Of a stretch of DNA of 64,000 bases, positions 1-64,000 are shown in pieces. A model generated the notes under the pieces. That model made no database searches. It was not told where the DNA came from and saw only the letters and a list, made by a program, of their open reading frames with translations. This DNA is from Acidobacteriota bacterium (lineage in GTDB: Bacteria > Acidobacteriota > Holophagae > Acanthopleuribacterales > Acanthopleuribacteraceae): assembly GCA_020439745.1 (NCBI GenBank), contig JAGQSC010000021.1:186001-250000 (forward strand). The letters run 5' to 3'. The translations under genes were made by a program, and so were the position numbers. Positions within the stretch are counted from its first letter, which is position 1, and the number at the start of each line of letters is the position of its first letter.

Positions 1-500
1 AAGGTGGATGCGCGCAATCCTATCTGGACCAGCAAATATCGGAAAAGATCGGCAAGATGCGCGGAGACACCCATGCCAAAGGTATAAACATGATCGGCCC
101 TAAATAATGCGTTGGCAGCTTTTTGGAAGGACTCCTTATCAATTGTCTTGATGGATGCATGGATGTTGTTGATTTCCTGGTGTGCTGCGGCGGTCAACGT
201 GTCACTTTGGATCCCGAACGCTTGAATGCCAACCTCAGTCGGTTTCATGCGCTTGCGAATCACAGACATGAGATCCATTTTCAACCCGGAAAACCCGTCA
301 TAACCGATGCGCTGTGCAAAACGCACAATCGTCGCCTCCGACACGCCCGTGCGTTCAGCCAGCTCAGGAACCGATGTGAATGCGATTTCAGACAAGTGAT
401 CCAGCATGAATTCACCCACCAGTTGTTGTTGGGGTGGCAGCTCGTTCATGTGCGCTTGGACGCGTTCGCGGAATAACGCCTCACTCTTGACCAGTGTCAC
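1..500 (-). CDS. MurR/RpiR-family transcriptional regulator, 3' end outside window
   Basis: Reading leftward from a GTG at 498-500, preceded by AGGAGG four bases upstream, the frame is open to the window edge (166 codons visible). The N-terminal part is an RpiR-type helix-turn-helix (around residues 35-60, with TGVSEATIVRFAQRIGY), and the last visible residues (YTFGMGVSAHLADLF) begin a SIS sugar-phosphate-binding fold. RpiR proteins sense phosphosugars or related small acids and usually repress catabolic genes. The gene is divergent from a TonB receptor plus peptidase unit, and a matching inverted repeat lies in front of each, so it probably controls both itself and that unit. The effector cannot be told from the sequence. 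Confidence 0.9.
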   Translation of the reverse strand, partial: MTLVKSEALFRERVQAHMNELPPQQQLVGEFMLDHLSEIAFTSVPELAERTGVSEATIVRFAQRIGYDGFSGLKMDLMSVIRKRMKPTEVGIQAFGIQSDTLTAAAHQEINNIHASIKTIDKESFQKAANALFRADHVYTFGMGVSAHLADLFRYLLVQIGLRAST

Positions 501-511
501 GGATCCTCCTG

Positions 512-527
512 TGAAATTCAATTTTCA
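512..527. promoter_or_regulatory. Putative RpiR operator, autoregulatory copy
   Basis: The 16-mer TGAAATTCAATTTTCA is an imperfect inverted repeat (TGAAA...TTTCA). It lies between the regulator's Shine-Dalgarno and a good -10 box (TATAGT, read 541 to 536 on the minus strand), so it would sit at the start of the transcript. A near-identical copy occurs at 646-661. Assignment to the neighbouring RpiR protein is inference. Confidence 0.6.
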
Positions 528-581
528 TGGTTGGTACTATAGGTGAGACATGAAGGATGAGCAACAGCCAATTTTTTGTGC

Positions 582-611
582 TTGACAAGCCGCTGGCAGG
601 CGATTTATGGT
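582..611 (+). promoter_or_regulatory. Putative sigma-70-type promoter for the TonB receptor unit
   Basis: TTGACA at 582-587 is followed after 17-18 bases by a weak -10 (TTATGG or TATGGT, 605-611). The predicted transcript start lies about 30 bases upstream of the operator copy at 646-661. Confidence 0.45.
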
Positions 612-645
612 GGGGTGAAAAGTAGATTTCGTCATTTTTGAATTA

Positions 646-661
646 TGAAATTTCAATTTCA
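646..661. promoter_or_regulatory. Putative RpiR operator in front of the TonB receptor
   Basis: TGAAATTTCAATTTCA is a perfect 7-2-7 inverted repeat (TGAAATT / AATTTCA). It ends four bases before the CAGGAGG ribosome binding site of the receptor gene and is almost the same as the copy at 512-527. Its position downstream of the promoter suits repression by roadblock. Confidence 0.6.
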
Positions 662-676
662 TCTCAGGAGGCAAAC

Positions 677-3595
677 ATGAGCCGCTTCACGCGAATCACT
701 ATTCTGTTTTTGTTGCCGGCGTTTCTATGGGCACAGACTTCGTTGACCGGGATTATTCGAGGAAGTGTGACGGATGCGCAGGGCGGCCCATTAATTGGTG
801 CCTCGATTCGGGTCAATTTGCCTGATGGTTCCCATGCAAAAACGGTATTTGCGGGTGATGAAGGCCAATATCAGATTGGTTTCCTGCGGCCTGGCCGGTA
901 CCAGGTACGGGTTTCATTTTCTGGATTTTCCACGCACGATATTGAAGGCGTGGTTGTGCATGCTGGCGAGATTACGCCCGTGAGTGTGATGCTTAAGCCC
1001 GAAGCAGTTTCTGAGGCCATGGTGGTGACAGCGGATAGTCATGCCATTGATAAATCCACCCAAAACATCAATTCTTATCTGTCTGAGGGGGAGCGGGAGT
1101 TGCTGCCTGTTTCGCGCACGGCCACCGATCTCCTTGAGTTCACAGCCGGTGCTCGACCCGGGCAAGTTTGGGGTGGATCCACGGACCAAGCCAATAACTT
1201 CCAGTTTGATGGTGTTTCGGTGAACTCACCCGGATTTGGTGGCAGTTTTCTTTTACCCAATGTCAACTGGATTGAAGAATTTCAGGTGAAGGGCCTTGGC
1301 GCTGGTGCTGAGCACGGCAATTTTCAGGGTGGTCTGGTGAATATTGTGACCAAGTCTGGATCCAATACCCAGAAGGGCAATTTCCAAGTGCTCTATGAGG
1401 GTGCAGCATCCAACAGTTCAAATTTGATCCCCGGTGAAGAGGGCGCTGAGCTGGACCGCTTTTTCGAGGTGAATGCTGATATTTCCGGTGCATTCATCAA
1501 AGACAAGCTCTATTACTTTATATCTGCTGAACAGATCAGCAGTGATGTGAATGTGGTGGATATCGATCAATCAGATCAGGAAATCGTTTTTCTGGATACT
1601 CAAGAAGAGCGCACAGAAACCAAGTTGTTCAGCAAAATTACCTGGCAGCTAAACAGCGCTGACACGTTGAATTTTGTATTGGGCTGGGACGATGTGGAAA
1701 CTGAATACCGTGGATTAGACAGTTTTACTCGCCCTGAGGCCACAACCACCCAAGACTCGCCGGCTGTTTTTTGGAATCTAGGTTGGGAGCGGCCATTTGG
1801 CGACGTGCTGTTTATGGAGGCCAAATACACCGGTTATGACGGCTCCAACGACTTCAACCCCCGTCAGGGTGGAGATCTTCCTGGCGTTCAGATCCTTGGA
1901 GGGAACCGCGACTTAGGGCGCAATGCGCCATATACCCGGACGCGTGATTTGGACAACAACGCCTTTAGCTTAAATTTCGATAGCTTTTTCGCAACGGGAT
2001 CCGTTTCACACCACCTCAAATTCGGCGGCGAAATGCAGGTTGGAAATTGGTTGGAAACGCGTACCCGGAACGGGAACCTCACCTGGCGGCCTGAAGAAGG
2101 TGACGACCCGTTTGACTTTGACGACCCCGGCACTTGGGGTTTCATATCCAGTGACTGGGGGGGTGATATCTACTTGGATGCCGAGTCCACACAGTCGTCG
2201 CTTTATGTTCAGGACTATTTGGCGTTAAACCAATGGTTGTCTATAGGACTGGGCGCGCGTTTCGGACAATGGACGGGTGAAATCACGCCAAAAAATGGCC
2301 GGTCATTCGAAGCGGTCGATGATTCCGCCATTGCGCCTCGAATCGGGGCTACCGTCGATCTTGCCAACAACGGCGAGTGGATTGCCAAAATTCACTGGGG
2401 TCAATACTTCCAGAACATGTTTGCGCTTTTGTATGACCGCGTTGCAGGCGGTCATGTATTTCAAGACACTGAGTTTTGGGACTGGGACGGAGAGGGGTTA
2501 CCAGACATAAATCGCAGCTACTCTACGACGGAACGTGATGATCAATTCGTCTTCTTTGACAGCAATCCCGCATCGGATGAGGTGGGGCCGGCATTGAATT
2601 ACAGTCAGCCCTATGTCGAACAATTGGTGATCAGTTTGGAGAAAGAGTTCGGACCGGATTGGATGGCCGGCGTCACGTACGTGCGGCGCGAAAATCATGA
2701 CATTGTTTCCTTGGTCGACTTGAATCAAGACACCAATTACACCGCCTTCCACAATGTAGAGGTGATCGACTTCAGATCTGGGGCGCCCGTCCTGGACCAG
2801 TTCGGCAATCCGCTAACCTTGCCCACCGTGTACATCAGCAATGCCGATATTCTGGACCGTGGCTGGGCCCCCGGCCTTACAGACGAACAGGTGGAGGCCC
2901 TCACATTCGATCAGCAATTCGCGTTGACCAATGCGGATGATGCCAGTCGCGAGATGGACCAGATTCAAACCAAGCTCGATTATCGGGGTCATCGGATTCA
3001 AGCGTCATTTTCGGCCACATACACCGATCTCGAGGGTAATTTCTACAGTGTCAGCGGTTATGATGATCCCAATGGCATTGGCGCTGGTCCCTACGTGAAT
3101 CCCAACGAGAGAATCAACGCCTATGGCCGCCTGCGCAACAACGCCGAATGGTCAACAAAGTTGCGTTTCACGTATCGCTTGCCCGGAGAATTTAGATTGG
3201 GCCTGTTTGGTCAGTGGGATAGCGGCGATTTTTATACGCCGTATTACGCCATCGACCGGCGTAACCATGACTTCGTGGCTGAAAATGGAGAGACCTTTAG
3301 CCCGCGCCACTTTGTTGGGGTGAACGGCGAATCTATTTACTTGGAAGAACGTGGCAGTCGCGAACATGATGCCTTTAGTCGCATGGATGTCCATTTGGAC
3401 AAATCCTTTTCATTGGGTCGTGCCGAGTGGATTGTGGGTGTAGATGCATTCAACTTATTCAACCAAGATGCGGCCACATTTGTTCGAACTGAAGTCAACA
3501 ACCAAGACGCAAGCGATCCATCAACGTTGTTTGGTGCCGTTCGTGCGCGCCAAGAACCAAGATCGGTACGATTCCTGTCGACGTTCAGATGGTAA
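677..3595 (+). CDS. Oar-like TonB-dependent receptor with carboxypeptidase-regulatory domain
   Basis: Predicted 972-residue outer-membrane protein. The start at 677 is chosen because CAGGAGG lies six bases upstream and a clear signal peptide follows (MSRFTRITILFLLPAFLWAQ); an upstream TTG at 638 is unlikely. Residues about 25-110 form a carboxypeptidase-regulatory beta-sandwich (GSVTDAQGGPLIGASI), then a TonB plug (QFDGVSVNSPGF, NIVTKSGSN) and a long beta-barrel ending in aromatic FRW. Such receptors import bulky substrates with TonB energy. The peptidase gene starts eight bases after the stop, so the pair is likely co-transcribed and the substrate may be a peptide or polyamide. No ligand can be assigned. 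Confidence 0.93.
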   Translation: MSRFTRITILFLLPAFLWAQTSLTGIIRGSVTDAQGGPLIGASIRVNLPDGSHAKTVFAGDEGQYQIGFLRPGRYQVRVSFSGFSTHDIEGVVVHAGEITPVSVMLKPEAVSEAMVVTADSHAIDKSTQNINSYLSEGERELLPVSRTATDLLEFTAGARPGQVWGGSTDQANNFQFDGVSVNSPGFGGSFLLPNVNWIEEFQVKGLGAGAEHGNFQGGLVNIVTKSGSNTQKGNFQVLYEGAASNSSNLIPGEEGAELDRFFEVNADISGAFIKDKLYYFISAEQISSDVNVVDIDQSDQEIVFLDTQEERTETKLFSKITWQLNSADTLNFVLGWDDVETEYRGLDSFTRPEATTTQDSPAVFWNLGWERPFGDVLFMEAKYTGYDGSNDFNPRQGGDLPGVQILGGNRDLGRNAPYTRTRDLDNNAFSLNFDSFFATGSVSHHLKFGGEMQVGNWLETRTRNGNLTWRPEEGDDPFDFDDPGTWGFISSDWGGDIYLDAESTQSSLYVQDYLALNQWLSIGLGARFGQWTGEITPKNGRSFEAVDDSAIAPRIGATVDLANNGEWIAKIHWGQYFQNMFALLYDRVAGGHVFQDTEFWDWDGEGLPDINRSYSTTERDDQFVFFDSNPASDEVGPALNYSQPYVEQLVISLEKEFGPDWMAGVTYVRRENHDIVSLVDLNQDTNYTAFHNVEVIDFRSGAPVLDQFGNPLTLPTVYISNADILDRGWAPGLTDEQVEALTFDQQFALTNADDASREMDQIQTKLDYRGHRIQASFSATYTDLEGNFYSVSGYDDPNGIGAGPYVNPNERINAYGRLRNNAEWSTKLRFTYRLPGEFRLGLFGQWDSGDFYTPYYAIDRRNHDFVAENGETFSPRHFVGVNGESIYLEERGSREHDAFSRMDVHLDKSFSLGRAEWIVGVDAFNLFNQDAATFVRTEVNNQDASDPSTLFGAVRARQEPRSVRFLSTFRW

Positions 3596-3603
3596 GGTAG
3601 CTC

Positions 3604-4413
3604 ATGCGATGGATCCTGCTGCTTGGGTTAGGGGTCGCCTTGTATGGCGGACGTGGGCAGATGGTATTGATTGGCGGCGGGCCCAAACCCGAAGCGGCCA
3701 TGACTCGTTTTGTCCAGGCTGCAGGTGGTGCTGAGGCACTGATCCTGATTGTGCCAACCGCATCAGAGCTAGCCGATACGGGCGAATTTTACTGCAACCT
3801 ATTTAAGGAACTGGGCTGTAAGCAGGTCGTTGCCTTAGATCTTGCCGAAGTTTCGGATGCAAGCGACGAAGAGAATTTGGCTTTGGTAGCCCGATGCGGC
3901 GGTATCTTCTTTGCGGGAGGCGATCAACGCCGGATTACGGCAGCCTTGCTAAATACACCCTTGCTGGAGGAACTGAGACGCGCATTTGAAAGGGGCTGCG
4001 CGATTGGTGGTACATCTGCCGGTACGGCCTGTATGTCGCGCTGGATGATCACAGGCGATGGCGATTTCGATCGCATCACCGCGGAGAACGTGGTGGTGAC
4101 CGAGGGTCTGGGGCTGTTTCCTCATGCCATTCTGGACCAGCACTTTGTGGCGCGTCAGCGGCAGAACCGCCTCATTGCAGCCGTCCTGGAACGTCCTGAG
4201 TTATTAGGTATTGGCATTGATGAGGGAACGGCGGTGTGGTTAAAGGAGGACCTGACTTTGGAGGTGATTGGCGAAGGATGGGTTGTGGTGTACGACGCAA
4301 GCGATGCACTGGCTGAGCGACAGGGTTTGCGGTGGTCTGCGCTAAATTTGAAGGTGCACATCATGGTGAATGGCCAGCAGTTTCACTTGCCTACGCGGCG
4401 TCCCATCCTTTGA
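3604..4413 (+). CDS. Secreted S51-family peptidase (cyanophycinase-like)
   Basis: A 269-residue protein with a short hydrophobic N-terminus likely to be a signal peptide. It carries the S51 marks: GGDQ at 105-108, the nucleophile elbow GGTSAG with Ser138, and the DQHF...R.R..RL block that follows in cyanophycinases. S51 enzymes cleave beta-aspartyl dipeptides, cyanophycin or alpha-aspartyl dipeptides. It starts eight bases after the TonB receptor stop. A periplasmic cyanophycinase-like enzyme next to an importer fits scavenging of cyanophycin or isoaspartyl peptides; this is inferred. Length is normal for the family. Confidence 0.88.
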   Translation: MRWILLLGLGVALYGGRGQMVLIGGGPKPEAAMTRFVQAAGGAEALILIVPTASELADTGEFYCNLFKELGCKQVVALDLAEVSDASDEENLALVARCGGIFFAGGDQRRITAALLNTPLLEELRRAFERGCAIGGTSAGTACMSRWMITGDGDFDRITAENVVVTEGLGLFPHAILDQHFVARQRQNRLIAAVLERPELLGIGIDEGTAVWLKEDLTLEVIGEGWVVVYDASDALAERQGLRWSALNLKVHIMVNGQQFHLPTRRPIL

Positions 4414-4749
4414 CGGTGGACGCACCCCGCAGGAACGCGCTTACGTCACGCGATGCCTGGTTCGTTCGAAGTCAACATTGAGGGCGAGCATAAGCACCGC
4501 TCCTTAGTGACCACAAGCCCTCAGTTAGGCGAGGCGAGACCACGCCCTTCATCGGATGCGTTGGTCCAGGTTCCATGAAGGACCACCGGATCTAAGGGTA
4601 CTTCGCACAAGCCGATGATGATTGTCCAGAGCGGTTGATTCACAGGATACATCTGCTATTCTTGGATGGTTATTCCTTGAAAGCGACCGTCTGCGTGGTC
4701 CGTTTTTTGAGTAGGACGAAATGGGCGTCCAGATACGATGGAGGATTCT
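4414..4749. other. Intergenic stretch, nothing recognised
   Basis: About 335 bases between the peptidase gene and the VOC gene. No convincing ORF, tRNA, strong hairpin with T-run or repeat was seen. It presumably holds the promoter of the VOC gene. Confidence 0.4.
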
Positions 4750-5163
4750 ATGGGATCACTTGTTATACCTTCTCTTCGTTATCACGATGCGCCTGCGGCC
4801 ATTGACTGGCTATGCGATGCGCTTGGATTCCAACGTCATCTGGTTGTTCCCGACGACAAGGGCGGGATTGCCCATGCGCAACTGGTCTTGGGTGATGGCA
4901 TGATCATGTTGGGCAGTGTACGCGACGATGAATATTCAAAGATCATGGTGGCCATGCCGTCTCCGGACTCACCGGTCACTCAGAGCATTTACTTGATCGT
5001 CGATGATGTCGACGGGCACTATCGGCGCGCCTTGGAAAAAGGTGCGGTGATCGTGTCAAAGCCCACGGACCAACCCTATGGGGGACGTCTGTATTCATGC
5101 CGTGATCTGGAAGGCCATTTTTGGAACATTGGCAGTTACAACCCGTGGCGTGCGGAACACTAA
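4750..5163 (+). CDS. VOC-family (glyoxalase/bleomycin-resistance fold) protein
   Basis: A 137-residue single-domain protein. Start 4750 is preferred over the in-frame ATG at 4738 because GGAGG (4740-4744) sits five bases upstream. The sequence has the paired beta-alpha-beta-beta-beta layout of the vicinal-oxygen-chelate fold (IPSLRYHDAPAAIDWLCDAL; DLEGHFWNIG near the end, with Glu as the usual last metal ligand). Members range from glyoxalases to drug-binding proteins, and the substrate is not evident. Monocistronic: a strong terminator follows. Confidence 0.85.
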   Translation: MGSLVIPSLRYHDAPAAIDWLCDALGFQRHLVVPDDKGGIAHAQLVLGDGMIMLGSVRDDEYSKIMVAMPSPDSPVTQSIYLIVDDVDGHYRRALEKGAVIVSKPTDQPYGGRLYSCRDLEGHFWNIGSYNPWRAEH

Positions 5164-5189
5164 GGGCGTCCAATATGTGTCGCAAACGT

Positions 5190-5218
5190 AAAAAAGGGGC
5201 GCCGTAACGCCCCTTTTT
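5190..5218 (+). terminator. Rho-independent terminator after the VOC gene
   Basis: Stem GGGGCG (5196-5201) pairs with CGCCCC (5208-5213) across a six-base loop, with A-run before and five T after. Confidence 0.9.
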
Positions 5219-5395
5219 CAATACGCAATGTCTGTAGAGACATGGTATGCCACGCAATCATTGTAATTGAATTGTGAATTTTTGAAACCTTTTTTGGGCA
5301 AGGACACAATCCTTTTACAATTGTGATTTGTCTGAGGGAAAGGTGGGTCGTCCGCAGGTGTGTGGAAAGCAAAGGTTTCGTGTATGCTTGCCTCT

Positions 5396-6343
5396 ATGAT
5401 CTACACCATGACCCTGAACCCCTGTCTGGATCGGCACTTGGAAGTAGACGATCTCGTGCTCGATGATGCCAATCGCATCAAACAGGAAACCCGTTATCCT
5501 GCAGGTAAAGGTATTGATGTGTCGGTCGTTATTGCCGAACTTGGCGGGCATTCCACAGCGCTCGGATTTGTCGGTGGCTACGCGGGTCTTGAACTGGAGG
5601 GTATGCTCATCAATCGAGGCGTGCACTGCGAGTTCACGCGGATTTCGGGCGAAACGCGCACCAATATTCACATTTTCAATCGCGCTACCGGGCATCAAAC
5701 CTCTTTGAATGCGTCTGGACCCACGATTAAGGATGCCGAGCTGGGCGCTTTGTGTCACCAGTTGCGACATCTCGATCCGGAGCCCGATTATCTGGTGTTG
5801 AGTGGAAGTGTTCCCAAGGGTGTCAATGCCAAGATCTACCAACAGATGACCAGTTGGATGCACGAGCAAAAGGTCCGAGTGGCATTGGATTCTGACGGTG
5901 AACCATTTAGAGAAGCCGTTCGGATGCGACCCTATCTGATCAAACCCAATTTACACGAGTTGTCGCGCTACTTTGAAACGGATTTACGTAGTGCGGACGT
6001 GCAGGAGATTGCGGTCAGGTGCCATCACTTCTTGGAGCTCGGGGTTGAGATGGTGGTGGTTTCCATGGGTAGTCGTGGCTTGCTGGTTCGGACAGCGGAA
6101 ATAACTCTGCGCGCGCGCGTGCCAAAGGTGGAAGTCCTATCGACCATCGGTTCAGGCGACTCCGTCATTGGCGGCATGGTGTGTGAACTCGCGCGGGGAG
6201 GCTCGCTTGTGGATGCGGTAAGGCAAGGCGCGGCGTGTGGCACGGCAACGGCCATGACCCCTGGTACGGCCTTGTGCCGTTCAGAAGATGTCCACCAACT
6301 AATGCAGCAGGTTCAGGTCGAACCGCTGGACGTCATCACCTGA
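5396..6343 (+). CDS. PfkB-family sugar kinase (1-phosphofructokinase-like)
   Basis: A 315-residue ribokinase-superfamily kinase. The N-terminus MIYTMTLNPCLDR is the classic opening of 1-phosphofructokinase/tagatose-6-phosphate kinase; PAGKGIDVS is the substrate-binding GGKG-like motif and TIGSGDSVIGG carries the GAGDS-type catalytic Asp and anion hole (Ser replaces Ala). Length is typical. It probably phosphorylates a phosphohexose with ATP. The start is uncertain: an ATG at 5384 has AAAGG eight bases upstream, but 5396 fits family alignments. Upstream, 5257-5325 contains AT-rich dyads built on ATTGTAATTGAATTGTGA and ACAATTGT, which may be an operator. It ends eight bases inside the tail of the convergent DUF5916 gene. 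Confidence 0.88.
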   Translation: MIYTMTLNPCLDRHLEVDDLVLDDANRIKQETRYPAGKGIDVSVVIAELGGHSTALGFVGGYAGLELEGMLINRGVHCEFTRISGETRTNIHIFNRATGHQTSLNASGPTIKDAELGALCHQLRHLDPEPDYLVLSGSVPKGVNAKIYQQMTSWMHEQKVRVALDSDGEPFREAVRMRPYLIKPNLHELSRYFETDLRSADVQEIAVRCHHFLELGVEMVVVSMGSRGLLVRTAEITLRARVPKVEVLSTIGSGDSVIGGMVCELARGGSLVDAVRQGAACGTATAMTPGTALCRSEDVHQLMQQVQVEPLDVIT

Positions 6344-8498
6344 TCCAGGCATACCCTAATTTGAGGAATAAGGAACGATCCACTTGGGTCAGGGGCAAGT
6401 CGTCATCACCGATGGCGTGGTCGGTGTAACCGAGATAAGCCACGGTTTGCGGATTTAGCTTATAAGCCAACAAAACCTGATTGAGCCAATCCTCTTGGTT
6501 CAATTGCAGTTGCGGCCGTTCGATCTGGAAGTATTGGCCCACCCAACGCACAAAGAAATGTTCATTGAAGTTGTAAATCATACGTAGTTCCGGAACCTCA
6601 GTGCGCAGAAGGACCCCTTGAGGCAGGTCCAATTGGGACTTGCTGTAGGCTGCGGTCAGATTCAAATGGCGTCCCAAACGAAGCGTCGAGTTGATGGACC
6701 CGTTCAGTTGGTCCACTTCACGATTCTGGGCGAAGTCAATCCAATCACTTCGGTTGGCGGAAACACTCACTTTCAACTGGCTCCATGGTGTTGCCGAGAG
6801 ACTCAGCCACTGAAAATCTTGGTCATACTGAACCCCGTCAAAGACGCGATCGCGGACCCCTATACCACCGTTGATTTCCGATTGAAGGGGGCCGGCCATG
6901 TAAAGCCACACCTCATATTCACGTTCAATCAGATCACCATTCTCTTGGGTGGTGAGGTCCCAGTCTCCACCCACTTCGACGCGGTTCCAGGTCTCGAAAT
7001 ACCAATTGCGGCCGATACCTGCAATGGCTCGCTTGATTCCGGTTTGAGGCTGAAAACCCAGATCGGCGTGGAAACGTTCACCGTAGTGTTCGTAGCTGGC
7101 GCGTGCCCACCAATCACGGACAGAGTGACGATAAGACACATGATAGGCTTCGTCGCTCAGGGAAACGCCTGGAGCAATACCCAGCGCCGCACCCGCCTCT
7201 TGGTTGTATTCGGAATCGGATCGAGCGAGGTTCACGGTCACTTGGTCCGCATCGGTGAAACGATAAAACAGGTCTGCACTGATCACCGTGTTGTGGTAGC
7301 CGTCACCTTGGCGGTCAGTGACCATGGCTCCGGCTGTGGAATTGGAACCGAAATCGTAACGGTACCGACCTACGAAGGCGGTCGTTTCAAAATCCAAGGA
7401 TGCGCTGCGCGATCCTTGTGGGCCCGGCAAGATTAGATTGGTGATGCGGTCCTTGCCGATGAACGTACCGAAGGTGTGCGCGTTCTTTTTGCCGCTCAAC
7501 TTGATGGCTGCTTTGGGGTCGGCAACGGATCGAGTGTGTAGCAGACGAATGGGTGTGCTGTAGGTGTCCGCGCCTTCCAAAAAGAAAGGGCGGGTTTCCG
7601 GGAAAAACAAGGCGAACTGCTCGTTGACATCCAATTGAATGGCATCCGCTTCAACCTGCGAAAAGTCGGGATTCACAGTGGCATTCAACGACAGATTGGG
7701 TGTGATACCCCAGCGAAAGGAAGCGCCCAAATCTGTTTCGGTACTGTCGCGGTCAAAGGAGCCGTTGGGCTGGCTCTTTTGCTCGCTACGGAATGATGTG
7801 ACCGTGGGGATGAGCTCCATATTGGCGCCCGGCTCTAGGTTGGCCAGGCCTGTTATCTTGTCGGCTTGACCTAGGTACGAGTTGGCTCCGCGCTGCCTGG
7901 GCCAAAGGCCAATGTGGTGCCGATAGGCGCGTGGATAGCTGCGAAATGCGTCAAATCCCCAGGTCTCGATATGGGGTGGAAACCGCAATTGGTGGTAGGG
8001 AACCAGTAACTCCACTTCCCATCCCTGGTCAGTAATGTGGCCTTTTGAATCCCAGATGGCGTTCCATGACGTGTCGTAGTTGCCGCCCACCTCGTCGTTA
8101 ATGGCGTCCATTTGGGTGCCGAAGGGGTTGACCACAAACTCGAATGCCCTTCGTTGATCGTTGTAGGTGTCCAGCATGATACCGACCCAATCGTCGCTGA
8201 ACAGATCATCGTGATTGTTGTATCGGGCCCGAATCTGCTCGGGATGATCATCGAAGCAACGAAACGCAACAGCAAATCCGTCGGGGGTCAACAACAAGTG
8301 CATTTCGGTTTTGACGGGTGGTGTCACATTCTCGCCGGGCTGAACTTCGTAGTCGAGGTAAAGCACGAGTGCGTTCTTCCATTCGTTTGGATCGATGACA
8401 CCGTCCACTTGGATGGATTGGTCGGAGTGTCCGATCCGATAGGTTTCTTTGCTACGATCCTCTGGTGTTCCAAGGATAAGAACCAGACACCACCACAT
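6336..8498 (-). CDS. Outer-membrane DUF5916 protein with N-terminal CBM9-like domain
   Basis: A 720-residue protein with a signal peptide (MWWCLVLILG). Start 8498 is the ATG two codons after a TTG. Residues about 30-220 match the carbohydrate-binding family 9-like sandwich (IQVDGVIDPNEWKNA, VGIMLDTYNDQRRAFEF, WEVELLVPYHQLRFP). The rest is a DUF5916 beta-barrel (FRWGITPNLSLNATVNPDFS, FFPETRPFFLEGAD) with many alternating strands up to the C-terminus. The family is common in Bacteroidota and Acidobacteriota; its role, perhaps glycan or hydrolase-linked surface binding, is not established. It converges on the pfkB gene with an 8-base overlap. Confidence 0.88.
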   Translation of the reverse strand: MWWCLVLILGTPEDRSKETYRIGHSDQSIQVDGVIDPNEWKNALVLYLDYEVQPGENVTPPVKTEMHLLLTPDGFAVAFRCFDDHPEQIRARYNNHDDLFSDDWVGIMLDTYNDQRRAFEFVVNPFGTQMDAINDEVGGNYDTSWNAIWDSKGHITDQGWEVELLVPYHQLRFPPHIETWGFDAFRSYPRAYRHHIGLWPRQRGANSYLGQADKITGLANLEPGANMELIPTVTSFRSEQKSQPNGSFDRDSTETDLGASFRWGITPNLSLNATVNPDFSQVEADAIQLDVNEQFALFFPETRPFFLEGADTYSTPIRLLHTRSVADPKAAIKLSGKKNAHTFGTFIGKDRITNLILPGPQGSRSASLDFETTAFVGRYRYDFGSNSTAGAMVTDRQGDGYHNTVISADLFYRFTDADQVTVNLARSDSEYNQEAGAALGIAPGVSLSDEAYHVSYRHSVRDWWARASYEHYGERFHADLGFQPQTGIKRAIAGIGRNWYFETWNRVEVGGDWDLTTQENGDLIEREYEVWLYMAGPLQSEINGGIGVRDRVFDGVQYDQDFQWLSLSATPWSQLKVSVSANRSDWIDFAQNREVDQLNGSINSTLRLGRHLNLTAAYSKSQLDLPQGVLLRTEVPELRMIYNFNEHFFVRWVGQYFQIERPQLQLNQEDWLNQVLLAYKLNPQTVAYLGYTDHAIGDDDLPLTQVDRSLFLKLGYAWIR

Positions 8499-8561
8499 GG
8501 CCAACCCCGCTGATAGGCTTATAGGTTCCTATACGCGAAGAAACGGCTAGCGTTGCAGTGG

Positions 8562-9611
8562 TTACGAATCTGTTTTGTGTAGGTAGATATCGCGCTTGGG
8601 GTAGGGGATCTCGAATCCCTGTTTGGCGAATTCCTTGTAGATAATGGTTAACAGGCTATCCACAACGGCACCGCGTAACTCAGGCTTCTCAACCCAAACC
8701 AGCAACTGAATGTTCAGACCAGAATCGCCGAAGCTACGAAAGCGAACCCTTGGGAACGGGTCCTTGACCACTTGAGGGTGTTCGTCGGCGATTCTTTGCA
8801 GACATGCCTTTACGGCATCAATATCACTGCCGTAGGCCACCGATGTGTCCACCCGTACCCGAAACATCTCGTAGGGTCCGCCACTTTCGTTGATGATCTT
8901 GGTGTTGCTAATAACGGCATTGGGCACGATCACAGCCACATCGTCGCGAGTGAGAATACGAGTGCTCCTAAGGCCGATATGTGTCACGCGTCCGCGTTCC
9001 TGACCGTCTAGGACGATATAATCGCCAATTTGGTAAGGAGCATCCGCGATGATGAACACGCCTGAAAAGAGGTTGGCCAAGGTGTCTTTGGCGGCAAACC
9101 CAACTGCAATGCCGATGATCCCCGCTGAAGCCAACCAACCTGAAATGTCTGCGTTCCATGCTTTGAATACGAAATAGGTCGATATGCCCAGGACGAGCAT
9201 TTTCAGCAACATCTGCATCAGCGGTTGAACGCGAGGTTTGAAGAATCCCTCAGGATCGTCGCGCTCACCCAATCGAACAATCAGTGTTTCCCCGATGCGT
9301 ATGGACGACACGCTCCAAATAACGATCAGGACTGTTTTGGCAATCCGGTTGAACAAGAAGGAAAAATCCTCACCCAAGGTGGTTCGAGCGAAAGCCACCA
9401 TCATGCCGATCAGGATGATGGTGATCACCACGGGCCCGCGAATGACGTGGACCAACTTGTCGTCCAAGTCTGTTTTGGTGTGACGCACCAGTCTCAAAAC
9501 CGTGATGGAGGCGATAAGACGCGCAATCAAAGCAATCGCCAGGAATCCGGCAAACCACACCAATGCTTGTAGGTTGGGATTCATGGTCTGGTACAACTCC
9601 TGCCAATTCAT
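8562..9611 (-). CDS. MscS-family mechanosensitive ion channel
   Basis: A 349-residue inner-membrane protein. Start 9611 has GAGG six bases upstream; an earlier TTG at 9635 lacks one. Three or more hydrophobic helices at about 20-40, 65-85 and 95-115 precede the pore helix SAGIIGIAVGFAAKDTLANLFSG (the Gly/Ala-rich MscS TM3), then the beta domain (GDYIVLDGQERGRV, VPNAVISNTKIIN) and an alpha/beta cytoplasmic vestibule. MscS channels release solutes on hypo-osmotic shock. It stands alone, 64 bases downstream of the DUF5916 gene start. Confidence 0.93.
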   Translation of the reverse strand: MNWQELYQTMNPNLQALVWFAGFLAIALIARLIASITVLRLVRHTKTDLDDKLVHVIRGPVVITIILIGMMVAFARTTLGEDFSFLFNRIAKTVLIVIWSVSSIRIGETLIVRLGERDDPEGFFKPRVQPLMQMLLKMLVLGISTYFVFKAWNADISGWLASAGIIGIAVGFAAKDTLANLFSGVFIIADAPYQIGDYIVLDGQERGRVTHIGLRSTRILTRDDVAVIVPNAVISNTKIINESGGPYEMFRVRVDTSVAYGSDIDAVKACLQRIADEHPQVVKDPFPRVRFRSFGDSGLNIQLLVWVEKPELRGAVVDSLLTIIYKEFAKQGFEIPYPKRDIYLHKTDS

Positions 9612-9691
9612 GTGAGGCCTCGTGTGGGTTTTCAATCATTCTAACCGAGTCGTACATGGAAAAAGGGCGCAGAAAAAACTATGTTAGGCAC

Positions 9692-10810
9692 ATGTGGAAG
9701 TTTGGGTTCGTCGCATGTACCGTCTTGCTGTGCTGGAATTGCAGTGATTCTGGTAGCAGTCCATCCCCGAATGCGTCATTGGAGGAGCGTGTAGAGTCGG
9801 TGCGCAAACAGGACGGGATCCCGTCTGTTGCGGCAGCCATCATTAAGAACGATCAGGTGGTTTGGGAAGGCTATTTTGGTCAGAAGGACCCGACTGGTAC
9901 CCTTCCCGATGGCAACACCATCTACGTATTAGCGTCCATCTCAAAGGTAATTACCGCAACCGCAGCCATGCAGTTGTGGGAGCAGGGACTGTTGGATTTG
10001 GACGCTGATATCAATCAGTATTTGGACTTCCCCTTGCGCAATCCTCATTTCCCGGATGTGCCGATTACTGCCCGAATTCTAATGACACATCGTTCCGGCC
10101 TGGCGTGGCCCAATGGTGAGGATCCAGACTTTTACACCAATTATCCAGATGACACGGCTCCGCCCCTGGGAAATTGGCTGCGCGAGTATCTGGTACCAGA
10201 CGGCACGAACTACCATGCAGCCGTGTGGAAACAGGTGGAACCGGGCAGCTTGGTCAGCTATTCAAACATTGGGGCGTCGGTGGTGGGTTACTTGTGTGAA
10301 CGAATTAGCGGCATGGACTTTGCCGACTACTGTGAACAGAACATTTTCGAACCGCTCGGCATGACCGACACGCATTTCACCAATGCGGGCGTCACTAGCA
10401 CGAACGTAGCCGCGCTGTATACCGCGTCCAATCGCGTGACGCCGCCATACAGCGTGGCCTTTTATCCAGCCACCACCGTGCATAGTTCGATCTACGAATT
10501 GGGTCGCTTCGCCCAAGCTTACATGCATGACGGCACGTTGGATGGATTTCAGCTCTTGAAACCAGAAACGCTTCAGGAAACGCTGAGGTTGCAGGTGGAT
10601 GGGGAAGGGGTCTGCATGTTTTGGTGGCAGGTCCACCAAACCTGGCGGGGCCATACTGGCGGATATACCGGTGTTTCCTCAGCTCTATCCATCCAGGTGG
10701 AGGACGACCTGACCATCATCATCCTGTCAAATATTGGTGGCGCCGATGCCGTCTATCCGGGCGGTGCCATCTACAATGCCATTTACCAGGAAGCCCTCAC
10801 CTATCGCTAG
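9692..10810 (+). CDS. Serine hydrolase of the beta-lactamase/DD-peptidase fold
   Basis: A protein of about 372 residues exported by a hydrophobic leader (MWKFGFVACTVLLCWNCSDS); Cys17 followed by a Ser/Gly/Pro linker suggests a lipoprotein, though Trp-Asn before the Cys is not a standard lipobox. Class C motifs are present: SISK (Ser82, Lys85), YSN, and HTGG near the end. It may be a DD-peptidase, esterase or beta-lactamase; the fold alone does not decide. The start could instead be ATG 9656, which adds a basic stretch. It is divergent from the mscS gene. Confidence 0.85.
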   Translation: MWKFGFVACTVLLCWNCSDSGSSPSPNASLEERVESVRKQDGIPSVAAAIIKNDQVVWEGYFGQKDPTGTLPDGNTIYVLASISKVITATAAMQLWEQGLLDLDADINQYLDFPLRNPHFPDVPITARILMTHRSGLAWPNGEDPDFYTNYPDDTAPPLGNWLREYLVPDGTNYHAAVWKQVEPGSLVSYSNIGASVVGYLCERISGMDFADYCEQNIFEPLGMTDTHFTNAGVTSTNVAALYTASNRVTPPYSVAFYPATTVHSSIYELGRFAQAYMHDGTLDGFQLLKPETLQETLRLQVDGEGVCMFWWQVHQTWRGHTGGYTGVSSALSIQVEDDLTIIILSNIGGADAVYPGGAIYNAIYQEALTYR

Positions 10811-10933
10811 AGTCCCTGTCTACTTGTAGGGACAACGATATATCCAGACCGAGTTGGGCACGATAAGGCCAAGTCATGGGCCTTGGGAACCCGGCAAAAC
10901 TCTATTAAGATGAAGCCACGAAGAGGTGTAAAG

Positions 10934-11596
10934 ATGCGCGTATGGGTGTGGTTGGTGATGGGTTGTCTCGTCTCGGCCCAGGAATCGGATCTGACGTTGG
11001 TTTTACTGAAAACGGGTCCTGCTACGGATCTTTCCGAGTCCGAAATGTCGGAAGCCATGAAAGGTCATTTCTCCAACATGAAACGGCTCGCAGAAGAAGG
11101 TGTTTTGTTGATGGCGGGCCCGTTGGGTCCGCCCCGCTCCGACCCTTCGCACCGCGGTTTGTTTATCTTTAATACCCATGATCTTGATTTTGCTGAGACC
11201 CGCGCCGCCACGGACCCAGGCGTGAAGGCAGGCGTGTTTGTGTTCACACTTCACCCCATGACCACGCGGGACCGATTGACTGAATTACCTCGACTGGAGA
11301 AGGAGGCGCAGATGCAACGTGAGGCCGATCCAGAAGTGCCCGATGAATGGCAGGGTAGAGCCTATTTTTTGGCATCCACTCCTGAAATTCCCGCTTCACC
11401 CATTGCGGGCGATGCGTTGCTATTCCAAGCGAAACTGGATGCTTTTGGGCCCAATGGCGAACCTGTCTGGTTCATGGCATTGGATGCCACGACCGAAGAA
11501 CAGGCGCGACAGATCGTGGGCACCGATTCCCCCTGGACCCTCCATGGCTGGTATGGCACCAAAGTGTTGGAACAACTTGGCCAAAAAAGCGATTAG
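10934..11596 (+). CDS. Exported YCII-related domain protein
   Basis: About 220 residues with a signal peptide (MRVWVWLVMGCLVSAQ); GAGG lies eight bases upstream. Residues 20-110 resemble a YCII/YciI ferredoxin-like domain (MKRLAEEGVLLMAGPLG is the usual core), and a second similar half (FQAKLDAFGPNGEPVWFMALD) may be a degenerate repeat. YCII domains are small dimeric folds, and the conserved His/Asp site is not obvious here. Function unknown. It converges with the next gene, four bases apart. Confidence 0.72.
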   Translation: MRVWVWLVMGCLVSAQESDLTLVLLKTGPATDLSESEMSEAMKGHFSNMKRLAEEGVLLMAGPLGPPRSDPSHRGLFIFNTHDLDFAETRAATDPGVKAGVFVFTLHPMTTRDRLTELPRLEKEAQMQREADPEVPDEWQGRAYFLASTPEIPASPIAGDALLFQAKLDAFGPNGEPVWFMALDATTEEQARQIVGTDSPWTLHGWYGTKVLEQLGQKSD

Positions 11597-11599
11597 CGA

Positions 11600-12121
11600 C
11601 TAATTGATTCGTGTCGCTTCGATCAAATTCATGCCTTTGATCCAGGTTTTGCCGCCATCATAAGAGCGATCCAATTTGAATGAATAGTGATCGGCCGAAA
11701 TATTGTAGTAAACCGCGCGTTCCAGAAATGCACCCATGCCATCACTGCCTTTACCTTCCATCACCAGCTCTCCGTTCTTGTACTCGGCGGTGAGGTCGGT
11801 CATGCCAGCTTCATTGGCCATGACCCACTTGATCGCCCATTTACCGGTCTCTGGAATATAGGTGCGAAAACTGACGCCTCTAAAAACCACCTGGTTTTGA
11901 TCGTTGTAAGCGCGAAACTCATCGAGCAAGGCATATCCATCCAGTGCGCGATACACCGTGGATGTCGCTTTATGCGAGGTATAGGAACCATCGCGGCGCA
12001 AGCTCTTTGAGGTCAAATCCCATTCGCCGATGAACCAGTCCAGTTGGGCGGCCTCCGGTGGCAAGTCGGGACCCTGCTGCGCCCAACACATACACGACAC
12101 GAAGATCACCATCCATTTCAT
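11600..12121 (-). CDS. Secreted DUF1579-like protein
   Basis: A 173-residue protein with signal peptide (MKWMVIFVSCMCWAQ); GGAG sits six bases before ATG 12121. LDWFIGEWDLTSKSL and the alternating-strand body with a WAIKWV segment match DUF1579/lipocalin-like beta-barrel proteins, often found as small secreted or periplasmic proteins. No catalytic residue is evident. Function unknown. Confidence 0.7.
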   Translation of the reverse strand: MKWMVIFVSCMCWAQQGPDLPPEAAQLDWFIGEWDLTSKSLRRDGSYTSHKATSTVYRALDGYALLDEFRAYNDQNQVVFRGVSFRTYIPETGKWAIKWVMANEAGMTDLTAEYKNGELVMEGKGSDGMGAFLERAVYYNISADHYSFKLDRSYDGGKTWIKGMNLIEATRIN

Positions 12122-12423
12122 AAACGACTCCAGTACATAGGTTGCTTGGACGTACGCAATAGAATTCCGAGTGTTCAATCTTTTTGAATTTATACACGTG
12201 TGACGTTGACTGTCAGTTTCACACTGAGTTTGAAGAGACGCCAAAGCAGTTAGTGAAAATTCTCAGGTGCTGATAATTCTCACTAACAAATTTCCAAGTA
12301 CAATTACGTAAGTACCTGGTTTTAAACACGGTGATAATTGGCACAGAAACTGCCCTATAGAGGGAAACCCATGGTGATGGGGATCACAAGAGCGGCCCGC
12401 TGGCCGCAGGGGAGTGAGAAGAG
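12122..12423. other. Divergent intergenic region with two hairpin-forming sites
   Basis: Promoter region for two divergent genes. It holds the interrupted inverted repeat at 12249-12287 and a short perfect hairpin GCGGCC-CGCT-GGCCGC at 12392-12407, 16 bases before the next ATG, which may shape the 5' end of that transcript. No ORF is credible here. Confidence 0.45.
12249..12287. repeat. 13-bp interrupted inverted repeat, possible operator
   Basis: GTTAGTGAAAATT (12249-12261) is matched by AATTCTCACTAAC (12275-12287) with a single mismatch across a 13-base spacer; AATTCTCA also recurs directly. Arm length and spacing suit a dimeric regulator contacting one DNA face. The regulator is unknown. 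Confidence 0.5.
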
Positions 12424-12840
12424 ATGTGGTTGGCGTTGTTGATTTTGGCACAACCCGTGGACTTGCCGGCCAGTATTCAAGACTGGCTGGTTGCGCGAGG
12501 TGGTCGATTGGTTCAACAAGAAATAGCCATGCCAGCCGACGTAGATATGAGGGCGATCCTTGCTGACATGCGCGAAAAGGGGGCGTGCGAAGACGTGATC
12601 TATCCGGCTGCTAATGCCGCTTTGATATCGTCAGGACCGCAAGCGGTTGTGCTTCATTGGGAGCGCACGCCTGTGCAGATCATTGTAAGTGGTTTGAATC
12701 GCGAGGTGGCCGCGAAAGCCAAAGAAAAATTGAGTGTTCGGCATACCGTGATGACCCATGAACCGTCGTGGCAGTGGCCCTTTGGGCTTGTTGTGGCCTC
12801 GATCACGATGGTGGCAATTTCAATCAATGGCGACACCTAA
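12424..12840 (+). CDS. Small exported or membrane protein of unknown function
   Basis: A 138-residue protein starting after GGGGAG/GAAGAG. It has a hydrophobic N-terminus (MWLALLILAQPV, probable signal peptide or anchor), a charged middle part with two cysteine-neighbour stretches (REKGACEDVIYP), and a C-terminal hydrophobic segment (FGLVVASITMVAISI) that could be a membrane tail. I do not recognise a family. It stands alone in front of a GC-rich hairpin. Confidence 0.6.
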   Translation: MWLALLILAQPVDLPASIQDWLVARGGRLVQQEIAMPADVDMRAILADMREKGACEDVIYPAANAALISSGPQAVVLHWERTPVQIIVSGLNREVAAKAKEKLSVRHTVMTHEPSWQWPFGLVVASITMVAISINGDT

Positions 12841-12868
12841 CTTTGGGTAGGTGTAATTGGGGGAGGAT

Positions 12869-12889
12869 GAGGGGGGCACCGCCCCCCTC
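12869..12889 (+). terminator. GC-rich hairpin after the small membrane-protein gene
   Basis: GAGGGGGGC and GCCCCCCTC form a perfect 9-bp stem with a 3-base loop. No T-run follows, so termination is likely but not certain. Confidence 0.55.
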
Positions 12890-12959
12890 CACTAAACTTG
12901 AATAGGAAGGCCGCGTATGAGAGACTCGTGATCGTTTTTTGAAGCTTTTGGGGGATTAG

Positions 12960-14714
12960 ATGAAACAATTTTTGAAGATGTTTTTGGCCTCGGGTACCGC
13001 CCTGTTGGTTTTTGGGTTGTTGGTCTTGATGGTCGTCGCCATTTCATTTGGTGGCAGTGACAAACCTGAAGTGTCGGAAAAGACACTTTTGACTCTGAAC
13101 TTAGGGGTACCCATATCTGACAAACCGCTCAGTCAGAGCTTGCAAGACGCTGTGCGCGGAGCCATGGGTGAAGGCGTGGGCGAAACCGTGACACTTCGCT
13201 CACTGTTACAGGCCTTGGACGAGGCCAGTCGAGATGAACGTGTGGCAGGGTTGTATCTTCACGGCAACGTCAACCGGGCTGGGTACTATTCCGGTTGGGC
13301 GGCTCTGAAAGAGGTGCGCGATGCCATCATGCGATTCAAGGCAAGCGGTAAACCGGTAATAGCCTACGAAATGGCTCTGGACGAAGCCGGCCTGTACATG
13401 ATGACCGCTGCCGACGATTTGTATATGAATCCGATGGGGTATCTTGAGTTCAATGGCTTTGCAGCACAGATTATGTTCTTCAAGGGCGCATTTGAGAAAT
13501 ATGGCGTAGATGTGCAGGTAACTCGAGTCGGCAAGTACAAATCAGCTGTGGAACCTTATCTTTTGGACGGTATGAGTGAAGCTAATCGAGAGCAATTGGA
13601 ATTGCTTTTGAACGATATTTTCGACGAGACCATCAACAGCGTGGCCGAAGCTCGTGACCTGGATCCCGCGAACTTGCGGGCGCTTGCAAACACGGATGGC
13701 GTGTTGACGGCTGCCGATGCGGTGGCACGTGGCATTGTTAATCAGACTCTTTTCTACGACGATGTGTTAGGTAAACTGCGAGAACTGACCGGCACTGAAG
13801 CGGGCGAGCCCATAGAAAACCAGATGTCTATTCGTTCCTACTACGACGCGATTAAGCCGGACTCTACTGACGGTGATCAAATTGCCTTGATTTACGCCGA
13901 AGGTGGCATTCAAGATGGGAACGACGAGCAAGAGGTGGGTGGTGATCATTTGGCCCGTTTGCTGCGCAAGGCTCGTGAAGATGAACACGTGAAGGCGATT
14001 GTACTGCGGGTAAACAGTCCCGGCGGCAGTGCATTGGCTTCCGACGTGATACAACGTGAAACCCGTCTTATCAAGGGTCAGAAGCCAATTGTGGTGAGCA
14101 TGGGCACCGTGGCTGCGTCTGGTGGATACTGGATTTCCACCTACGCCGACGAGATTTTCGCATTGCCCAATACGATCACGGGTTCCATCGGTGTGTTTGG
14201 CATGTTCCCCAACGTACAACGCTTGATGAACGAACACGGTATCAATGTGGACGTGGCCAAAACTTCCCCCATGGCCGACGTCACCAGCACCTATCGTCCC
14301 AAAACCGACGCCGAGTTGGCCGTGATGCAGCGATTTGTGGATGATATCTATACCCAGTTCCTGGATAAAGTCTCAGAAGGTCGTGGATTGGAGCGTGATC
14401 ACGTTGCGGAAATCGCCGAAGGACGCGTGTGGTCCGGTACTCAAGCGCTTGAGCTGGGGTTGATCGACAAGCTGGGTGGTGTCAATGACGCCATCGCCTC
14501 GGCGGCAGCCCGCGCCAACTTGACGGACTATCAAGTCACTGAGTACCAGGTAGCCAAGGGCATGCAGGAAGAAATCATGGAGATGCTGGGTTTTGAGTCT
14601 ACGGTTAAGCCGACTGGCTCGGAAGAATTTCTCCAAATATGGCGAGAACTGCAGCGTTTGCAATCGTCACAAGGCATCTATGCGCGACTGCCTTATGAAT
14701 TGACGATAAGATAA
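12960..14714 (+). CDS. sppA: Signal peptide peptidase SppA (67-kDa type)
   Basis: A 584-residue tandem-domain S49 protease anchored by one N-terminal membrane helix (about 11-30). GKYKSAVEP supplies the general-base Lys194 in the first domain and TVAASGGYWIS the nucleophile Ser387 in the second, the same split arrangement as E. coli SppA (Lys209/Ser409). It degrades cleaved signal peptides in the inner membrane. Length is normal. GGGGGA lies just upstream of the start. The SDR gene follows 38 bases downstream. Confidence 0.95.
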   Translation: MKQFLKMFLASGTALLVFGLLVLMVVAISFGGSDKPEVSEKTLLTLNLGVPISDKPLSQSLQDAVRGAMGEGVGETVTLRSLLQALDEASRDERVAGLYLHGNVNRAGYYSGWAALKEVRDAIMRFKASGKPVIAYEMALDEAGLYMMTAADDLYMNPMGYLEFNGFAAQIMFFKGAFEKYGVDVQVTRVGKYKSAVEPYLLDGMSEANREQLELLLNDIFDETINSVAEARDLDPANLRALANTDGVLTAADAVARGIVNQTLFYDDVLGKLRELTGTEAGEPIENQMSIRSYYDAIKPDSTDGDQIALIYAEGGIQDGNDEQEVGGDHLARLLRKAREDEHVKAIVLRVNSPGGSALASDVIQRETRLIKGQKPIVVSMGTVAASGGYWISTYADEIFALPNTITGSIGVFGMFPNVQRLMNEHGINVDVAKTSPMADVTSTYRPKTDAELAVMQRFVDDIYTQFLDKVSEGRGLERDHVAEIAEGRVWSGTQALELGLIDKLGGVNDAIASAAARANLTDYQVTEYQVAKGMQEEIMEMLGFESTVKPTGSEEFLQIWRELQRLQSSQGIYARLPYELTIR

Positions 14715-14752
14715 GACACGCGCTCTGCGCATCAAATCAAGAGGTGAGCCAG

Positions 14753-15613
14753 GTGTCGGATTCCCCAGTGGCTATGGTTACAGGAGCCAGCACGGGAATC
14801 GGCCTGGCCATCGTGAAGCAATTGCTTGACAGTGGCTACAGGGTAGCTGCCACAGCACGCCGGGAATCCCTAGCCCGGTTTGGGGAACTGTCTCATCCGC
14901 AGCTCAAATTTTTCGCGCTGGATGTGACGCACGCACAGCAGCGAGCTGGCTCGGTGCACGACGTCCTACAGGCGTTCGGCCGAATTGATGTCTTGGTGAA
15001 CAACGCTGGCATATGCACCCGCAGCGTGTTAGAGCACCTATCGTTTGATGATGAGCACCGTCAATTCGATGTAAATTATTTTGGTGCCATGGCGTTAACT
15101 CGCCTGGTTCTGCCTCAGATGAGGCAGCGACGGTCCGGACATATCGTCAACATCTCGTCCACCGCAGGTATGGTGGCCATGCCGACAATGGGATGCTACA
15201 GCGCTTCGAAATTTGCCTTCGAAGGCGCCTCTGAGGCTCTGTGGTATGAAATGAAACCCTGGGGCATTCATGTGACATTGATTCAGCCGGGTTTCGTCCA
15301 TTCACAATCATTTCGCAACGCCATGTTTACGGAAAAGGCAGCCCAAAGTCTGAATGATGAGAATGATGACTATCATATTTATTACACTGAAATGCTGCAT
15401 TTCATCGAACGCCTGATGATACGGTCGCCCAGTCGGCCTGAGGACATTGCTCGTATTGTCGTTCGTGAGTTAAGGCGCCCGGGCAGGTTACGCGTGCATG
15501 CTACTTGGGACGCGCGGTTGTTCAATTTGCTCAGGCGCGGTCTACCGCAAAGGGTATATCACTGGGTGCTTTACCGTGGATTGCCACGCGTGAAACATTG
15601 GGTGAAACCATGA
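14753..15613 (+). CDS. Short-chain dehydrogenase/reductase
   Basis: A classical SDR of about 286 residues. TGASTGIG is the cofactor-binding glycine motif, NNAG and NISST follow, and YSASK holds the catalytic Tyr and Lys. Arg residues after the second strand (ATARRES) suggest NADP(H). The start is either GTG 14753, with AGAGG eight bases upstream, or GTG 14744, which has no room for a ribosome binding site. A basic C-terminal tail (LLRRGLPQRVYHW) may touch the membrane. The stop overlaps the DoxX start as ATGA, so translation is coupled. Substrate unknown; perhaps a lipid or quinone given its partner. Confidence 0.88.
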   Translation: MSDSPVAMVTGASTGIGLAIVKQLLDSGYRVAATARRESLARFGELSHPQLKFFALDVTHAQQRAGSVHDVLQAFGRIDVLVNNAGICTRSVLEHLSFDDEHRQFDVNYFGAMALTRLVLPQMRQRRSGHIVNISSTAGMVAMPTMGCYSASKFAFEGASEALWYEMKPWGIHVTLIQPGFVHSQSFRNAMFTEKAAQSLNDENDDYHIYYTEMLHFIERLMIRSPSRPEDIARIVVRELRRPGRLRVHATWDARLFNLLRRGLPQRVYHWVLYRGLPRVKHWVKP

Positions 15614-16050
15614 AGTACGATCAAAGCGAGTTGGCTTTTCGTGTTTTGTTCAGCTTGATTTTCTTGGGTCTAGGTATGGAGCATCTGTTCTCCGATGCTG
15701 TGATTCGAGCCATGATGCCCGATTGGATCATCGGGCAAAGATGGGTGTCCCTGGCGTCTGGCGCCATTCTGCTCACGGGTGGATCACTAATCTTGTTGGG
15801 GTATCGAATGCGGTTGGGTGCACTCCTGCTAGGCGGGTTTTTGTTGCTGGTCACGGCAGTCATCCACGGACCCAATCTCATAGTTCGGCCCAGTGACCTT
15901 CCCCACGAGTGGGGTTGGTTGTGGGATGTCTATCAAAGAAGCAATTTTTTTAAGAACCTATGTTTGTTGGGAGGTTGCTTCTACTTCTACAATCACGAAC
16001 CGGGAAGATACAGTCTGCACCAACTCAAAAATAAGGCATCGGCTAAATAA
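15610..16050 (+). CDS. DoxX-like four-helix membrane protein
   Basis: A 146-residue integral membrane protein. The start overlaps the SDR stop (ATGA). Four hydrophobic segments are visible (about 10-28, 42-60, 66-84, 110-125), and the first helix with FLGLGMEHL and the GALLLGGFLLLV helix fit the DoxX/SURF4-like family. DoxX proteins are linked to quinone or thiol redox at the membrane. Coupling to the SDR suggests a common membrane redox step; substrate unknown. Confidence 0.78.
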   Translation: MKYDQSELAFRVLFSLIFLGLGMEHLFSDAVIRAMMPDWIIGQRWVSLASGAILLTGGSLILLGYRMRLGALLLGGFLLLVTAVIHGPNLIVRPSDLPHEWGWLWDVYQRSNFFKNLCLLGGCFYFYNHEPGRYSLHQLKNKASAK

Positions 16051-16098
16051 CAGTCGTGTATGATAGCCAACTAGATTTCCATGACAAAGGGGTGAGCT

Positions 16099-16599
16099 AT
16101 GCGTTCTTTGGTGTTGCTCTTCTTGGGTTGGACCTGTTGGGCTCAGACGCCCAAGGCCAGCGAAGCGGTCATTCGGTCGTGGCCAGAGATGATCGAAGTC
16201 GACGGCCAGATGGAACTGGGACGCATTGCCTATGTCTTCGACTATGTCAATGGCGTCGCAGTGGAACGCCATTTTGGAGCAGATGGTGAATTGGTGCGTC
16301 AGATCGATCGCCCCAATTTGGAAATTGGTGCCTCGGACGCAGAGATCGAGATGGCTCAGGAGATGGTGAGGCAAGACCCTGAACTTGCCCGGTTCTTGGC
16401 CACCGAAGGCCGCGTGCTTGATGGCGGGTTCATCTTACGTGAATCCGATCCGGCGCCTTGTGGCACCGGTTCCCGGTGTATTCATATCGTGGCATTTGAT
16501 GTGGATGCCACGCATCCCGTGTTCCACGCCGTGGTAGATCTAGTGAGCGGAGACGTGATTTATCGAAACTACACAAGAACCCGGAGGATCCAGCCATGA
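16099..16599 (+). CDS. Secreted protein resembling a copper amine oxidase N-domain
   Basis: A 166-residue protein with a signal peptide (MRSLVLLFLGWTCWAQ). The C-terminal 100 residues follow the pattern of the small N2/N3 domains that precede the catalytic domain in copper amine oxidases: ASDAEIEMAQEMVRQDPEL, then a core strand and a closing VFHAVVDLVSGDVIYRNY, which echoes the usual 'VDL.TG.V' end. Two Cys flank a short loop (PCGTGSRC). The stop overlaps the next start as ATGA. The next protein resembles the missing catalytic domain, so the two look like a split enzyme. Similarity is by eye and modest; a PepSY-like fold is the alternative. Confidence 0.6.
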   Translation: MRSLVLLFLGWTCWAQTPKASEAVIRSWPEMIEVDGQMELGRIAYVFDYVNGVAVERHFGADGELVRQIDRPNLEIGASDAEIEMAQEMVRQDPELARFLATEGRVLDGGFILRESDPAPCGTGSRCIHIVAFDVDATHPVFHAVVDLVSGDVIYRNYTRTRRIQP

Positions 16600-17750
16600 A
16601 GACCTTCATACCAATCGCGTGTTTTTCCTGGATTTCGTGGGCTCAGTGTCCCGCGGGAGCTCTTCATGTCACGTTTCCAGATGTGGACCCGGTGTGGGAG
16701 TTTTGCGTGTTGCGACCATCAGATTCCAGCGGCCCAAGCGGATCAGGTGTAGAGATTCGCGATGCATATTATCGCGGTATTCTCGTATTCAAGCGGGCCC
16801 ATGCGCCTATTTTGAATGTCGATTACGATCCAGGTGGATGTGGCTGCTTTCGAGACTGGTCCAACTCCGAACGGTCGTTTGCCATGGACAACCCGTTAGC
16901 TACGCCCGGTTTTTATGAACCGACCTCCAACGCGGAAACCGTGTGTGACAACGCCAATAGCCTCACCACGCCGCCCGGTGACTGCCCTTGGAAGGTAGGG
17001 CAGGAGTGTCACACAGGTGTCGCCATCGAAAAATCGGCGGAACGAATTCTGATTACGTCGCAAATGCAAGCTGGCTGGTATCGCTACACCATGCGCTGGG
17101 AGTTCTACGTGGATGGGACCATCCGACCCACTTTTGGGTTTGGCGTTTACAATACGTCGTGTTCCAGTGCCAGTCATAGGCATCACAACTATTGGCGATT
17201 CGATTTTGATATCGACGATGCCGGCAACGATTTTGTCCAAGAAGTTGAAGGCGGCGTGCCCAATGTGTTCGCCAATGAAGTGACACGTACCTGGACAGGA
17301 GCGTCCACAGCCTGGGAGGTGTACGACGCTTCAAGTGGACGCGGTTACAGGATCACCCCTGGTTCAGGCGATTTGGACTTGCCTGCCGATGCCTTCTCCA
17401 AATTGGACTTCATGGCTTCTTTGTACAAGGCTGGTGAGTTATCTGATTCTGGAGGTGGTTGCGCCATCAATGAAGGCACCATCGCCAATGGAGAATCGAT
17501 CACCAACACCGATGTAGTGTTGTGGTATCGAGCTGGGGTCCATGATGTGGTCGGTAGCAATATCTTCAAATGCAAGGCGGGTGGACCCATCTTGGAACCC
17601 ATCGGCGATTGGAACATGTGTGGCCCCGATCCAGGCAACCTCTACCCGAAATGGCATAGCGCCGATATCGATTACGACTACAACACCAACGGGGTGGTGG
17701 ACGTCGCAGACTATGCCAGCCTCGTCAATAACGACTGCATTGGACCGTGA
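16596..17750 (+). CDS. Secreted copper amine oxidase-like catalytic domain with dockerin-like tail
   Basis: A 384-residue exported protein (leader to about residue 17). RWEFYVDGTI, HRHHNYWRFDFDID and VVLWYRAGVHDV align by eye with the copper amine oxidase core. The three copper ligands appear kept as His194, His196 and His316. The cofactor site NYD/EY reads WYRY (161-164): Tyr162 is present but the flanking Asn and acidic residue are Trp and Arg. The usual catalytic-base Asp region (around 83-95) is not clearly kept. Eleven Cys suggest disulphides. Residues 358-381 (YDYNTNGVVDVADYASL) resemble one dockerin-type EF-hand repeat. It may be a divergent or inactive oxidase; coupled to the N-domain protein upstream. 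Confidence 0.65.
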   Translation: MKTFIPIACFSWISWAQCPAGALHVTFPDVDPVWEFCVLRPSDSSGPSGSGVEIRDAYYRGILVFKRAHAPILNVDYDPGGCGCFRDWSNSERSFAMDNPLATPGFYEPTSNAETVCDNANSLTTPPGDCPWKVGQECHTGVAIEKSAERILITSQMQAGWYRYTMRWEFYVDGTIRPTFGFGVYNTSCSSASHRHHNYWRFDFDIDDAGNDFVQEVEGGVPNVFANEVTRTWTGASTAWEVYDASSGRGYRITPGSGDLDLPADAFSKLDFMASLYKAGELSDSGGGCAINEGTIANGESITNTDVVLWYRAGVHDVVGSNIFKCKAGGPILEPIGDWNMCGPDPGNLYPKWHSADIDYDYNTNGVVDVADYASLVNNDCIGP

Positions 17751-17751
17751 T

Positions 17752-17784
17752 TAAAAAAAACGCCCCGGCATGGTTACCGGGGCG
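17752..17784. terminator. Bidirectional terminator between convergent genes
   Basis: CGCCCCGG (17761-17768) pairs with CCGGGGCG (17777-17784). The A8 run before it gives a T8 tail for the minus-strand receptor gene; the plus-strand tail AATGTTT is weaker. Confidence 0.85.
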
Positions 17785-17789
17785 AATGT

Positions 17790-19664
17790 TTACAGATGGG
17801 CCGTGATGCCTAACGTGTAGCGCCTGCCGTGGCTAAGATAGCCAAATACGCGAACTGCCTCATCATCCAGCGCATTGGAGATATGTGCCTGGATGGACAT
17901 ACGTTGCGTGACCTTGGCTTGTGCGCCCAAGTCCACTAAATCGATGGCCTTCAGGTTGATCCTTACTTGGGAGAAGTCCAACGGATCAAACGTAATATCC
18001 TTGCGTTCACCTTCGTGTAGCCAATTCAAAGACCAGTGCCATCGTTCTCCGTATTGACCATTGACGCTTAGACCATAGCGGTTCTTGGGGCGACGTAACA
18101 GCTCATTTCCCGATGCATCTTTGGTGTCGAGAAGTTCGCCGTACACTCTAAATGAGACCTGTTTGAATCGAGCCGTAATCGAGCTTTCAGTCCCTTTGAT
18201 CTCTGCACTCGCTTCGTTGATGTAATAGCTGGCAAAGGTTTCTGGATCAAAAAAGAACGACATCAGTTCTTCGTAATCAGCTCGATGGTGGCGCACATCC
18301 CATTCAAGGTTCGACCAACGATGATGGATTCCGACCTCCCAAAGTTTGCCGCGTTCCGCTTCCAATTCGCGATTTCCATACTGCGAGTATAATTGGTAAA
18401 GCGAAGGCGCTCGAAAGGCTGTGCCGTATTGGGCGGAAAGATGCGTGGCATCGCTCAACGACCAGGTACCTCCCAACTGGTACGTCAACTCACCGCCGAA
18501 TCGGTCATGATCGTCGTATCGCGCCCCCGCGAGGTAAGATCCTTTGGGCCATGTTCCTCCTAGCTGCGCATAGACAGCACGGGTATCCGCGTCTGCATCC
18601 AACGCACTGTCAAAGGGTGTGTCGCCAAAATAGTAGCGGTCACTCCCTTCAGCACGTTCTTGTTCCCATTCAACGCCCGCAAGCAGTCGACTGGACGAGG
18701 CAATCGCAAACGTGTTACGCCAATCCAGTTCCATATTGTGCCCCGTGTATTCGCTTCTGGCCACGAGGTCGGGCTGATAGTCGTCGGGGTTGCGGTCACG
18801 ACGACGTGTCTCGCTGAAGTTGATTTGAACCCTGGACTCGGCACCCTCGAACCATTGAAAGCCGGCAAAGGCCACCGCACTGGATTCGCGAATATTGCCG
18901 CGGTAGTTTGAGTCGTCGCCGAAATCACCGCCAAAGGCATCTAAATCCAAACGGCCTTCCAACCAGTCGAGCTTGATACCCGTCTGGAGGCGCTGGAACT
19001 TGTGATCCAGACCAACGCGGGCGTGGGTGTGCGCAGCGTCGTCCTTTTCGGGACTTTCGATTTGACGATCATCGGATGCCGACAAGCCACCGCTTTGTCG
19101 TTGTTCCGCCGAAACATATATCCCTGTTTCACCCGTCCGGGTTTGAAATTCGGCACGGGTGCTCCATTGATCCTCACCCCACGTCGCCGTAGCTGCTCCA
19201 GTCATCTTCTCTTTGGCAGTCTTGGTGACAATGTTGATGACACCTGCAACAGCGTCCGATCCGTACAGGACAGACTGGGGGCCATACATGATTTCGATTC
19301 GCTCCACACCCACGGTCGACACATGGGCAAAATCATAGGCTCGCGCCACGCCGCCCGCGTGATTACGTTCGGCGCCATCTACCAACACGAGGACGTGTTC
19401 CGAATTGGCGCCTCGCAAGAAGAGGCGAGTTAAGGAGCCATCGCCACCCTGATTGACCAGCGTTAGACCAGGCTGTGTAGCTAGTGCTTCTGCCACGGTG
19501 TTCCACTGGTTCTTCTCAATGTCTTCTGCAGTAATCACCTGTACCTGGCCCGGTATGGCCTCTAGAGCTCGGTCGGCTTTGCTTGAATAAACGGTGAGCT
19601 GTAAGTCAATATCTGGATCTTCGTGCACAAAAAGGGTCAAGAACCCGAAAAAGATTTCAATCAT
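17790..19664 (-). CDS. btuB: BtuB-like TonB-dependent cobalamin receptor
   Basis: A 624-residue outer-membrane receptor; ATG 19664 is preceded by GAGGG and followed by a hydrophobic leader (MIEIFFGFLTLF). The plug contains PGQVQVITAEDIEK, FLRGANSEHVLVLVDG and GVINIVTKT, and the barrel carries typical BtuB/FepA turns (GTAFRAPSLYQLYSQYGN), ending in GITAHL. The assignment to cobalamin rests mainly on the riboswitches at 19690-19975. No B12 transport ATPase genes are next to it in the window. Confidence 0.88.
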   Translation of the reverse strand: MIEIFFGFLTLFVHEDPDIDLQLTVYSSKADRALEAIPGQVQVITAEDIEKNQWNTVAEALATQPGLTLVNQGGDGSLTRLFLRGANSEHVLVLVDGAERNHAGGVARAYDFAHVSTVGVERIEIMYGPQSVLYGSDAVAGVINIVTKTAKEKMTGAATATWGEDQWSTRAEFQTRTGETGIYVSAEQRQSGGLSASDDRQIESPEKDDAAHTHARVGLDHKFQRLQTGIKLDWLEGRLDLDAFGGDFGDDSNYRGNIRESSAVAFAGFQWFEGAESRVQINFSETRRRDRNPDDYQPDLVARSEYTGHNMELDWRNTFAIASSSRLLAGVEWEQERAEGSDRYYFGDTPFDSALDADADTRAVYAQLGGTWPKGSYLAGARYDDHDRFGGELTYQLGGTWSLSDATHLSAQYGTAFRAPSLYQLYSQYGNRELEAERGKLWEVGIHHRWSNLEWDVRHHRADYEELMSFFFDPETFASYYINEASAEIKGTESSITARFKQVSFRVYGELLDTKDASGNELLRRPKNRYGLSVNGQYGERWHWSLNWLHEGERKDITFDPLDFSQVRINLKAIDLVDLGAQAKVTQRMSIQAHISNALDDEAVRVFGYLSHGRRYTLGITAHL

Positions 19665-19689
19665 TGCTTTCCCTCGAAAGATGTTATGG

Positions 19690-19830
19690 CGCATCGAATG
19701 TCCTGGCTTTGCACGTCTTCCGCGGCACCGGCCTTCCCACATGTTTTGCAGTGGCCATGTGTGGTGCTTTGTCTGTGCATACAGTCGCGGGGCGGCACGC
19801 GATTCACACGCGTTTCCTCAATGGGCCATC
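19690..19830 (-). ncRNA. Cobalamin riboswitch, gene-proximal copy
   Basis: Minus-strand RNA in the btuB leader. Conserved blocks in order: GGAAA then GTGTGAATCGCG (19798-19809), CCGCGACTGT (19781-19790), GCCACTG (19749-19755) with GGGAAGGC (19731-19738), and the B12 box AAAGCCAGGACATT (19697-19710). The GCCACTG/GGGAAGGC pair marks the long class I (AdoCbl-type) form. It ends about 25 bases before the start codon, so it could control translation start or transcript ending. Confidence 0.88.
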
Positions 19831-19864
19831 CGGACGGATCCGGTTTGGATGCGCTCATGTTTTG

Positions 19865-19975
19865 GACCCGAACATTTGGCGCGTTTACGGGTGCTCTGGC
19901 TTCCGCGACATTGCGGTTACAGTGGCGGGTACCGCGACGGATTCACACCGTCTTCCCCCATGGATGTCTGCGTCA
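19865..19975 (-). ncRNA. Second cobalamin riboswitch, distal tandem copy
   Basis: Read first by polymerase. Blocks on the minus strand: GGGGGAAGA, GGTGTGAATCCG (19938-19949), the segment CCCGCCACTGTAACCG (about 19914-19929), and B12 box GAAGCCAGAGCACC (19890-19903). It lacks the GCCACTG/GGGAAGGC extension of the proximal copy, as in the compact class II form. About 35 bases separate the two elements. Tandem placement in front of one receptor gene is unusual. Confidence 0.8.
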
Positions 19976-20000
19976 GTATCTTAGCAATGGTGGAAGCCGT

Positions 20001-20419
20001 CAAGTACTCGCTTAAAGTTGTACTGATGTTTAGAAACTGTGAGAATGTCCTATAACTCAGTGAGGCGGACGGCACAAAGCGCATAGCCATAGTCACTTCC
20101 GCGAATGGCTTGCATGATGGGTGACTGATTTCGCTTCATGCGCAAGTACCGCCCCAACCTACTTTCCGTCCCCAAAAAGCTATGTTAACGGTGGCGTATT
20201 TGCTAAAAGCATAGTGGCTTTGGCCACCTCCAACCGACTGCAATACGCGGATCCAGTTACGCTTAGGGTGAACGCTTGCCACGGGAATTGATTCTGTTTG
20301 ACAGGAATGAAATCATACCGTTGAATGCTGTTGAGAAACTGCCACATATGTATGCTACCCCACGGAAGTCTGAACTTACACGCGTCGCACTATGGTTGAA
20401 GAACCATTGGATGGATTAG
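20001..20419. other. Non-coding stretch with eroded-looking coding fragments
   Basis: About 420 bases between the riboswitch leader and a small membrane gene. The btuB promoter must lie in its left part. On the minus strand, short open frames occur in different phases (a 55-codon one at 20180-20347 and a 45-codon one ending at 20050), and the plus strand has similar short frames. None has a good ribosome binding site. They could be a decayed gene or an unknown structured element. Nothing is called. Confidence 0.35.
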
Positions 20420-20680
20420 TTGCTTAGTTTCGTCAGGGCGGTCACAGGATGTGCATGGATGGCGGCAGTCATTTCCTGGGTTGTTATTCTTCAGGCGGAT
20501 CGTTGGGATGAAATCGGTTTCTTTTTTGTGGGCATCCTGGTGTCCATAGTACTTGCCGTAGTGGCATCTGCGTTCACGCTAATCTTGTTGACAAAAGGAC
20601 AGGTGAGTCTTAAAAGGGCAACACTGATGTGGTTGGCCAATGCACCTATCTTTATCACGCTCTACTTCATTTGGGTCTAA
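20420..20680 (+). CDS. Small three-helix membrane protein, unknown
   Basis: Up to 86 residues from TTG 20420, or 73 from ATG 20459. Three hydrophobic segments (about 8-25, 34-58, 68-86) separated by short charged loops (QADRWDE, TKGQVSLKRA) indicate an inner-membrane protein. No family recognised. The start is weakly supported. The stop shares four bases (CTAA) with the convergent amidotransferase gene. Confidence 0.5.
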   Translation: MLSFVRAVTGCAWMAAVISWVVILQADRWDEIGFFFVGILVSIVLAVVASAFTLILLTKGQVSLKRATLMWLANAPIFITLYFIWV

Positions 20681-21516
20681 TCGATCACAATCGGTTCAAC
20701 GGTGCAACTGCCGTTTTCCATCGTAACCAAATGATTGGGCGGGACCATGTTCCAAGCCGAAGGGTCGCGGTTGAGCCGTTCTGAAACGACGAGAAATGCA
20801 TCGCTGGGGACGAACTCACCCAGCTTGCTGTGTCGAAGTGCGGTGCCATGAGTGGTGTACAGGGTATTGGGCACTTCGTGCTCAGGCCACGCGAATCGCG
20901 TAGCGAGGGTGCAAACACCATCTGTGAGTGCCAAGTTCAGTTGTGTGGTTTGTGATGAGGTGGAGGCGCAAAGATCAATGATGTGATTGATGGTTTGCAA
21001 AAGCGCTTGCTTCATTTGCACAAGCGTGGGTTGGACCCGGCTTGATCCTAAGTGGTGCAACAAAAGCGCAAAGAAATGTTCCGAGTCCGTGCTGCCTTCA
21101 ATCCAATTGTAGATTTCATCGTCAAGCTGCTCTCTTAGCCGGCGTTTGATGGCGCGAAACCCGGAAATATGACCATTGTGCATCAGTAACAGGTTGCCGA
21201 AGTGGAACGGATGGCAGTTGGCTTCCTGAACGTCGCCAATGGACGCGGCCCGCACATGGGCGAAAATACAAGAGGACTTGATTTTTGGCGCGAGGTATCT
21301 CAGATTCCTGTTGTTCCAGGCGGGTGTTGTGGAAACAAACTTAGCTGGTGAGGCTTCCAGTTCACGCACGTAGAATCCTATCCCAAACCCGTCGCCGTTC
21401 AATGGCTCTTTGCGTTCTTTGGCGTCGTAGCTCTGTGTGACCAAGGAATTTTCAGGTTCAAAGACGAAGTGCTGCAGGGTTATGGGCTGTCCCAAATAGG
21501 CGATGAATCGACACAT
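20677..21516 (-). CDS. Class II glutamine amidotransferase (YafJ/EgtC-like)
   Basis: A 279-residue Ntn-hydrolase. MCRFIAYLG places the nucleophile Cys at residue 2, exposed after Met removal; NGDGFGIGFY, FAHVRAASIGDVQEANCHPF and LLMHNGHISGF form the glutamine site, and EGSTDSEHFFALLL is typical of the YafJ/DUG3/EgtC group. It may act as a gamma-glutamyl amide hydrolase on a small-molecule or peptide substrate. It follows the SnoaL-like gene by nine bases on the same strand, so they are likely one unit. No ergothioneine genes are nearby. Confidence 0.87.
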   Translation of the reverse strand: MCRFIAYLGQPITLQHFVFEPENSLVTQSYDAKERKEPLNGDGFGIGFYVRELEASPAKFVSTTPAWNNRNLRYLAPKIKSSCIFAHVRAASIGDVQEANCHPFHFGNLLLMHNGHISGFRAIKRRLREQLDDEIYNWIEGSTDSEHFFALLLHHLGSSRVQPTLVQMKQALLQTINHIIDLCASTSSQTTQLNLALTDGVCTLATRFAWPEHEVPNTLYTTHGTALRHSKLGEFVPSDAFLVVSERLNRDPSAWNMVPPNHLVTMENGSCTVEPIVID

Positions 21517-21525
21517 CGTGTAGCC

Positions 21526-22017
21526 TTAATCTGTGACTGGACTTAGTTGCATGATGGTTCCACCCGGCAGTTCGACCTTGGATCCCAATTGCAACACAAA
21601 ACTGAGTGCGTCCAAGTAGTCCACCGCTCGGGCGATGAGACCTTTTTCAACCGTGATGAATGTGGCACCTCGAATCTCAATAGGGCGCATGGTGGCTACG
21701 GACATACGATCTCCGATGGGTCCGCTTTGAATGGCGGTCATGCGCCACTCAATGAATGCGCTATTGCCACAACTTTCCAAGCGTTCAATGTGCATGATCA
21801 CATCCGAAGCCCAGCGGTGCACATGTTTGATGTATCCGGCCACCTGTTCCACGCCTGTGTACTGTGTGTTGTTCACAGGATCCACGTAAACCACATCGGC
21901 TGACAAGATGGCGGTTAATTGGTCGACGTGGCCGGATTGCCAAATAGCCATCAATTGATGTGCAAGCTCATTGGCATTTGGTTGGTTGACGCTGAAAATG
22001 ACAGCAAGTAGGATCAT
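21526..22017 (-). CDS. Exported SnoaL/NTF2-like protein
   Basis: A 163-residue protein with a short hydrophobic leader (MILLAVIFSV). The rest has the NTF2-like cone pattern (LMAIWQSGHVDQLTAIL, ADVVYVDPVNNTQYTG, IEWRMTA, ARAVDYLDAL) as in SnoaL-like cyclases and many non-enzymatic relatives. It heads a likely operon with the amidotransferase. The ribosome binding site is weak. Substrate not evident. Confidence 0.72.
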   Translation of the reverse strand: MILLAVIFSVNQPNANELAHQLMAIWQSGHVDQLTAILSADVVYVDPVNNTQYTGVEQVAGYIKHVHRWASDVIMHIERLESCGNSAFIEWRMTAIQSGPIGDRMSVATMRPIEIRGATFITVEKGLIARAVDYLDALSFVLQLGSKVELPGGTIMQLSPVTD

Positions 22018-22131
22018 TTCTTGGCTCGACTTTGTTTGGGTCTAGTCTACATCAGCCAAAGATACAAAGCATCTGTTTGTAACCTCCGTACTTTTATCGC
22101 GTACAGATGGGTGGGGATGCATGGGGGAGCT

Positions 22132-23208
22132 ATGAGTTCAAGCGATTGGTCTGGAAACAAAATGCTTCGGGAAGTATCAACGCATCTCAGGCACTCTACA
22201 TTTTCGCGCGAGCTAAAGCGCGATTTCCGTGAGTCCATTGCGTACTATTTGAGTCCCATGCAAAGAAAGAAATTGGCTCAGTCCGGAGGCTTCAAGAAGA
22301 GTTGCCTGTTAACTTGGTGGCTGTTCAAGATTCTATTTCTGCGGCTGTCATTGGTCCGCCGAACGCTCTTCGTATTTGGGGCTGGTTTTGTGTTTCTTGG
22401 GCGCTCTCACTATTCCGGCGCCTTGACGCTAGTGGGTGGATTCATTTTGGTGTGGCTTTTGTTGGTGGAACTGAAGGACAAGCTATTTGCTAAAGAGGAG
22501 CTGGCGGAAGGCCATGCCGTTCAATCAGCATTGATGCCGTCCAGAACACCCACAATCCCGGGATGGTCGGTTTGGCTATACACCGCACCTGCCAACGACG
22601 TAGGTGGTGATCTGGTGGATCATATTGCGCTTGGCCAGGGAAAACACGGAGTGGCCATAGGCGATGTTTCAGGGAAAGGTCTCAGCGCGGCGTTGTATAT
22701 GGCGAAACTTCAATCGACCTTGCGCGCATTTGTGTCCGATACTTTTGAGCTAGGCGCCTTGGCAAAGAAGGTCAATGAAATTTTTTGTCGTGATGCTCAG
22801 TCCAATCGATTTGCGTCGCTGATTTACCTTGAGCTACATGAACACGAGGGGGATGTGGCCTGGTTCAATGCTGGCCATCTGGCACCCATGCTTGTGCGCG
22901 GAAACCGATTGGAATCATTGGGTAAAGGTGACGCGGCGCTGGGCCTTCGTAGTGATATGAAGTATGAAAAACATACCGCCCATCTCAATCAAGGGGACTG
23001 GCTGGTACTTTATTCAGACGGAGTGACCGAGAGTGTGGACGAGTCTGGTGCTTTTCTAGGCGATGCTCGGTTTCGCGAATGGTTGCGCATTGAGGGGCAT
23101 AAAGATGCACCTTCTCGGGGAATACACATTACTGAGAGATTAGCCAGATACATAGGTAATGCCGCCTTGAGTGACGACATTTCACTGGTTATTTTGCAGC
23201 GCATCTAA
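22132..23208 (+). CDS. Membrane-anchored SpoIIE/RsbU-type PP2C phosphatase
   Basis: About 358 residues; ATG 22132 is chosen because GGGGGAG precedes it. Two membrane helices (about 70-90 and 97-115) follow a cytoplasmic N-terminal part, then a SpoIIE domain with NDVGGDLVD, GDVSGKGLSAALYMA, SDGVTE and SDDISLVIL, which carry the metal-binding Asp residues. Such enzymes dephosphorylate anti-sigma-factor antagonists. It is tail-to-tail with a Ser/Thr kinase gene and overlaps its stop by four bases. That is suggestive of a pair, but no STAS or anti-sigma gene is in view. Confidence 0.88.
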   Translation: MSSSDWSGNKMLREVSTHLRHSTFSRELKRDFRESIAYYLSPMQRKKLAQSGGFKKSCLLTWWLFKILFLRLSLVRRTLFVFGAGFVFLGRSHYSGALTLVGGFILVWLLLVELKDKLFAKEELAEGHAVQSALMPSRTPTIPGWSVWLYTAPANDVGGDLVDHIALGQGKHGVAIGDVSGKGLSAALYMAKLQSTLRAFVSDTFELGALAKKVNEIFCRDAQSNRFASLIYLELHEHEGDVAWFNAGHLAPMLVRGNRLESLGKGDAALGLRSDMKYEKHTAHLNQGDWLVLYSDGVTESVDESGAFLGDARFREWLRIEGHKDAPSRGIHITERLARYIGNAALSDDISLVILQRI

Positions 23209-26200
23209 GATCCATCTGGTCGATTCAACCTCAGGTCGATGTCTTGTATGAGAGTTTGAGCCCGCTTGCCAAAGGCACCTCGGTCTTCGCTTGCCGCAGC
23301 AGCAAACTCCTTAGCGATTTCCATTTGCTTGCGATCGGTGGCTACCAAGTACATTAGTTCAGCCTGTTCTAAATCGATGTGGACGGTGTATTCCGAATTC
23401 TGTCTGGCCATTTCGAGGCAATCCAATGCCCGATCGATGAGATCACGGTTGAGCGGTTTCTGGATTTTCACAATCCAACGAATGGTTTCCGCTTCTCGTC
23501 TCAGGTATTCGGCGAAATTGGGTCTGATGCGATTGGCTTCTTGTGCGTGATGGTGGGCAAGATTGATTAGGCTCGGATCAGGTTTTCCTGCGCAATAGGC
23601 CGCATAGGCCTTAATCAAGGCGACAGCAGATGCCTGAACGTGTGCCGCTGCATTTTCGGGGTTCATGTTGAGGGACTTCTGAATGTCGGCATCAGCGCCC
23701 TCGATCCCGTCTTTGCCTATGTCGCATACGTCGAGCTTGAGCATGTTGACGCCATTTCGTAACCATGCTCTTCCCACCAATCCATTCACATATTGCGGAT
23801 TTATTTCAAGCCCACGGGCAAAGTAGTTTTCCGCTTCGTGGATCATCGCGTCGGCTTCCCTGCCCAAGAGGAACTCGTAAAAGGCAAGATCTCGAAAGGC
23901 GTATCCCGTGTTTACATAGGGCATGGAAGCGTTCGGGTTGACGTCCAGGGACTTTTTCAAAAGGTCAATGGCGGTTTCGAGGGCCTCTTTTGGACTCAAT
24001 CCTCGATCCAGACGGTATCGCCCCTCAAGCAAATAGGTGTTGGCCAAATCATTGAAAAAACCGTGACGGTTGGGCGTTTTGTCGCTCAGGAGCAGGTAAT
24101 TTTCGCGCGCGTTGTTCAGGTGTTCGGTGGGATCTTGACCGCGGTCAATGGCGTACTCGCCGAGCAGTGCCCATGATGTGGCCCGCACATGATAGGCCCG
24201 TACATTGTCAGGATTAATAGCCACACATCTAAGGGATGCTTCAATTCCTTTCTGGATGTAGGGCGTTGGGTCTTGCCCTTTGGAATGAAGGTAGTAGCCC
24301 TCCATGAAATGGGCCCAAGACAAATTGTAGAAAGCATTGTAGTAGTTGGGGTTGAGCTCAATGGCTTTGCCCAGATGGTCCCGCGCACGCTCGAGCGAAT
24401 CGTGTGGAGATAGGCCTCGGTTGATGTCGTAGTAGGCCAAATCGGTGTACGGCATCGATATGTTGTTGTGGGCAAATGCAAATCCCGGGTTGATGGCAAT
24501 CGCGCGTTCGAGATAGTCAATCGCCGATTGGAGCGTTTCCAGGGAATCCTGACCATTGCGAACCTGGTACACGGCAAATTGATCGAGAATCGTGCCCATA
24601 CCATTAAGCGCGCTCCAATCTCGAGGGGCCAAGTCCAGGGCTGTTTGCATGTTCTTGATCGATTCCTTGAAATCGTTCGTGGGGTCTAATCCTTGCTGTT
24701 CAAGTACAAATGCTCTGAATTTTTGAGCCAGTGACAGTGCTTTGTATGCGTCTGTGTTCATGTTGGCCAATGCCACTGCTTCCTCTCCGGAAGCCACAGA
24801 CCGATTGGAAATCTCAAGGGCGTCTCGACCGCGATCCAACTCGTGATGCGCCCATTCTTGAAGCGTCCAACAGCGGGCAATAGCTAGGGGTGCATGTTTG
24901 GGTTGAATGGCTGATGCCTCATCCAACGTGACCATCAACTCGTTGAACATCTGGTCATCGTCACCCGCTACGTGTTCCACGAGCATTTCGAATTTCCGTT
25001 GTTTTAAGCGGATACGCATCTCATGAATCTGTGGATGGCTGGGCAGGTATCTCATGGCTTCATCGATTCGTGCGATAGCTTGATCGTAGAGCTCGTCGGC
25101 TTGCGAATAAGATCCACCGTCTTCGGTGGCCAACGCCTCATCAGACAGAATGTTAGCTTCTAGAACGTGGCACTCTGCCCGCCAGGGTGTGGCGATCAAC
25201 GCACTTTGAATCAGTGATTTCGCTTGGTTCAAATCATGGTCCAAGTAGGCGATTAAGGCCATTGCATAGGGGTCGTAGTGTGCTGAGTCCATGGCTGCCA
25301 AATAAGTTCTTGCAGGATCCAAATAGGTTTTCTGCAATTGTTCCATGTGTTGTTCACGGAAAGACAGATTGTCCGAAAGGTGGCGAGCCTGGTTTGCTTC
25401 AATACGGTAAACCTCGGTGAGGGCGTGACTCATGGCAGCTAGAAACTCATTGCTCCGATATCCGGCATCTTCTGCTTGACGAAGGTACGCGAGTGCTTTG
25501 TCATACTGGGACAAAGCGAGGTAGGTCTTGCCGATCGCATAATAGCCTGGACCTTGTGCCATATGCCCGATGTCCTTGATTTCTTGTTCAATGGTAGCAA
25601 TCGCGCTATTTGCTTGGTCGATTTCAGGTGAGATATCGTGAGCTGGCATGGCAAACACCAGTGCCATTCGATTCTCAATCGTCTGAGCTTCCCGACTGAA
25701 TTCTTGGGCCAATACCACACGATAGGCTGCTTGCTGTCGCTCCCGAATGGCCCAAAGACCCAGGACGCATGCAGTGAGGATCCCCGCCGCGATCACGGCG
25801 CTGAGCGCCTTATTCTTGGCTATTGCTTTTGAGCCGCGATAAAGCAGGCTGGGCGGATGTGCAAGGATCGGATCACCGCTCAAAAAGCGATGCAGATCTT
25901 CAGCGAGTGCTTTGGCGGAGTCGTAGCGCTGACTGGCCTCTTTTGCGAGGCATTTCATGACGATTGTTTCCAGATCACGAGAGACCTGGGGTGCGTGTTT
26001 GCGGAGAAGCGGCGGCTCCTCCTTGATCACTTTGAGAATGATGTGAACGGAGGAGGTACCGACGAATGGCGGACGCCCACTAATACACTCATAAAGCGTG
26101 GCACCCAGGCTATAGACATCTGCGCGGCGGTCCAGCTCCTGACGACCACGCAGTTGTTCTGGGGCCATGTATAGGGGCGTTCCGGAGAACACGTTGGTAT

Positions 26201-26705
26201 CGCGAGTCTGATCCGCGGAAAGGATCCGTGCGACCCCAAAATCCATGACCCATGGTTTGATCGATCCATCCTCTTTGATTTCCACCATGATGTTGGATGG
26301 TTTTAAGTCGCGGTGAATGATGCCGTTGCGGTGGGCCTCTTGTACAGCCATGGCAATCTCGCGGATCACCATCAGTTTTTGCTCCAGACTCAGGTGATCC
26401 GCCGCTTTGTCGAGGGTGAAGCCGTCAATAAACTGCATCGACAAAAACGGTTTCCCGTCTTGCGTGCCTGCCTCATAAACCTGAACCACATGCTCGTGGT
26501 TGATGCGGGCCATGGCGCGCGCTTCACGCAGAACCCGAGTCACTTCTTTGGGGTCGTCATCCTTGAGAAATTTCAAAGCCACATGGCGTTGCAGGCTCCG
26601 ATCATAGGCCTTGAAAACTTGGCCCATGGCACCACGTCCGACTGTCTCGATGATTTCGTAGCGCGCCGATGCGTCGGGCTTAGGGGGAGACTGTTGTTCG
26701 GTCAT
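23205..26705 (-). CDS. Pkn-type Ser/Thr protein kinase with C-terminal TPR array
   Basis: A 1166-residue receptor-like kinase. The kinase domain (about 16-275) has the glycine loop GRGAMGQV, VALKFL lysine, HRDLKPSN and DFG motifs, and an APE-like MAPEQLRG, so it should be active. One membrane helix follows (about 301-320). Beyond it, roughly 800 residues are helical repeats of TPR type (YAIGKTYLALSQYDKAL, AIELNPNYYNAFYNLSW, AIAINPGFAFAHNNIS), probably periplasmic if the kinase is cytoplasmic. ATG 26705 is preferred, but no strong Shine-Dalgarno is visible; GTG 26729 is possible. The CarH-like gene ends 37 bases upstream. Confidence 0.9.
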   Translation of the reverse strand: MTEQQSPPKPDASARYEIIETVGRGAMGQVFKAYDRSLQRHVALKFLKDDDPKEVTRVLREARAMARINHEHVVQVYEAGTQDGKPFLSMQFIDGFTLDKAADHLSLEQKLMVIREIAMAVQEAHRNGIIHRDLKPSNIMVEIKEDGSIKPWVMDFGVARILSADQTRDTNVFSGTPLYMAPEQLRGRQELDRRADVYSLGATLYECISGRPPFVGTSSVHIILKVIKEEPPLLRKHAPQVSRDLETIVMKCLAKEASQRYDSAKALAEDLHRFLSGDPILAHPPSLLYRGSKAIAKNKALSAVIAAGILTACVLGLWAIRERQQAAYRVVLAQEFSREAQTIENRMALVFAMPAHDISPEIDQANSAIATIEQEIKDIGHMAQGPGYYAIGKTYLALSQYDKALAYLRQAEDAGYRSNEFLAAMSHALTEVYRIEANQARHLSDNLSFREQHMEQLQKTYLDPARTYLAAMDSAHYDPYAMALIAYLDHDLNQAKSLIQSALIATPWRAECHVLEANILSDEALATEDGGSYSQADELYDQAIARIDEAMRYLPSHPQIHEMRIRLKQRKFEMLVEHVAGDDDQMFNELMVTLDEASAIQPKHAPLAIARCWTLQEWAHHELDRGRDALEISNRSVASGEEAVALANMNTDAYKALSLAQKFRAFVLEQQGLDPTNDFKESIKNMQTALDLAPRDWSALNGMGTILDQFAVYQVRNGQDSLETLQSAIDYLERAIAINPGFAFAHNNISMPYTDLAYYDINRGLSPHDSLERARDHLGKAIELNPNYYNAFYNLSWAHFMEGYYLHSKGQDPTPYIQKGIEASLRCVAINPDNVRAYHVRATSWALLGEYAIDRGQDPTEHLNNARENYLLLSDKTPNRHGFFNDLANTYLLEGRYRLDRGLSPKEALETAIDLLKKSLDVNPNASMPYVNTGYAFRDLAFYEFLLGREADAMIHEAENYFARGLEINPQYVNGLVGRAWLRNGVNMLKLDVCDIGKDGIEGADADIQKSLNMNPENAAAHVQASAVALIKAYAAYCAGKPDPSLINLAHHHAQEANRIRPNFAEYLRREAETIRWIVKIQKPLNRDLIDRALDCLEMARQNSEYTVHIDLEQAELMYLVATDRKQMEIAKEFAAAASEDRGAFGKRAQTLIQDIDLRLNRPDGS

Positions 26706-26741
26706 TTTGCGTTGGCCCCATGTTATCACGGGTGGATGGTT

Positions 26742-27644
26742 TTACTCGCGCTGCGTGGTTTGGGACTTGAGATGAACAAGCAGCTGGCTAAGTACTTCGA
26801 ATGTGGGCGAAACATGGATGGCCGGTGCGTTCTGCGGTGGAATATGTGTGGTGGCATGACCGCCGACAATCAAATGAGTGTGGGCCGGCAACAGGTCGCG
26901 TAGAGTCGCGGTTTGTTCGAGAGCTGTTTGCGCATCGAGTCGATTGATGCTCAAGACCACAGCCAGTGCGTGGACGGCGTGTGCCGCGCGAGACGTTTCC
27001 TCTAATGGCAGGTCTGCACCCAAATATACGGCTCTTAACCCATGGATGGATGCGATCATGGCGGCAATCAACGCGCCAAATTCATGGGATTCACTGGGTG
27101 GGGTGGCGCAGACGATCGCGGGCGCATCTGTATGGACGCCGTAGATTCGAACCAAGCTCCCCAAGACGTTTCGTATAGCAGCGGAGGTAAGGTGCTCTTG
27201 GGCGATGCTTAGCTTGCCAGCCTCCCATTCTTTGCCTATGAGTCGCATGATGGGAAGGACCAACTCGAAAACAAAGGCTCTCGGTTCCATTAATGAAGCC
27301 ATTCGCGCAAGTTCGACGTCGGCCTCAGGTCGATAATTCTTGATGAGGTCGATGATACGGCGTACCTGACCCTCATATGCTGGTTCTGCGGGTTGGTTTT
27401 GATGTTGTAGATTGTGGATCTGCGCATTGCTGAGCTTGGTGACGCGACTGATTTTGTGGCCGTGGTCCACGGCCCACTTTAGGAGCTTCAGCCGTTCCAC
27501 TTGTTCTTGGGAGTAGAGTCGCCTTCCATTGATGCGACTGGGCACCACTGCTTTGTAGCGGCGTTCCCATGCCCGTAACGTGTCCGGCGGTAAACCAGAC
27601 AACATGCAGGCAGCTTTCATGGGGTAGGTAATAGGGTGTGTCAT
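26742..27644 (-). CDS. CarH/LitR-like MerR regulator with B12-binding domain
   Basis: A 300-residue protein. Residues 5-70 form a MerR winged helix (TLRAWERRY, RRLYSQEQVERLKLLKWA). A four-helix cap carries the Wx9EH signature (Trp140, Glu150, His151), and a Rossmann B12 fold carries E-S-H-E-F-G with His187 as the likely lower cobalt ligand. This is the CarH photoreceptor layout. The residue after Trp140 is Glu, whereas I recall a His there in Thermus CarH that binds cobalt after light exposure, so the light state may differ. The -10-like box lies close to ATG 27644 and no Shine-Dalgarno is seen, so the message may be leaderless. Confidence 0.87.
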   Translation of the reverse strand: MTHPITYPMKAACMLSGLPPDTLRAWERRYKAVVPSRINGRRLYSQEQVERLKLLKWAVDHGHKISRVTKLSNAQIHNLQHQNQPAEPAYEGQVRRIIDLIKNYRPEADVELARMASLMEPRAFVFELVLPIMRLIGKEWEAGKLSIAQEHLTSAAIRNVLGSLVRIYGVHTDAPAIVCATPPSESHEFGALIAAMIASIHGLRAVYLGADLPLEETSRAAHAVHALAVVLSINRLDAQTALEQTATLRDLLPAHTHLIVGGHATTHIPPQNAPAIHVSPTFEVLSQLLVHLKSQTTQRE

Positions 27645-27675
27645 GGCATGCACGTTAATCAATGCTCGGTAACTT

Positions 27676-27703
27676 TGTCAAGAATTTGTCTAGCAGGGGT
27701 CTG
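27676..27703 (-). promoter_or_regulatory. CarH-type operator over the -35 box of the carH-like gene
   Basis: On the minus strand, TAGACA (27692-27687) and TTGACA (27681-27676) lie exactly 11 bases apart, both fitting the TnnACA repeat known for CarH; a weaker CAGACC sits 11 bases further up. TTGACA is also the -35 element. Autorepression by the downstream protein is inferred. Confidence 0.6.
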
Positions 27704-27719
27704 GACAGACCCCTGCTAG
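27690..27719. terminator. Perfect 14-bp hairpin between fasciclin and carH-like genes
   Basis: CTAGCAGGGGTCTG is followed after two bases by CAGACCCCTGCTAG. It lies nine bases after the fasciclin stop on the minus strand and probably ends that transcript, although no T-run follows. One arm shares bases with the TAGACA operator repeat. Confidence 0.6.
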
Positions 27720-27727
27720 GTGGGATA

Positions 27728-29176
27728 TCACAAAGAACGGATCGTCACGAGGGCAACTGGACCGCGCCAGTCGAATTCACTGGCCGCTAGATCCCCGATT
27801 CCTTGAACACCATTGGCGAAGAACACATAGCCTTCCGCACCAGTTTGGTTGCGCTGGCCCACGCTACCGCAAGGCGCTCCCGGAACGCTCAGGCAAGATT
27901 CGTCGTTGGCTTCACTACCTGCGTCGTAGGCCCAGGCAAAATCTTGAACGGAGCTGCTTAGTTTGCCGAGGAAATTGTCCGTAGCAACAAGCTGTACCGC
28001 AAAGAAAGTGTCGTTGGTGGATGTGAGCATGCCTGCGACTGAGATCTGCGAAAACCCGTTGCGAGTATATATCGTCGCAGTTTCCGTGGTGCCCGGGCGT
28101 ATCGGATTGGCAAATTGCATGACATCAAAGACTTTGTCCGAGCCTTGAATGCTCTCGGCTAGCACAGACACATCGCCATCTTCAGCAAGAGCGGCTAGAC
28201 CCGGTGATGCGGGTTGTCCAAGTGTAAACAAAGCAATACTTTTGCTGTGAGAAACAATGGCGGGTGGAGAGAAAACTTGGCCGCGAGTGAGGTTGGTCAC
28301 GGACACTTCGTAAGCGCGCCCCTCTTTTTGAGGCGGTAATAGGACTTTATCAATGACGTGAATGACACCATTCGTGGCGAGTATGTCCGTGGCGGTTACC
28401 TGCGCATCGTTCACAAACACACCGCCGCTCAGGGTTACAGCCAACGTGTTGCCTTCAAGCGTGGAAATTCTGTTGGAAGAGACTACGTCAGCGGCCAGTT
28501 GGCGCCCTGGCACCACATGGTAAAGAAGTATCTGAGTGAGGGCTGCGGGGTCATTGATCAGTGCCTCAAGGGTTCCGTCCGGTAATTGCGCAAATGCTTG
28601 GTCCGAAGGTGCGAAGACGGTGAAGGGTCCGCCTTCAGCAAGGGTGTCAACGAGGTCGGCCGCTTGGACGGCAGCAACGAGTGTTTGAAAAGTCTGAGCC
28701 TGAATGGCAGTCTCTACCAGGTTTAACGATGGCGGTAGCATAACCGTGTCGATCACGTGAATGATGCCGTTGGTTGTCACGATGTCTGTTGCCACAATCG
28801 AGGCGCCAGCAATGGTGACTTGGCCGCCATTGACCTCAATGAGTGCGACCTGCTCGTTGAGCACGTTGAGGTATGGGCGCGCAATCACATCTGTGGCAGT
28901 CAGCGCTTCATCTGTCACGTGAAACAAGAGGATGTTTCTGAGTGCTTCTGGATCATTGAGCAGGGCAGATATGGTCCCCGGCGGGAGTTTGTCGAACGCT
29001 GCGTCAGTGGGTGCAAAGACCGTGAACGGTCCATCCGACCTCAGCGCATCTTCGAGTCCTGCAGCTTGGACAGCGGCTACGAGTGTGTTGAATGAACCCG
29101 CGTCAACGGCGGTATCCACAATGTCTTGGGCGTACGTGGGAATTGCTAATAGCGTGATGACAAGCAACTTTTTCAT
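27728..29176 (-). CDS. Secreted protein with two fasciclin domains and a spondin_N-like domain
   Basis: A 482-residue exported protein; ATG 29176 has GGAG upstream and a signal peptide (MKKLLVITLLAIPTYAQ). Two FAS1 repeats follow (about 18-148 and 149-285), each with the [22 protein letters not shown] core and a [18 protein letters not shown] end. The C-terminal 190 residues (YEVSVTNLTRGQVFSPP, GSEANDESC) match the spondin_N fold. These are adhesion-type domains, so a surface or matrix role is likely. It is the second gene of an operon with a shorter fasciclin gene; a hairpin lies between them. Confidence 0.9.
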   Translation of the reverse strand: MKKLLVITLLAIPTYAQDIVDTAVDAGSFNTLVAAVQAAGLEDALRSDGPFTVFAPTDAAFDKLPPGTISALLNDPEALRNILLFHVTDEALTATDVIARPYLNVLNEQVALIEVNGGQVTIAGASIVATDIVTTNGIIHVIDTVMLPPSLNLVETAIQAQTFQTLVAAVQAADLVDTLAEGGPFTVFAPSDQAFAQLPDGTLEALINDPAALTQILLYHVVPGRQLAADVVSSNRISTLEGNTLAVTLSGGVFVNDAQVTATDILATNGVIHVIDKVLLPPQKEGRAYEVSVTNLTRGQVFSPPAIVSHSKSIALFTLGQPASPGLAALAEDGDVSVLAESIQGSDKVFDVMQFANPIRPGTTETATIYTRNGFSQISVAGMLTSTNDTFFAVQLVATDNFLGKLSSSVQDFAWAYDAGSEANDESCLSVPGAPCGSVGQRNQTGAEGYVFFANGVQGIGDLAASEFDWRGPVALVTIRSL

Positions 29177-29210
29177 TTTTGTTCTCCTATTTTCTTGTTC
29201 GCTAGAAAGT

Positions 29211-29234
29211 GCAGCGGCGCGTGTGCGCCGCTGC
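29211..29234 (-). terminator. Intercistronic hairpin between the two fasciclin genes
   Basis: GCAGCGGCGC and GCGCCGCTGC form a perfect 10-bp stem with a GTGT loop. The minus-strand tail is ACTTTC, so it may act as a leaky terminator or mRNA-stability hairpin that sets the ratio of the two proteins. Confidence 0.6.
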
Positions 29235-29243
29235 TTGGTGGGC

Positions 29244-29708
29244 TCACCGGGGGAGGATGACTTTGTCGATGACGTGAATGACACCGTTGCGGCACATGAT
29301 GTCGGTCTTGATCACGCTGGCGTCATTCACCTTGACGCCGTTGTCACTCGAGATGGTTATGTTTTGGCCTTGCACGGTCGTTGCTTGGCTTAATGTGACA
29401 ACCTGTTCAGCGGTCACTTTGCCTGCCACCACGTGGTAGGTAAGCACTTTTGTCAATGCGTCCCGATCCGCCAGCAGGGCATTCAGTTGTTCTTGAGGGA
29501 TTTGTGCGAACGCTTCATCGGTGGGCGCGAACACTGTGAAGGGCCCATCACCTTTCAGGGTGTCGACCAATCCGGCAGCCTTGATGGCGGTTACTAGGGT
29601 TTCGAATTGACCAGCTGATATTGCGGTATCCACAAGATCCTTGGTGAGCGGTGCTTTGGTGCCGCCCACGAGTGGGCCGAGTGCGATGAGGGCGAGAATG
29701 TTAATCAT
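29244..29708 (-). CDS. Secreted single-domain fasciclin protein
   Basis: A 154-residue exported protein; GGAG is seven bases before ATG 29708. After a hydrophobic leader ([16 protein letters not shown]) comes one FAS1 domain with [33 protein letters not shown] and the closing [14 protein letters not shown]. It resembles the second FAS1 repeat of the downstream gene, which suggests duplication. Such small FAS1 proteins are thought to act in adhesion. The upstream AT-rich region (29709-29881) is shared with a divergent SRPBCC gene. Confidence 0.9.
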
Positions 29709-29881
29709 GAAGAGACTCCTATTTGTGAAAAGTTCCGGATTAGATATCCGTGTCTGTGTGGTTATTCGATAATGTCTAGATAAAGTTTCAAAAAAAGTTG
29801 GAAAAAATATGGACAAAAATTTCCACGAACCCTATTTTGGAAGGGCCGATGGTATTTTTGTGACCTGAAAGGAGTGCCCAT

Positions 29882-30328
29882 ATGCCTGTTTTGTTCGAGA
29901 CGGTTCAACACCTTGCGGTGCCGTTAAAGGAGGTATGGTCCTTTTTTGCAGACCCCAACAATCTCAAACGGCTGATGCCGCCGTCGATGAACGTTCATTT
30001 GGTGTCTGAACCACCGCACATGATGGAAAGGGGTGTCGTGATGACAGTTGGGGTTCGCGTATTCGGGATCCCAAGCTCCTGGGTCGTAGAAATAGAAGCT
30101 TGGCATCCGCCGCACGGGTTTACCGACGTTCAATCCGGCGGTCTTTTTTCGTATTGGAAGCATCAACATCAGTTCCATGAAGTGGATGGGGTTACGGAGA
30201 TCAAAGATACGATTCGTTTCCAACTCCCTTGGTTGTTGCGGTTGTTTCACCCGATTGTGGTTTGGCAAATGAAGCGTTTGTTTGCGTACCGACAGGCGGC
30301 GCTACGTTCTATTTTCAACGCTTCGTAA
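29882..30328 (+). CDS. SRPBCC-family (START-like) ligand-binding protein
   Basis: A 148-residue cytoplasmic protein; AAGGAG lies seven bases upstream. The helix-grip pattern is clear (HLAVPLKEVWSFFADPNNLKRLMPP, with YWKHQHQFHEVDG in the middle and the long C-terminal helix). It resembles the SRPBCC proteins sometimes annotated as cell-division inhibitors and sometimes found near photolyase and LitR/CarH genes. That makes a light-response link with the nearby CarH-like gene possible, but no matching 11-bp repeats are obvious here. Confidence 0.8.
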   Translation: MPVLFETVQHLAVPLKEVWSFFADPNNLKRLMPPSMNVHLVSEPPHMMERGVVMTVGVRVFGIPSSWVVEIEAWHPPHGFTDVQSGGLFSYWKHQHQFHEVDGVTEIKDTIRFQLPWLLRLFHPIVVWQMKRLFAYRQAALRSIFNAS

Positions 30329-30600
30329 AACAATTTTTTGGATTGTGGCATTCATGAAAACGAATGTCTCAAGTTACAAATCGCCACAACGTAAAAAGCG
30401 ATGAGCCTGTCCACGAAACAATGGTGGTCAGGCATTCATCCGACGTCGAGGCTCAGAGTTTTTACACATGAAAACACCAGATTTGGACCGCTCCTTGCTG
30501 ATTGTTGTGCGGATGTTTTTTCAAAGTGAAGACATCTTGGAACCCATATCGTCGCATGCCACCGACGGGTTCACAGTAACGCAATGTAATAGGAGAGATT

Positions 30601-33504
30601 ATGAGTTTAAGTGCCATGCGCGGGATCCGTTGGGTCCCGCTTTTTCTGTTGACCTTAGCTAGTGTTGCGAGTGATGACACAACCGGGCACCTGGTTGGAT
30701 CAATCGCAGATAACAATCAAGAGCCGTTACCTGGGGCGGTTATTTCCGTGGAGCACGTTTCCACAGGGCTGGTTCGCAGTGCGGTAAGTGACGAAGACGG
30801 TTCCTATCGTTTTCCGAGTCTGCCTGTCGGTGATTACACCGTGATGGTGTCTATGCCAGGGTTTCAAACGACCAAGCAAACCGTGAATGTAGGAATTGGC
30901 GATAAGACCAATGTATCGTTCTCGTTGCAGCCAGGAACCGTGAGTGAAACACTAACTGTGACGAACAGTGCTGTGTTGGTAGACACATCCAGTACCACTT
31001 CCGGCTTGAATGTGAACCTCGACGATCTCGTAAGCCGCATCCCTCTGTCCCGTGACCAAACATCGGTCGCATTATTAGCACCGGGTTCCTTGGAAGGCGA
31101 CGATGGGTTCAATGAGGATGGCGAACAGGGATTGAAACTGGCCTCTATCGGCGGCACGTCCGTGGCTGAAAACGCCTATTTGGTGAACGGTTTGAATACC
31201 ACCAATTTCCGCAATGGTCTGGGCGGTAGCCAAGTACCCTTCGAATTCCTTCAGGAAATGCAAGTTAAGACGGGTGGTTATCAAGCCGAATTCGGTCGCT
31301 CCACAGGTGGGGTAATCAATTCGGTGACCAAAAGCGGGTCCAATCAATTCCATTATGGATTGAATTTGTACTGGGAACCGGAAAGTCTCTCTTCGCAAGA
31401 GAAAGACACATTCGAGCGCACCAATAGTGCTGAGGATCGCGAAGTCATGGATGCTAACTTCTATGCCAGTGGTCCGGTCGTCAAAGATAAGCTGTTCTTT
31501 TATGTGCTTTACAATCCTCGTGACCGCGAAGTGAGCGATACCCGCGTAACTCGGGACAGTGTCTTTTCATCGGATGACTCCTTCTGGGGTGCCAAGTTAG
31601 ATTGGTACATCACAGAGAATCAACATCTTGAGTTCACCGCATTCACAGACGAACAAGAAAGCCAGGAAGTGGTGTATAGCTTTGACCGCGGTTTGGGTCG
31701 TGGCGATGCATCTGGTGATGGCATCCATTATCGTGGCGGTGAGAATTTCATCTTGAAATATACAGGCATTATCTCGCCTGATCTCATTATTTCGGCACAG
31801 GCTGGGACCAATGATTTCGACCGCACCAATCAATCCAGTGCCGACATCTATCCTTATGTGATCGACAGCCGCGACGGTTCTTTCAGTCCGGTGGGACTAT
31901 ATGTCAATGATCAACCCGCGGTCTCTGTAGACGAACGTGAAGCGGCTCGTTTTGATGTGGATTATTATCTGGGCGATCACAATTTCCGTGCAGGCATCGA
32001 TTTTGAACAAAACACTTCCCACGAGCAGATTGCATACTCGGGTGGTGCTTATTATCGTTATTTCATCGCTGATGGCAGCGAGACGTTTGAAAACGGCAAT
32101 CCCAATGCTGGCGATTTGTTGGTTCGCGAACGTCACTTCAACGGTGGTGGCGACTTTGAAGTGGAAACCACGGCGATCTATTTGCAAGACAGTTGGTCCA
32201 TCAATGACCGCTTTACGATCAACTTGGGACTGCGAAACGAGTCGTTCAACAATAAGAACGCTTTAGGTGAGAGCTTCATCAAGATCGATAACCAATTGGC
32301 ACCGCGTTTGGGCTTCATTTGGGACCCCAAAGGAGACGGCACATCCAAGGTCTATGGCAATTTTGGGCGTTACTATCTGCCCATCGCTTCCAACACCAAC
32401 ATTCGTATGTCCGGTGCCGAATTCTTCACCGAAGAGTGGTACGTGGCCCAAGGGATTGATAACGAAAATGGCGGTGACTGGAGCCCCATAGGCGGTGGTG
32501 ACCGCCTTGAATTCACGGTGTTTGGTGATGGCGAAGTGCCCGATGCACGTGAGATTCTGGACACAAGCATCAAGCCCATGTTCCAGGACGAATACGTGTT
32601 GGGATACCAAACCCAAGTCACAGCCAACTGGTCGGTTGGAGCTCGGGGTGTCCATCGCAATCTGGGTCGCGCTATTGAAGACGTGGCCGTGGATGCTGCA
32701 CTCAACCGTTATGTTCAAGCCAACTATCCCAACTCCGGTTTTGAAGCCCATGGATTTGACTTCTATGTGCTCACCAATCCGGGTTCCGACCTGAACTTCT
32801 TTGTCGACGTGGATGAAGATGGTGTCCTGGACGAAGTCACGCTGACAGCTGATGAACTGGGTTACCCGGAAGCCGAACGCAACTACTACGCGCTGGAATT
32901 GACCTTCGAGCGTCGCTGGGTGGACAACTGGATGGTTCAGGGCTCATACACCTGGTCTCATAGTTACGGCAACTACGAAGGATGGGTGCGCAGTGACAAT
33001 GAGCAAGATGATGCCGGTATTACGACGTTGTTCGATCAACCGGGACTATTGGACAATGGTTACGGAAACCTGCCCAACGACCGTCGACACAATTTGAAGA
33101 TTTTTGGCGCCTATCAACTCGCCAACAAACTGCAACTTGGCACCAGCCTGCGCTTCCGTTCGGGCCGTCCCATCAATGCCTTTGGGGTGCATCCAACCGA
33201 CGAGTTTGCGGCCGATTATGGCGTGGAATCGTTCTTTGCTGATGGCGTGCCATCTCCGCGCGGTTCTCGCGGTACTACGGAGGACGTCACCATTATTGAT
33301 CTATCCGCCCAGTATCCTCTGCGGTTGGGTCGTGCCGATCTGATTTTGCGCGTGGATGCTTTCAACGTCTTTGACTTCGATTCGGTGACGGAAGTGGAAG
33401 AAGGCTTTGATCTGGAATCTGGCGGCTCAAACCCCAACTATGGTCTACCCACCAACTACCAGGACCCTCGTCGCGTGCGTGTCAGCGCCTCCTATCGCTT
33501 CTGA
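30601..33504 (+). CDS. Oar-like TonB-dependent receptor with carboxypeptidase-regulatory domain
   Basis: A 967-residue outer-membrane receptor with AGGAG five bases before the start. After a signal peptide come a carboxypeptidase-regulatory sandwich (GSIADNNQEPLPGAVISV, about 30-115), a plug (IGGTSVAENAYLVNGLNT, GEFGRSTGG-like EFGRSTGGVINSVTKSG) and a barrel ending in RVSASYRF. It is the same class as the receptor at 677 but only loosely similar. It is monocistronic with a strong terminator. The 272 bases upstream hold no ORF. Substrate unknown. Confidence 0.93.
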   Translation: MSLSAMRGIRWVPLFLLTLASVASDDTTGHLVGSIADNNQEPLPGAVISVEHVSTGLVRSAVSDEDGSYRFPSLPVGDYTVMVSMPGFQTTKQTVNVGIGDKTNVSFSLQPGTVSETLTVTNSAVLVDTSSTTSGLNVNLDDLVSRIPLSRDQTSVALLAPGSLEGDDGFNEDGEQGLKLASIGGTSVAENAYLVNGLNTTNFRNGLGGSQVPFEFLQEMQVKTGGYQAEFGRSTGGVINSVTKSGSNQFHYGLNLYWEPESLSSQEKDTFERTNSAEDREVMDANFYASGPVVKDKLFFYVLYNPRDREVSDTRVTRDSVFSSDDSFWGAKLDWYITENQHLEFTAFTDEQESQEVVYSFDRGLGRGDASGDGIHYRGGENFILKYTGIISPDLIISAQAGTNDFDRTNQSSADIYPYVIDSRDGSFSPVGLYVNDQPAVSVDEREAARFDVDYYLGDHNFRAGIDFEQNTSHEQIAYSGGAYYRYFIADGSETFENGNPNAGDLLVRERHFNGGGDFEVETTAIYLQDSWSINDRFTINLGLRNESFNNKNALGESFIKIDNQLAPRLGFIWDPKGDGTSKVYGNFGRYYLPIASNTNIRMSGAEFFTEEWYVAQGIDNENGGDWSPIGGGDRLEFTVFGDGEVPDAREILDTSIKPMFQDEYVLGYQTQVTANWSVGARGVHRNLGRAIEDVAVDAALNRYVQANYPNSGFEAHGFDFYVLTNPGSDLNFFVDVDEDGVLDEVTLTADELGYPEAERNYYALELTFERRWVDNWMVQGSYTWSHSYGNYEGWVRSDNEQDDAGITTLFDQPGLLDNGYGNLPNDRRHNLKIFGAYQLANKLQLGTSLRFRSGRPINAFGVHPTDEFAADYGVESFFADGVPSPRGSRGTTEDVTIIDLSAQYPLRLGRADLILRVDAFNVFDFDSVTEVEEGFDLESGGSNPNYGLPTNYQDPRRVRVSASYRF

Positions 33505-33518
33505 TCGTGCGTCCGAGC

Positions 33519-33728
33519 CTAAGAGGGCTCTGTGTGAAAGGCGGGCCTTGTGCCCGCCTTTTCTATTGAGAAGGAAGAAGACATTTCTTCGGGTGAGGCA
33601 GCCGCCAACAACTCGGTCCAAGGTGTTAGGTGCAGAAATCCATCAAAGGTTGTCCATTCCCTGCGCACCATGTCCCAAAAGGCGGAGGTATCGGCCTGAC
33701 TGATAAACCCAAATCTCAGACTGGCCAT
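33519..33728 (-). CDS. Small 69-residue protein behind a Fur-like box
   Basis: ATG 33728 has a strong GGAGG five bases upstream, and a Fur-like box lies 22 bases before the start. The product (MASLRFGFISQADTSAFWDM...) is soluble-looking, rich in aromatic residues in the first half, with no recognised family. Its last 15 codons run through the terminator hairpin of the convergent TonB gene, which may mean that coding there is incidental. The ribosome binding site and box argue for a real gene. Confidence 0.5.
   Translation of the reverse strand: MASLRFGFISQADTSAFWDMVRREWTTFDGFLHLTPWTELLAAASPEEMSSSFSIEKAGTRPAFHTEPS
33537..33562 (+). terminator. Rho-independent terminator of the second TonB receptor gene
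   Basis: AAAGGCGGGC (33537-33546) pairs with GCCCGCCTTT (33552-33561) over a CTTGT loop and ends in TTTT. Confidence 0.9.
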
Positions 33729-33749
33729 GTCACCCTCCAATATGATATT

Positions 33750-33764
33750 GAGATTCAATCTCAT
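33750..33764. promoter_or_regulatory. Fur-like box between divergent small genes
   Basis: TGAGATTCAATCTCA is a perfect 7-1-7 inverted repeat, close to the TGATAATnATTATCA consensus used by Fur-family repressors. It sits 22 bases upstream of the 69-residue ORF and 83 bases before the DUF1272 gene. Control by iron or zinc is inferred from form only. Confidence 0.55.
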
Positions 33765-33846
33765 ATCAATGGCGCTGTCAAGAGGTTTTTTTGCGTTATG
33801 GTGTATGATGGAATCACGAACCACACAACAATTGAGGGAGGGCAGC

Positions 33847-34023
33847 ATGGCTTTGGAGATGAAGAACAGTTGTGAACGCTGCCAGACCAAATTGAGCCCT
33901 GCCGGATTGGCATTTATCTGTTCTTATGAGTGTACCTACTGCAGTTCGTGCAACGAACAATTAGACCAGCGCTGCCCCAATTGTCGGGGTGAACTGGTGC
34001 GCAGACCGAGAAGAGAAGACTAA
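33847..34023 (+). CDS. DUF1272 cysteine-rich small protein
   Basis: A 58-residue protein; GGAGG precedes ATG 33847. The pattern SCERCQTKL, CSYECTYCSSC, RCPNCRGELVRRP is that of DUF1272, a short family with four CxxC-like knuckles that likely binds zinc. Function unknown. It is divergent from the 69-residue ORF across a Fur-like box, and its TAA stop overlaps the convergent VOC gene in CTAA. Confidence 0.88.
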   Translation: MALEMKNSCERCQTKLSPAGLAFICSYECTYCSSCNEQLDQRCPNCRGELVRRPRRED

Positions 34024-34382
34024 TCTGATTCGGTCACGTGTTCGAAAAAGGTGAGCCGGTTGCCAAACGGGTCTGTCATCGCCATTTCCAATGTACCCCA
34101 TTCTGTTTCTTCAACCCCTGGCCGACTGTATTTGTATTGTTGACTCAATAGCTGCTCCTGAAAGCCGCGGACATCCGCAATCAAGAGCATGATGGCAGCG
34201 CCTGGACACGCATCTCCATGATGTTCCGAGAGATGGATCACCAGGTTATCTTTGAGAATCTCTATATAGAGTGGGAAGTTTTCGTCGAATCGATGCTCGA
34301 AATTGACCTTGAACCCGAGAAAATCAACATAAAAAGCTTTGGCTACCGATTCGTCGAAGATACGCAAAACGGGAATGATCAT
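34020..34382 (-). CDS. Glyoxalase/bleomycin-resistance family protein
   Basis: A 120-residue VOC protein with GGAG five bases before ATG 34382. IPVLRIFDESVAKAFYVDFLGF, LVIHLSEHHGDACPGA and DPFGNRLTFFEH are hallmarks of the glyoxalase subgroup often annotated as bleomycin resistance protein. It may bind a drug or act on an unknown small molecule; sequence alone does not separate these. Single gene. Confidence 0.88.
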   Translation of the reverse strand: MIIPVLRIFDESVAKAFYVDFLGFKVNFEHRFDENFPLYIEILKDNLVIHLSEHHGDACPGAAIMLLIADVRGFQEQLLSQQYKYSRPGVEETEWGTLEMAMTDPFGNRLTFFEHVTESD

Positions 34383-34530
34383 GGCTTCTCCGAGCGAGTT
34401 GGATTTTTAAGGAAGTGCACGGACGGTATTATCCAACATTTGCACAAGTTATGGAGTGCGCATTGCATCTTGCAGGCTGTGGACCTAGGATGTATAGAAA
34501 CCACAAATTTGACGCGGCGGAGGGCACGAC

Positions 34531-34776
34531 ATGCAGCTTAACCCCAACAACCCGAACCACCAGGCAGAATTAAGACGGCAATTAAGCCAAGTGAGCGCGG
34601 CTGAGGCCGAGCGTAGATTGCGTGAGATTACCCGAACACGACAAGGCGTCGAGGTAGTCAATCAGGCTTTGGAAGCGACGGCGTATGCGACGGGAAACCG
34701 CGTTTTTTATTCATCGCCTTCAGATCTGCAAACCGTGGCCCATGAATTGACCCACACCCATCAGCAGAAGGGTTAG
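34531..34776 (+). CDS. Miniature DUF4157-like protein with HExxH motif
   Basis: An 81-residue protein with GGAGG seven bases before ATG 34531. The C-terminal half (ATGNRVFYSSPSDLQTVAHELTHTHQQKG) is the core of DUF4157, the putative zinc-metallopeptidase domain of extracellular contractile injection systems and toxins; HELTH would supply two His ligands and the Glu. It ends three residues after HELTHTHQQ, so the third ligand is missing, and no injection-system gene is in the window. The charged N-terminal half (RRQLSQVSAAEAERRLREITR) is a likely helix. Confidence 0.75.
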   Translation: MQLNPNNPNHQAELRRQLSQVSAAEAERRLREITRTRQGVEVVNQALEATAYATGNRVFYSSPSDLQTVAHELTHTHQQKG

Positions 34777-36578
34777 TGAAGAGGCTGGTATCCCGGCAAT
34801 TCCGGGAACCGGCCATCTGAGTGCTTGAGTACCACGTAATGCTGGAGGCGATTATTATCGCGATTGGCATCCGCGGTCATCTTTTCGATATCAAGCCAAG
34901 CGTCTATCAATTGCACATTTGGATTTTGGCCGTACCAGGTCATTTCCGTATTCGCCACCCACGGGACCTGCACGCTGGTTTTGCGTCCAGGCTTAAGGGA
35001 AGGAATCGTAGTGATGCCCACAGAGCGAATGGTCTCGCTCATGAGCACGGTCGTATTGTTGTTTACATTGAGCTGAGTAGGCTGGCTAGGACCTGAGCCG
35101 ACGTTCTCCACGGTCACGATGATGTCAACAGGTTCGCCAACTCTAGGGTACCTGGGCGATGTCTTGATGTTTGCAATACGCAAGTCGGGTGCGTATTCCA
35201 GATACCAGGCACTTAAGTGAGGTGTCCCGTGCTCGAATAACAGGGGTAGTAGGTTTCGTCCAGGACGCAGCTTGGGCAAACCGATGTGACTCAATTGCAG
35301 ACGTGTGTGGATCTCGGCTTTTGCAAGCGCAGCGGAAAGGTCCTCGTCCATATCTTCCACGATCACCGAGAAATCATTGCTACCCTGCACCAATTTAGAG
35401 ATAAGTGCGTTGCCGCCTACCAGTCGACCTGCAAACTGAGTGTTTCCCCACACATGCACCCAAACCCGTGGAAAGGCGGAAATACCAGGTACTTTCACCC
35501 AGGCTTCCGTGAACAGAAACGGTGACTTCATATTCAAGACGTATCCGGGTTTGCCTTCTGGAGTGGTCGTGGGTGCCCATTGCGCCGATTGATTGATGTG
35601 GCTGGGCGCATAAACCAAGCGGCCTTGAACGGGCCAGGGAGGGTCCTTGCGCAAAGTCATTTCGCCGTAGTATTGAGCCCAGGAGTCGGGGTGATATGTG
35701 ACCGCTGGTTCGGTATAGATCACATCCACATACTCACCCAATCTCAAGTCAAATGCAAAACTGCGTTCGATTTTCCAGTAAGCTCGATCAGCGCTGTCTT
35801 CAAAACGTGGATTGGCAATCTGATACCAATGAGCCATGTGATGGGGCGGATAGCCAATGGGATCAAGTCCCAATTGATTGAGCGCCCCTTGGAACAAGGT
35901 AGGATCCTGTTTGATCTCTGCAAAGCTGGCCACCGAGCCATCGGGCTTTTCGTAGAAACTGCGATGTTGCAGATCGTACAGGTGCCAGGCGTCGTCGTAA
36001 TAGACTTCAGCAAGCGTGTGTTGCGGCCAGGCAACAATCCGAGATCTCAAACCCGCTTCGTGCCAAAGCCCAGCTTGGAGTCGGCCCATGTCGTAGCAAA
36101 AGCCGTAGCCGAAGTTCCAGATCAACACGCCAAGATCCTCAACCGTCAAATCCAATCCCTGTGCGGGGTAATACCAGTCGCGTATGTCGTGGACCACAAA
36201 CTGAAACAATGCCTCCGCTTTTTGGCGGTCTGTTGAGGCGTTTCGCGTGAGGTGCTGAACCCATGCACGGACATCGCCGATTGGTGGGAGCAATTCGTCT
36301 TTGAGTTGCAGTCCCGTCACGGGTCCCATGACGCGGTAGGCCACCAATTGTGGTGTGGCGGTGTGTGGAATATCCAATTGGACATCTGAAGGCTGTGACA
36401 AGTCGATGTCGATGCGTTTGGTACCGCGTTCGTCGGTATCGAACAAATTGTCAAAACGCCCCTGGACGGGAATCCCCTGGTCAGGTTGGTGTTCAATGTG
36501 TTTTTCTGTAGAAGGCTTGCAGTGAACGAGACAGACCATCACGGCAATCGCCATGCGAGTTTTGTTGGATGAATACAC
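34773..36578 (-). CDS. Transglutaminase-like lipoprotein with CARDB domain
   Basis: A 601-residue exported protein from GTG 36578 (or 593 from ATG 36554). The leader ends MVCLVHC, a probable lipoprotein Cys although His at -1 is unusual. Residues about 115-210 contain a transglutaminase/protease core: FGYGFCYD with the nucleophile Cys, and WPQHTLAEVYYDDAWHLYDLQH with His and Asp. Near the C-terminus, LRIANIKTSPRYPRVGEPVDIIVTVENVG is a CARDB/Ig-like adhesive module. Likely acts in the periplasm or on the surface. Substrate unknown; monocistronic. Confidence 0.82.
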   Translation of the reverse strand: MYSSNKTRMAIAVMVCLVHCKPSTEKHIEHQPDQGIPVQGRFDNLFDTDERGTKRIDIDLSQPSDVQLDIPHTATPQLVAYRVMGPVTGLQLKDELLPPIGDVRAWVQHLTRNASTDRQKAEALFQFVVHDIRDWYYPAQGLDLTVEDLGVLIWNFGYGFCYDMGRLQAGLWHEAGLRSRIVAWPQHTLAEVYYDDAWHLYDLQHRSFYEKPDGSVASFAEIKQDPTLFQGALNQLGLDPIGYPPHHMAHWYQIANPRFEDSADRAYWKIERSFAFDLRLGEYVDVIYTEPAVTYHPDSWAQYYGEMTLRKDPPWPVQGRLVYAPSHINQSAQWAPTTTPEGKPGYVLNMKSPFLFTEAWVKVPGISAFPRVWVHVWGNTQFAGRLVGGNALISKLVQGSNDFSVIVEDMDEDLSAALAKAEIHTRLQLSHIGLPKLRPGRNLLPLLFEHGTPHLSAWYLEYAPDLRIANIKTSPRYPRVGEPVDIIVTVENVGSGPSQPTQLNVNNNTTVLMSETIRSVGITTIPSLKPGRKTSVQVPWVANTEMTWYGQNPNVQLIDAWLDIEKMTADANRDNNRLQHYVVLKHSDGRFPELPGYQPLH

Positions 36579-36966
36579 GATAACTGACGGCTCCCCTGAA
36601 CATGCCGGCGCGCAAACATACCATAATTCAGAAATCAGGCCGATACCTATTGTCGACTACGATACTTACTTGCTGGGATTAGGGACGATCACACGTAAAG
36701 TGAGACTTACGATGACTCCAGCATTGCCAAGGACAAGCACTTGATGAATCCGGGTAAAAACGGTCGGCTGGGTTTTGGCAGAAGCCCCGATACGATCGCG
36801 CTTGAATGCCACATCTCAATCATGAACATTTCGAGCGCGCTCGGCATTGCCATTCAAGACTCCGTGTTCGGTTACCCACATCATCCAAATGAAAACGGCC
36901 CGACAAAATGAAGAACCCGAGATGCGGATGCATCCCGGGTTCTTCAGGGGGCGAGGGGGGATCGGG
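36579..36966. other. Intergenic stretch with one terminator
   Basis: Nearly 390 bases between two minus-strand genes. It contains the hairpin terminator at 36910-36945 for the right-hand gene and presumably the transglutaminase promoter. No ORF with coding character was seen. Confidence 0.4.
36910..36945 (-). terminator. Terminator of the secreted-protein gene
   Basis: GAAGAACCCG and CGGGTTCTTC form the outer stem, with GATGC/GCATC inside. On the minus strand the stem is followed by ATTTTG. Confidence 0.75.
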
Positions 36967-37785
36967 TTATGGTTCCAAAGCGAGGGGCACGTAGGTGATG
37001 CGTGCACCGCCTAAAGCCGCATCGGAACTGGAGCAAATGGCTTCCAGATACAGCGCCTCGTTACGCATGACCTTGGCAAGCGGCACGGCGCCGGCAAAAC
37101 GCATTTGGGTGCCGGTCAATTGACGTGTATTGCGTGCAGTGCCGAAGGTCCGCTCGGTGCGACCGCGAAACAGGGGGTCCGTTTTTAGGCTTACGGTCAC
37201 CGTCTCTCTACCATCGGCAAAGGCGGACGCTTCCACCAACAAGACCGTGGATCCTTCCGGAATCTCAATATCGGTGTAGAGACGGACAAATGGATCTTCG
37301 TCGCTACCAAATATGTAGAGATCGCCTTGAGCGAACTTGTCCAGGTTCTCATGGCGAAAAGCGGATGCCGATACATTGCGAGTGTATGTGGGGATCACCG
37401 CCATTAGACCCTGCATGGGAACCATGTATTGGCGTTCCTCGTCTTCAAAGCGGTACCAGAATTCGGCTTTTGACGCGTCGCCGGTTTCGGTCGCGTTGTC
37501 CAGGTCGGCCATCCACGTGTCACGAATGCGGATGGACTCCATCCGGTAGAGGGGCGTGCCGTTCGAATCGTAAAGGTCGAAGTTCTCCAGGTACAGGCCA
37601 TCGTTGTCTTGAATCACAACGAAGCTGGCCCAGTTGTCTTCGCTGGTATTGATGATCACGTATTGACCATCTACCTCGGCCAGAGAACGGGGTGCGCTGT
37701 CTGCGGGATTCATAGTGAAGTATGCCGGTAGGTTGGCGAGGATGAATGGGGTCAGGGTTATTAGGAACATTGCTTTGAGTTTCAT
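36967..37785 (-). CDS. Secreted protein of unknown function
   Basis: A 272-residue protein; AAGGAG sits seven bases before ATG 37785 and a signal peptide follows (MKLKAMFLITLTPFILAN). The mature part is beta-rich and acidic with no Cys until a late one (EAICSSSD). I recognise no family; repeated GRTERTF and YIFGSDEDPFVRLY segments look like a beta-sandwich. It is divergent from another secreted-protein gene, with a 14-base palindrome in the shared upstream region. Confidence 0.68.
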   Translation of the reverse strand: MKLKAMFLITLTPFILANLPAYFTMNPADSAPRSLAEVDGQYVIINTSEDNWASFVVIQDNDGLYLENFDLYDSNGTPLYRMESIRIRDTWMADLDNATETGDASKAEFWYRFEDEERQYMVPMQGLMAVIPTYTRNVSASAFRHENLDKFAQGDLYIFGSDEDPFVRLYTDIEIPEGSTVLLVEASAFADGRETVTVSLKTDPLFRGRTERTFGTARNTRQLTGTQMRFAGAVPLAKVMRNEALYLEAICSSSDAALGGARITYVPLALEP

Positions 37786-37897
37786 GGTGAGTCTCCTTGT
37801 TTTTTGCTCAGTCAATCGGCATCGCGCCAATCACGCCCACAAGGTGACAGCCCCCGAAACCAAACGTGATCATGGTCACCGGATCTCCTCGGTATGT

Positions 37898-37911
37898 TCG
37901 GTCCGGACCGA
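37898..37911. promoter_or_regulatory. 14-base perfect palindrome between divergent genes
   Basis: TCGGTCCGGACCGA reads the same on both strands. It lies 113 bases from the left gene start and 60 bases from the right gene start, a usual place for an operator. No regulator is suggested by neighbours. Confidence 0.4.
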
Positions 37912-37970
37912 GTGATATAAGAAAAGGCAATAGGAATTTCGTATAACTCAATAATGAGAGGGGGTAAGTG

Positions 37971-38711
37971 ATGATTTTAGTGATGTGGTTTAGTTTGTGT
38001 ATGGTCGGAGACGATATGTCGCCAGAATCGTTGGTGCTGCGCATGACTTATCCGGACTACAGAGTCACGCAAGAAATGCCTCAGAATGTGCCGATCCCGA
38101 CGTCGTTTATGTTTTTGGCCACGGTTTCGTTGGGAACGAATGCGCATGTCAATTTGTTCCGGGCACCCCAGGGCGCCTTGGAACTGTGGACGGATGCGGC
38201 ATTGACGGATGGTTGGACCGTTCAGCGCGAATCTCAAGACATGGGCTTCAAAAAGGCGATTGAGGCGGGTGATGACTACTTGAGATTTTGTGCGCCAGAT
38301 GGAGAACGACAAATGACAGTCATCGAGCGCGCTGCCAAAGAGGGCGTGGTGATCTACCTGATTGAGTCACGAGGGATTTGCGGCTACGAAGGGGTCGACA
38401 TTAAGAACAGTGACGTAATTCCAGACATCAGACCTCCTCATGACTCCACGTCGGGACGTGGGTCATTTTCCAGCGGTGGTAATCGGCATGAGATATCGAC
38501 CTTTCTCAATTCGCCTTTGGAGTTGACGGAGATTTTGGCGCACTACAAAAAGGAGTTGGAAGCGCAAAATTGGGCGACGGTTGGGGCACCCAAACATGCG
38601 ACCGTGTCTCCTTTCGAGCATCTTCATAAATCATGGCAAGGATTCTTAGCGATTGTACCTACGCTAGGGGATGAATATCAGGTGACATTCATTATCGTCG
38701 GGCAGGAGTAG
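37971..38711 (+). CDS. Exported protein of unknown function
   Basis: A 246-residue protein; GGGGG lies six bases before ATG 37971. A short leader (MILVMWFSLCMV) precedes a mature part with two similar halves, each with a hydrophobic strand and a helix (FLATVSLGTNAHVNLFRAP; LELTEILAHYKKELEAQNW). Two Cys (RFCAPDGE, GICGYEG) may pair. No family recognised. The phospholipase/autotransporter gene starts 29 bases downstream, so co-transcription is likely. Confidence 0.65.
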   Translation: MILVMWFSLCMVGDDMSPESLVLRMTYPDYRVTQEMPQNVPIPTSFMFLATVSLGTNAHVNLFRAPQGALELWTDAALTDGWTVQRESQDMGFKKAIEAGDDYLRFCAPDGERQMTVIERAAKEGVVIYLIESRGICGYEGVDIKNSDVIPDIRPPHDSTSGRGSFSSGGNRHEISTFLNSPLELTEILAHYKKELEAQNWATVGAPKHATVSPFEHLHKSWQGFLAIVPTLGDEYQVTFIIVGQE

Positions 38712-38739
38712 ATTTCACGGGTAAGCCGGACTAGATTGA

Positions 38740-41397
38740 TTGCCCCGACCATGGGCTTCGCTGATAATGGGTGCCATGCTATTTGCATTGCTGTGGTGTG
38801 CAGCTTTACCCAGTCAGAACCCTGACTCTGTGGTGAAGCTGATCAAAAAGGAACCGGATTATCTGTTCCTTCACGGACCCAGGTGGGCCGTACCCCATCG
38901 GCCTCGGATCGCCCTCGCCTTGAGTGGTGGTGGGGCCAAGGGTTTTATTCATGTGGGCGTTTTGCAGGCGATCCAAGAACATGGGTTGCGGATCGACGAG
39001 TTGGCCGGCACCAGTATCGGCGCGCTTGTGGGCGGTCTCTATGCCATTGGATTGGACCCCGATTACATCGAACGCCATCTCAAGAACAGCGATATTGAAC
39101 GCCTGTTTTATAACTTTCGAGCCCGCGATCCAGTGCTCAGTTTTCCGGAGCAGCTGATTGATGCGGAGGCACTGTGGCGATTGCGGGTGCGCAATCGCGA
39201 GATTGTGCCCAATGCGGGATTATTGCGTTCCCACCTCCTGAAAGAGGCGCTCGATACTTGGTTTGCCCGGGCCAACTACTTTAGTCAAGGTGACTCCAAT
39301 GCGTTACCCATCCCATTTGCGCCCGTAGCCGTGGACCTACAATCTGGAAACACGGTTTATCTGCGCCATCACAACTTGGCGACGGCCATTCGCGGGTCCA
39401 TGGCGGTACCGACCGGATTCGATCCCGTGGAACTCGATGACATGGTGCTTGTGGATGGCGGTATCTTGGAGAACATACCGACGCTTGCACTCTTGGACCG
39501 CGACCACGATCTATTGATTGCGGTGGATATATCCGATCGCCTGGGTACTGGCAGTACGGGTTACTCTCTTCTGTCTTTGGTGAATCGCCTACAACTGGTG
39601 TATTTCGAGAAGCAAAAGCATGATCTGTTGGCTGTGGCCGATCATGTGATCAGTCCTGACGTGTCGGGACTGTCATTCACCGACTTCTCTCAGGACCCAG
39701 ACGACCTGATTCAACGGGGCAAATCAGCATTCACAGCCGCCTGGCCTGCTATTGAAAAAGACATGCTCAAAATCATCCGATATCGCGAGCAGACTTATCC
39801 ATGCCTGTCATTTGAGGTGGTCGGTGAAAACGATCCCACATTGAAGGCATGGGTTCAGACGCAATTCGATGTGCGCGACGGGAAGGTGAGGCTCACGGAC
39901 TTGGAGAGTGGTTTGCTGCGCGTCTTGTCTTCTGGCTGGTACGACGATGGCACCGTCGAGCGTTATGGCCATGAATTTCGTGTGGTCTTGGTGCCTTACG
40001 GAGTGGTCCAGCAAACTCATCTGGAACATGCCACGGGTTTGTTTGAAGATGACGGCGAAGCGATTAGAAAGCTCTTCCTCGGTCAACGCTTCAACGCCGT
40101 GCAACTGGAAGAACTCTTGTTGCAGCGTCTTCCGCGCGATTTGGAAGATGGCCGTGTGTTTACAGACCTTCGTGGCAGCGGCTTTGATCGATCTACGGGT
40201 ATCCTCAAAATCGAGTTCAATACGCCCACCGTGGAACAGATGCGTATTGTAGGGGGTGACAATCGGGCTGAAGTCGTTATTGCTGAGGAAATCCGCAATC
40301 GCTTTTTTGGTCAATCCATCACCGTTCAGGAACTGCACACGTTTGCCAGTCGCGCGGAACGGGTTTATGCGTTGCGTGAAGTGGCGCTTTTCCCTAGGCT
40401 ACGAGAAGATGGCAACGTGCTTTTGGATGTCACTTTGCGCAGCGAGCGTGAACACGCGGCTGAATTTAGCTACGGATTCGAGACCCATGTGGAGCACGAT
40501 GTGTCTGTGGCCTATGCCACCAGGTTGAAACCCCCGTTTGGCGCCCACATCAGATTCAAGCTCCATGCGAACCGTGTGTTGCGAGACGTAGAGTTTCAAC
40601 TCCTCAGTGAACAGAGCTTGAGCGGCCGTTATGGAGTTGTGGGATTCGGAAACTGGTTCCGACAGGACTTTCGGGAAATAGACCTACCTAGGATTTCGAC
40701 GGAACTGTCCAAAAGTGAGGGTGTGAATACGCAGATTGGCGTATTCAAACGGTTTGCGGGAACGGGTATGGGCCAGCTTACTTATGGGTTCAAGCAGGTC
40801 GATAATCTGTTGGTGGATGATTCGCTCACCAGCGACCATGTGCACAGCATCAACTTCGAATGTGTTTGGGATGATTTGGACAATTTCGTGATACCCACGC
40901 GGGGGCGCCTGGTTCGGTTTCGTCAACAGTGGTCCAGCGACGGAGCGTCTCACGTCAGATGCCTGGGTGAACTGAGGCGGTTCTGGCCACTTACAGGTCG
41001 ACAGAACGTTGAACTGCGGGGATTGATAGGCGCCAACGACGATTCAAGAAGGCCCGAGTCATTGTTTGCGGCCGGTGGCGCTGATTTCTTCATGGGGAGC
41101 ACGTCGTTGAGCTTGTTCCTGGCCAATTTCGCCAATGTGCGATTGACGCACCGAACGCGGCTGACGTCTATTTTGGGTTACGAGCTCTACCTCGACCTGG
41201 TTGCCGATTATGGGGTTCATGCGCAGCGCTTCTCTGACTTGCTGAATGACGAGAACCATTACGGTGGTGGTGTGGCCTTGCGAACGTTTGGCAATTTCCG
41301 TAACCTCACCGTAGCCTATGGATGGAATGCTGAAGATGGTGGTCAAGTCAGTATCTTGTTTGGGCCCAAAGCATTTTCACTTTGGCGTTGGAATTGA
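38740..41397 (+). CDS. Patatin-like phospholipase, type Vd autotransporter (PlpD-like)
   Basis: An 885-residue protein. A signal peptide (MGAMLFALLWCAALPSQ) leads to a patatin domain with the oxyanion loop SGGGAKG, nucleophile GTSIG (Ser92) and Asp239 in VDGG, so the Ser-Asp dyad is complete. A POTRA-like part (about 475-570, MRIVGGDNRAEVV) and a C-terminal 16-strand BamA-like barrel (about 590-885) follow, the layout of Pseudomonas PlpD. It probably moves its own lipase to the surface. Start is either TTG 38740 or ATG 38767; neither has a clear Shine-Dalgarno. The last 21 bases overlap the convergent transporter gene. Confidence 0.88.
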   Translation: MPRPWASLIMGAMLFALLWCAALPSQNPDSVVKLIKKEPDYLFLHGPRWAVPHRPRIALALSGGGAKGFIHVGVLQAIQEHGLRIDELAGTSIGALVGGLYAIGLDPDYIERHLKNSDIERLFYNFRARDPVLSFPEQLIDAEALWRLRVRNREIVPNAGLLRSHLLKEALDTWFARANYFSQGDSNALPIPFAPVAVDLQSGNTVYLRHHNLATAIRGSMAVPTGFDPVELDDMVLVDGGILENIPTLALLDRDHDLLIAVDISDRLGTGSTGYSLLSLVNRLQLVYFEKQKHDLLAVADHVISPDVSGLSFTDFSQDPDDLIQRGKSAFTAAWPAIEKDMLKIIRYREQTYPCLSFEVVGENDPTLKAWVQTQFDVRDGKVRLTDLESGLLRVLSSGWYDDGTVERYGHEFRVVLVPYGVVQQTHLEHATGLFEDDGEAIRKLFLGQRFNAVQLEELLLQRLPRDLEDGRVFTDLRGSGFDRSTGILKIEFNTPTVEQMRIVGGDNRAEVVIAEEIRNRFFGQSITVQELHTFASRAERVYALREVALFPRLREDGNVLLDVTLRSEREHAAEFSYGFETHVEHDVSVAYATRLKPPFGAHIRFKLHANRVLRDVEFQLLSEQSLSGRYGVVGFGNWFRQDFREIDLPRISTELSKSEGVNTQIGVFKRFAGTGMGQLTYGFKQVDNLLVDDSLTSDHVHSINFECVWDDLDNFVIPTRGRLVRFRQQWSSDGASHVRCLGELRRFWPLTGRQNVELRGLIGANDDSRRPESLFAAGGADFFMGSTSLSLFLANFANVRLTHRTRLTSILGYELYLDLVADYGVHAQRFSDLLNDENHYGGGVALRTFGNFRNLTVAYGWNAEDGGQVSILFGPKAFSLWRWN

Positions 41398-43635
41398 CTC
41401 ATCCAAATGCTCAGCTTCGCTTTCGACCAGTTCCAATTCCGTCGATGTATTGACAAATAAGACATTGCCAACTTCTTCGTAACCCTTAAATAGCTCTTCC
41501 CGTTCGCGTTTTATGGCTTTGCCGCGAAATCCAAGAATGATCAGGTCGGCATCCCTGGAATGCTCAGATACAAGTGCCCGTCGCGTGACTCCTGGTTGTT
41601 GGGGTATCAGGATCACGTTGTTTTCAGCAATGGGTAAGCGGCCCGCTCGAATCAGATTCACCAATCTCTCTTTTTCAGCGTCTATCTTTTGAGCGGGTAG
41701 GGTGGAAAAGATTCGAATCTCTCCGTGACGCCATTCAGGATGGCCGATGAGGATGTAGGCGATCAGAATCATCAAGGATGCGTTTTCAAAATCAGCGGGC
41801 GTCAGCCATACGTGAATGTGGTGCTTATAACCGAAGCCACGATCCGAGGAACCCAAGACCACCACATCAAATCCCGTGGAGGATATGAGTTGGAAATTAT
41901 CGACAATCTGGTGGGCGCCATCCAAGGTACGCTTGTCAAACTCGAGTAATACCATGTTGTTGTCGTGCCCAGATATGCCAGGCAACTGCACAATCTGTGA
42001 AATGGCGGTGGTGAACGAAGGACTCACGATGGTGTCCACATAGACATTACTATCGCTGATGTTAGCGATATCAACCATTCGTGTTTGGATGGACCCCGCT
42101 TCGTCATTGGTTTGTCGAGAAAGGTATCCCTGTTCGAAATGGATGTAGGTGCCAAAACCGTAGCGATGGGACATCCACCGAAGCATGTCGAAAAGTCCCA
42201 GACGGGAAAACGTCGCATCGGAGAGACTCACGATGGCGGGACGCCATCCGGCTTCTTCTTGTTTGGCGGACTTTTGCAAGAAGACTTGTAGCCTTCGACT
42301 TAGCTGGAAAATGACGCCTTGGGCGATGGACGATAAGCCTCGTTTATCGGGATTATGACTGCTGATCACGAGGTAGAGACCGAGCATGAACAGGATCGCC
42401 AGGCTGGCATATAACACGCTCATCTGGAACATTAGCCAAACGCAGATCAGTGCGCCAAACAACGAGATGTACCAGCGAGACCTAAACGTGGGTCGATAGG
42501 AAGGATCTGCGGCGAAATGCTCAAGAAACGAGATCATGCAGATGGATCCATAAGTCACCATGAAGAACATGGAAATCACCTGCGCGACAAAATCCACATC
42601 GCCTAACGCAGCAAAGACTAAGGCAATAACTGCAGTGACGATCGCAGCATTCACGGGTTCATGGCGGGGCCCCACGCCTTTGCCCAGCCATTTTGAGATA
42701 CCGCCCCATGGCAGTAAGTCATCTTGCGCCAAGGCTTGAAGTGTTCTCGGTGCAACTAGATTGGAGCCAACGGCTGATGACAGGGTAGCTGCCGCCAAAC
42801 CCAAGGGAATAATGGGACCCCAAAGGGCGATGCGCGACATGATCAACTGATCTCCTGCCAGTGCCTCGGGACTGGCTGATGTCGCCAATTTGTAAGCGAT
42901 GAGGACGTAAATCAGCATGCCGGAAAGTGTGGCAGCCAGAGTCCCGAAAGGTATGGACTTCCTGGGGTCGCGCAAATCCCCTGAAAGGCCCACGCCGGCG
43001 GTCATCCCCGTAAAGGCGGGAAAACAAATGGCGAACACAACAATCAGTGAATGAGGTTCTTCAACCGTGGCTAGCAAATTGGAAACGTCACCTTCGGCAC
43101 CTGGAATCGCATGGCCGAAAAAGAACATGATAATAGAGACAAACAGGATGGCCACAATTCCGTAGAGGGCCTTTAAGCCCAGTTCGGCGCCTTTGGTCAC
43201 AATCAAGACACCCAGGCCAATTGTGGCAGGTATGGTGATGATGCGCTTATCGTGAAGGCCGAGGCCCCATGTGGTATTCACCCATTCGAACACGGGATCA
43301 AAGGCCTGCGCGAACGCTATGATGTAAAAGGCGACACTGATGGCTTGAGACATGAACAACGAAATACCGATTGCGCCACCAATGATCAAACCGAACGATC
43401 TCGAAATAATGAAGTATTCGCCGCCGCCCTCCACGCGTTGATTGGTGGCGATCTCTGCGATTGCCATGGCCGTGGGTACCGTGACCAAGTGTCCCAACAA
43501 GATGATGAGCAACGTACCAGCAAACCCGGTATGCCCCACGGCGTATCCAAATCGCAGGAACATGATGGCGCCTAGAATCGTGGAAATGGCTGTGAAAAAC
43601 ACCGGTGCGGTACCGAACTTTTGAACCTTTTCCAT
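41377..43635 (-). CDS. SLC12-like (cation-chloride cotransporter) APC-superfamily transporter
   Basis: A 752-residue membrane protein; GGAGG is five bases before ATG 43635. TAISTILGAIMFLRFGYAVG is the characteristic TM1 of the cation-chloride cotransporter family, with 12 hydrophobic segments up to about residue 430. A soluble C-terminal part of about 300 residues (RPAIVSLSDATFSRLG, ADLIILGFRGKAIKRERE) resembles the regulatory tail of eukaryotic SLC12 proteins, with a USP-like end. Ion or amino-acid specificity cannot be read from the sequence. Monocistronic. Confidence 0.87.
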   Translation of the reverse strand: MEKVQKFGTAPVFFTAISTILGAIMFLRFGYAVGHTGFAGTLLIILLGHLVTVPTAMAIAEIATNQRVEGGGEYFIISRSFGLIIGGAIGISLFMSQAISVAFYIIAFAQAFDPVFEWVNTTWGLGLHDKRIITIPATIGLGVLIVTKGAELGLKALYGIVAILFVSIIMFFFGHAIPGAEGDVSNLLATVEEPHSLIVVFAICFPAFTGMTAGVGLSGDLRDPRKSIPFGTLAATLSGMLIYVLIAYKLATSASPEALAGDQLIMSRIALWGPIIPLGLAAATLSSAVGSNLVAPRTLQALAQDDLLPWGGISKWLGKGVGPRHEPVNAAIVTAVIALVFAALGDVDFVAQVISMFFMVTYGSICMISFLEHFAADPSYRPTFRSRWYISLFGALICVWLMFQMSVLYASLAILFMLGLYLVISSHNPDKRGLSSIAQGVIFQLSRRLQVFLQKSAKQEEAGWRPAIVSLSDATFSRLGLFDMLRWMSHRYGFGTYIHFEQGYLSRQTNDEAGSIQTRMVDIANISDSNVYVDTIVSPSFTTAISQIVQLPGISGHDNNMVLLEFDKRTLDGAHQIVDNFQLISSTGFDVVVLGSSDRGFGYKHHIHVWLTPADFENASLMILIAYILIGHPEWRHGEIRIFSTLPAQKIDAEKERLVNLIRAGRLPIAENNVILIPQQPGVTRRALVSEHSRDADLIILGFRGKAIKREREELFKGYEEVGNVLFVNTSTELELVESEAEHLDESIPTPK

Positions 43636-43854
43636 CAAGACCTCCGACGGACCCGAGCGCACATCATAATCACAAGCGGATGGCGTCACAAGAACCAAAT
43701 GTGTTTCTGTTCAAAGAATTTGTAGCTCATTGAGGTGACGTCATTTGGGCGTTGTTTTCTGGTTATCCTAGCATGTTGAAAATTGGCAGTTGGCTGACAG
43801 TGGCGAGCACCTGTGAGCTCTGCTAGGCTTCACATAACCATTCAGGAGGAACCA

Positions 43855-44352
43855 ATGAGCACACCCATCATCAATTTGGATAATCTTGAGTTTCGCGAGT
43901 GGGGCCATGGCGATCGATTTCAGGCTCGGCTGGGCTCCATCAGTGCCAAGATTGGCGCGCAGAAACTGGGCTATAACCTCACAGTACTACCGCCAGGCAA
44001 AGCTGCATTTCCCATTCATAGCCACCGCGTCAATGAAGAGATGTTCTTTGTGGTGGAAGGTTCCGGCGAAATACGGATCGGTTCTGAACGACATGCGATT
44101 AAGAAAGGAGATGTGATTGCCTGCCCCCCAGGCTCGGCCGAAACCGCCCATCAGATTGTGAATACGTCGCAAAGTGACCTGAAATATCTAGCCGTCAGTA
44201 CGAAGTTATCACCGGAAATCGCCGAGTATCCAGATTCAAGAAAGACCGGAATCTATGCGGACTATGGTACCGATGCGTCAGGACAGTCGTCCATGTTGAG
44301 ATTGGTACTGGACGAAGACAATCAACCGGTCGACTATTGGTCGGGCGAATAG
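43855..44352 (+). CDS. Cupin-domain protein
   Basis: A 165-residue soluble protein with AGGAGG before ATG 43855. The double cupin motif is seen: HSHRVNEEMFFVVEGSGEIRIG (metal ligands His, His, Glu) and a second HQIVNTSQ stretch with His. It is a conserved single-domain cupin often annotated as a sugar-epimerase or regulator-like protein. No partner gene. A strong terminator follows. Confidence 0.85.
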   Translation: MSTPIINLDNLEFREWGHGDRFQARLGSISAKIGAQKLGYNLTVLPPGKAAFPIHSHRVNEEMFFVVEGSGEIRIGSERHAIKKGDVIACPPGSAETAHQIVNTSQSDLKYLAVSTKLSPEIAEYPDSRKTGIYADYGTDASGQSSMLRLVLDEDNQPVDYWSGE

Positions 44353-44356
44353 AGAC

Positions 44357-44387
44357 AAAAAAACCGGGGCGTGAACCCCGGGTTTTT
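44357..44387 (+). terminator. Rho-independent terminator after the cupin gene
   Basis: AAACCGGGG and CCCCGGGTTT flank a six-base loop and lead to a T-run; the A-run in front also lets it serve the convergent gene. Confidence 0.85.
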
Positions 44388-44434
44388 GATTTACGGGCGA
44401 CCTGCTCACGCTGGAGCGGTCAAAATGGTCAGCA

Positions 44435-45136
44435 TCAATCGCGCGACATGAAGAGCCGCAAGACGTACCAGAACATCAGGGCGACCGAAGCGAATAGCTG
44501 CAGTGCCGCACCCACGTAGGCATCTTCTGGAAAATGCCGCAACACGTTCGATGTGTCGTACAGGATGGCAGCTCCAGCTAGAGCAATCATGGCTACGGAG
44601 AACAGGGTTCCCAAATTGAATCCAAATAGCAATGAAGCGCCGATCAGGATCAAGGCAACCACGAATCCCCACTTCAGGAATACGCCCAGAAACGAGAAAT
44701 CCTTGCGAGAGAACCAGGCGACAGCCGTCAGAGCTGCGAATCCAACCACAGTCACTTGAGCCGCACTGTTGATCATCTCAGCGCCGCCTTTCATCATGGC
44801 GATGAACAGGAGCGGTACGAAGATGATGGACTCCGCTACCACAAAAAGACCCAACCCAAAATACTGCGAAGCTTGAGACTTGGCAGACTGAGCAAAATGG
44901 CTGGCGATCCAGCTAATCACCATAAAACCACCCAAAACCAGCAGCCATGAGCCAGAGAGCATGGCTCGCGCCATGTTTTGAGCCATGCCGCTCTGAAAGT
45001 AGAACACTTCCAGCATGGTGAAAGCCAACGTGGCACCAAGCAGGTGTAAATAGGTTTTCTTGATGAATGTGGCCCGCGTGTTTTCGCTGGCCCAGGCAAC
45101 AGCGTTGCGATTGCCGTATGTGTCTTGACCGTACAT
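44435..45136 (-). CDS. Bax inhibitor-1/YccA family membrane protein
   Basis: A protein of about 233 residues starting at ATG 45136 (GGGGGA upstream). Seven hydrophobic segments are visible and the FNLGTLFSVAMIALAGAAILYDT signature with a C-terminal LFASVALMFWYVLRLF matches the BI-1/TMBIM family (YccA, YbhL). These are calcium-leak or FtsH-linked proteins. An in-frame ORF extends 73 codons further up but without family similarity. Monocistronic. Confidence 0.88.
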   Translation of the reverse strand: MYGQDTYGNRNAVAWASENTRATFIKKTYLHLLGATLAFTMLEVFYFQSGMAQNMARAMLSGSWLLVLGGFMVISWIASHFAQSAKSQASQYFGLGLFVVAESIIFVPLLFIAMMKGGAEMINSAAQVTVVGFAALTAVAWFSRKDFSFLGVFLKWGFVVALILIGASLLFGFNLGTLFSVAMIALAGAAILYDTSNVLRHFPEDAYVGAALQLFASVALMFWYVLRLFMSRD

Positions 45137-45457
45137 GAGGTCCCCCATAACAACGAATGGTGCCATTCTATCTAAACATGGCTGATGCCGCAAAGCGTCA
45201 TCTAGGCATAGGTATACGTGATTTTTGTGGTTGGGTTTAGGTGACCTGAGTGGAATGCACCTCCGTCTTGTCGCGCAAAAAAGACCTGAGAACGCTAAAA
45301 GGTCTTGCTCCGATAATAGGACGAGAGAGAACCTGACCATCAACTCCCATGACAAGTCTTTTACAATTTGGGAAGATGCTTGTGACCCTTGCCCACGCCA
45401 CGTGACTTAGATTGACCGTGATCTCGCGGAGATCGATTTACGCGTACGGAGGCTTCA
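45137..45457. other. Divergent intergenic region, nothing recognised
   Basis: About 320 bases between divergent genes. It holds short imperfect dyads (for example ATCTCGCGGAGAT at 45421-45433) but no convincing promoter pair, ORF or RNA was made out. Confidence 0.35.
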
Positions 45458-46786
45458 ATGATAAAACCTGCCTATTTGTTAATTTTGAGTTCCATCTGGT
45501 CCTTGGCTGGTGGATCTGTGAACTGTCGTTTGGAATTGGACCGCGGCGTTTTGCCGGCCGGAAGTCAGCAGCGTGCCGTGCTGCGTCTAAGCTTATTAAG
45601 CGAAGCGTCGGGGTTAAACACATTGCGTCCACCGGTGGCCCTGGCCATTGCCCTGGACCGCTCAGGTTCGATGGAGGGCGACAAGCTGCAGAAAGCCAAG
45701 GAAGCGGCTTTGGTCGCCTTTGAGAGTCTGGCTCCAGACGATTTGTTCTCGTTGGTGATTTATGATGACCAAGTTCAGACCCTCATTGAAGCGCAGCCCG
45801 TGCGACAAATCCGCAAGAAAGTGGAAACGGTTTTGGGGATTACGGCTGGAAATTATACGGCGCTGTTCGGCGGCGTGAGTCAAGCTGCTTCGGAGTTGCG
45901 GAAGTTCAATCATCTGCCGCACTTGAAGCGATTGATCCTTCTGAGTGATGGCTTGGCCAATGTGGGACCCTCCTCACCCGAAGAATTGGGGCGGTTGGGT
46001 GTGGCCCTAGCCAAAGAAGGCATCACCATTACCACCATTGGACTGGGCGATGATTACAATGAAGACTTGATGACTCGGTTGTCCCAAAGTAGCGACGGCA
46101 ATACCTACTATGTACGTTCTTCTGACCAACTTCCTCAAGTATTCAAAGCAGAAATGGGTGATGTGTTTAATGTAGTTGCCCGCAACGTCAAGGCCAAAAT
46201 CGCGTTCCCTGAAGGTATCAAGCCGTTGGCCCTCATTGGTCGGGAAGGCAAGATCGCTGGGCGCCTGGTTGAGGTGGATTTCAATGAACTCTGCGGAAGC
46301 CAGGAAAAGCTGGTGCTTGTGGAAGTTGAGGTGGCTCGTGCTGTGGCCAATAGTCGCCTGAAGATTGCCAGTGCGGAAGTCGCCTATCTCGATGTTCAGT
46401 CGCAGGAAAATTTGATTGAGAAGCCCGCAATCGAAGTGGATGTGTCTGAAGACCAAGCCGTAGTACAGGCTTCCAGTAACTTGGTGGTCCAAAACAACTA
46501 CCTCATGAACGCTAACGCGATGGCCATGGATCGGGCGGTGGACCTGGCCGACCAAGGCCAGGTTGATGAGGCTGTTCGGCAACTTAAGGATTCCAGTCAG
46601 TCGCTTCGACAGAAGGGACGCGAAAACAATGATGCCGAACTCATTCGGAAAGCCACGGAGATGGATGCGCTAGCTGATAAGATTCAAAAAGAAGGCATGA
46701 CCAAGAAATCGCGAAAAACGATGCGCACCGACAGCTATCAAACCAAGAAGCAACAAGTCACCAGCTCAGATGACGACCAAGACTGA
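45458..46786 (+). CDS. Secreted von Willebrand factor A domain protein
   Basis: A 442-residue exported protein with GGAGG upstream. A leader (MIKPAYLLILSSIWSLAGG) leads to a VIT-like strand set and a vWA domain with an intact MIDAS (DRSGSM at about 67-72, Thr in TAGNYTALFGG, and SDGLANVG). After residue 235 a beta domain and a Lys/Glu-rich helical tail (RKTMRTDSYQTKKQQ) follow. It resembles the YfbK/BatA-type class. The histidine kinase gene starts ten bases later, so signal sensing may depend on it. Confidence 0.85.
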   Translation: MIKPAYLLILSSIWSLAGGSVNCRLELDRGVLPAGSQQRAVLRLSLLSEASGLNTLRPPVALAIALDRSGSMEGDKLQKAKEAALVAFESLAPDDLFSLVIYDDQVQTLIEAQPVRQIRKKVETVLGITAGNYTALFGGVSQAASELRKFNHLPHLKRLILLSDGLANVGPSSPEELGRLGVALAKEGITITTIGLGDDYNEDLMTRLSQSSDGNTYYVRSSDQLPQVFKAEMGDVFNVVARNVKAKIAFPEGIKPLALIGREGKIAGRLVEVDFNELCGSQEKLVLVEVEVARAVANSRLKIASAEVAYLDVQSQENLIEKPAIEVDVSEDQAVVQASSNLVVQNNYLMNANAMAMDRAVDLADQGQVDEAVRQLKDSSQSLRQKGRENNDAELIRKATEMDALADKIQKEGMTKKSRKTMRTDSYQTKKQQVTSSDDDQD

Positions 46787-46795
46787 GTTGGGTCT

Positions 46796-48286
46796 GTGAG
46801 CGCGAGACTGATCTTTACCGTCTCTGCGATTGCCACGATGTTGTTGGCAGTCGTATCTGGGTATGGATTGGTTCGGATGCGTCAAAGGAGCCTCTCTGAT
46901 CACCAAATGGGTCTCCGCCTTCAGGCGGAGGCCCTTTCTCGTCAAATCGAGGGACAACTTCAATCCATCCGCAATCAGCTCTCTCTCGAATTGAACCAAT
47001 TCAGTCAAAACGATCTCGCGCTACTTCCCTTGGTGCGAAATGTATTTGCATGGCATGACGATCGTGGTCTGGTATTGCCGAACCCGAATAGCGTGTTGTC
47101 TGGAGAAGAAAGTGCCTTTATATCCCGTTTCGAATCGCTTTTCGGTAGGTTCGTGGTCCCCAAAGGGGAAGACGGGATTGGCGATGAAGTGAACTGGACA
47201 ACATGGTTTTGGGGTGACCAACTGCATATGGTTGCTTGGCAGCGGCGAGGTCCACAAGTGATTGGGGTTGAGGTTGAAATGTCCATGTTGTTATCCATGG
47301 TACTTCCTCAAATCAAACCGCCTACGAACGCAGTGCAGGTGCGCATTCTGGATGATCAATTACGTCTTGTGGCCGTGTATGGCGCCGAGCGCGGCGAACA
47401 TAACAAGGTATCAACCATGATTGGCTCAACCCTACCTCATTGGTCCGTGGAAATAGCGGAGCCAAACAAATTCACGGGCTTATCGGTGTGGCTTCAGGTT
47501 GCGGTTGGTTCACTGCTCATTCTCACTTTGGGTTCCATTCTGACCAGTGCCTGGTTGTTAAGCCAGCGGGTCCGACGGGCGCAACTTGATGCAGCGCGAA
47601 AAAGTAACTTTGTGTCGAATGTATCCCATGAGCTGAAGACACCGCTGACGTCCATTCGCATGTATGCGGAACTCATGGCTGAGGGGCGTGCCAAAAATAC
47701 CGAGCAAATGCGCGGCTACGCGACTATTATTGGCGAGGAGGCTCAACGTTTGTCCCGGTTGGTTCACAACGTTCTGAGTCTAGGCCGTTTGGAACGCGGC
47801 GACGTGCGCACACGTTGTGAACCAGTGTCCCTGAATCCTTTCCTGAGGAAGGTCCACCAATTGGCAAGTCCACTGTTGGACGAATGGTCTTGTGAATTGA
47901 AGCTTGAACTCTTGGAGGATGAGAACGCGCAATTTGTCACCGATGCCGACGCCTTGGAACAAATCGTGTGGAATCTCATTGACAATGCCATCAAGTACGG
48001 TAAACCGGCTGACGGCGATCATAAGGTTGTATTGAGTGTGCGCAAGCAAGGCACCTGTGTGGAGATTTCAGTCAAAGACCGTGGCATAGGTCTGGCACCG
48101 GACAAGGTCGCCAAGGTATTTGATCCTTTTTACCGCGTAGATGATCGACTCGACAGCCGAGTGGCAGGATCGGGAATTGGATTGACGATTGCTCGGGGAT
48201 TGGCACAGCGCCTCGGTGGGCATTTGACTTACCGTGCAGGTGAAGGCGCCGAATTTGTGTGTATCCTCCCGGAGGAGTTGTCATGA
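46796..48286 (+). CDS. Membrane sensor histidine kinase
   Basis: A 496-residue protein from GTG 46796. Two membrane helices (about 5-27 and 229-250) bracket a periplasmic sensor of about 200 residues with no recognised fold. The cytoplasmic part holds HisKA (SHELKTPLTSIRMYAEL with the phospho-His) and HATPase_c (NLIDNAIKYGK, DRGIGLAP, GSGIGLTIARGLA). All boxes are intact. The stop overlaps the response regulator start (ATGA). Confidence 0.93.
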   Translation: MSARLIFTVSAIATMLLAVVSGYGLVRMRQRSLSDHQMGLRLQAEALSRQIEGQLQSIRNQLSLELNQFSQNDLALLPLVRNVFAWHDDRGLVLPNPNSVLSGEESAFISRFESLFGRFVVPKGEDGIGDEVNWTTWFWGDQLHMVAWQRRGPQVIGVEVEMSMLLSMVLPQIKPPTNAVQVRILDDQLRLVAVYGAERGEHNKVSTMIGSTLPHWSVEIAEPNKFTGLSVWLQVAVGSLLILTLGSILTSAWLLSQRVRRAQLDAARKSNFVSNVSHELKTPLTSIRMYAELMAEGRAKNTEQMRGYATIIGEEAQRLSRLVHNVLSLGRLERGDVRTRCEPVSLNPFLRKVHQLASPLLDEWSCELKLELLEDENAQFVTDADALEQIVWNLIDNAIKYGKPADGDHKVVLSVRKQGTCVEISVKDRGIGLAPDKVAKVFDPFYRVDDRLDSRVAGSGIGLTIARGLAQRLGGHLTYRAGEGAEFVCILPEELS

Positions 48287-48978
48287 CCCGAATACTGATT
48301 GCTGAAGACGATCGGCGGATTCGCGATGGTTTGGTTCAAACTCTAGAGTCTGAGGGTTATGTCGTGACTGCGGCAATGGATGGGAAGTCCGCCATCGCTT
48401 TTTGGAAACAAGAGAAATTCGACCTGATCGTGCTGGATGTGATGATGCCATACTTGAATGGCTACGATACCTGTCGAGAGATCAGGAAAACAGACGGTCA
48501 TACGCCAATCCTGTTTCTTACCGCCAAGACTGAGGAGATCGACAAGGTGGTTGGCCTAAAAATGGGCGGTGATGATTATGTGGCCAAACCATTTGGCATC
48601 CATGAACTGTTGGCGCGAATTGAGGCGCTAATCAGGCGTTCCAAGGGAGTGGTTCAATTAGCTGACGATGAGTCAAACTATCGCTTTGGCGCATTAGATG
48701 TAACGCCGCTGACCATGACGGGTCTGCGCGATGGGCATTCCGTCTCATTGACTCAACGTGAATTGAAGTTGATGCGTGCATTTGTTGAGCGACCCCAGCA
48801 AGTTCTTTCGCGGCAGCACTTGCTTGATGTGTGCTGGGGCGTCGAGTATTTGGGCACCACGCGCACCCTTGACCAGCATATTGCCCAATTGCGCAAGAAA
48901 GTAGAACCCGAGCCTGGGATGCCAACAGTCATCCTTACAGTACACGGTGTGGGTTATCGCTACGTGCCTTGTGAGTGA
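48283..48978 (+). CDS. OmpR-family response regulator
   Basis: A 231-residue regulator; GGAGGAG lies six bases upstream and the start overlaps the kinase stop. The receiver has the acidic pair (AEDD), the phospho-Asp in LIVLDVMMPY and the Lys in YVAKPF. The C-terminal winged helix ends LTVHGVGYRYV, the classic OmpR tail. It is probably phosphorylated by the preceding kinase. Targets may include its own operon, as no other candidate is evident. Confidence 0.94.
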   Translation: MTRILIAEDDRRIRDGLVQTLESEGYVVTAAMDGKSAIAFWKQEKFDLIVLDVMMPYLNGYDTCREIRKTDGHTPILFLTAKTEEIDKVVGLKMGGDDYVAKPFGIHELLARIEALIRRSKGVVQLADDESNYRFGALDVTPLTMTGLRDGHSVSLTQRELKLMRAFVERPQQVLSRQHLLDVCWGVEYLGTTRTLDQHIAQLRKKVEPEPGMPTVILTVHGVGYRYVPCE

Positions 48979-49001
48979 TATGATGTGCATAGGAGTAACA
49001 T

Positions 49002-49694
49002 ATGTGGCTGTGTTTGTTTGTGTTATGTCAGGAAGTGCCCAGTGCTGAAACCCTGTTGCAGCGGTCCATTGAGTACCACGATCCGCGGGGACTGTTCACG
49101 ACGCGACCGGTTGAGTTGACGTTTCACGACGAAATGACCGATGGCAGTCAACGCCGGGCGCACGCCAACATCGATGTGAAAGCGCAGTCCTTTCGTATGA
49201 CGCGTCAAACCGATGTGGAAATCGGTGTCGTCGTCAATCCAGACGCATGCTACATGACACTTAACGGTACCCAGCAAGTGACGCAGGAGATGCGTGACAG
49301 ATATCGGTTGAGCTGTGAACGCGCCATGATGGTTCGCAACTACATTACGTACCTATGGGGCCTACCCATGAAGCTGCGCGACCCGGGCACAATTCTGGAA
49401 GCGCCGTTCCTCGATGATTTCGAGGGCCAGCAGGTCTATGCCATGCGCGTCACCTACGCACCGGATGTGGGTGGAGATATTTGGTATTTTTATTTCCGAA
49501 CAAGCAATTGTGCGTTGGTGGGCTATCGCTTCTACCACGATGAGACCAAGGGGGATGGAGAAGTAATTGTCCTTTCGGGCGAAGTGCTAGGCGACGGTCT
49601 GCGACTGCCAGCCGAGCGTGCGTGGTACACCCATCAGGGCAACGAATGGCTGGGCACAGACCGCCTCAAATCCATCAAAGTCAGCAGTCATTAA
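49002..49694 (+). CDS. Exported DUF6503-like protein
   Basis: A 230-residue protein with TAGGAG before ATG 49002. A short leader (MWLCLFVLCQEVPSA) leads to YHDPRGLFTTRPVELTFHDE, which fits the DUF6503 (HDP.g.W) pattern, then a beta-rich body with YLWGLPMKLRDPGT. These proteins resemble lipoprotein-carrier barrels of the LolA type. It follows the regulator by 24 bases and may be a target or sensor accessory of the operon. Confidence 0.72.
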   Translation: MWLCLFVLCQEVPSAETLLQRSIEYHDPRGLFTTRPVELTFHDEMTDGSQRRAHANIDVKAQSFRMTRQTDVEIGVVVNPDACYMTLNGTQQVTQEMRDRYRLSCERAMMVRNYITYLWGLPMKLRDPGTILEAPFLDDFEGQQVYAMRVTYAPDVGGDIWYFYFRTSNCALVGYRFYHDETKGDGEVIVLSGEVLGDGLRLPAERAWYTHQGNEWLGTDRLKSIKVSSH

Positions 49695-49864
49695 GCCACC
49701 AATTCAATTTGAGGTGTACCTCCACGATTACTCGAGAACCATTGGAAGGTGACCAAACGCTTGCTTGAATTGATGACTTTGTAGGCAATCGCAAGCTTGG
49801 CAGGTCGGCTCTTGATCAACTCATTCACCATCAGTGATTGGCTGTTAATCAGCTGCTGCAGCAG
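49691..49864 (-). pseudogene. Possible gene remnant, C-terminal fragment only
   Basis: On the minus strand a frame closed by a stop at 49865-49867 and ending at 49691-49693 encodes LLQQLINSQSLMVNELIKSR and continues 37 residues more with ordinary protein composition. No start with ribosome binding site is visible, so it looks like the tail of a decayed gene. It shares bases with the DUF6503 gene end. Chance cannot be excluded. Confidence 0.3.
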
Positions 49865-49935
49865 TTATGAATAAAACAAGGTGACGGTAGTCCCCAATAT
49901 TCATACACACCTAATCATTGACTGCGCGCAAGAAT

Positions 49936-51978
49936 CTAATTCAAAGGATGAAAAAAGCTTTGCAGTGCGCGGACAGCCCGATCCATGCGGTTGAATACGG
50001 GAATGTTGGTTGATTTCAGAGCGTCACGCATGGGTTGATAACGCGGGCCACCTTCTATCACGGTGATCATGCGACGATGAGTTCCCAGTTGCTGAAGTGA
50101 CTGAACGATGTCGGTGTCCCGCCATTCTTCAGGCAGCGTGGCGAGTGCTGGTGTCAAAGGCACGCAGCCCACCACCACGAAGTCGTATTGTTCGAGCAGC
50201 ACCGCAACTGCCTCCGCGAAACAGGCGTCATTCATCATGGGGGTGACGTCAAATGGATTGTCGATCTTTACCAGCCCTTGCAAGCGACAATTTGTGAGTA
50301 GTCGTCTTAACTTTTCTTCCAGGTGTGCTTCGATGGGCGCAAGCGCCAAGCCCTGGTCGGCCGCAGCCACGCATTCAAAACCGGCGTTGCTGATGACGGC
50401 AATGCGCGGGTCTCTTGGCAATGGATCCAAACAACTCACCACGGTGAGCCAATCTGCCATGTCGTCCAGGTTTTCCATGACGACGATTCCGGCCTGTCGC
50501 GCCAACTGCTCAAAAAGCCGGTAATCACCTGCCATGGACGTGGTGTGGCTGGCACTCGCTTGTTGGCCCGCTGGCGTCCTACTGGCTCGATAGACAGCGA
50601 TCATTTTGCCCCCATCTCGAAGGGAACGCGCGGCATCCAAGACTTTGCGTCCACCATCTTGTTGAAAGCCTTCCACATATAACGCAAATGCCTCGCACAA
50701 AGGATCGGCGCCGCAAACGTCAAGGAAATCTGAAAACGTAAGATCAACTTGATTGCCTAACGAAATGGCATATCTAGGCGCCAAAGGAGAAAGTTGGTCC
50801 AGAAGGGCAGCCATGTACGCGCCACTTTGGGACAAGATGGCAAAACCGTCGTCTCGCCGTGTGAGCGATGGGAGTTTATGGGACGGTAAAAAAAGGGTGT
50901 CCAGTCGGCCCGGTACGGATCGGATTCCAAGGCTGTTGGGTCCATTGACAACAGGCCCCCCGTTGTCTTTGGACCTGGACTTCTGAATGATATCCCGCAA
51001 GAAACCATCTGAATCGGAACCGCCTGGAATCAGGATGACCGAAGCCGTCTTATCCATAAGCGAAGGTAGCGATTCTTGTGCCTTGACGGCAGGAATGGCA
51101 ACGACCACAGTGTCCAGGTCTTCTGGCAAGGCAGACACCTCGGCCACACACTTGCACCCGTCAAGTTCACGCGCGCCCGGTTTTACGATGGTTATCTGAT
51201 GAGGTTTGTGGTGTTGTAGGAGCTGGTTGAGGATGATTCGGCCCGGAGATTGTGGCTGAGACGAGACGCCGATGATGGCCATTTTTTGGGGTCTCAACAG
51301 CCTGTGAATCTTTTGTTTGGGTCGATCAGGTGGCGTCGTAACTGGCTCCGACGTTTGGGCAAGGATATCCAAAGCCATCCAGCCATGTTTCGAGTGAATC
51401 AATGGGTTGATTTCGATTTCGAACAAGCTGTTGGGGATAAGATCAGCAACGTTCGGCCAGAGTTGGCGTAAACAGGACGCAAGACTGTGAATCGTCTCGG
51501 GCGGTGTTGCCTTGAGCGCGGCCAGTGATTCCAGAAAATCAATGTCTTTTGGACTTCTAAACACCCCTAATGCATTTGCAGGATTGAAACTGGCCGTGAT
51601 GGATTCGGCGTGACTGCCGCCCATGGCCAGTATGCCAACGAGCCCGTACTCCCGTGTCCATTTGAAGCTGAGCAAGAGTTCGCTTCCCCAGTGGAAGTCG
51701 TGGGTCACGTATTCGAAAATGCCAAAACCTTTGACATTGGAAAGCCGGCCACGCATGCGCGCCATCGTCTTTTTGACTTCGCTTGGCTTGACAATCTCCA
51801 AAGCTCCGGCCTTCACCTTGTGGAGTAAGCCTGGTGCCATGGCTTTGACCACAACGCAATCCGATTGAAGCGGCGATAAGTCCGCCTCATCGCGATCGAC
51901 CCAGATCATCTTGGGTGTTGCCAGTCCGAGCTGAGAGGGTACCTGCCACGCATGTTGGTCGTCGAGCCAGATGCCCAT
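49936..51978 (-). CDS. ADP-forming acyl-CoA synthetase, ATP-grasp domain first
   Basis: About 680 residues. Residues 1-215 form the ATP-grasp (beta) domain; a CoA-binding Rossmann domain (MAIIGVSSQPQSPGRIIL) and the succinyl-CoA-ligase-like domains follow. ASHTTSMAGD carries the phospho-His (about His478) used to pass phosphate between halves. Such enzymes turn acyl-CoA, ADP and phosphate into acid, CoA and ATP. The start at 51978 comes three bases after the preceding stop, so translation is coupled. It ends the oxidoreductase operon, which fits energy conservation from its acyl-CoA product. Confidence 0.9.
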   Translation of the reverse strand: MGIWLDDQHAWQVPSQLGLATPKMIWVDRDEADLSPLQSDCVVVKAMAPGLLHKVKAGALEIVKPSEVKKTMARMRGRLSNVKGFGIFEYVTHDFHWGSELLLSFKWTREYGLVGILAMGGSHAESITASFNPANALGVFRSPKDIDFLESLAALKATPPETIHSLASCLRQLWPNVADLIPNSLFEIEINPLIHSKHGWMALDILAQTSEPVTTPPDRPKQKIHRLLRPQKMAIIGVSSQPQSPGRIILNQLLQHHKPHQITIVKPGARELDGCKCVAEVSALPEDLDTVVVAIPAVKAQESLPSLMDKTASVILIPGGSDSDGFLRDIIQKSRSKDNGGPVVNGPNSLGIRSVPGRLDTLFLPSHKLPSLTRRDDGFAILSQSGAYMAALLDQLSPLAPRYAISLGNQVDLTFSDFLDVCGADPLCEAFALYVEGFQQDGGRKVLDAARSLRDGGKMIAVYRASRTPAGQQASASHTTSMAGDYRLFEQLARQAGIVVMENLDDMADWLTVVSCLDPLPRDPRIAVISNAGFECVAAADQGLALAPIEAHLEEKLRRLLTNCRLQGLVKIDNPFDVTPMMNDACFAEAVAVLLEQYDFVVVGCVPLTPALATLPEEWRDTDIVQSLQQLGTHRRMITVIEGGPRYQPMRDALKSTNIPVFNRMDRAVRALQSFFHPLN

Positions 51979-51980
51979 GG

Positions 51981-53603
51981 CTATTTCATGCGTGCGCCTT
52001 GTTCTTCCACGGCGAAAATCCAACCAGCAATCTTACCCGGAAGGATGATGTTCTCGTCGTGCCAGAAGCGCTCCGTTCGAAGGTATCGGCTAGAGGTATC
52101 GTCATCCGGGACTTGCTCAATCTCCTGGTGGATGATGTCAAAGCGATCAATCCATCTCTGGCAATTTCGCAAGCGAAGATCCACCCAACCGTCATGCACC
52201 CATTTCTCAAGCTTTTCCGCGGTAACGGGTTCCTGCTCAGCGTTTGGAGGTACGATCAGTTTGGGTCCGCGAATCAAATTTCCGTCTTCCAGCAAGATCG
52301 GCACGCCAATGGCGGCAATGCGGTTGGCGTGTTCTGGCTCTTCAACCATCAAGCGATTGAGCTTGTCGCACAGCTGTTGTGCCGTCAAGGCACGCACTTT
52401 CTGCATTTCGCCGCAGACCAATCGCAACAAATGAGCTTCAAACAAAAGCTTGCTCAGCCGAGGTGGACCGAGCATTTCGAATGCCACACTATCTACCTGA
52501 TGTTTCTGTTCAAGTTCCACCATGCGTTCAAGGGCCCAGTGCCGCATGAGACCAGCTCGATAAGACGGGCCGATGATGGTTGTATCCAATGCACCGATGA
52601 TATCAAAGCCCGTATTACCGCCTTCGACTTCAAAAACCAGATGTTGCGCGATCTCTTCGGGCGTCACGAATTCCATCTGTTCGCAGGTAGTTAGTGCCGA
52701 GAACTCTTCCAGGCTGAAAATGCCATTTTCGCCGGTATCAATGAAGACGTTCTGCAGGGTGTCATCGCGCACCTGGGCCGCATCGGGATTGTGAGTAGAC
52801 ATATGGGAGCCCAAGGGGATGGGGCGGGCGTCCACCATCTTGATGGGCACACCTTTTCTGGAAATGGGTCCATAGCCAATCTTCTTCCATGCGATCGCAG
52901 CCGCCGGTTTCAGTTCCTTGGTAATTGGGGCACCTGGCGTGCGGCCCATGAGGAAGAGCATCATCGAATGGGCACCTGCCATGGCGCTCTTGGAAAGCAA
53001 TACCCGGCTGGGCTTTTCTTCCGAATGGGTGTAGGGGATGTTTAGACCCATCCCGCCTGTGCCTGTGGTGCCTATCTTGCCGTAGAATTTGGTTCCGAAA
53101 TCGATCATGCCACGGTAGAGGACCTGAATGTGACGGATCAGTCTAGGTATGTACAACGCATCCAGGAGTTGAGCAGCGGTTTCCTCGGTTAGCTGTTTTT
53201 CCTGCAGTTCGCTGAATAGCGATTCAGCACTCTTGAACACGTTGCGATAGGCAATGGCCGTAGCGGTGTTGACACAATCAATCAGAATTTGCGGTTTGTG
53301 CCTTTGGATGATGGTGTAGAGCGTGAACTCCTTTAGGTTCTCGTTGGTAATGGGCATGATGTGCGTGGCAATGGCATCCAGACCCGTTGCGCCTGCTCGA
53401 CCCAAAATGTCACCGGAACATGCGGTCAGCTTTGTGACGCCTGCATGGGGCGCATGTTCTTCCACCGCTTGGTCAGCTTCCACTTGATGGAGACTGTGAA
53501 TCACGATTTCGGCAGGCTCTTTAGGCAGCAGGGCGTTGATGATCGCGCGACCCACAAGCCCATGACCACCCAAAACCAATACCCTTGTTCCTTGAATTAA
53601 CAT
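51981..53603 (-). CDS. Rossmann-fold (extended SDR/saccharopine-dehydrogenase-like) protein, role unknown
   Basis: A 540-residue protein; AAGGAG precedes ATG 53603. VLVLGGHGLVGRAIINALL is a nucleotide-binding turn, but there is no obvious YxxxK pair. The remaining 400 residues (FYGKIGTTGTGGMGLNIPYTHS, FDIIGALDTTIIGPSY) are not familiar. It overlaps the oxidoreductase gene by seven bases and is followed by the acyl-CoA synthetase after three, so it almost surely works in the same pathway. A CoA-product dehydrogenase or a carrier is conceivable; neither is shown. Confidence 0.7.
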   Translation of the reverse strand: MLIQGTRVLVLGGHGLVGRAIINALLPKEPAEIVIHSLHQVEADQAVEEHAPHAGVTKLTACSGDILGRAGATGLDAIATHIMPITNENLKEFTLYTIIQRHKPQILIDCVNTATAIAYRNVFKSAESLFSELQEKQLTEETAAQLLDALYIPRLIRHIQVLYRGMIDFGTKFYGKIGTTGTGGMGLNIPYTHSEEKPSRVLLSKSAMAGAHSMMLFLMGRTPGAPITKELKPAAAIAWKKIGYGPISRKGVPIKMVDARPIPLGSHMSTHNPDAAQVRDDTLQNVFIDTGENGIFSLEEFSALTTCEQMEFVTPEEIAQHLVFEVEGGNTGFDIIGALDTTIIGPSYRAGLMRHWALERMVELEQKHQVDSVAFEMLGPPRLSKLLFEAHLLRLVCGEMQKVRALTAQQLCDKLNRLMVEEPEHANRIAAIGVPILLEDGNLIRGPKLIVPPNAEQEPVTAEKLEKWVHDGWVDLRLRNCQRWIDRFDIIHQEIEQVPDDDTSSRYLRTERFWHDENIILPGKIAGWIFAVEEQGARMK

Positions 53604-55027
53604 GGTTTTTCTCCTTGAATGCACTGCACTTGACGCTTACCTGCATCAAATGCCGATTCATTAAATGGAATCATCGAACATTTGTGCTTCATGGCGTGAC
53701 GAATGGTGTGAATCAGCGCATCGGTCGGGAAGATATGCGTGACTTCGGCCAGTGCACCCAAGGCCGCAATGTTCTTGATCAGCGGGAACCCCACACTAAC
53801 CCCAATATCGGTCAAAGGCGCAGCGTAGACCGTTACGCCTTCAGGCAGATCGGGTAGGTCGTGGATCACCGTACTGTCGTAAACAATGCAACCACCCGGC
53901 TGCACCGTGGGTCCGAATTTGGCCAGACTCGGCGCGTTGAAGGCGACGAGAATATGGGGCTGAGTCGCCGAAGGTGTGAGAACCTGCTCACGGGCGATGT
54001 GCACGTCGGCAAATGAAGTGCCCCCGCGAGATTCTGGTCCATAGCTGGGGATATAAGTGGCATCAAAGCCCTCGTTTACGCCGCATTGAGCCAACAACAT
54101 GGCGGCCGTTTGGGCGCCGTCACCGCCCGCACCGGCGAGTTTGATCGCCACATCATCGGGGTGAATATGGCTGGGGAACCCGTTGAATCTGGGCACATCA
54201 TCTTGATCTGCGTGCAATGCCTGTAACAACTTCACGGGATCAAATTCGGGAACCCTCCTTGGGAACCAGGGCTCACGCACCATGTCCTTTTTTACGCCCA
54301 ATGGATACACGGGCACCATTTGTTCTTTGACCCAGGTTTCGGCGTCTTGTGGCGACTTTTTAAGATGGGTAGGGCATTCGGCCAAGACTTCGATGAACGA
54401 GAACCCAATGTTTTCCACTTGCAGCTTCAGGCCCTTCATGATCGCCTTCTTGGCGCGCATCCGTTGTTTGTTGTCGTAAAGCGCCACGCGCTCTACATAA
54501 ACGGGCCCATCCAACTGCGCAATAAGCTCTGCCATCCGAATCGGCTGACCCGCCATCATGTCCCTTCCCATGGGGGTCGTCGTTGTGGTCTGCTCCATAA
54601 GTGTGGTTGGTGCCAATTGACCGCCTGTCATGCCATAGATGGCGTTGTTGATAAAGACCACGGTGATGGGGATGCCCAACTGGGCTGCATGAATAATTTC
54701 AGCCAGCCCAATGGAAGCTAGGTCACCGTCACCTTGGTAACTGATGACGATGGACTCTGGGTTTGCCAGCTTGTGGCCCAAAGCTACAGCAGGTGCGCGC
54801 CCATGGGCAGCTTGTGTGTTGCCCACATCCAGGTAGTAATAAAGAAACACCGCGCAACCTACAGGTGAAACTGCCACAGTTCGGTCTTTGATGTTCAGTT
54901 CATCAATGCAGTCAGCAAGGTACTTGTGCACCAGTCCATGGCCGCATCCCGGGCAATAATGTGTGGCCTGTCCCTTGAGGCCTTCGCCGTGTGCGTGACG
55001 TTCGAAATGTGGATAGAATGCGGTCAT
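53597..55027 (-). CDS. 2-oxoacid:ferredoxin oxidoreductase, fused beta and gamma subunits
   Basis: A 476-residue protein. The N-terminal half is the thiamine-diphosphate subunit (HYCPGCGHG, GDGDLASIGLAEIIHAAQLG, VFINNAIYGMTGGQ) and the C-terminal half is the gamma subunit (IKLAGAGGDGAQTAAMLLA, PSYGPESRGGTSFADVHI). It decarboxylates 2-oxoacids oxidatively to acyl-CoA, with electrons to ferredoxin. Start ATG 55027 overlaps the alpha gene stop (ATGA). Branched-chain acids, pyruvate or 2-oxoglutarate are possible; the neighbouring IcmF favours branched-chain. Confidence 0.92.
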   Translation of the reverse strand: MTAFYPHFERHAHGEGLKGQATHYCPGCGHGLVHKYLADCIDELNIKDRTVAVSPVGCAVFLYYYLDVGNTQAAHGRAPAVALGHKLANPESIVISYQGDGDLASIGLAEIIHAAQLGIPITVVFINNAIYGMTGGQLAPTTLMEQTTTTTPMGRDMMAGQPIRMAELIAQLDGPVYVERVALYDNKQRMRAKKAIMKGLKLQVENIGFSFIEVLAECPTHLKKSPQDAETWVKEQMVPVYPLGVKKDMVREPWFPRRVPEFDPVKLLQALHADQDDVPRFNGFPSHIHPDDVAIKLAGAGGDGAQTAAMLLAQCGVNEGFDATYIPSYGPESRGGTSFADVHIAREQVLTPSATQPHILVAFNAPSLAKFGPTVQPGGCIVYDSTVIHDLPDLPEGVTVYAAPLTDIGVSVGFPLIKNIAALGALAEVTHIFPTDALIHTIRHAMKHKCSMIPFNESAFDAGKRQVQCIQGEKPC

Positions 55028-56388
55028 ACACCCACCTCCTGAATTTGGTGCACCATCGCCACAATGTCGTGAGACTGGGGCAGGATGCCGCCGAACCTGC
55101 GCAGATGCGTGAGGGTCGGTAAAGTTAGGTTTTTGTGGCTTGCTGCCAATCTCAGCTCGTCTTCCAGCTGCCCGTTGCTGGCTTCCACGACCAGAATGTG
55201 ACGCACTTTTTCGAATACAGGTGTTGCCTTGTCAATTGGGAATGGCCAGAGCGTGATCGGTCGGAACAGTCCCACTTTGTGGCCTTCGCGACGAAGCCTA
55301 TCTACCGCGCCATGTGCCATTCGGGCTGGCGTGTTGCAGGCCACAATCAGAATCTCTGCATCGTCGCAATGGAACAATTCAGCACGCTGTTCTGCATGGG
55401 TCATGGCCTCATACTTGGCGTTCAGATGTAAATTGTGGGCTTCGAGATCCGATTCCCCGAGGTAAATGGAGCAAATAAGATTGCCGCGGTGTAGCGCGTC
55501 ACCGTGAACGGCCCAAGCTGGTATTCCTGGCTGGTGCATCTCTGCGGGTAACTTTACTTTGCCCGTAATTTGGCCAAGATACCCGTCTCCCAACACCACC
55601 ACAGGATTTCGATACTTAAAAGTCAATTCGAATGCCAGCATGGTGAGATCGAGCATCTCTTGGGGTGTTGTGGGTGCAAGTACGATCGCTTGTGTGTTTC
55701 CGTGACCCAAGCCGTGACAGGCGAGTTTGATGTCAGCTTGTTCCGGTGCAATGTTGCCCAACCCTGGTCCGCCGCGCATGATGTTGACAAATACACCGGG
55801 CACTTCGGACCCCACCATGTACGAAATGCCTTCTAACATCAAGCTGAATCCTGGGGACGATGTGAAAGTCATGGTGGGAAGCCCTGCACCTCCGCAGCCG
55901 TACATCAGGTTTACCGCGGCCACCTCACTGCATGCCTGTAGAAAGACACCGTTCATTTCGGGCAGAATCTTGGCCATCAGTTCAGCACCTTCGGTGGAAG
56001 GCGTGATGGGATAACCAAAGAAATGGCGACATCCGGCCAGCAAGGCCCCGATCGCTGAAGCATAGGTACCCTTGATCATCAAATCATTGACGTTGGGCAG
56101 TGCCACATCGCGTCCCGGAATATCGTAGGGTGTCGGCGCATCGCTCCGTCGCGGACCGAACATTTCGTGTGGGTCTGTATCTTCAGACGGTTGCAGCCCG
56201 TAGGGTTCTGGGCAGGCCACGAAACAAAGACCGCATCGATTGCATTCGGTGGGGTCAAAGGTAATGGGTGTGAGGCCGGATCGAGCATTGATCTCAGATC
56301 CAAGCGCAAAACAGTGCTTGGGGCAGGCCTCTACGCAGCGACCGCAACCCTTGCAATAGTCCTCGAACAGGACAGGCTGAACTTTCAT
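55024..56388 (-). CDS. 2-oxoacid:ferredoxin oxidoreductase, fused delta (ferredoxin) and alpha subunits
   Basis: A 454-residue protein; GGAG precedes ATG 56388. Residues 1-70 form a two-cluster ferredoxin (CKGCGRCVEACP, CNRCGLCFVACP), and the rest is the alpha subunit (GYPITPSTEGAELMA, EVAAVNLMYGCGGAGLPTMTFTSS). With the next gene this makes a complete VorB-like complex in two polypeptides. It is first in the operon. Substrate as for the partner subunit. Confidence 0.92.
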   Translation of the reverse strand: MKVQPVLFEDYCKGCGRCVEACPKHCFALGSEINARSGLTPITFDPTECNRCGLCFVACPEPYGLQPSEDTDPHEMFGPRRSDAPTPYDIPGRDVALPNVNDLMIKGTYASAIGALLAGCRHFFGYPITPSTEGAELMAKILPEMNGVFLQACSEVAAVNLMYGCGGAGLPTMTFTSSPGFSLMLEGISYMVGSEVPGVFVNIMRGGPGLGNIAPEQADIKLACHGLGHGNTQAIVLAPTTPQEMLDLTMLAFELTFKYRNPVVVLGDGYLGQITGKVKLPAEMHQPGIPAWAVHGDALHRGNLICSIYLGESDLEAHNLHLNAKYEAMTHAEQRAELFHCDDAEILIVACNTPARMAHGAVDRLRREGHKVGLFRPITLWPFPIDKATPVFEKVRHILVVEASNGQLEDELRLAASHKNLTLPTLTHLRRFGGILPQSHDIVAMVHQIQEVGV

Positions 56389-56537
56389 GTGTGACTCCTT
56401 ACGACACTCCTGTGTACAAACACACCCAAAAACAGGAGTTTCTGGTCGTCTAATCCAAATTTAATGCCTGGATGCGTATGCTGTCAACTGTTGTGAGCGC
56501 TGCAAGGACGTTCAATAATGAATGGAGAGGTGTGACC

Positions 56538-58016
56538 ATGTGGTTTCTGGTTATCTTAGCGTTTGCCGACTGGATAGTCGCACCAAGTGGCGGCCAGTTC
56601 ACCCAGGTACAGAACGCCCTGAACGCAGCGGGTCCAGGTGACCGGATCCTGGTGCGCGACGGCGTGTACCACGAACAACTGGTGTTCCCCGCCTCAGGAT
56701 CACCCGGTTCACCGATCCAAATAATGGCCGACAGTGGGCACGCACCCATACTTGACGGGACGGGCTTCGTCGGCGGCAACATGATGCTCATCGAGAATCG
56801 GTCGCACCTTGAAATCGACGGATTCGAGATCCGCAATCTCAGCCAGATCAATGATGGATCTGCGGTGCGTATCCTGGGGTCGGGTACGCATATTACCGTG
56901 CGGAATTGTCATATCCACCACATGCTAGGGATGCATGCCATGGCTATTACCGTCTATGGAACATCCGCCACTGCACTCAGTCAGATCACTATTGAGGACA
57001 ATTGGATCCATGACTGCGAGCCTTCGCAAAGCGAAGCCATTACACTCAACGGCAATGTGGACGGTTTCACCGTCTCAGGAAATACAGTCACGGACGTTAA
57101 TAACATCGCCATCGATTTCATTGGTGGTGAGACCAGCATTAACCCGAACCCAACGCTTGTGGCTCGTAACGGCGTCTGCCGCAACAATGTGGTCAGACGG
57201 TCCCGGTCAAATTACGGCGGAGGCTACGGAGCGGGGATCTACGTGGACGGTGGTTCGGATATCGTAATCGAAGCCAACGATGTCTCACAAAGTGATTTGG
57301 GCATCGAGATAGGCGCGGAAAATGCCGGCACCACCACACGTAACATCATCGTGCGCAACAATTGGGTCCACCAAAACGATAAGGCAGGCCTGGTTTTTGG
57401 TGGGTTTGACATGTCGGTGGGCCGGGTCGAGGACTGCTTCTTTGTCAACAACACCTGTTACCTGAATGACACGCTCGGTGAAGGGCTGGGCGAATTGTGG
57501 ATTCAGTGGGCCAGTAATAATGTCGTTCGCAATAATATTTTTGTGGGGCGATCCGGAGAAACCATTCACTATTCGGAGTCTGGAAACACGGCAAATACCT
57601 TGGATTTCAACCTTTGGTATGCAACGGGCGGCCAGCCAGCTTGGGAGTGGCGGAGTGTGCATTATGCCAGTTACGCTGCCTTTATGGCTGGGACAGGTCA
57701 AGACGCAAACGGCCTCTTTGCCGACCCTTTGCTGGTAGACCCCAACAATGGCGATGGGCACCTGATGGTTGGCTCTCCAGCCCAGGACAGTGGAGATCCG
57801 GCTGCCTCACCAGCTGTTTCGGGTACCGTTGATTTCGATAACAATCCCCGATTCATAGGCGTGTTGGATCGCGGCATGGATGAGATATTTGCGACCTGTA
57901 TGCCGAACGTCTTTGCCCAATGGCGTAGCGCGGTATCGGTATGCGGCGCCAGTGTATTGACCGTGCGTGAACTGGTGGGTTTGATTAACCAGACCTGTGT
58001 CTGCCCGACGCTCTAG
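56538..58016 (+). CDS. Secreted right-handed beta-helix protein
   Basis: A 492-residue exported protein from ATG 56538 (AGAGG upstream). After a leader (MWFLVILAFADWIVA) the DRILVRDGVYHEQLVF start and successive rungs (ITVRNCHIHHM, NIIVRNNWVHQNDKAGLVF, NNVVRNNIFVGRSG) give a parallel beta-helix as in PL9/DUF1565-type polysaccharide lyases. NYGGGYGAGIYVDGG marks one side of the helix. A short C-terminal domain with four Cys (ATCMPNVFAQWRSAV) may anchor or sort it. Activity not certain. It shares CTAG with the convergent gene. Confidence 0.85.
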   Translation: MWFLVILAFADWIVAPSGGQFTQVQNALNAAGPGDRILVRDGVYHEQLVFPASGSPGSPIQIMADSGHAPILDGTGFVGGNMMLIENRSHLEIDGFEIRNLSQINDGSAVRILGSGTHITVRNCHIHHMLGMHAMAITVYGTSATALSQITIEDNWIHDCEPSQSEAITLNGNVDGFTVSGNTVTDVNNIAIDFIGGETSINPNPTLVARNGVCRNNVVRRSRSNYGGGYGAGIYVDGGSDIVIEANDVSQSDLGIEIGAENAGTTTRNIIVRNNWVHQNDKAGLVFGGFDMSVGRVEDCFFVNNTCYLNDTLGEGLGELWIQWASNNVVRNNIFVGRSGETIHYSESGNTANTLDFNLWYATGGQPAWEWRSVHYASYAAFMAGTGQDANGLFADPLLVDPNNGDGHLMVGSPAQDSGDPAASPAVSGTVDFDNNPRFIGVLDRGMDEIFATCMPNVFAQWRSAVSVCGASVLTVRELVGLINQTCVCPTL

Positions 58017-58711
58017 GGCGCCTTGAAATCCTCGGAAGGCTCACTGATGGGGACGACTTCAAACAGGTAGCCAGGGACAACATGGGGTCTGGTTCCGCGA
58101 AGCAGGGTGACGTCTAAGGGCTCCGTCGAGTGGATCACGATGGTGGCGGTATCGGGTGTCACCAACTCGTCTAACAACCACAGACCTTTGTGGAGTCGGG
58201 GAAGACCGTCGGTGAGCTCGACCACATTGATGTCCGAGCCATCTGATGCGCGCACATATGCGGTAATTATCGCGGGGTCGACTCCGAAGTTAACTGCGGC
58301 CATGCCATCAAAGATGTATTCCGGCTCTCCAGGATAGATAAGGAAATCCGTGTATCGTTGTGGACTCTCGATGAGGTGAGCGGTCGCGCCCTGTCCGTCG
58401 TAGAGTTGATAGCCGATGGTCACGCCACAGTGCGTGTCGCCAAGTATTTGAAAGTGGCTGACGGGGTTGGTCCCAAATACGTCGTCCGACTTGTACTTGA
58501 TGGACTGGTGGCCTTGGAGCGAGAAACTGACGTCGGGAAGGCGATTGCCCTCGATGTCATAGGGCAGGAATTGAATGTCACAGGGAATATCTCTGAAGTT
58601 CGTCACGAAAAGATAGGTTTCAAAGGGTTGAGTGGTGGGTGTGACATGGTCGATGAAGCGAATTTGAGCGAAGAGGCTAACAAATGAGAAAAGAGGTATC
58701 AATACTTTCAA
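58013..58711 (-). CDS. Exported protein of unknown function
   Basis: A 232-residue protein. TTG 58711 is preferred because AGGGAG lies six bases upstream and a signal peptide follows directly (KVLIPLFSFVSLFAQ); ATG 58738 has no such site. The mature part is beta-rich with two short Cys sites (DIPCDIQFLP, GDTHCGVTIGY). It resembles small immunoglobulin-like secreted proteins but no family is recognised. It converges with the beta-helix gene. Confidence 0.62.
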   Translation of the reverse strand: MKVLIPLFSFVSLFAQIRFIDHVTPTTQPFETYLFVTNFRDIPCDIQFLPYDIEGNRLPDVSFSLQGHQSIKYKSDDVFGTNPVSHFQILGDTHCGVTIGYQLYDGQGATAHLIESPQRYTDFLIYPGEPEYIFDGMAAVNFGVDPAIITAYVRASDGSDINVVELTDGLPRLHKGLWLLDELVTPDTATIVIHSTEPLDVTLLRGTRPHVVPGYLFEVVPISEPSEDFKAP

Positions 58712-58850
58712 GGCGTGCTCCCTGTGAACGAAATCCATTCAGGCAACAATAGCCGAAAACGCCAAGTCCAAGCTAGATCATTGTTGGCCCACGGAGGTCC
58801 CTTTGCTATGCTTGCGGCGTTGCGGATTCAAAAGGTCTGGAGTTACCCCA

Positions 58851-60080
58851 ATGGAAAACATGAACCACCTGGCGCCACATGCGCGATTCAAAATCGAAGA
58901 AGACAACATCTTCAAGGTAGGTGCCAAGGCGAAGGCAGCCAAAGAACAGTTTGGTGCAGCTCAAGTCGTTGACGGCAGCATCGGCATTTTGCTGGATGAT
59001 CAGGGCCAGTTGGCACTGATGAAATCTGTCGATCAGGCGACTGCGCTTCTCAAAGGTGAGGAACTGGCACCTTATGCCCCGATCGGTGGTCTTGCTAGCT
59101 TCAATGAAGACGTAGTGTCTTACCTGTTTGGCCAACCCAAGGGTCCAGTCAAGGCAATTGCCACTGCGGGTGCAACAGGTGCGGTGTCGCAGATGGTTTG
59201 GAACATGCTGTCCATGGGCGACATGTTCATCACCCACGACTATTTTTGGTCGCCCTATCGGGCGATTGCGCGCAATTACGTTCGTAAGTTGGTTACCTTT
59301 CAGACGTTTACGGAAACAGGCGGGTTTAATGTCGCCGGGGCATTGGAGGAGGTTCGTCGCTGCTTGGATATTCAAGGCCGAGCGTTGCTGGTCATCAACG
59401 TGCCTTGTCACAACCCCACAGGGATGGATATGACCATGGAAGAGGCACGATCCCTAAAAGATGGTCTGGTCGCATTGGCCCGCAACAATCCTCAAAAACC
59501 GATTACGCTGCTCATTGACGGGGCCTATTGGGAGTTTGGCGACGCAACTGCCAACAGTGCCCTGCTGAACACGTTTACAAACCTGCCAGACAACCTCTTG
59601 TTCACACTGGCTTATTCGATTTCCAAGAGCTTGACTCGCTATGGATTCCGCACGGGTGCGCTAGCTTTTTGTCACAGTCGCACCGAGGTGATCGACGAAC
59701 TGGTTGGCACGTTTGTGTCGTCCATCCGCGCAACTTGGTCTAATACCACGCGCATTGGCCAAGCGGTATTCTCCAAGATCTACAGGAACACTGAATTGCG
59801 TGCCCAACTTCAGGCGGAACAAACGGCATTTGCAACGCTGTGTAACCAACGTGGTGCCACCTTCGTTGCTGAATCGGATCGCATCGGCCTGCCGCATACA
59901 CCTTATAAGAAGGGTTTTTTCACCATACTTCCCACCGCCAATCCGCAGCAGGTGGCGGATCGCTTGGCTCAAGAACGCATCTTCCTGGTGCCCATGAAAA
60001 ACGGTGTGCGCATCGCCTTCTGTGCGTTGCCTACCCATCAGATTCATGGACTGGCGGAACGTATCGCCAAATTCATCTGA
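58851..60080 (+). CDS. Class I/II aminotransferase
   Basis: A 409-residue PLP enzyme; GGAG lies eight bases before ATG 58851. NPTGMDMT, LLIDGAYWEFGD and the Schiff-base Lys in YSISKSLTRYGFRTG are fold-type I marks, and NGVRIAFCALP holds the Arg that clamps the carboxylate. Closest in style to aspartate/aromatic aminotransferases of fermenting bacteria. It would make 2-oxoacids from amino acids and so feed the oxidoreductase on the other strand. The ferredoxin gene follows 13 bases later. Confidence 0.88.
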   Translation: MENMNHLAPHARFKIEEDNIFKVGAKAKAAKEQFGAAQVVDGSIGILLDDQGQLALMKSVDQATALLKGEELAPYAPIGGLASFNEDVVSYLFGQPKGPVKAIATAGATGAVSQMVWNMLSMGDMFITHDYFWSPYRAIARNYVRKLVTFQTFTETGGFNVAGALEEVRRCLDIQGRALLVINVPCHNPTGMDMTMEEARSLKDGLVALARNNPQKPITLLIDGAYWEFGDATANSALLNTFTNLPDNLLFTLAYSISKSLTRYGFRTGALAFCHSRTEVIDELVGTFVSSIRATWSNTTRIGQAVFSKIYRNTELRAQLQAEQTAFATLCNQRGATFVAESDRIGLPHTPYKKGFFTILPTANPQQVADRLAQERIFLVPMKNGVRIAFCALPTHQIHGLAERIAKFI

Positions 60081-60093
60081 CCTCGGAGGAGGG

Positions 60094-60699
60094 ATGAACG
60101 ACAAAGTCGACAATCCCGACCGCAAGGCTTTTTTTCGTGAATCGTTGCGATTGTTGAAAAAGGGTCTATCAACGCAAGTCAAACGCAGTGTCATGAAGCG
60201 TCTTGATGGCCCCTTGCGTCCGCCCGGTGCATTGGAAGAACTCGAGTTCTTGGCCACGTGTACCCGTTGTGAAGCTTGTATCAAGGCGTGCCCTCATTTG
60301 GCGATTCAACGCCTGCCGCAGTCGGCGGGTATGGCGGCCAATACACCGTTTATTCAACCGGACCACCAGCCTTGTTTTTTGTGTGCCGACACGCCATGCG
60401 TGACGGCCTGCGAACCGAAAGCGTTGGTACTCGCAACAGGCCAAGCGATTCACATGGGGACGGCCGTCATTGACGAAGAAAAGTGCCTCACCTACCGCGA
60501 TAAAGTGTGTACGTTGTGTTATGACGCATGTCCTTTTCCCGAACAGGCGATTACGATCCATAAAAGTTTTCATCCTGAAGTCCTGAGCGGCTGCGTCGGT
60601 TGCGGATTGTGTCAGTATCATTGTCCCACCACGCCATCGGCCGTGCAGGTATTGAGCCCAGTAAGATGGCAAAAACGTCAATCTGAACAACTTTTTTAG
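60094..60699 (+). CDS. NapF/MauM-type multi-cluster ferredoxin
   Basis: A 201-residue protein with GGAGGAGG upstream of ATG 60094. Four Cys groups are seen (CTRCEACIKACP, CFLCADTPCVTAC, CTLCYDACP, CVGCGLCQYHCP), enough for about four [4Fe-4S] clusters, as in NapF/NapG/MauM electron carriers. No Tat signal is visible; it is cytoplasmic. It lies between the aminotransferase and IcmF and may carry electrons from the 2-oxoacid oxidoreductase. Confidence 0.85.
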   Translation: MNDKVDNPDRKAFFRESLRLLKKGLSTQVKRSVMKRLDGPLRPPGALEELEFLATCTRCEACIKACPHLAIQRLPQSAGMAANTPFIQPDHQPCFLCADTPCVTACEPKALVLATGQAIHMGTAVIDEEKCLTYRDKVCTLCYDACPFPEQAITIHKSFHPEVLSGCVGCGLCQYHCPTTPSAVQVLSPVRWQKRQSEQLF

Positions 60700-60748
60700 C
60701 GCCAAGCCCGGTTAAAATAGAGGCCCAACGATGGAGAGGTAGGTACTC

Positions 60749-63700
60749 ATGACGCAGGTGACACAGACACAAGGGGCGAAGCAGGTAGCAACGGAACCCA
60801 GTTATCGCAATAAAATCAGATTCGTAACTGCGGCGTCACTGTTTGACGGACATGATGCGTCAATCAACATCATGCGACGAATCCTGCAGAGCCAAGGTGC
60901 CGAAGTGATCCATTTGGGACACAACCGATCGGTGGGTGAGGTGGTAGATGCCGCCATCCAAGAAGACGTTCAGGGGATTGCCATAAGCTCTTACCAAGGG
61001 GGCCACGTCGAGTACTTCAGCTATATGGTCGAGTTACTACAGCAACGCGGTTGTGGTCATATCAAGGTGTTTGGTGGTGGAGGTGGCGTCATCTCACCCG
61101 ACGAGATTCAAGCACTTGAAGCCTTGGGTGTGGCAAAAATCTTTTCACCCGAAGACGGCTCCCGCCTTGGGCTGGAGGGGATGATTCGCTCCATGTTGGA
61201 GCAATGCGATTTCTCACCGGTAGAAGTGGCCGGCACATCGGATAGCCTCAAACAAGAACCCAACCGAATCGCTCGTCGCATTACCGAGATCGAAACCGGC
61301 ATGCTGCACACGGAGCCCAGCACACAACCCGTTCCTGTATTGGGTATTACGGGAACCGGCGGTGCCGGCAAGTCTTCCTTGACCGACGAAATTGTGCGCC
61401 GTTTCCTCAGTTCCTTTCCGGACAAGAAGCTCGCGATTATTTCGGTGGACCCCTCCAAACGCCGCACGGGTGGTGCACTCTTAGGTGATCGCATTCGGAT
61501 GAACGCAATTTCCTGTCCGGAATCCGAAGGGCATCCGAGGGTCTTTATGCGCTCGCTGGCCACTCGCTCCAGCAATCGTGCGACCAGCGAAGCGGTGGCC
61601 GGTTCGGTCTCAGCGCTGAAGGACGCGGGTTTTGATCTTGTCGTTGTGGAAACAGCCGGGATTGGTCAAAGCGACTCAGAGATTGTGGATCTGGTCGATT
61701 TCTCGATTTATGTGATGACATCTGAGTACGGTGCGGCGACGCAACTCGAAAAGATCGACATGCTGGACCTTGCTGATATGGTGGTGTTGAACAAGTTTGA
61801 GAAACGCGGCGCTGAAGATGCGCTGCGCGATGTGCGAAAACAGGTCAAGCGCAACCGTGGTTGGTTTGATGTGGCTGATGATAATTTGCCGATTTATCCC
61901 ACCATCGCATCTCAATTCAACGATCGCGGAACCAATCGCTTTTTTACCCAAATGGTCAAAGGCCTGAATACCAAATTGGGACTGAGCTGGGAAATCCCTC
62001 AATTTGCACTTGCGGGAATTCCTGAAAAAGCACCGATTATTCCTGGCGAGCGACAGCGTTACCTGGCCGAAATCGCGGATTCTGTGGATGAGTATCGGGC
62101 ATTTGCCAAGCAGCAGGCCCATATCGCACGTACTTTGTACCAGTTAGATGGGTCTATCAAAGCATTGGAGGCTCGATCGGATGAAGGCCAGATTCGCTTC
62201 CGCAGTGATGAAGGCCAAGCGGAGCTGGACCTGACACCTCGCGATACCGCGCACATCATCCAAGAGCTCAAACGCGAACAAAAATTTGTGGAAAACACCC
62301 TGCACCCTGAATGTCGGGCGCTGCTGAAAGCCTGGCCTGCGGCCCGCGAAGCCTATGGCCAGGACGAACTGGTGACCCGAATCAGGGATCGGGAAATACG
62401 CAACGATCTGTTTTCTGTGTCACTTTCCGGGACCCGTGTGCCCCGCGTTGCGTTGCCCGACATGCAGGATTGGGGCGATATGTTGCAATGGCTGTTGCTT
62501 GAGAACGTTCCGGGCGGATTTCCCTATACAGCCGGTGTTTTCCCCTTCAAACGGACGGGTGAAGACCCGACGCGCATGTTCGCTGGGGAAGGAACGCCGG
62601 AACGCACCAATCGCCGTTTCCATTACATTTCTAAAGGCCAGCCAGCTGCACGTTTGTCCACGGCCTTTGATTCCGTAACCCTGTACGGAGAAGACCCTGA
62701 CCGGCGTCCCGACATTTACGGCAAAATCGGCAATTCGGGTGTCTCCATTTGCACCTTGGACGACATGAAAAAGCTCTACAGCGGTTTTGATCTGGTTAAC
62801 CCCACGACGTCTGTGTCGATGACCATTAATGGACCCGCACCGTGTATGTTGGGCTTTTTCCTTAATGCCGCCATTGACCAACAGGTGGAACGATTTCTAA
62901 GGGAGCAGGGCACACTGGATGCCGTTCGGACAACATGGGCCAAACAGTACCAATCCAAAGGACTTGAATTGCCTAGCTATGAAGGTCTGGCGTTTGACGA
63001 GGCCAATGATCGCTGTTTCGGCTTGGGACTGTTGGGCATTAATGGCAGCGATGTCGTGGATCCCGATTGCTACGAGCGCATCCGTGCCAACACATTGAAG
63101 CAGGTGCGAGGTACCGTTCAGGCTGATATTTTGAAAGAAGACCAAGCCCAGAACACCTGTATTTTCTCGACTGAGTTTGCGTTGAAAATGATGGGGGACG
63201 TGCAGTCGTTCTTCACGAAAAACGACGTGCGCAATTACTACAGCGTCTCCATCAGTGGCTATCATATTGCCGAAGCGGGGGCGAACCCCATCACGCAGGC
63301 GGCCTTCACGTTAGCCAATGGCTTTACTTATGTGGAGTACTACTTGTCGCGTGGATTGAACATCGACGACTTTGCGCCCAACCTTTCGTTCTTCTTCAGC
63401 AATGGTCTCGATCCAGAATATGCCGTGATTGGACGCGTGGCCCGTCGTATTTGGGCCATTACCTTGAAAAATAAATACGGCGCCAATAGCCGAAGCCAAA
63501 AACTCAAATACCACATTCAAACTTCGGGACGCTCGTTGCATGCACAGGAAATCGACTTCAACGACATACGCACCACGTTGCAAGCCCTTTATGCAATCAA
63601 TGACAACTGCAATTCGCTGCACACCAATGCATACGACGAGGCGATCACCACGCCAACGGAAGAAAGCGTTCGCCGTGCCCTAGCTATCCAGTTGATCGTC

Positions 63701-64000
63701 AACCGTGAGTTTGGACAGTCAAAAAATGAAAACCCGCTACAGGGTGCCTTTATCGTTCGAGAACTGACGGACCTGCTTGAGGCAGCCATCCTCAGCGAGT
63801 TCCGACGCATATCTGAGCGTGGCGGCGTGCTTTCGGCTATGGAGTCGATGTACCAACGGGGCAAGATTCAAGAAGAATCCATGTTGTACGAGCGCTTGAA
63901 GCACGATGGCAAAATTCCCATCATTGGTGTGAATACCTTTCTCAATCCCAACCCTGTCGATCGCACGCAGTTGGAGCAGGAACTGATTCGATCAACCGAT
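60749..64000 (+). CDS. icmF: Fused isobutyryl-CoA mutase IcmF, 3' end outside window
   Basis: 1084 codons are visible without a stop; about 60-80 residues are probably missing. Order: B12-binding domain with [10 protein letters not shown] (lower-ligand His), a MeaB-like GTPase with GTGGAGKSS and a later ATP/GTP switch region, then the mutase barrel ([31 protein letters not shown]). The FPFKR and TCIFSTEF segments follow the isobutyryl-CoA rather than the methylmalonyl-CoA pattern. The enzyme interconverts isobutyryl- and n-butyryl-CoA using AdoCbl, with its own G-protein chaperone. Start ATG 60749 has AGAGGTAGG upstream. Confidence 0.95.

Follow-up and report, generated by a model that had tools for sequence, protein, structure and literature searches.

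A compact relative of copper amine oxidase encoded as two overlapping genes for separately exported proteins, with a conserved but altered active site

In textbooks, copper amine oxidases (CuAOs) are homodimers of single chains, and their active site is invariant. Quinohemoprotein amine dehydrogenase, with CTQ and a diheme cytochrome c, is another exported amine-oxidising system, in which the quinone subunit delivers electrons to c-type haem. For the comparison below, we rely on the correspondence of individual active-site positions between ECAO and AGAO, which we take to be established knowledge. The known CuAO active-site residues were taken from two sources (PMC3382800, PMC9491219). In the known CuAOs the topaquinone (TPQ) consensus T-x-x-N-Y-D/E and all three His ligands are strictly conserved, and in model CuAOs the Asn and the ligands matter; TPQ formation by HPAO Asn404Ala still reaches 5-10% (PMC3382800). 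The Asn beside topaquinone restricts quinone rotation in CuAO (PMC9491219).

In the window, the whole stretch of 64,000 nucleotides analysed herein, which belongs to a 5.1-Mb genome (G000), we identified two genes that almost certainly encode the N-terminal (N2-N3) and the catalytic domains of a compact CuAO relative as separately exported proteins from overlapping, co-inherited genes. The pair and its key residues are as follows.

16099..16599, + strand: gene 1, encoding a secreted subunit of 166 aa that corresponds to the N2-N3 (cystatin-like) domains of CuAO (AlphaFold, Foldseek, hhalign)
16596..16599, + strand: ATGA shared by the stop of gene 1 and the start of gene 2; 4-base overlap likewise in L003, L004, L006 and L012
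16596..17750, + strand: gene 2, secreted 384-aa protein comprising the catalytic domain of CuAO (D4-like beta-sandwich) and a C-terminal tail (PF01179, AlphaFold, Foldseek, hhalign)
16824..16826, + strand: Tyr77, equal to ECAO Tyr369/AGAO Tyr284 (hydrogen bond to quinone O4), invariant
16854..16856, + strand: Asp87 of CFRDW, invariant throughout the compact clade, alternative base candidate
16863..16865, + strand: Asn90, which the alignment places at the catalytic base (ECAO Asp383/AGAO Asp298)
17076..17087, + strand: Trp161-Tyr162-Arg163-Tyr164, in place of Asn-TPQ-Asp/Glu-Tyr; Trp161, Tyr162 and Tyr164 invariant in the family
17175..17183, + strand: His194-Arg195-His196, equal to copper ligands ECAO His524 and His526 (AGAO His431 and His433)
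17541..17546, + strand: His316-Asp317, with Asp317 at the third copper ligand position (ECAO His689/AGAO His592) and His316 one residue before
17625..17747, + strand: C-terminal tail (residues 344-384), modelled with low confidence and bearing a single dockerin-like EF-hand

The first-pass annotation of this DNA had proposed two genes overlapping through ATGA, each with its own signal peptide, and both the ORFs and the N-terminal signals agree with it: the two products carry hydrophobic signals that end in ...WAQ, an ending also found on the signals of further secreted proteins of the window. Thus, in place of the single chain that joins N-domain and catalytic domain in CuAO, two ORFs with separate signals are present. 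Genes for SDR and DoxX lie upstream on the same strand and a TonB receptor gene lies downstream on the opposite strand, and the DoxX and TonB neighbours recur at L003. Elsewhere in the window (27728-29816, - strand), two neighbouring ORFs of 190 and 518 aa appear by eye to encode secreted fasciclin-domain proteins. No relative of the pair was found on viral contigs, and a phage or viral origin was rejected on this ground.

The reading of the second protein as a CuAO catalytic domain is well supported by its profile search, which gave a significant match to Pfam PF01179 (E 7.2e-7, 28.9 bits, above the cut-off of 27), a match also given by 20 of the 26 family members; the match to the NCBIfam primary-amine oxidase model (E 3e-6) stays far under the cut-off of that model. 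The AlphaFold model of gene 2 (pLDDT 83.8, pTM 0.83) is of low confidence only at residues 1-10 and beyond 343, and the best 50 PDB hits listed by Foldseek are all CuAOs (top E 5.4e-14). By hhalign, gene 2 matched the canonical catalytic domains with E 1.3e-14. On the CuAO structures the model superimposes with an rmsd of 8-14 A and query TM-scores of about 0.5-0.56, which indicates that gene 2 is a divergent, shortened version of CuAO and which makes the model unfit for atomic geometry. A chance match to PF01179 is ruled out by the AlphaFold model, Foldseek, profile comparison and the relatives described below. No canonical CuAO was found elsewhere in the genome by a PF01179 whole-genome search, a search that is insensitive to remote members since it missed the window's own gene 2.

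Gene 1 had been assigned to the CuAO N-domain from the outset, an assignment borne out by structure and profile-profile comparison, not by the Pfam N2/N3 sequence profiles: sequence searches gave no significant match in Pfam (N2/N3 included), NCBIfam or PDB. Its AlphaFold model (pLDDT 90.1) found only CuAOs in the first eight rows of the Foldseek search and nothing else of significance, the best match being AGAO (E 1.9e-5, probability 1.00, about 160 columns), followed by ECAO and a Hansenula enzyme. The hhalign E-value was 1.4e-5 with canonical N-terminal halves (0.71 with the catalytic domain as control) and 1.7e-7 with the N-terminal halves of fused relatives. Alignment of 26 homologs indicated Cys121, Arg126, Cys127, Val146 and Asp147 as invariant, and in Xanthomonadales gene 1 often begins, as read by eye, with a lipobox-like signal (for instance, LAAC, LGGC or LPGC). 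Since gene 2 matches the catalytic profile and fold of CuAO and gene 1 matches its N-domains, the pair is taken as a split CuAO.

A search for the same gene pair in related genomes, using one genome per species, yielded 19 loci, or 20 together with the window. In all 26 pairs from these 20 loci (Xanthomonadales often carry two tandem pairs, hence the larger number of pairs), a gene 1 homolog immediately precedes gene 2, the distance between the two genes ranging from -4 to +62 bases. The hosts are Acidobacteriota, Rhodothermota, Myxococcota and Xanthomonadales, including cultured strains such as Pseudofulvimonas gallinarii DSM 21944 and Dokdonella immobilis CGMCC 1.7659, and the closest named relative of gene 2 is from 'Holophagae bacterium' OFTM365 (70% identical). 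Inter-protein distances of gene 1 and gene 2 are highly correlated (Mantel r 0.915; as high in none of 2000 permutations). Among 396 Acidobacteriota genomes we found three further split loci of the WYxY type (L035, L036 and L044). Seven other loci, L037-L043, encode single-chain forms, and L045-L047 hold split pairs of an NYNY type, the upstream gene of which matches CuAO N-domains by profile (E 5.4e-6). Two more single-chain forms came from plasmid records, one of Variovorax (WP_162487223.1) and the other of Nonomuraea. In the fused forms, of about 520-590 aa, a single ORF holds the two parts, ordered as in the split pair, which supports the assembly of the split products. Two side observations concern these relatives: L046 and L047 each carry two consecutive catalytic ORFs, and on Variovorax sp. 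WDL1 plasmid 3 (L024, 4341-8122) the fused WYRY protein gene adjoins that of a galactose oxidase-like protein, a member of the copper radical oxidase family.

Fold, profile and recurrence thus agree with the original proposal of one CuAO divided into two secreted parts. It had also been stated that no split form was described, and we likewise found none in the literature searched, in which subscription journals are thinly covered. Such proteins, where annotation was seen, are labelled hypothetical; the pair represents a real branch of the CuAO family for which we found no description.

The key residues of gene 2 were aligned with those of seven canonical CuAOs; the alignment is ungapped around each key residue, the base excepted, and hhalign agrees with it. 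Five residues are retained, i.e., Tyr77, the quinone precursor Tyr162, Tyr164 (AGAO Tyr384), His194 and His196, while three of the eight CuAO active-site residues are exchanged (in AGAO numbering, Asn381 to Trp161, the base Asp298 to Asn90, and His592 to Asp317). In place of the T-x-x-N-Y-D/E consensus, gene 2 carries Q-A-G-W-Y-R, the Tyr being kept at the topaquinone position as the first-pass annotation had it. As to the metal site, the three candidate ligands named earlier were His194, His196 and His316; the first two stand, and the third was rejected by the alignment, in which TDAVVWMTTGTT[H689] of ECAO is aligned without gap with TDVVLWYRAGVH[D317], in agreement with hhalign, so that Asp317 takes the place of the third His. 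The base region, initially reported as not clear, gives Asn90 at the base position. This position is occupied by Asp in most split relatives, by Asn in the window and by Tyr, Phe, Asn or Trp in others; Asp87 is a candidate for the alternative base because it is invariant and located three residues before Asn90.

Alteration of the WYRY motif was correctly noticed at the start, but it is no private oddity of this protein, as W-Y-x-Y is common to split and fused relatives: none of the WYxY-type split proteins and none of the nine fused relatives tabulated departs from it. As judged from these alignments, WYRY is a conserved family signature and not a sign of decay. In the tabulated full-length WYxY split proteins, HxH, Tyr77, Trp161, Tyr162, Tyr164 and Asp87 are all invariant, and the third ligand position of split forms is either His or Asp only. 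In a fused subclade (L040, L041 and L043), Arg replaces the first and the third ligand, by which the metal site was probably lost, and WYRY is still kept, indicating that conservation of Tyr162 alone is no proof of a quinone. These three are likely to be natural metal-free pseudoenzymes of the CuAO fold.

A maximum-likelihood tree was constructed for 45 catalytic domains after removal of the third-ligand column, with canonical CuAOs as the outgroup. All 18 of the Asp317 proteins form one clade (support 98/97), so the His-to-Asp change took place once on this tree, and His is present in the sisters of the Asp clade and in most fused forms. The fused forms make a single clade (99/97) nested among the split WYxY forms, and may have arisen by re-fusion; the NYNY split forms branch outside the WYxY clade, the deep splits being provisional because of long branches flagged by the tree program. 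The two-gene form raises the question of whether the CuAO family was ancestrally encoded by two genes, on which the root, set here by choice, has a bearing.

The single C-terminal dockerin-like EF-hand reported at first is indeed present in gene 2. At least four further large ORFs of the genome (G000:C2:350081, G000:C2:391269, G000:C35:17308 and G000:C63:70726; E <= 0.0033) bear similar tails of about 40 aa. As it is shared across large ORFs, the tail looks like a lineage-specific tag, possibly for surface attachment or export. A cellulosomal dockerin was rejected, as there is a single EF-hand-like motif and no dockerin Pfam match. The relatives carry TSP3 repeats or, by eye, apparent T9SS-type sorting tails.

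A gene for pentaheme cytochrome c adjoins the pair in 10 of 12 Asp-type loci (L004, L010-L012 and L015-L020), a count that is phylogenetically non-independent since the Asp-type loci make one clade. The cytochromes, such as L018:1367-3286:+ and L004:5305-7320:-, contain five CxxCH motifs and are mostly of about 640-660 aa; that of L017, cut by the locus end, was identified by homology. They fall into two subfamilies of about 25% identity (L004 and L011 versus the rest), which favours a functional link over one inherited neighbourhood. Those His-type split, fused and NYNY-type loci that were checked showed no adjacent cytochrome, some of the His-type contigs being short. The window and L003 carry no cytochrome gene beside the pair; in both genomes a homolog is located away from it (for the window, on another contig at G000:C27:231050-232714, 54% identical to that of L004). 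Genome G003 has a cytochrome homolog, and gene 2 was not found there.

For the function of the pair, we tentatively prefer a remodelled metal-tyrosine redox site to a classical oxidase, being aware that the whole chain of steps could well prove otherwise. After export, the products of gene 1 and gene 2 would assemble into a heteromer equal to one CuAO subunit, which would probably dimerise in the CuAO manner. The active site would be remodelled rather than dead: the two-His half of the metal site is kept and Asp317 would complete a 2-His-1-Asp site, the putative quinone precursor Tyr162 would stay with its neighbours Tyr77 and Tyr164, and Trp161 would stand where CuAO has the topaquinone-steering Asn. 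The pair would then probably carry out a metal-dependent redox reaction of the tyrosyl or quinone kind, acting on an amine-like substrate outside the cell and depending less on O2 than the classical oxidase does, with the pentaheme cytochrome, adjoining in Asp-type relatives and encoded elsewhere in the window's genome, as the candidate electron acceptor. The following observations count against this reading: three of eight active-site residues are changed, including the Asn and a ligand of the kinds known to matter; L040, L041 and L043 lost two ligands with WYRY kept; the cytochrome is apart from the pair in the window and L003 and has a homolog in G003, where gene 2 was not found; and its adjacency in the Asp-type loci is phylogenetically non-independent.

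Rather less probable, though still to be taken seriously, is a pseudoenzyme, in which the split CuAO scaffold serves as a secreted or surface binding protein, without quinone cofactor or turnover, for sensing of amine, metal or glycan or for adhesion. The exchange of the Asn, the base Asp and the third His in the window protein is in agreement with such a role, as are the fused subclade that swapped two metal ligands for Arg with the rest of the fold kept, and the attachment-like tails that vary by lineage (EF-hand, TSP3 or T9SS-like). Across four phyla, however, the split forms show no variation in the two His, the precursor Tyr, Tyr77 or Tyr164, and only His or Asp, both of them metal ligands, occupies the third position, indicating a constraint beyond the need of a dead site.

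A specific proposal, that the Asp-type split proteins are amine dehydrogenases, is in our judgement unlikely: a catalytic subunit, together with an N-domain subunit that serves as the anchor (in Xanthomonadales a lipoprotein, to judge from its lipobox), would use, instead of the three-His copper site, a 2-His-1-Asp metal site and a tyrosine-derived cofactor to pass electrons to the pentaheme cytochrome and not to O2. Nothing relevant on cytochrome-coupled CuAO was found in the literature searched.

We consider quite improbable a classical TPQ-type CuAO that tolerates the substitutions, with Cu on two His and Asp, Tyr162 converted to topaquinone, Asp87 as the base and O2 as the acceptor. The retention of the TPQ-precursor Tyr, Tyr77, Tyr164 and HxH, the invariant Asp87 near the base position and the residual TPQ formation by HPAO Asn404Ala (PMC3382800) agree with it, but the T-x-x-N-Y-D/E motif and the third His, which known CuAOs conserve strictly (PMC3382800), are both missing and the bulky Trp161 occupies the site of the Asn that limits quinone rotation (PMC9491219). 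An artefact, in which a single CuAO gene was split by frameshift or assembly error, is rejected as hardly conceivable: the ATGA overlap at the junction might mimic a frameshift, but both parts carry separate signal peptides and the arrangement recurs in the 26 pairs, cultured strains included, the two genes in some cases lying tens of bases apart or the pair being repeated in tandem.

Among the systems compared, quinohemoprotein amine dehydrogenase is a works-like analogy only, its fold and cofactor being unrelated, and the cytochrome link of the split proteins is one of gene neighbourhood only, seen outside the window itself. The NYNY-type split pairs (L045-L047, from other Acidobacteriota) share a separate upstream N-domain gene with the catalytic domain downstream, but their N-Y-N-Y motif is near-canonical and all three of their ligands are His. 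The compact single-chain WYRY proteins (L037-L043, Variovorax WP_162487223.1 and Nonomuraea) share W-Y-R-Y, the His-rich ligand motif, both domains and an FRDW/YRDW motif (FRDD in Nonomuraea), but differ in being one polypeptide, in the third ligand His (Arg in L040, L041 and L043) and in that no adjoining multiheme cytochrome was found. The two-gene form, the His-to-Asp and Asn-to-Trp switches, and the sisters that keep or lose ligands together provide a natural mutational series for the requirements of topaquinone formation, and may also hint at amine oxidation coupled to a cytochrome at the surface of bacteria. With ECAO (TynA) and AGAO, the window pair shares the catalytic fold, HxH, the quinone-precursor Tyr, the equivalent of Tyr369/Tyr284, the N-domain fold and the domain order; it differs from them in being two genes of about 550 aa in total instead of one gene of 640-757 aa, in having Trp161 for Asn, Arg163 for Asp/Glu, Asn90 at the base position and Asp317 at that of the third ligand, and in the C-terminal EF-hand-like tail on gene 2.
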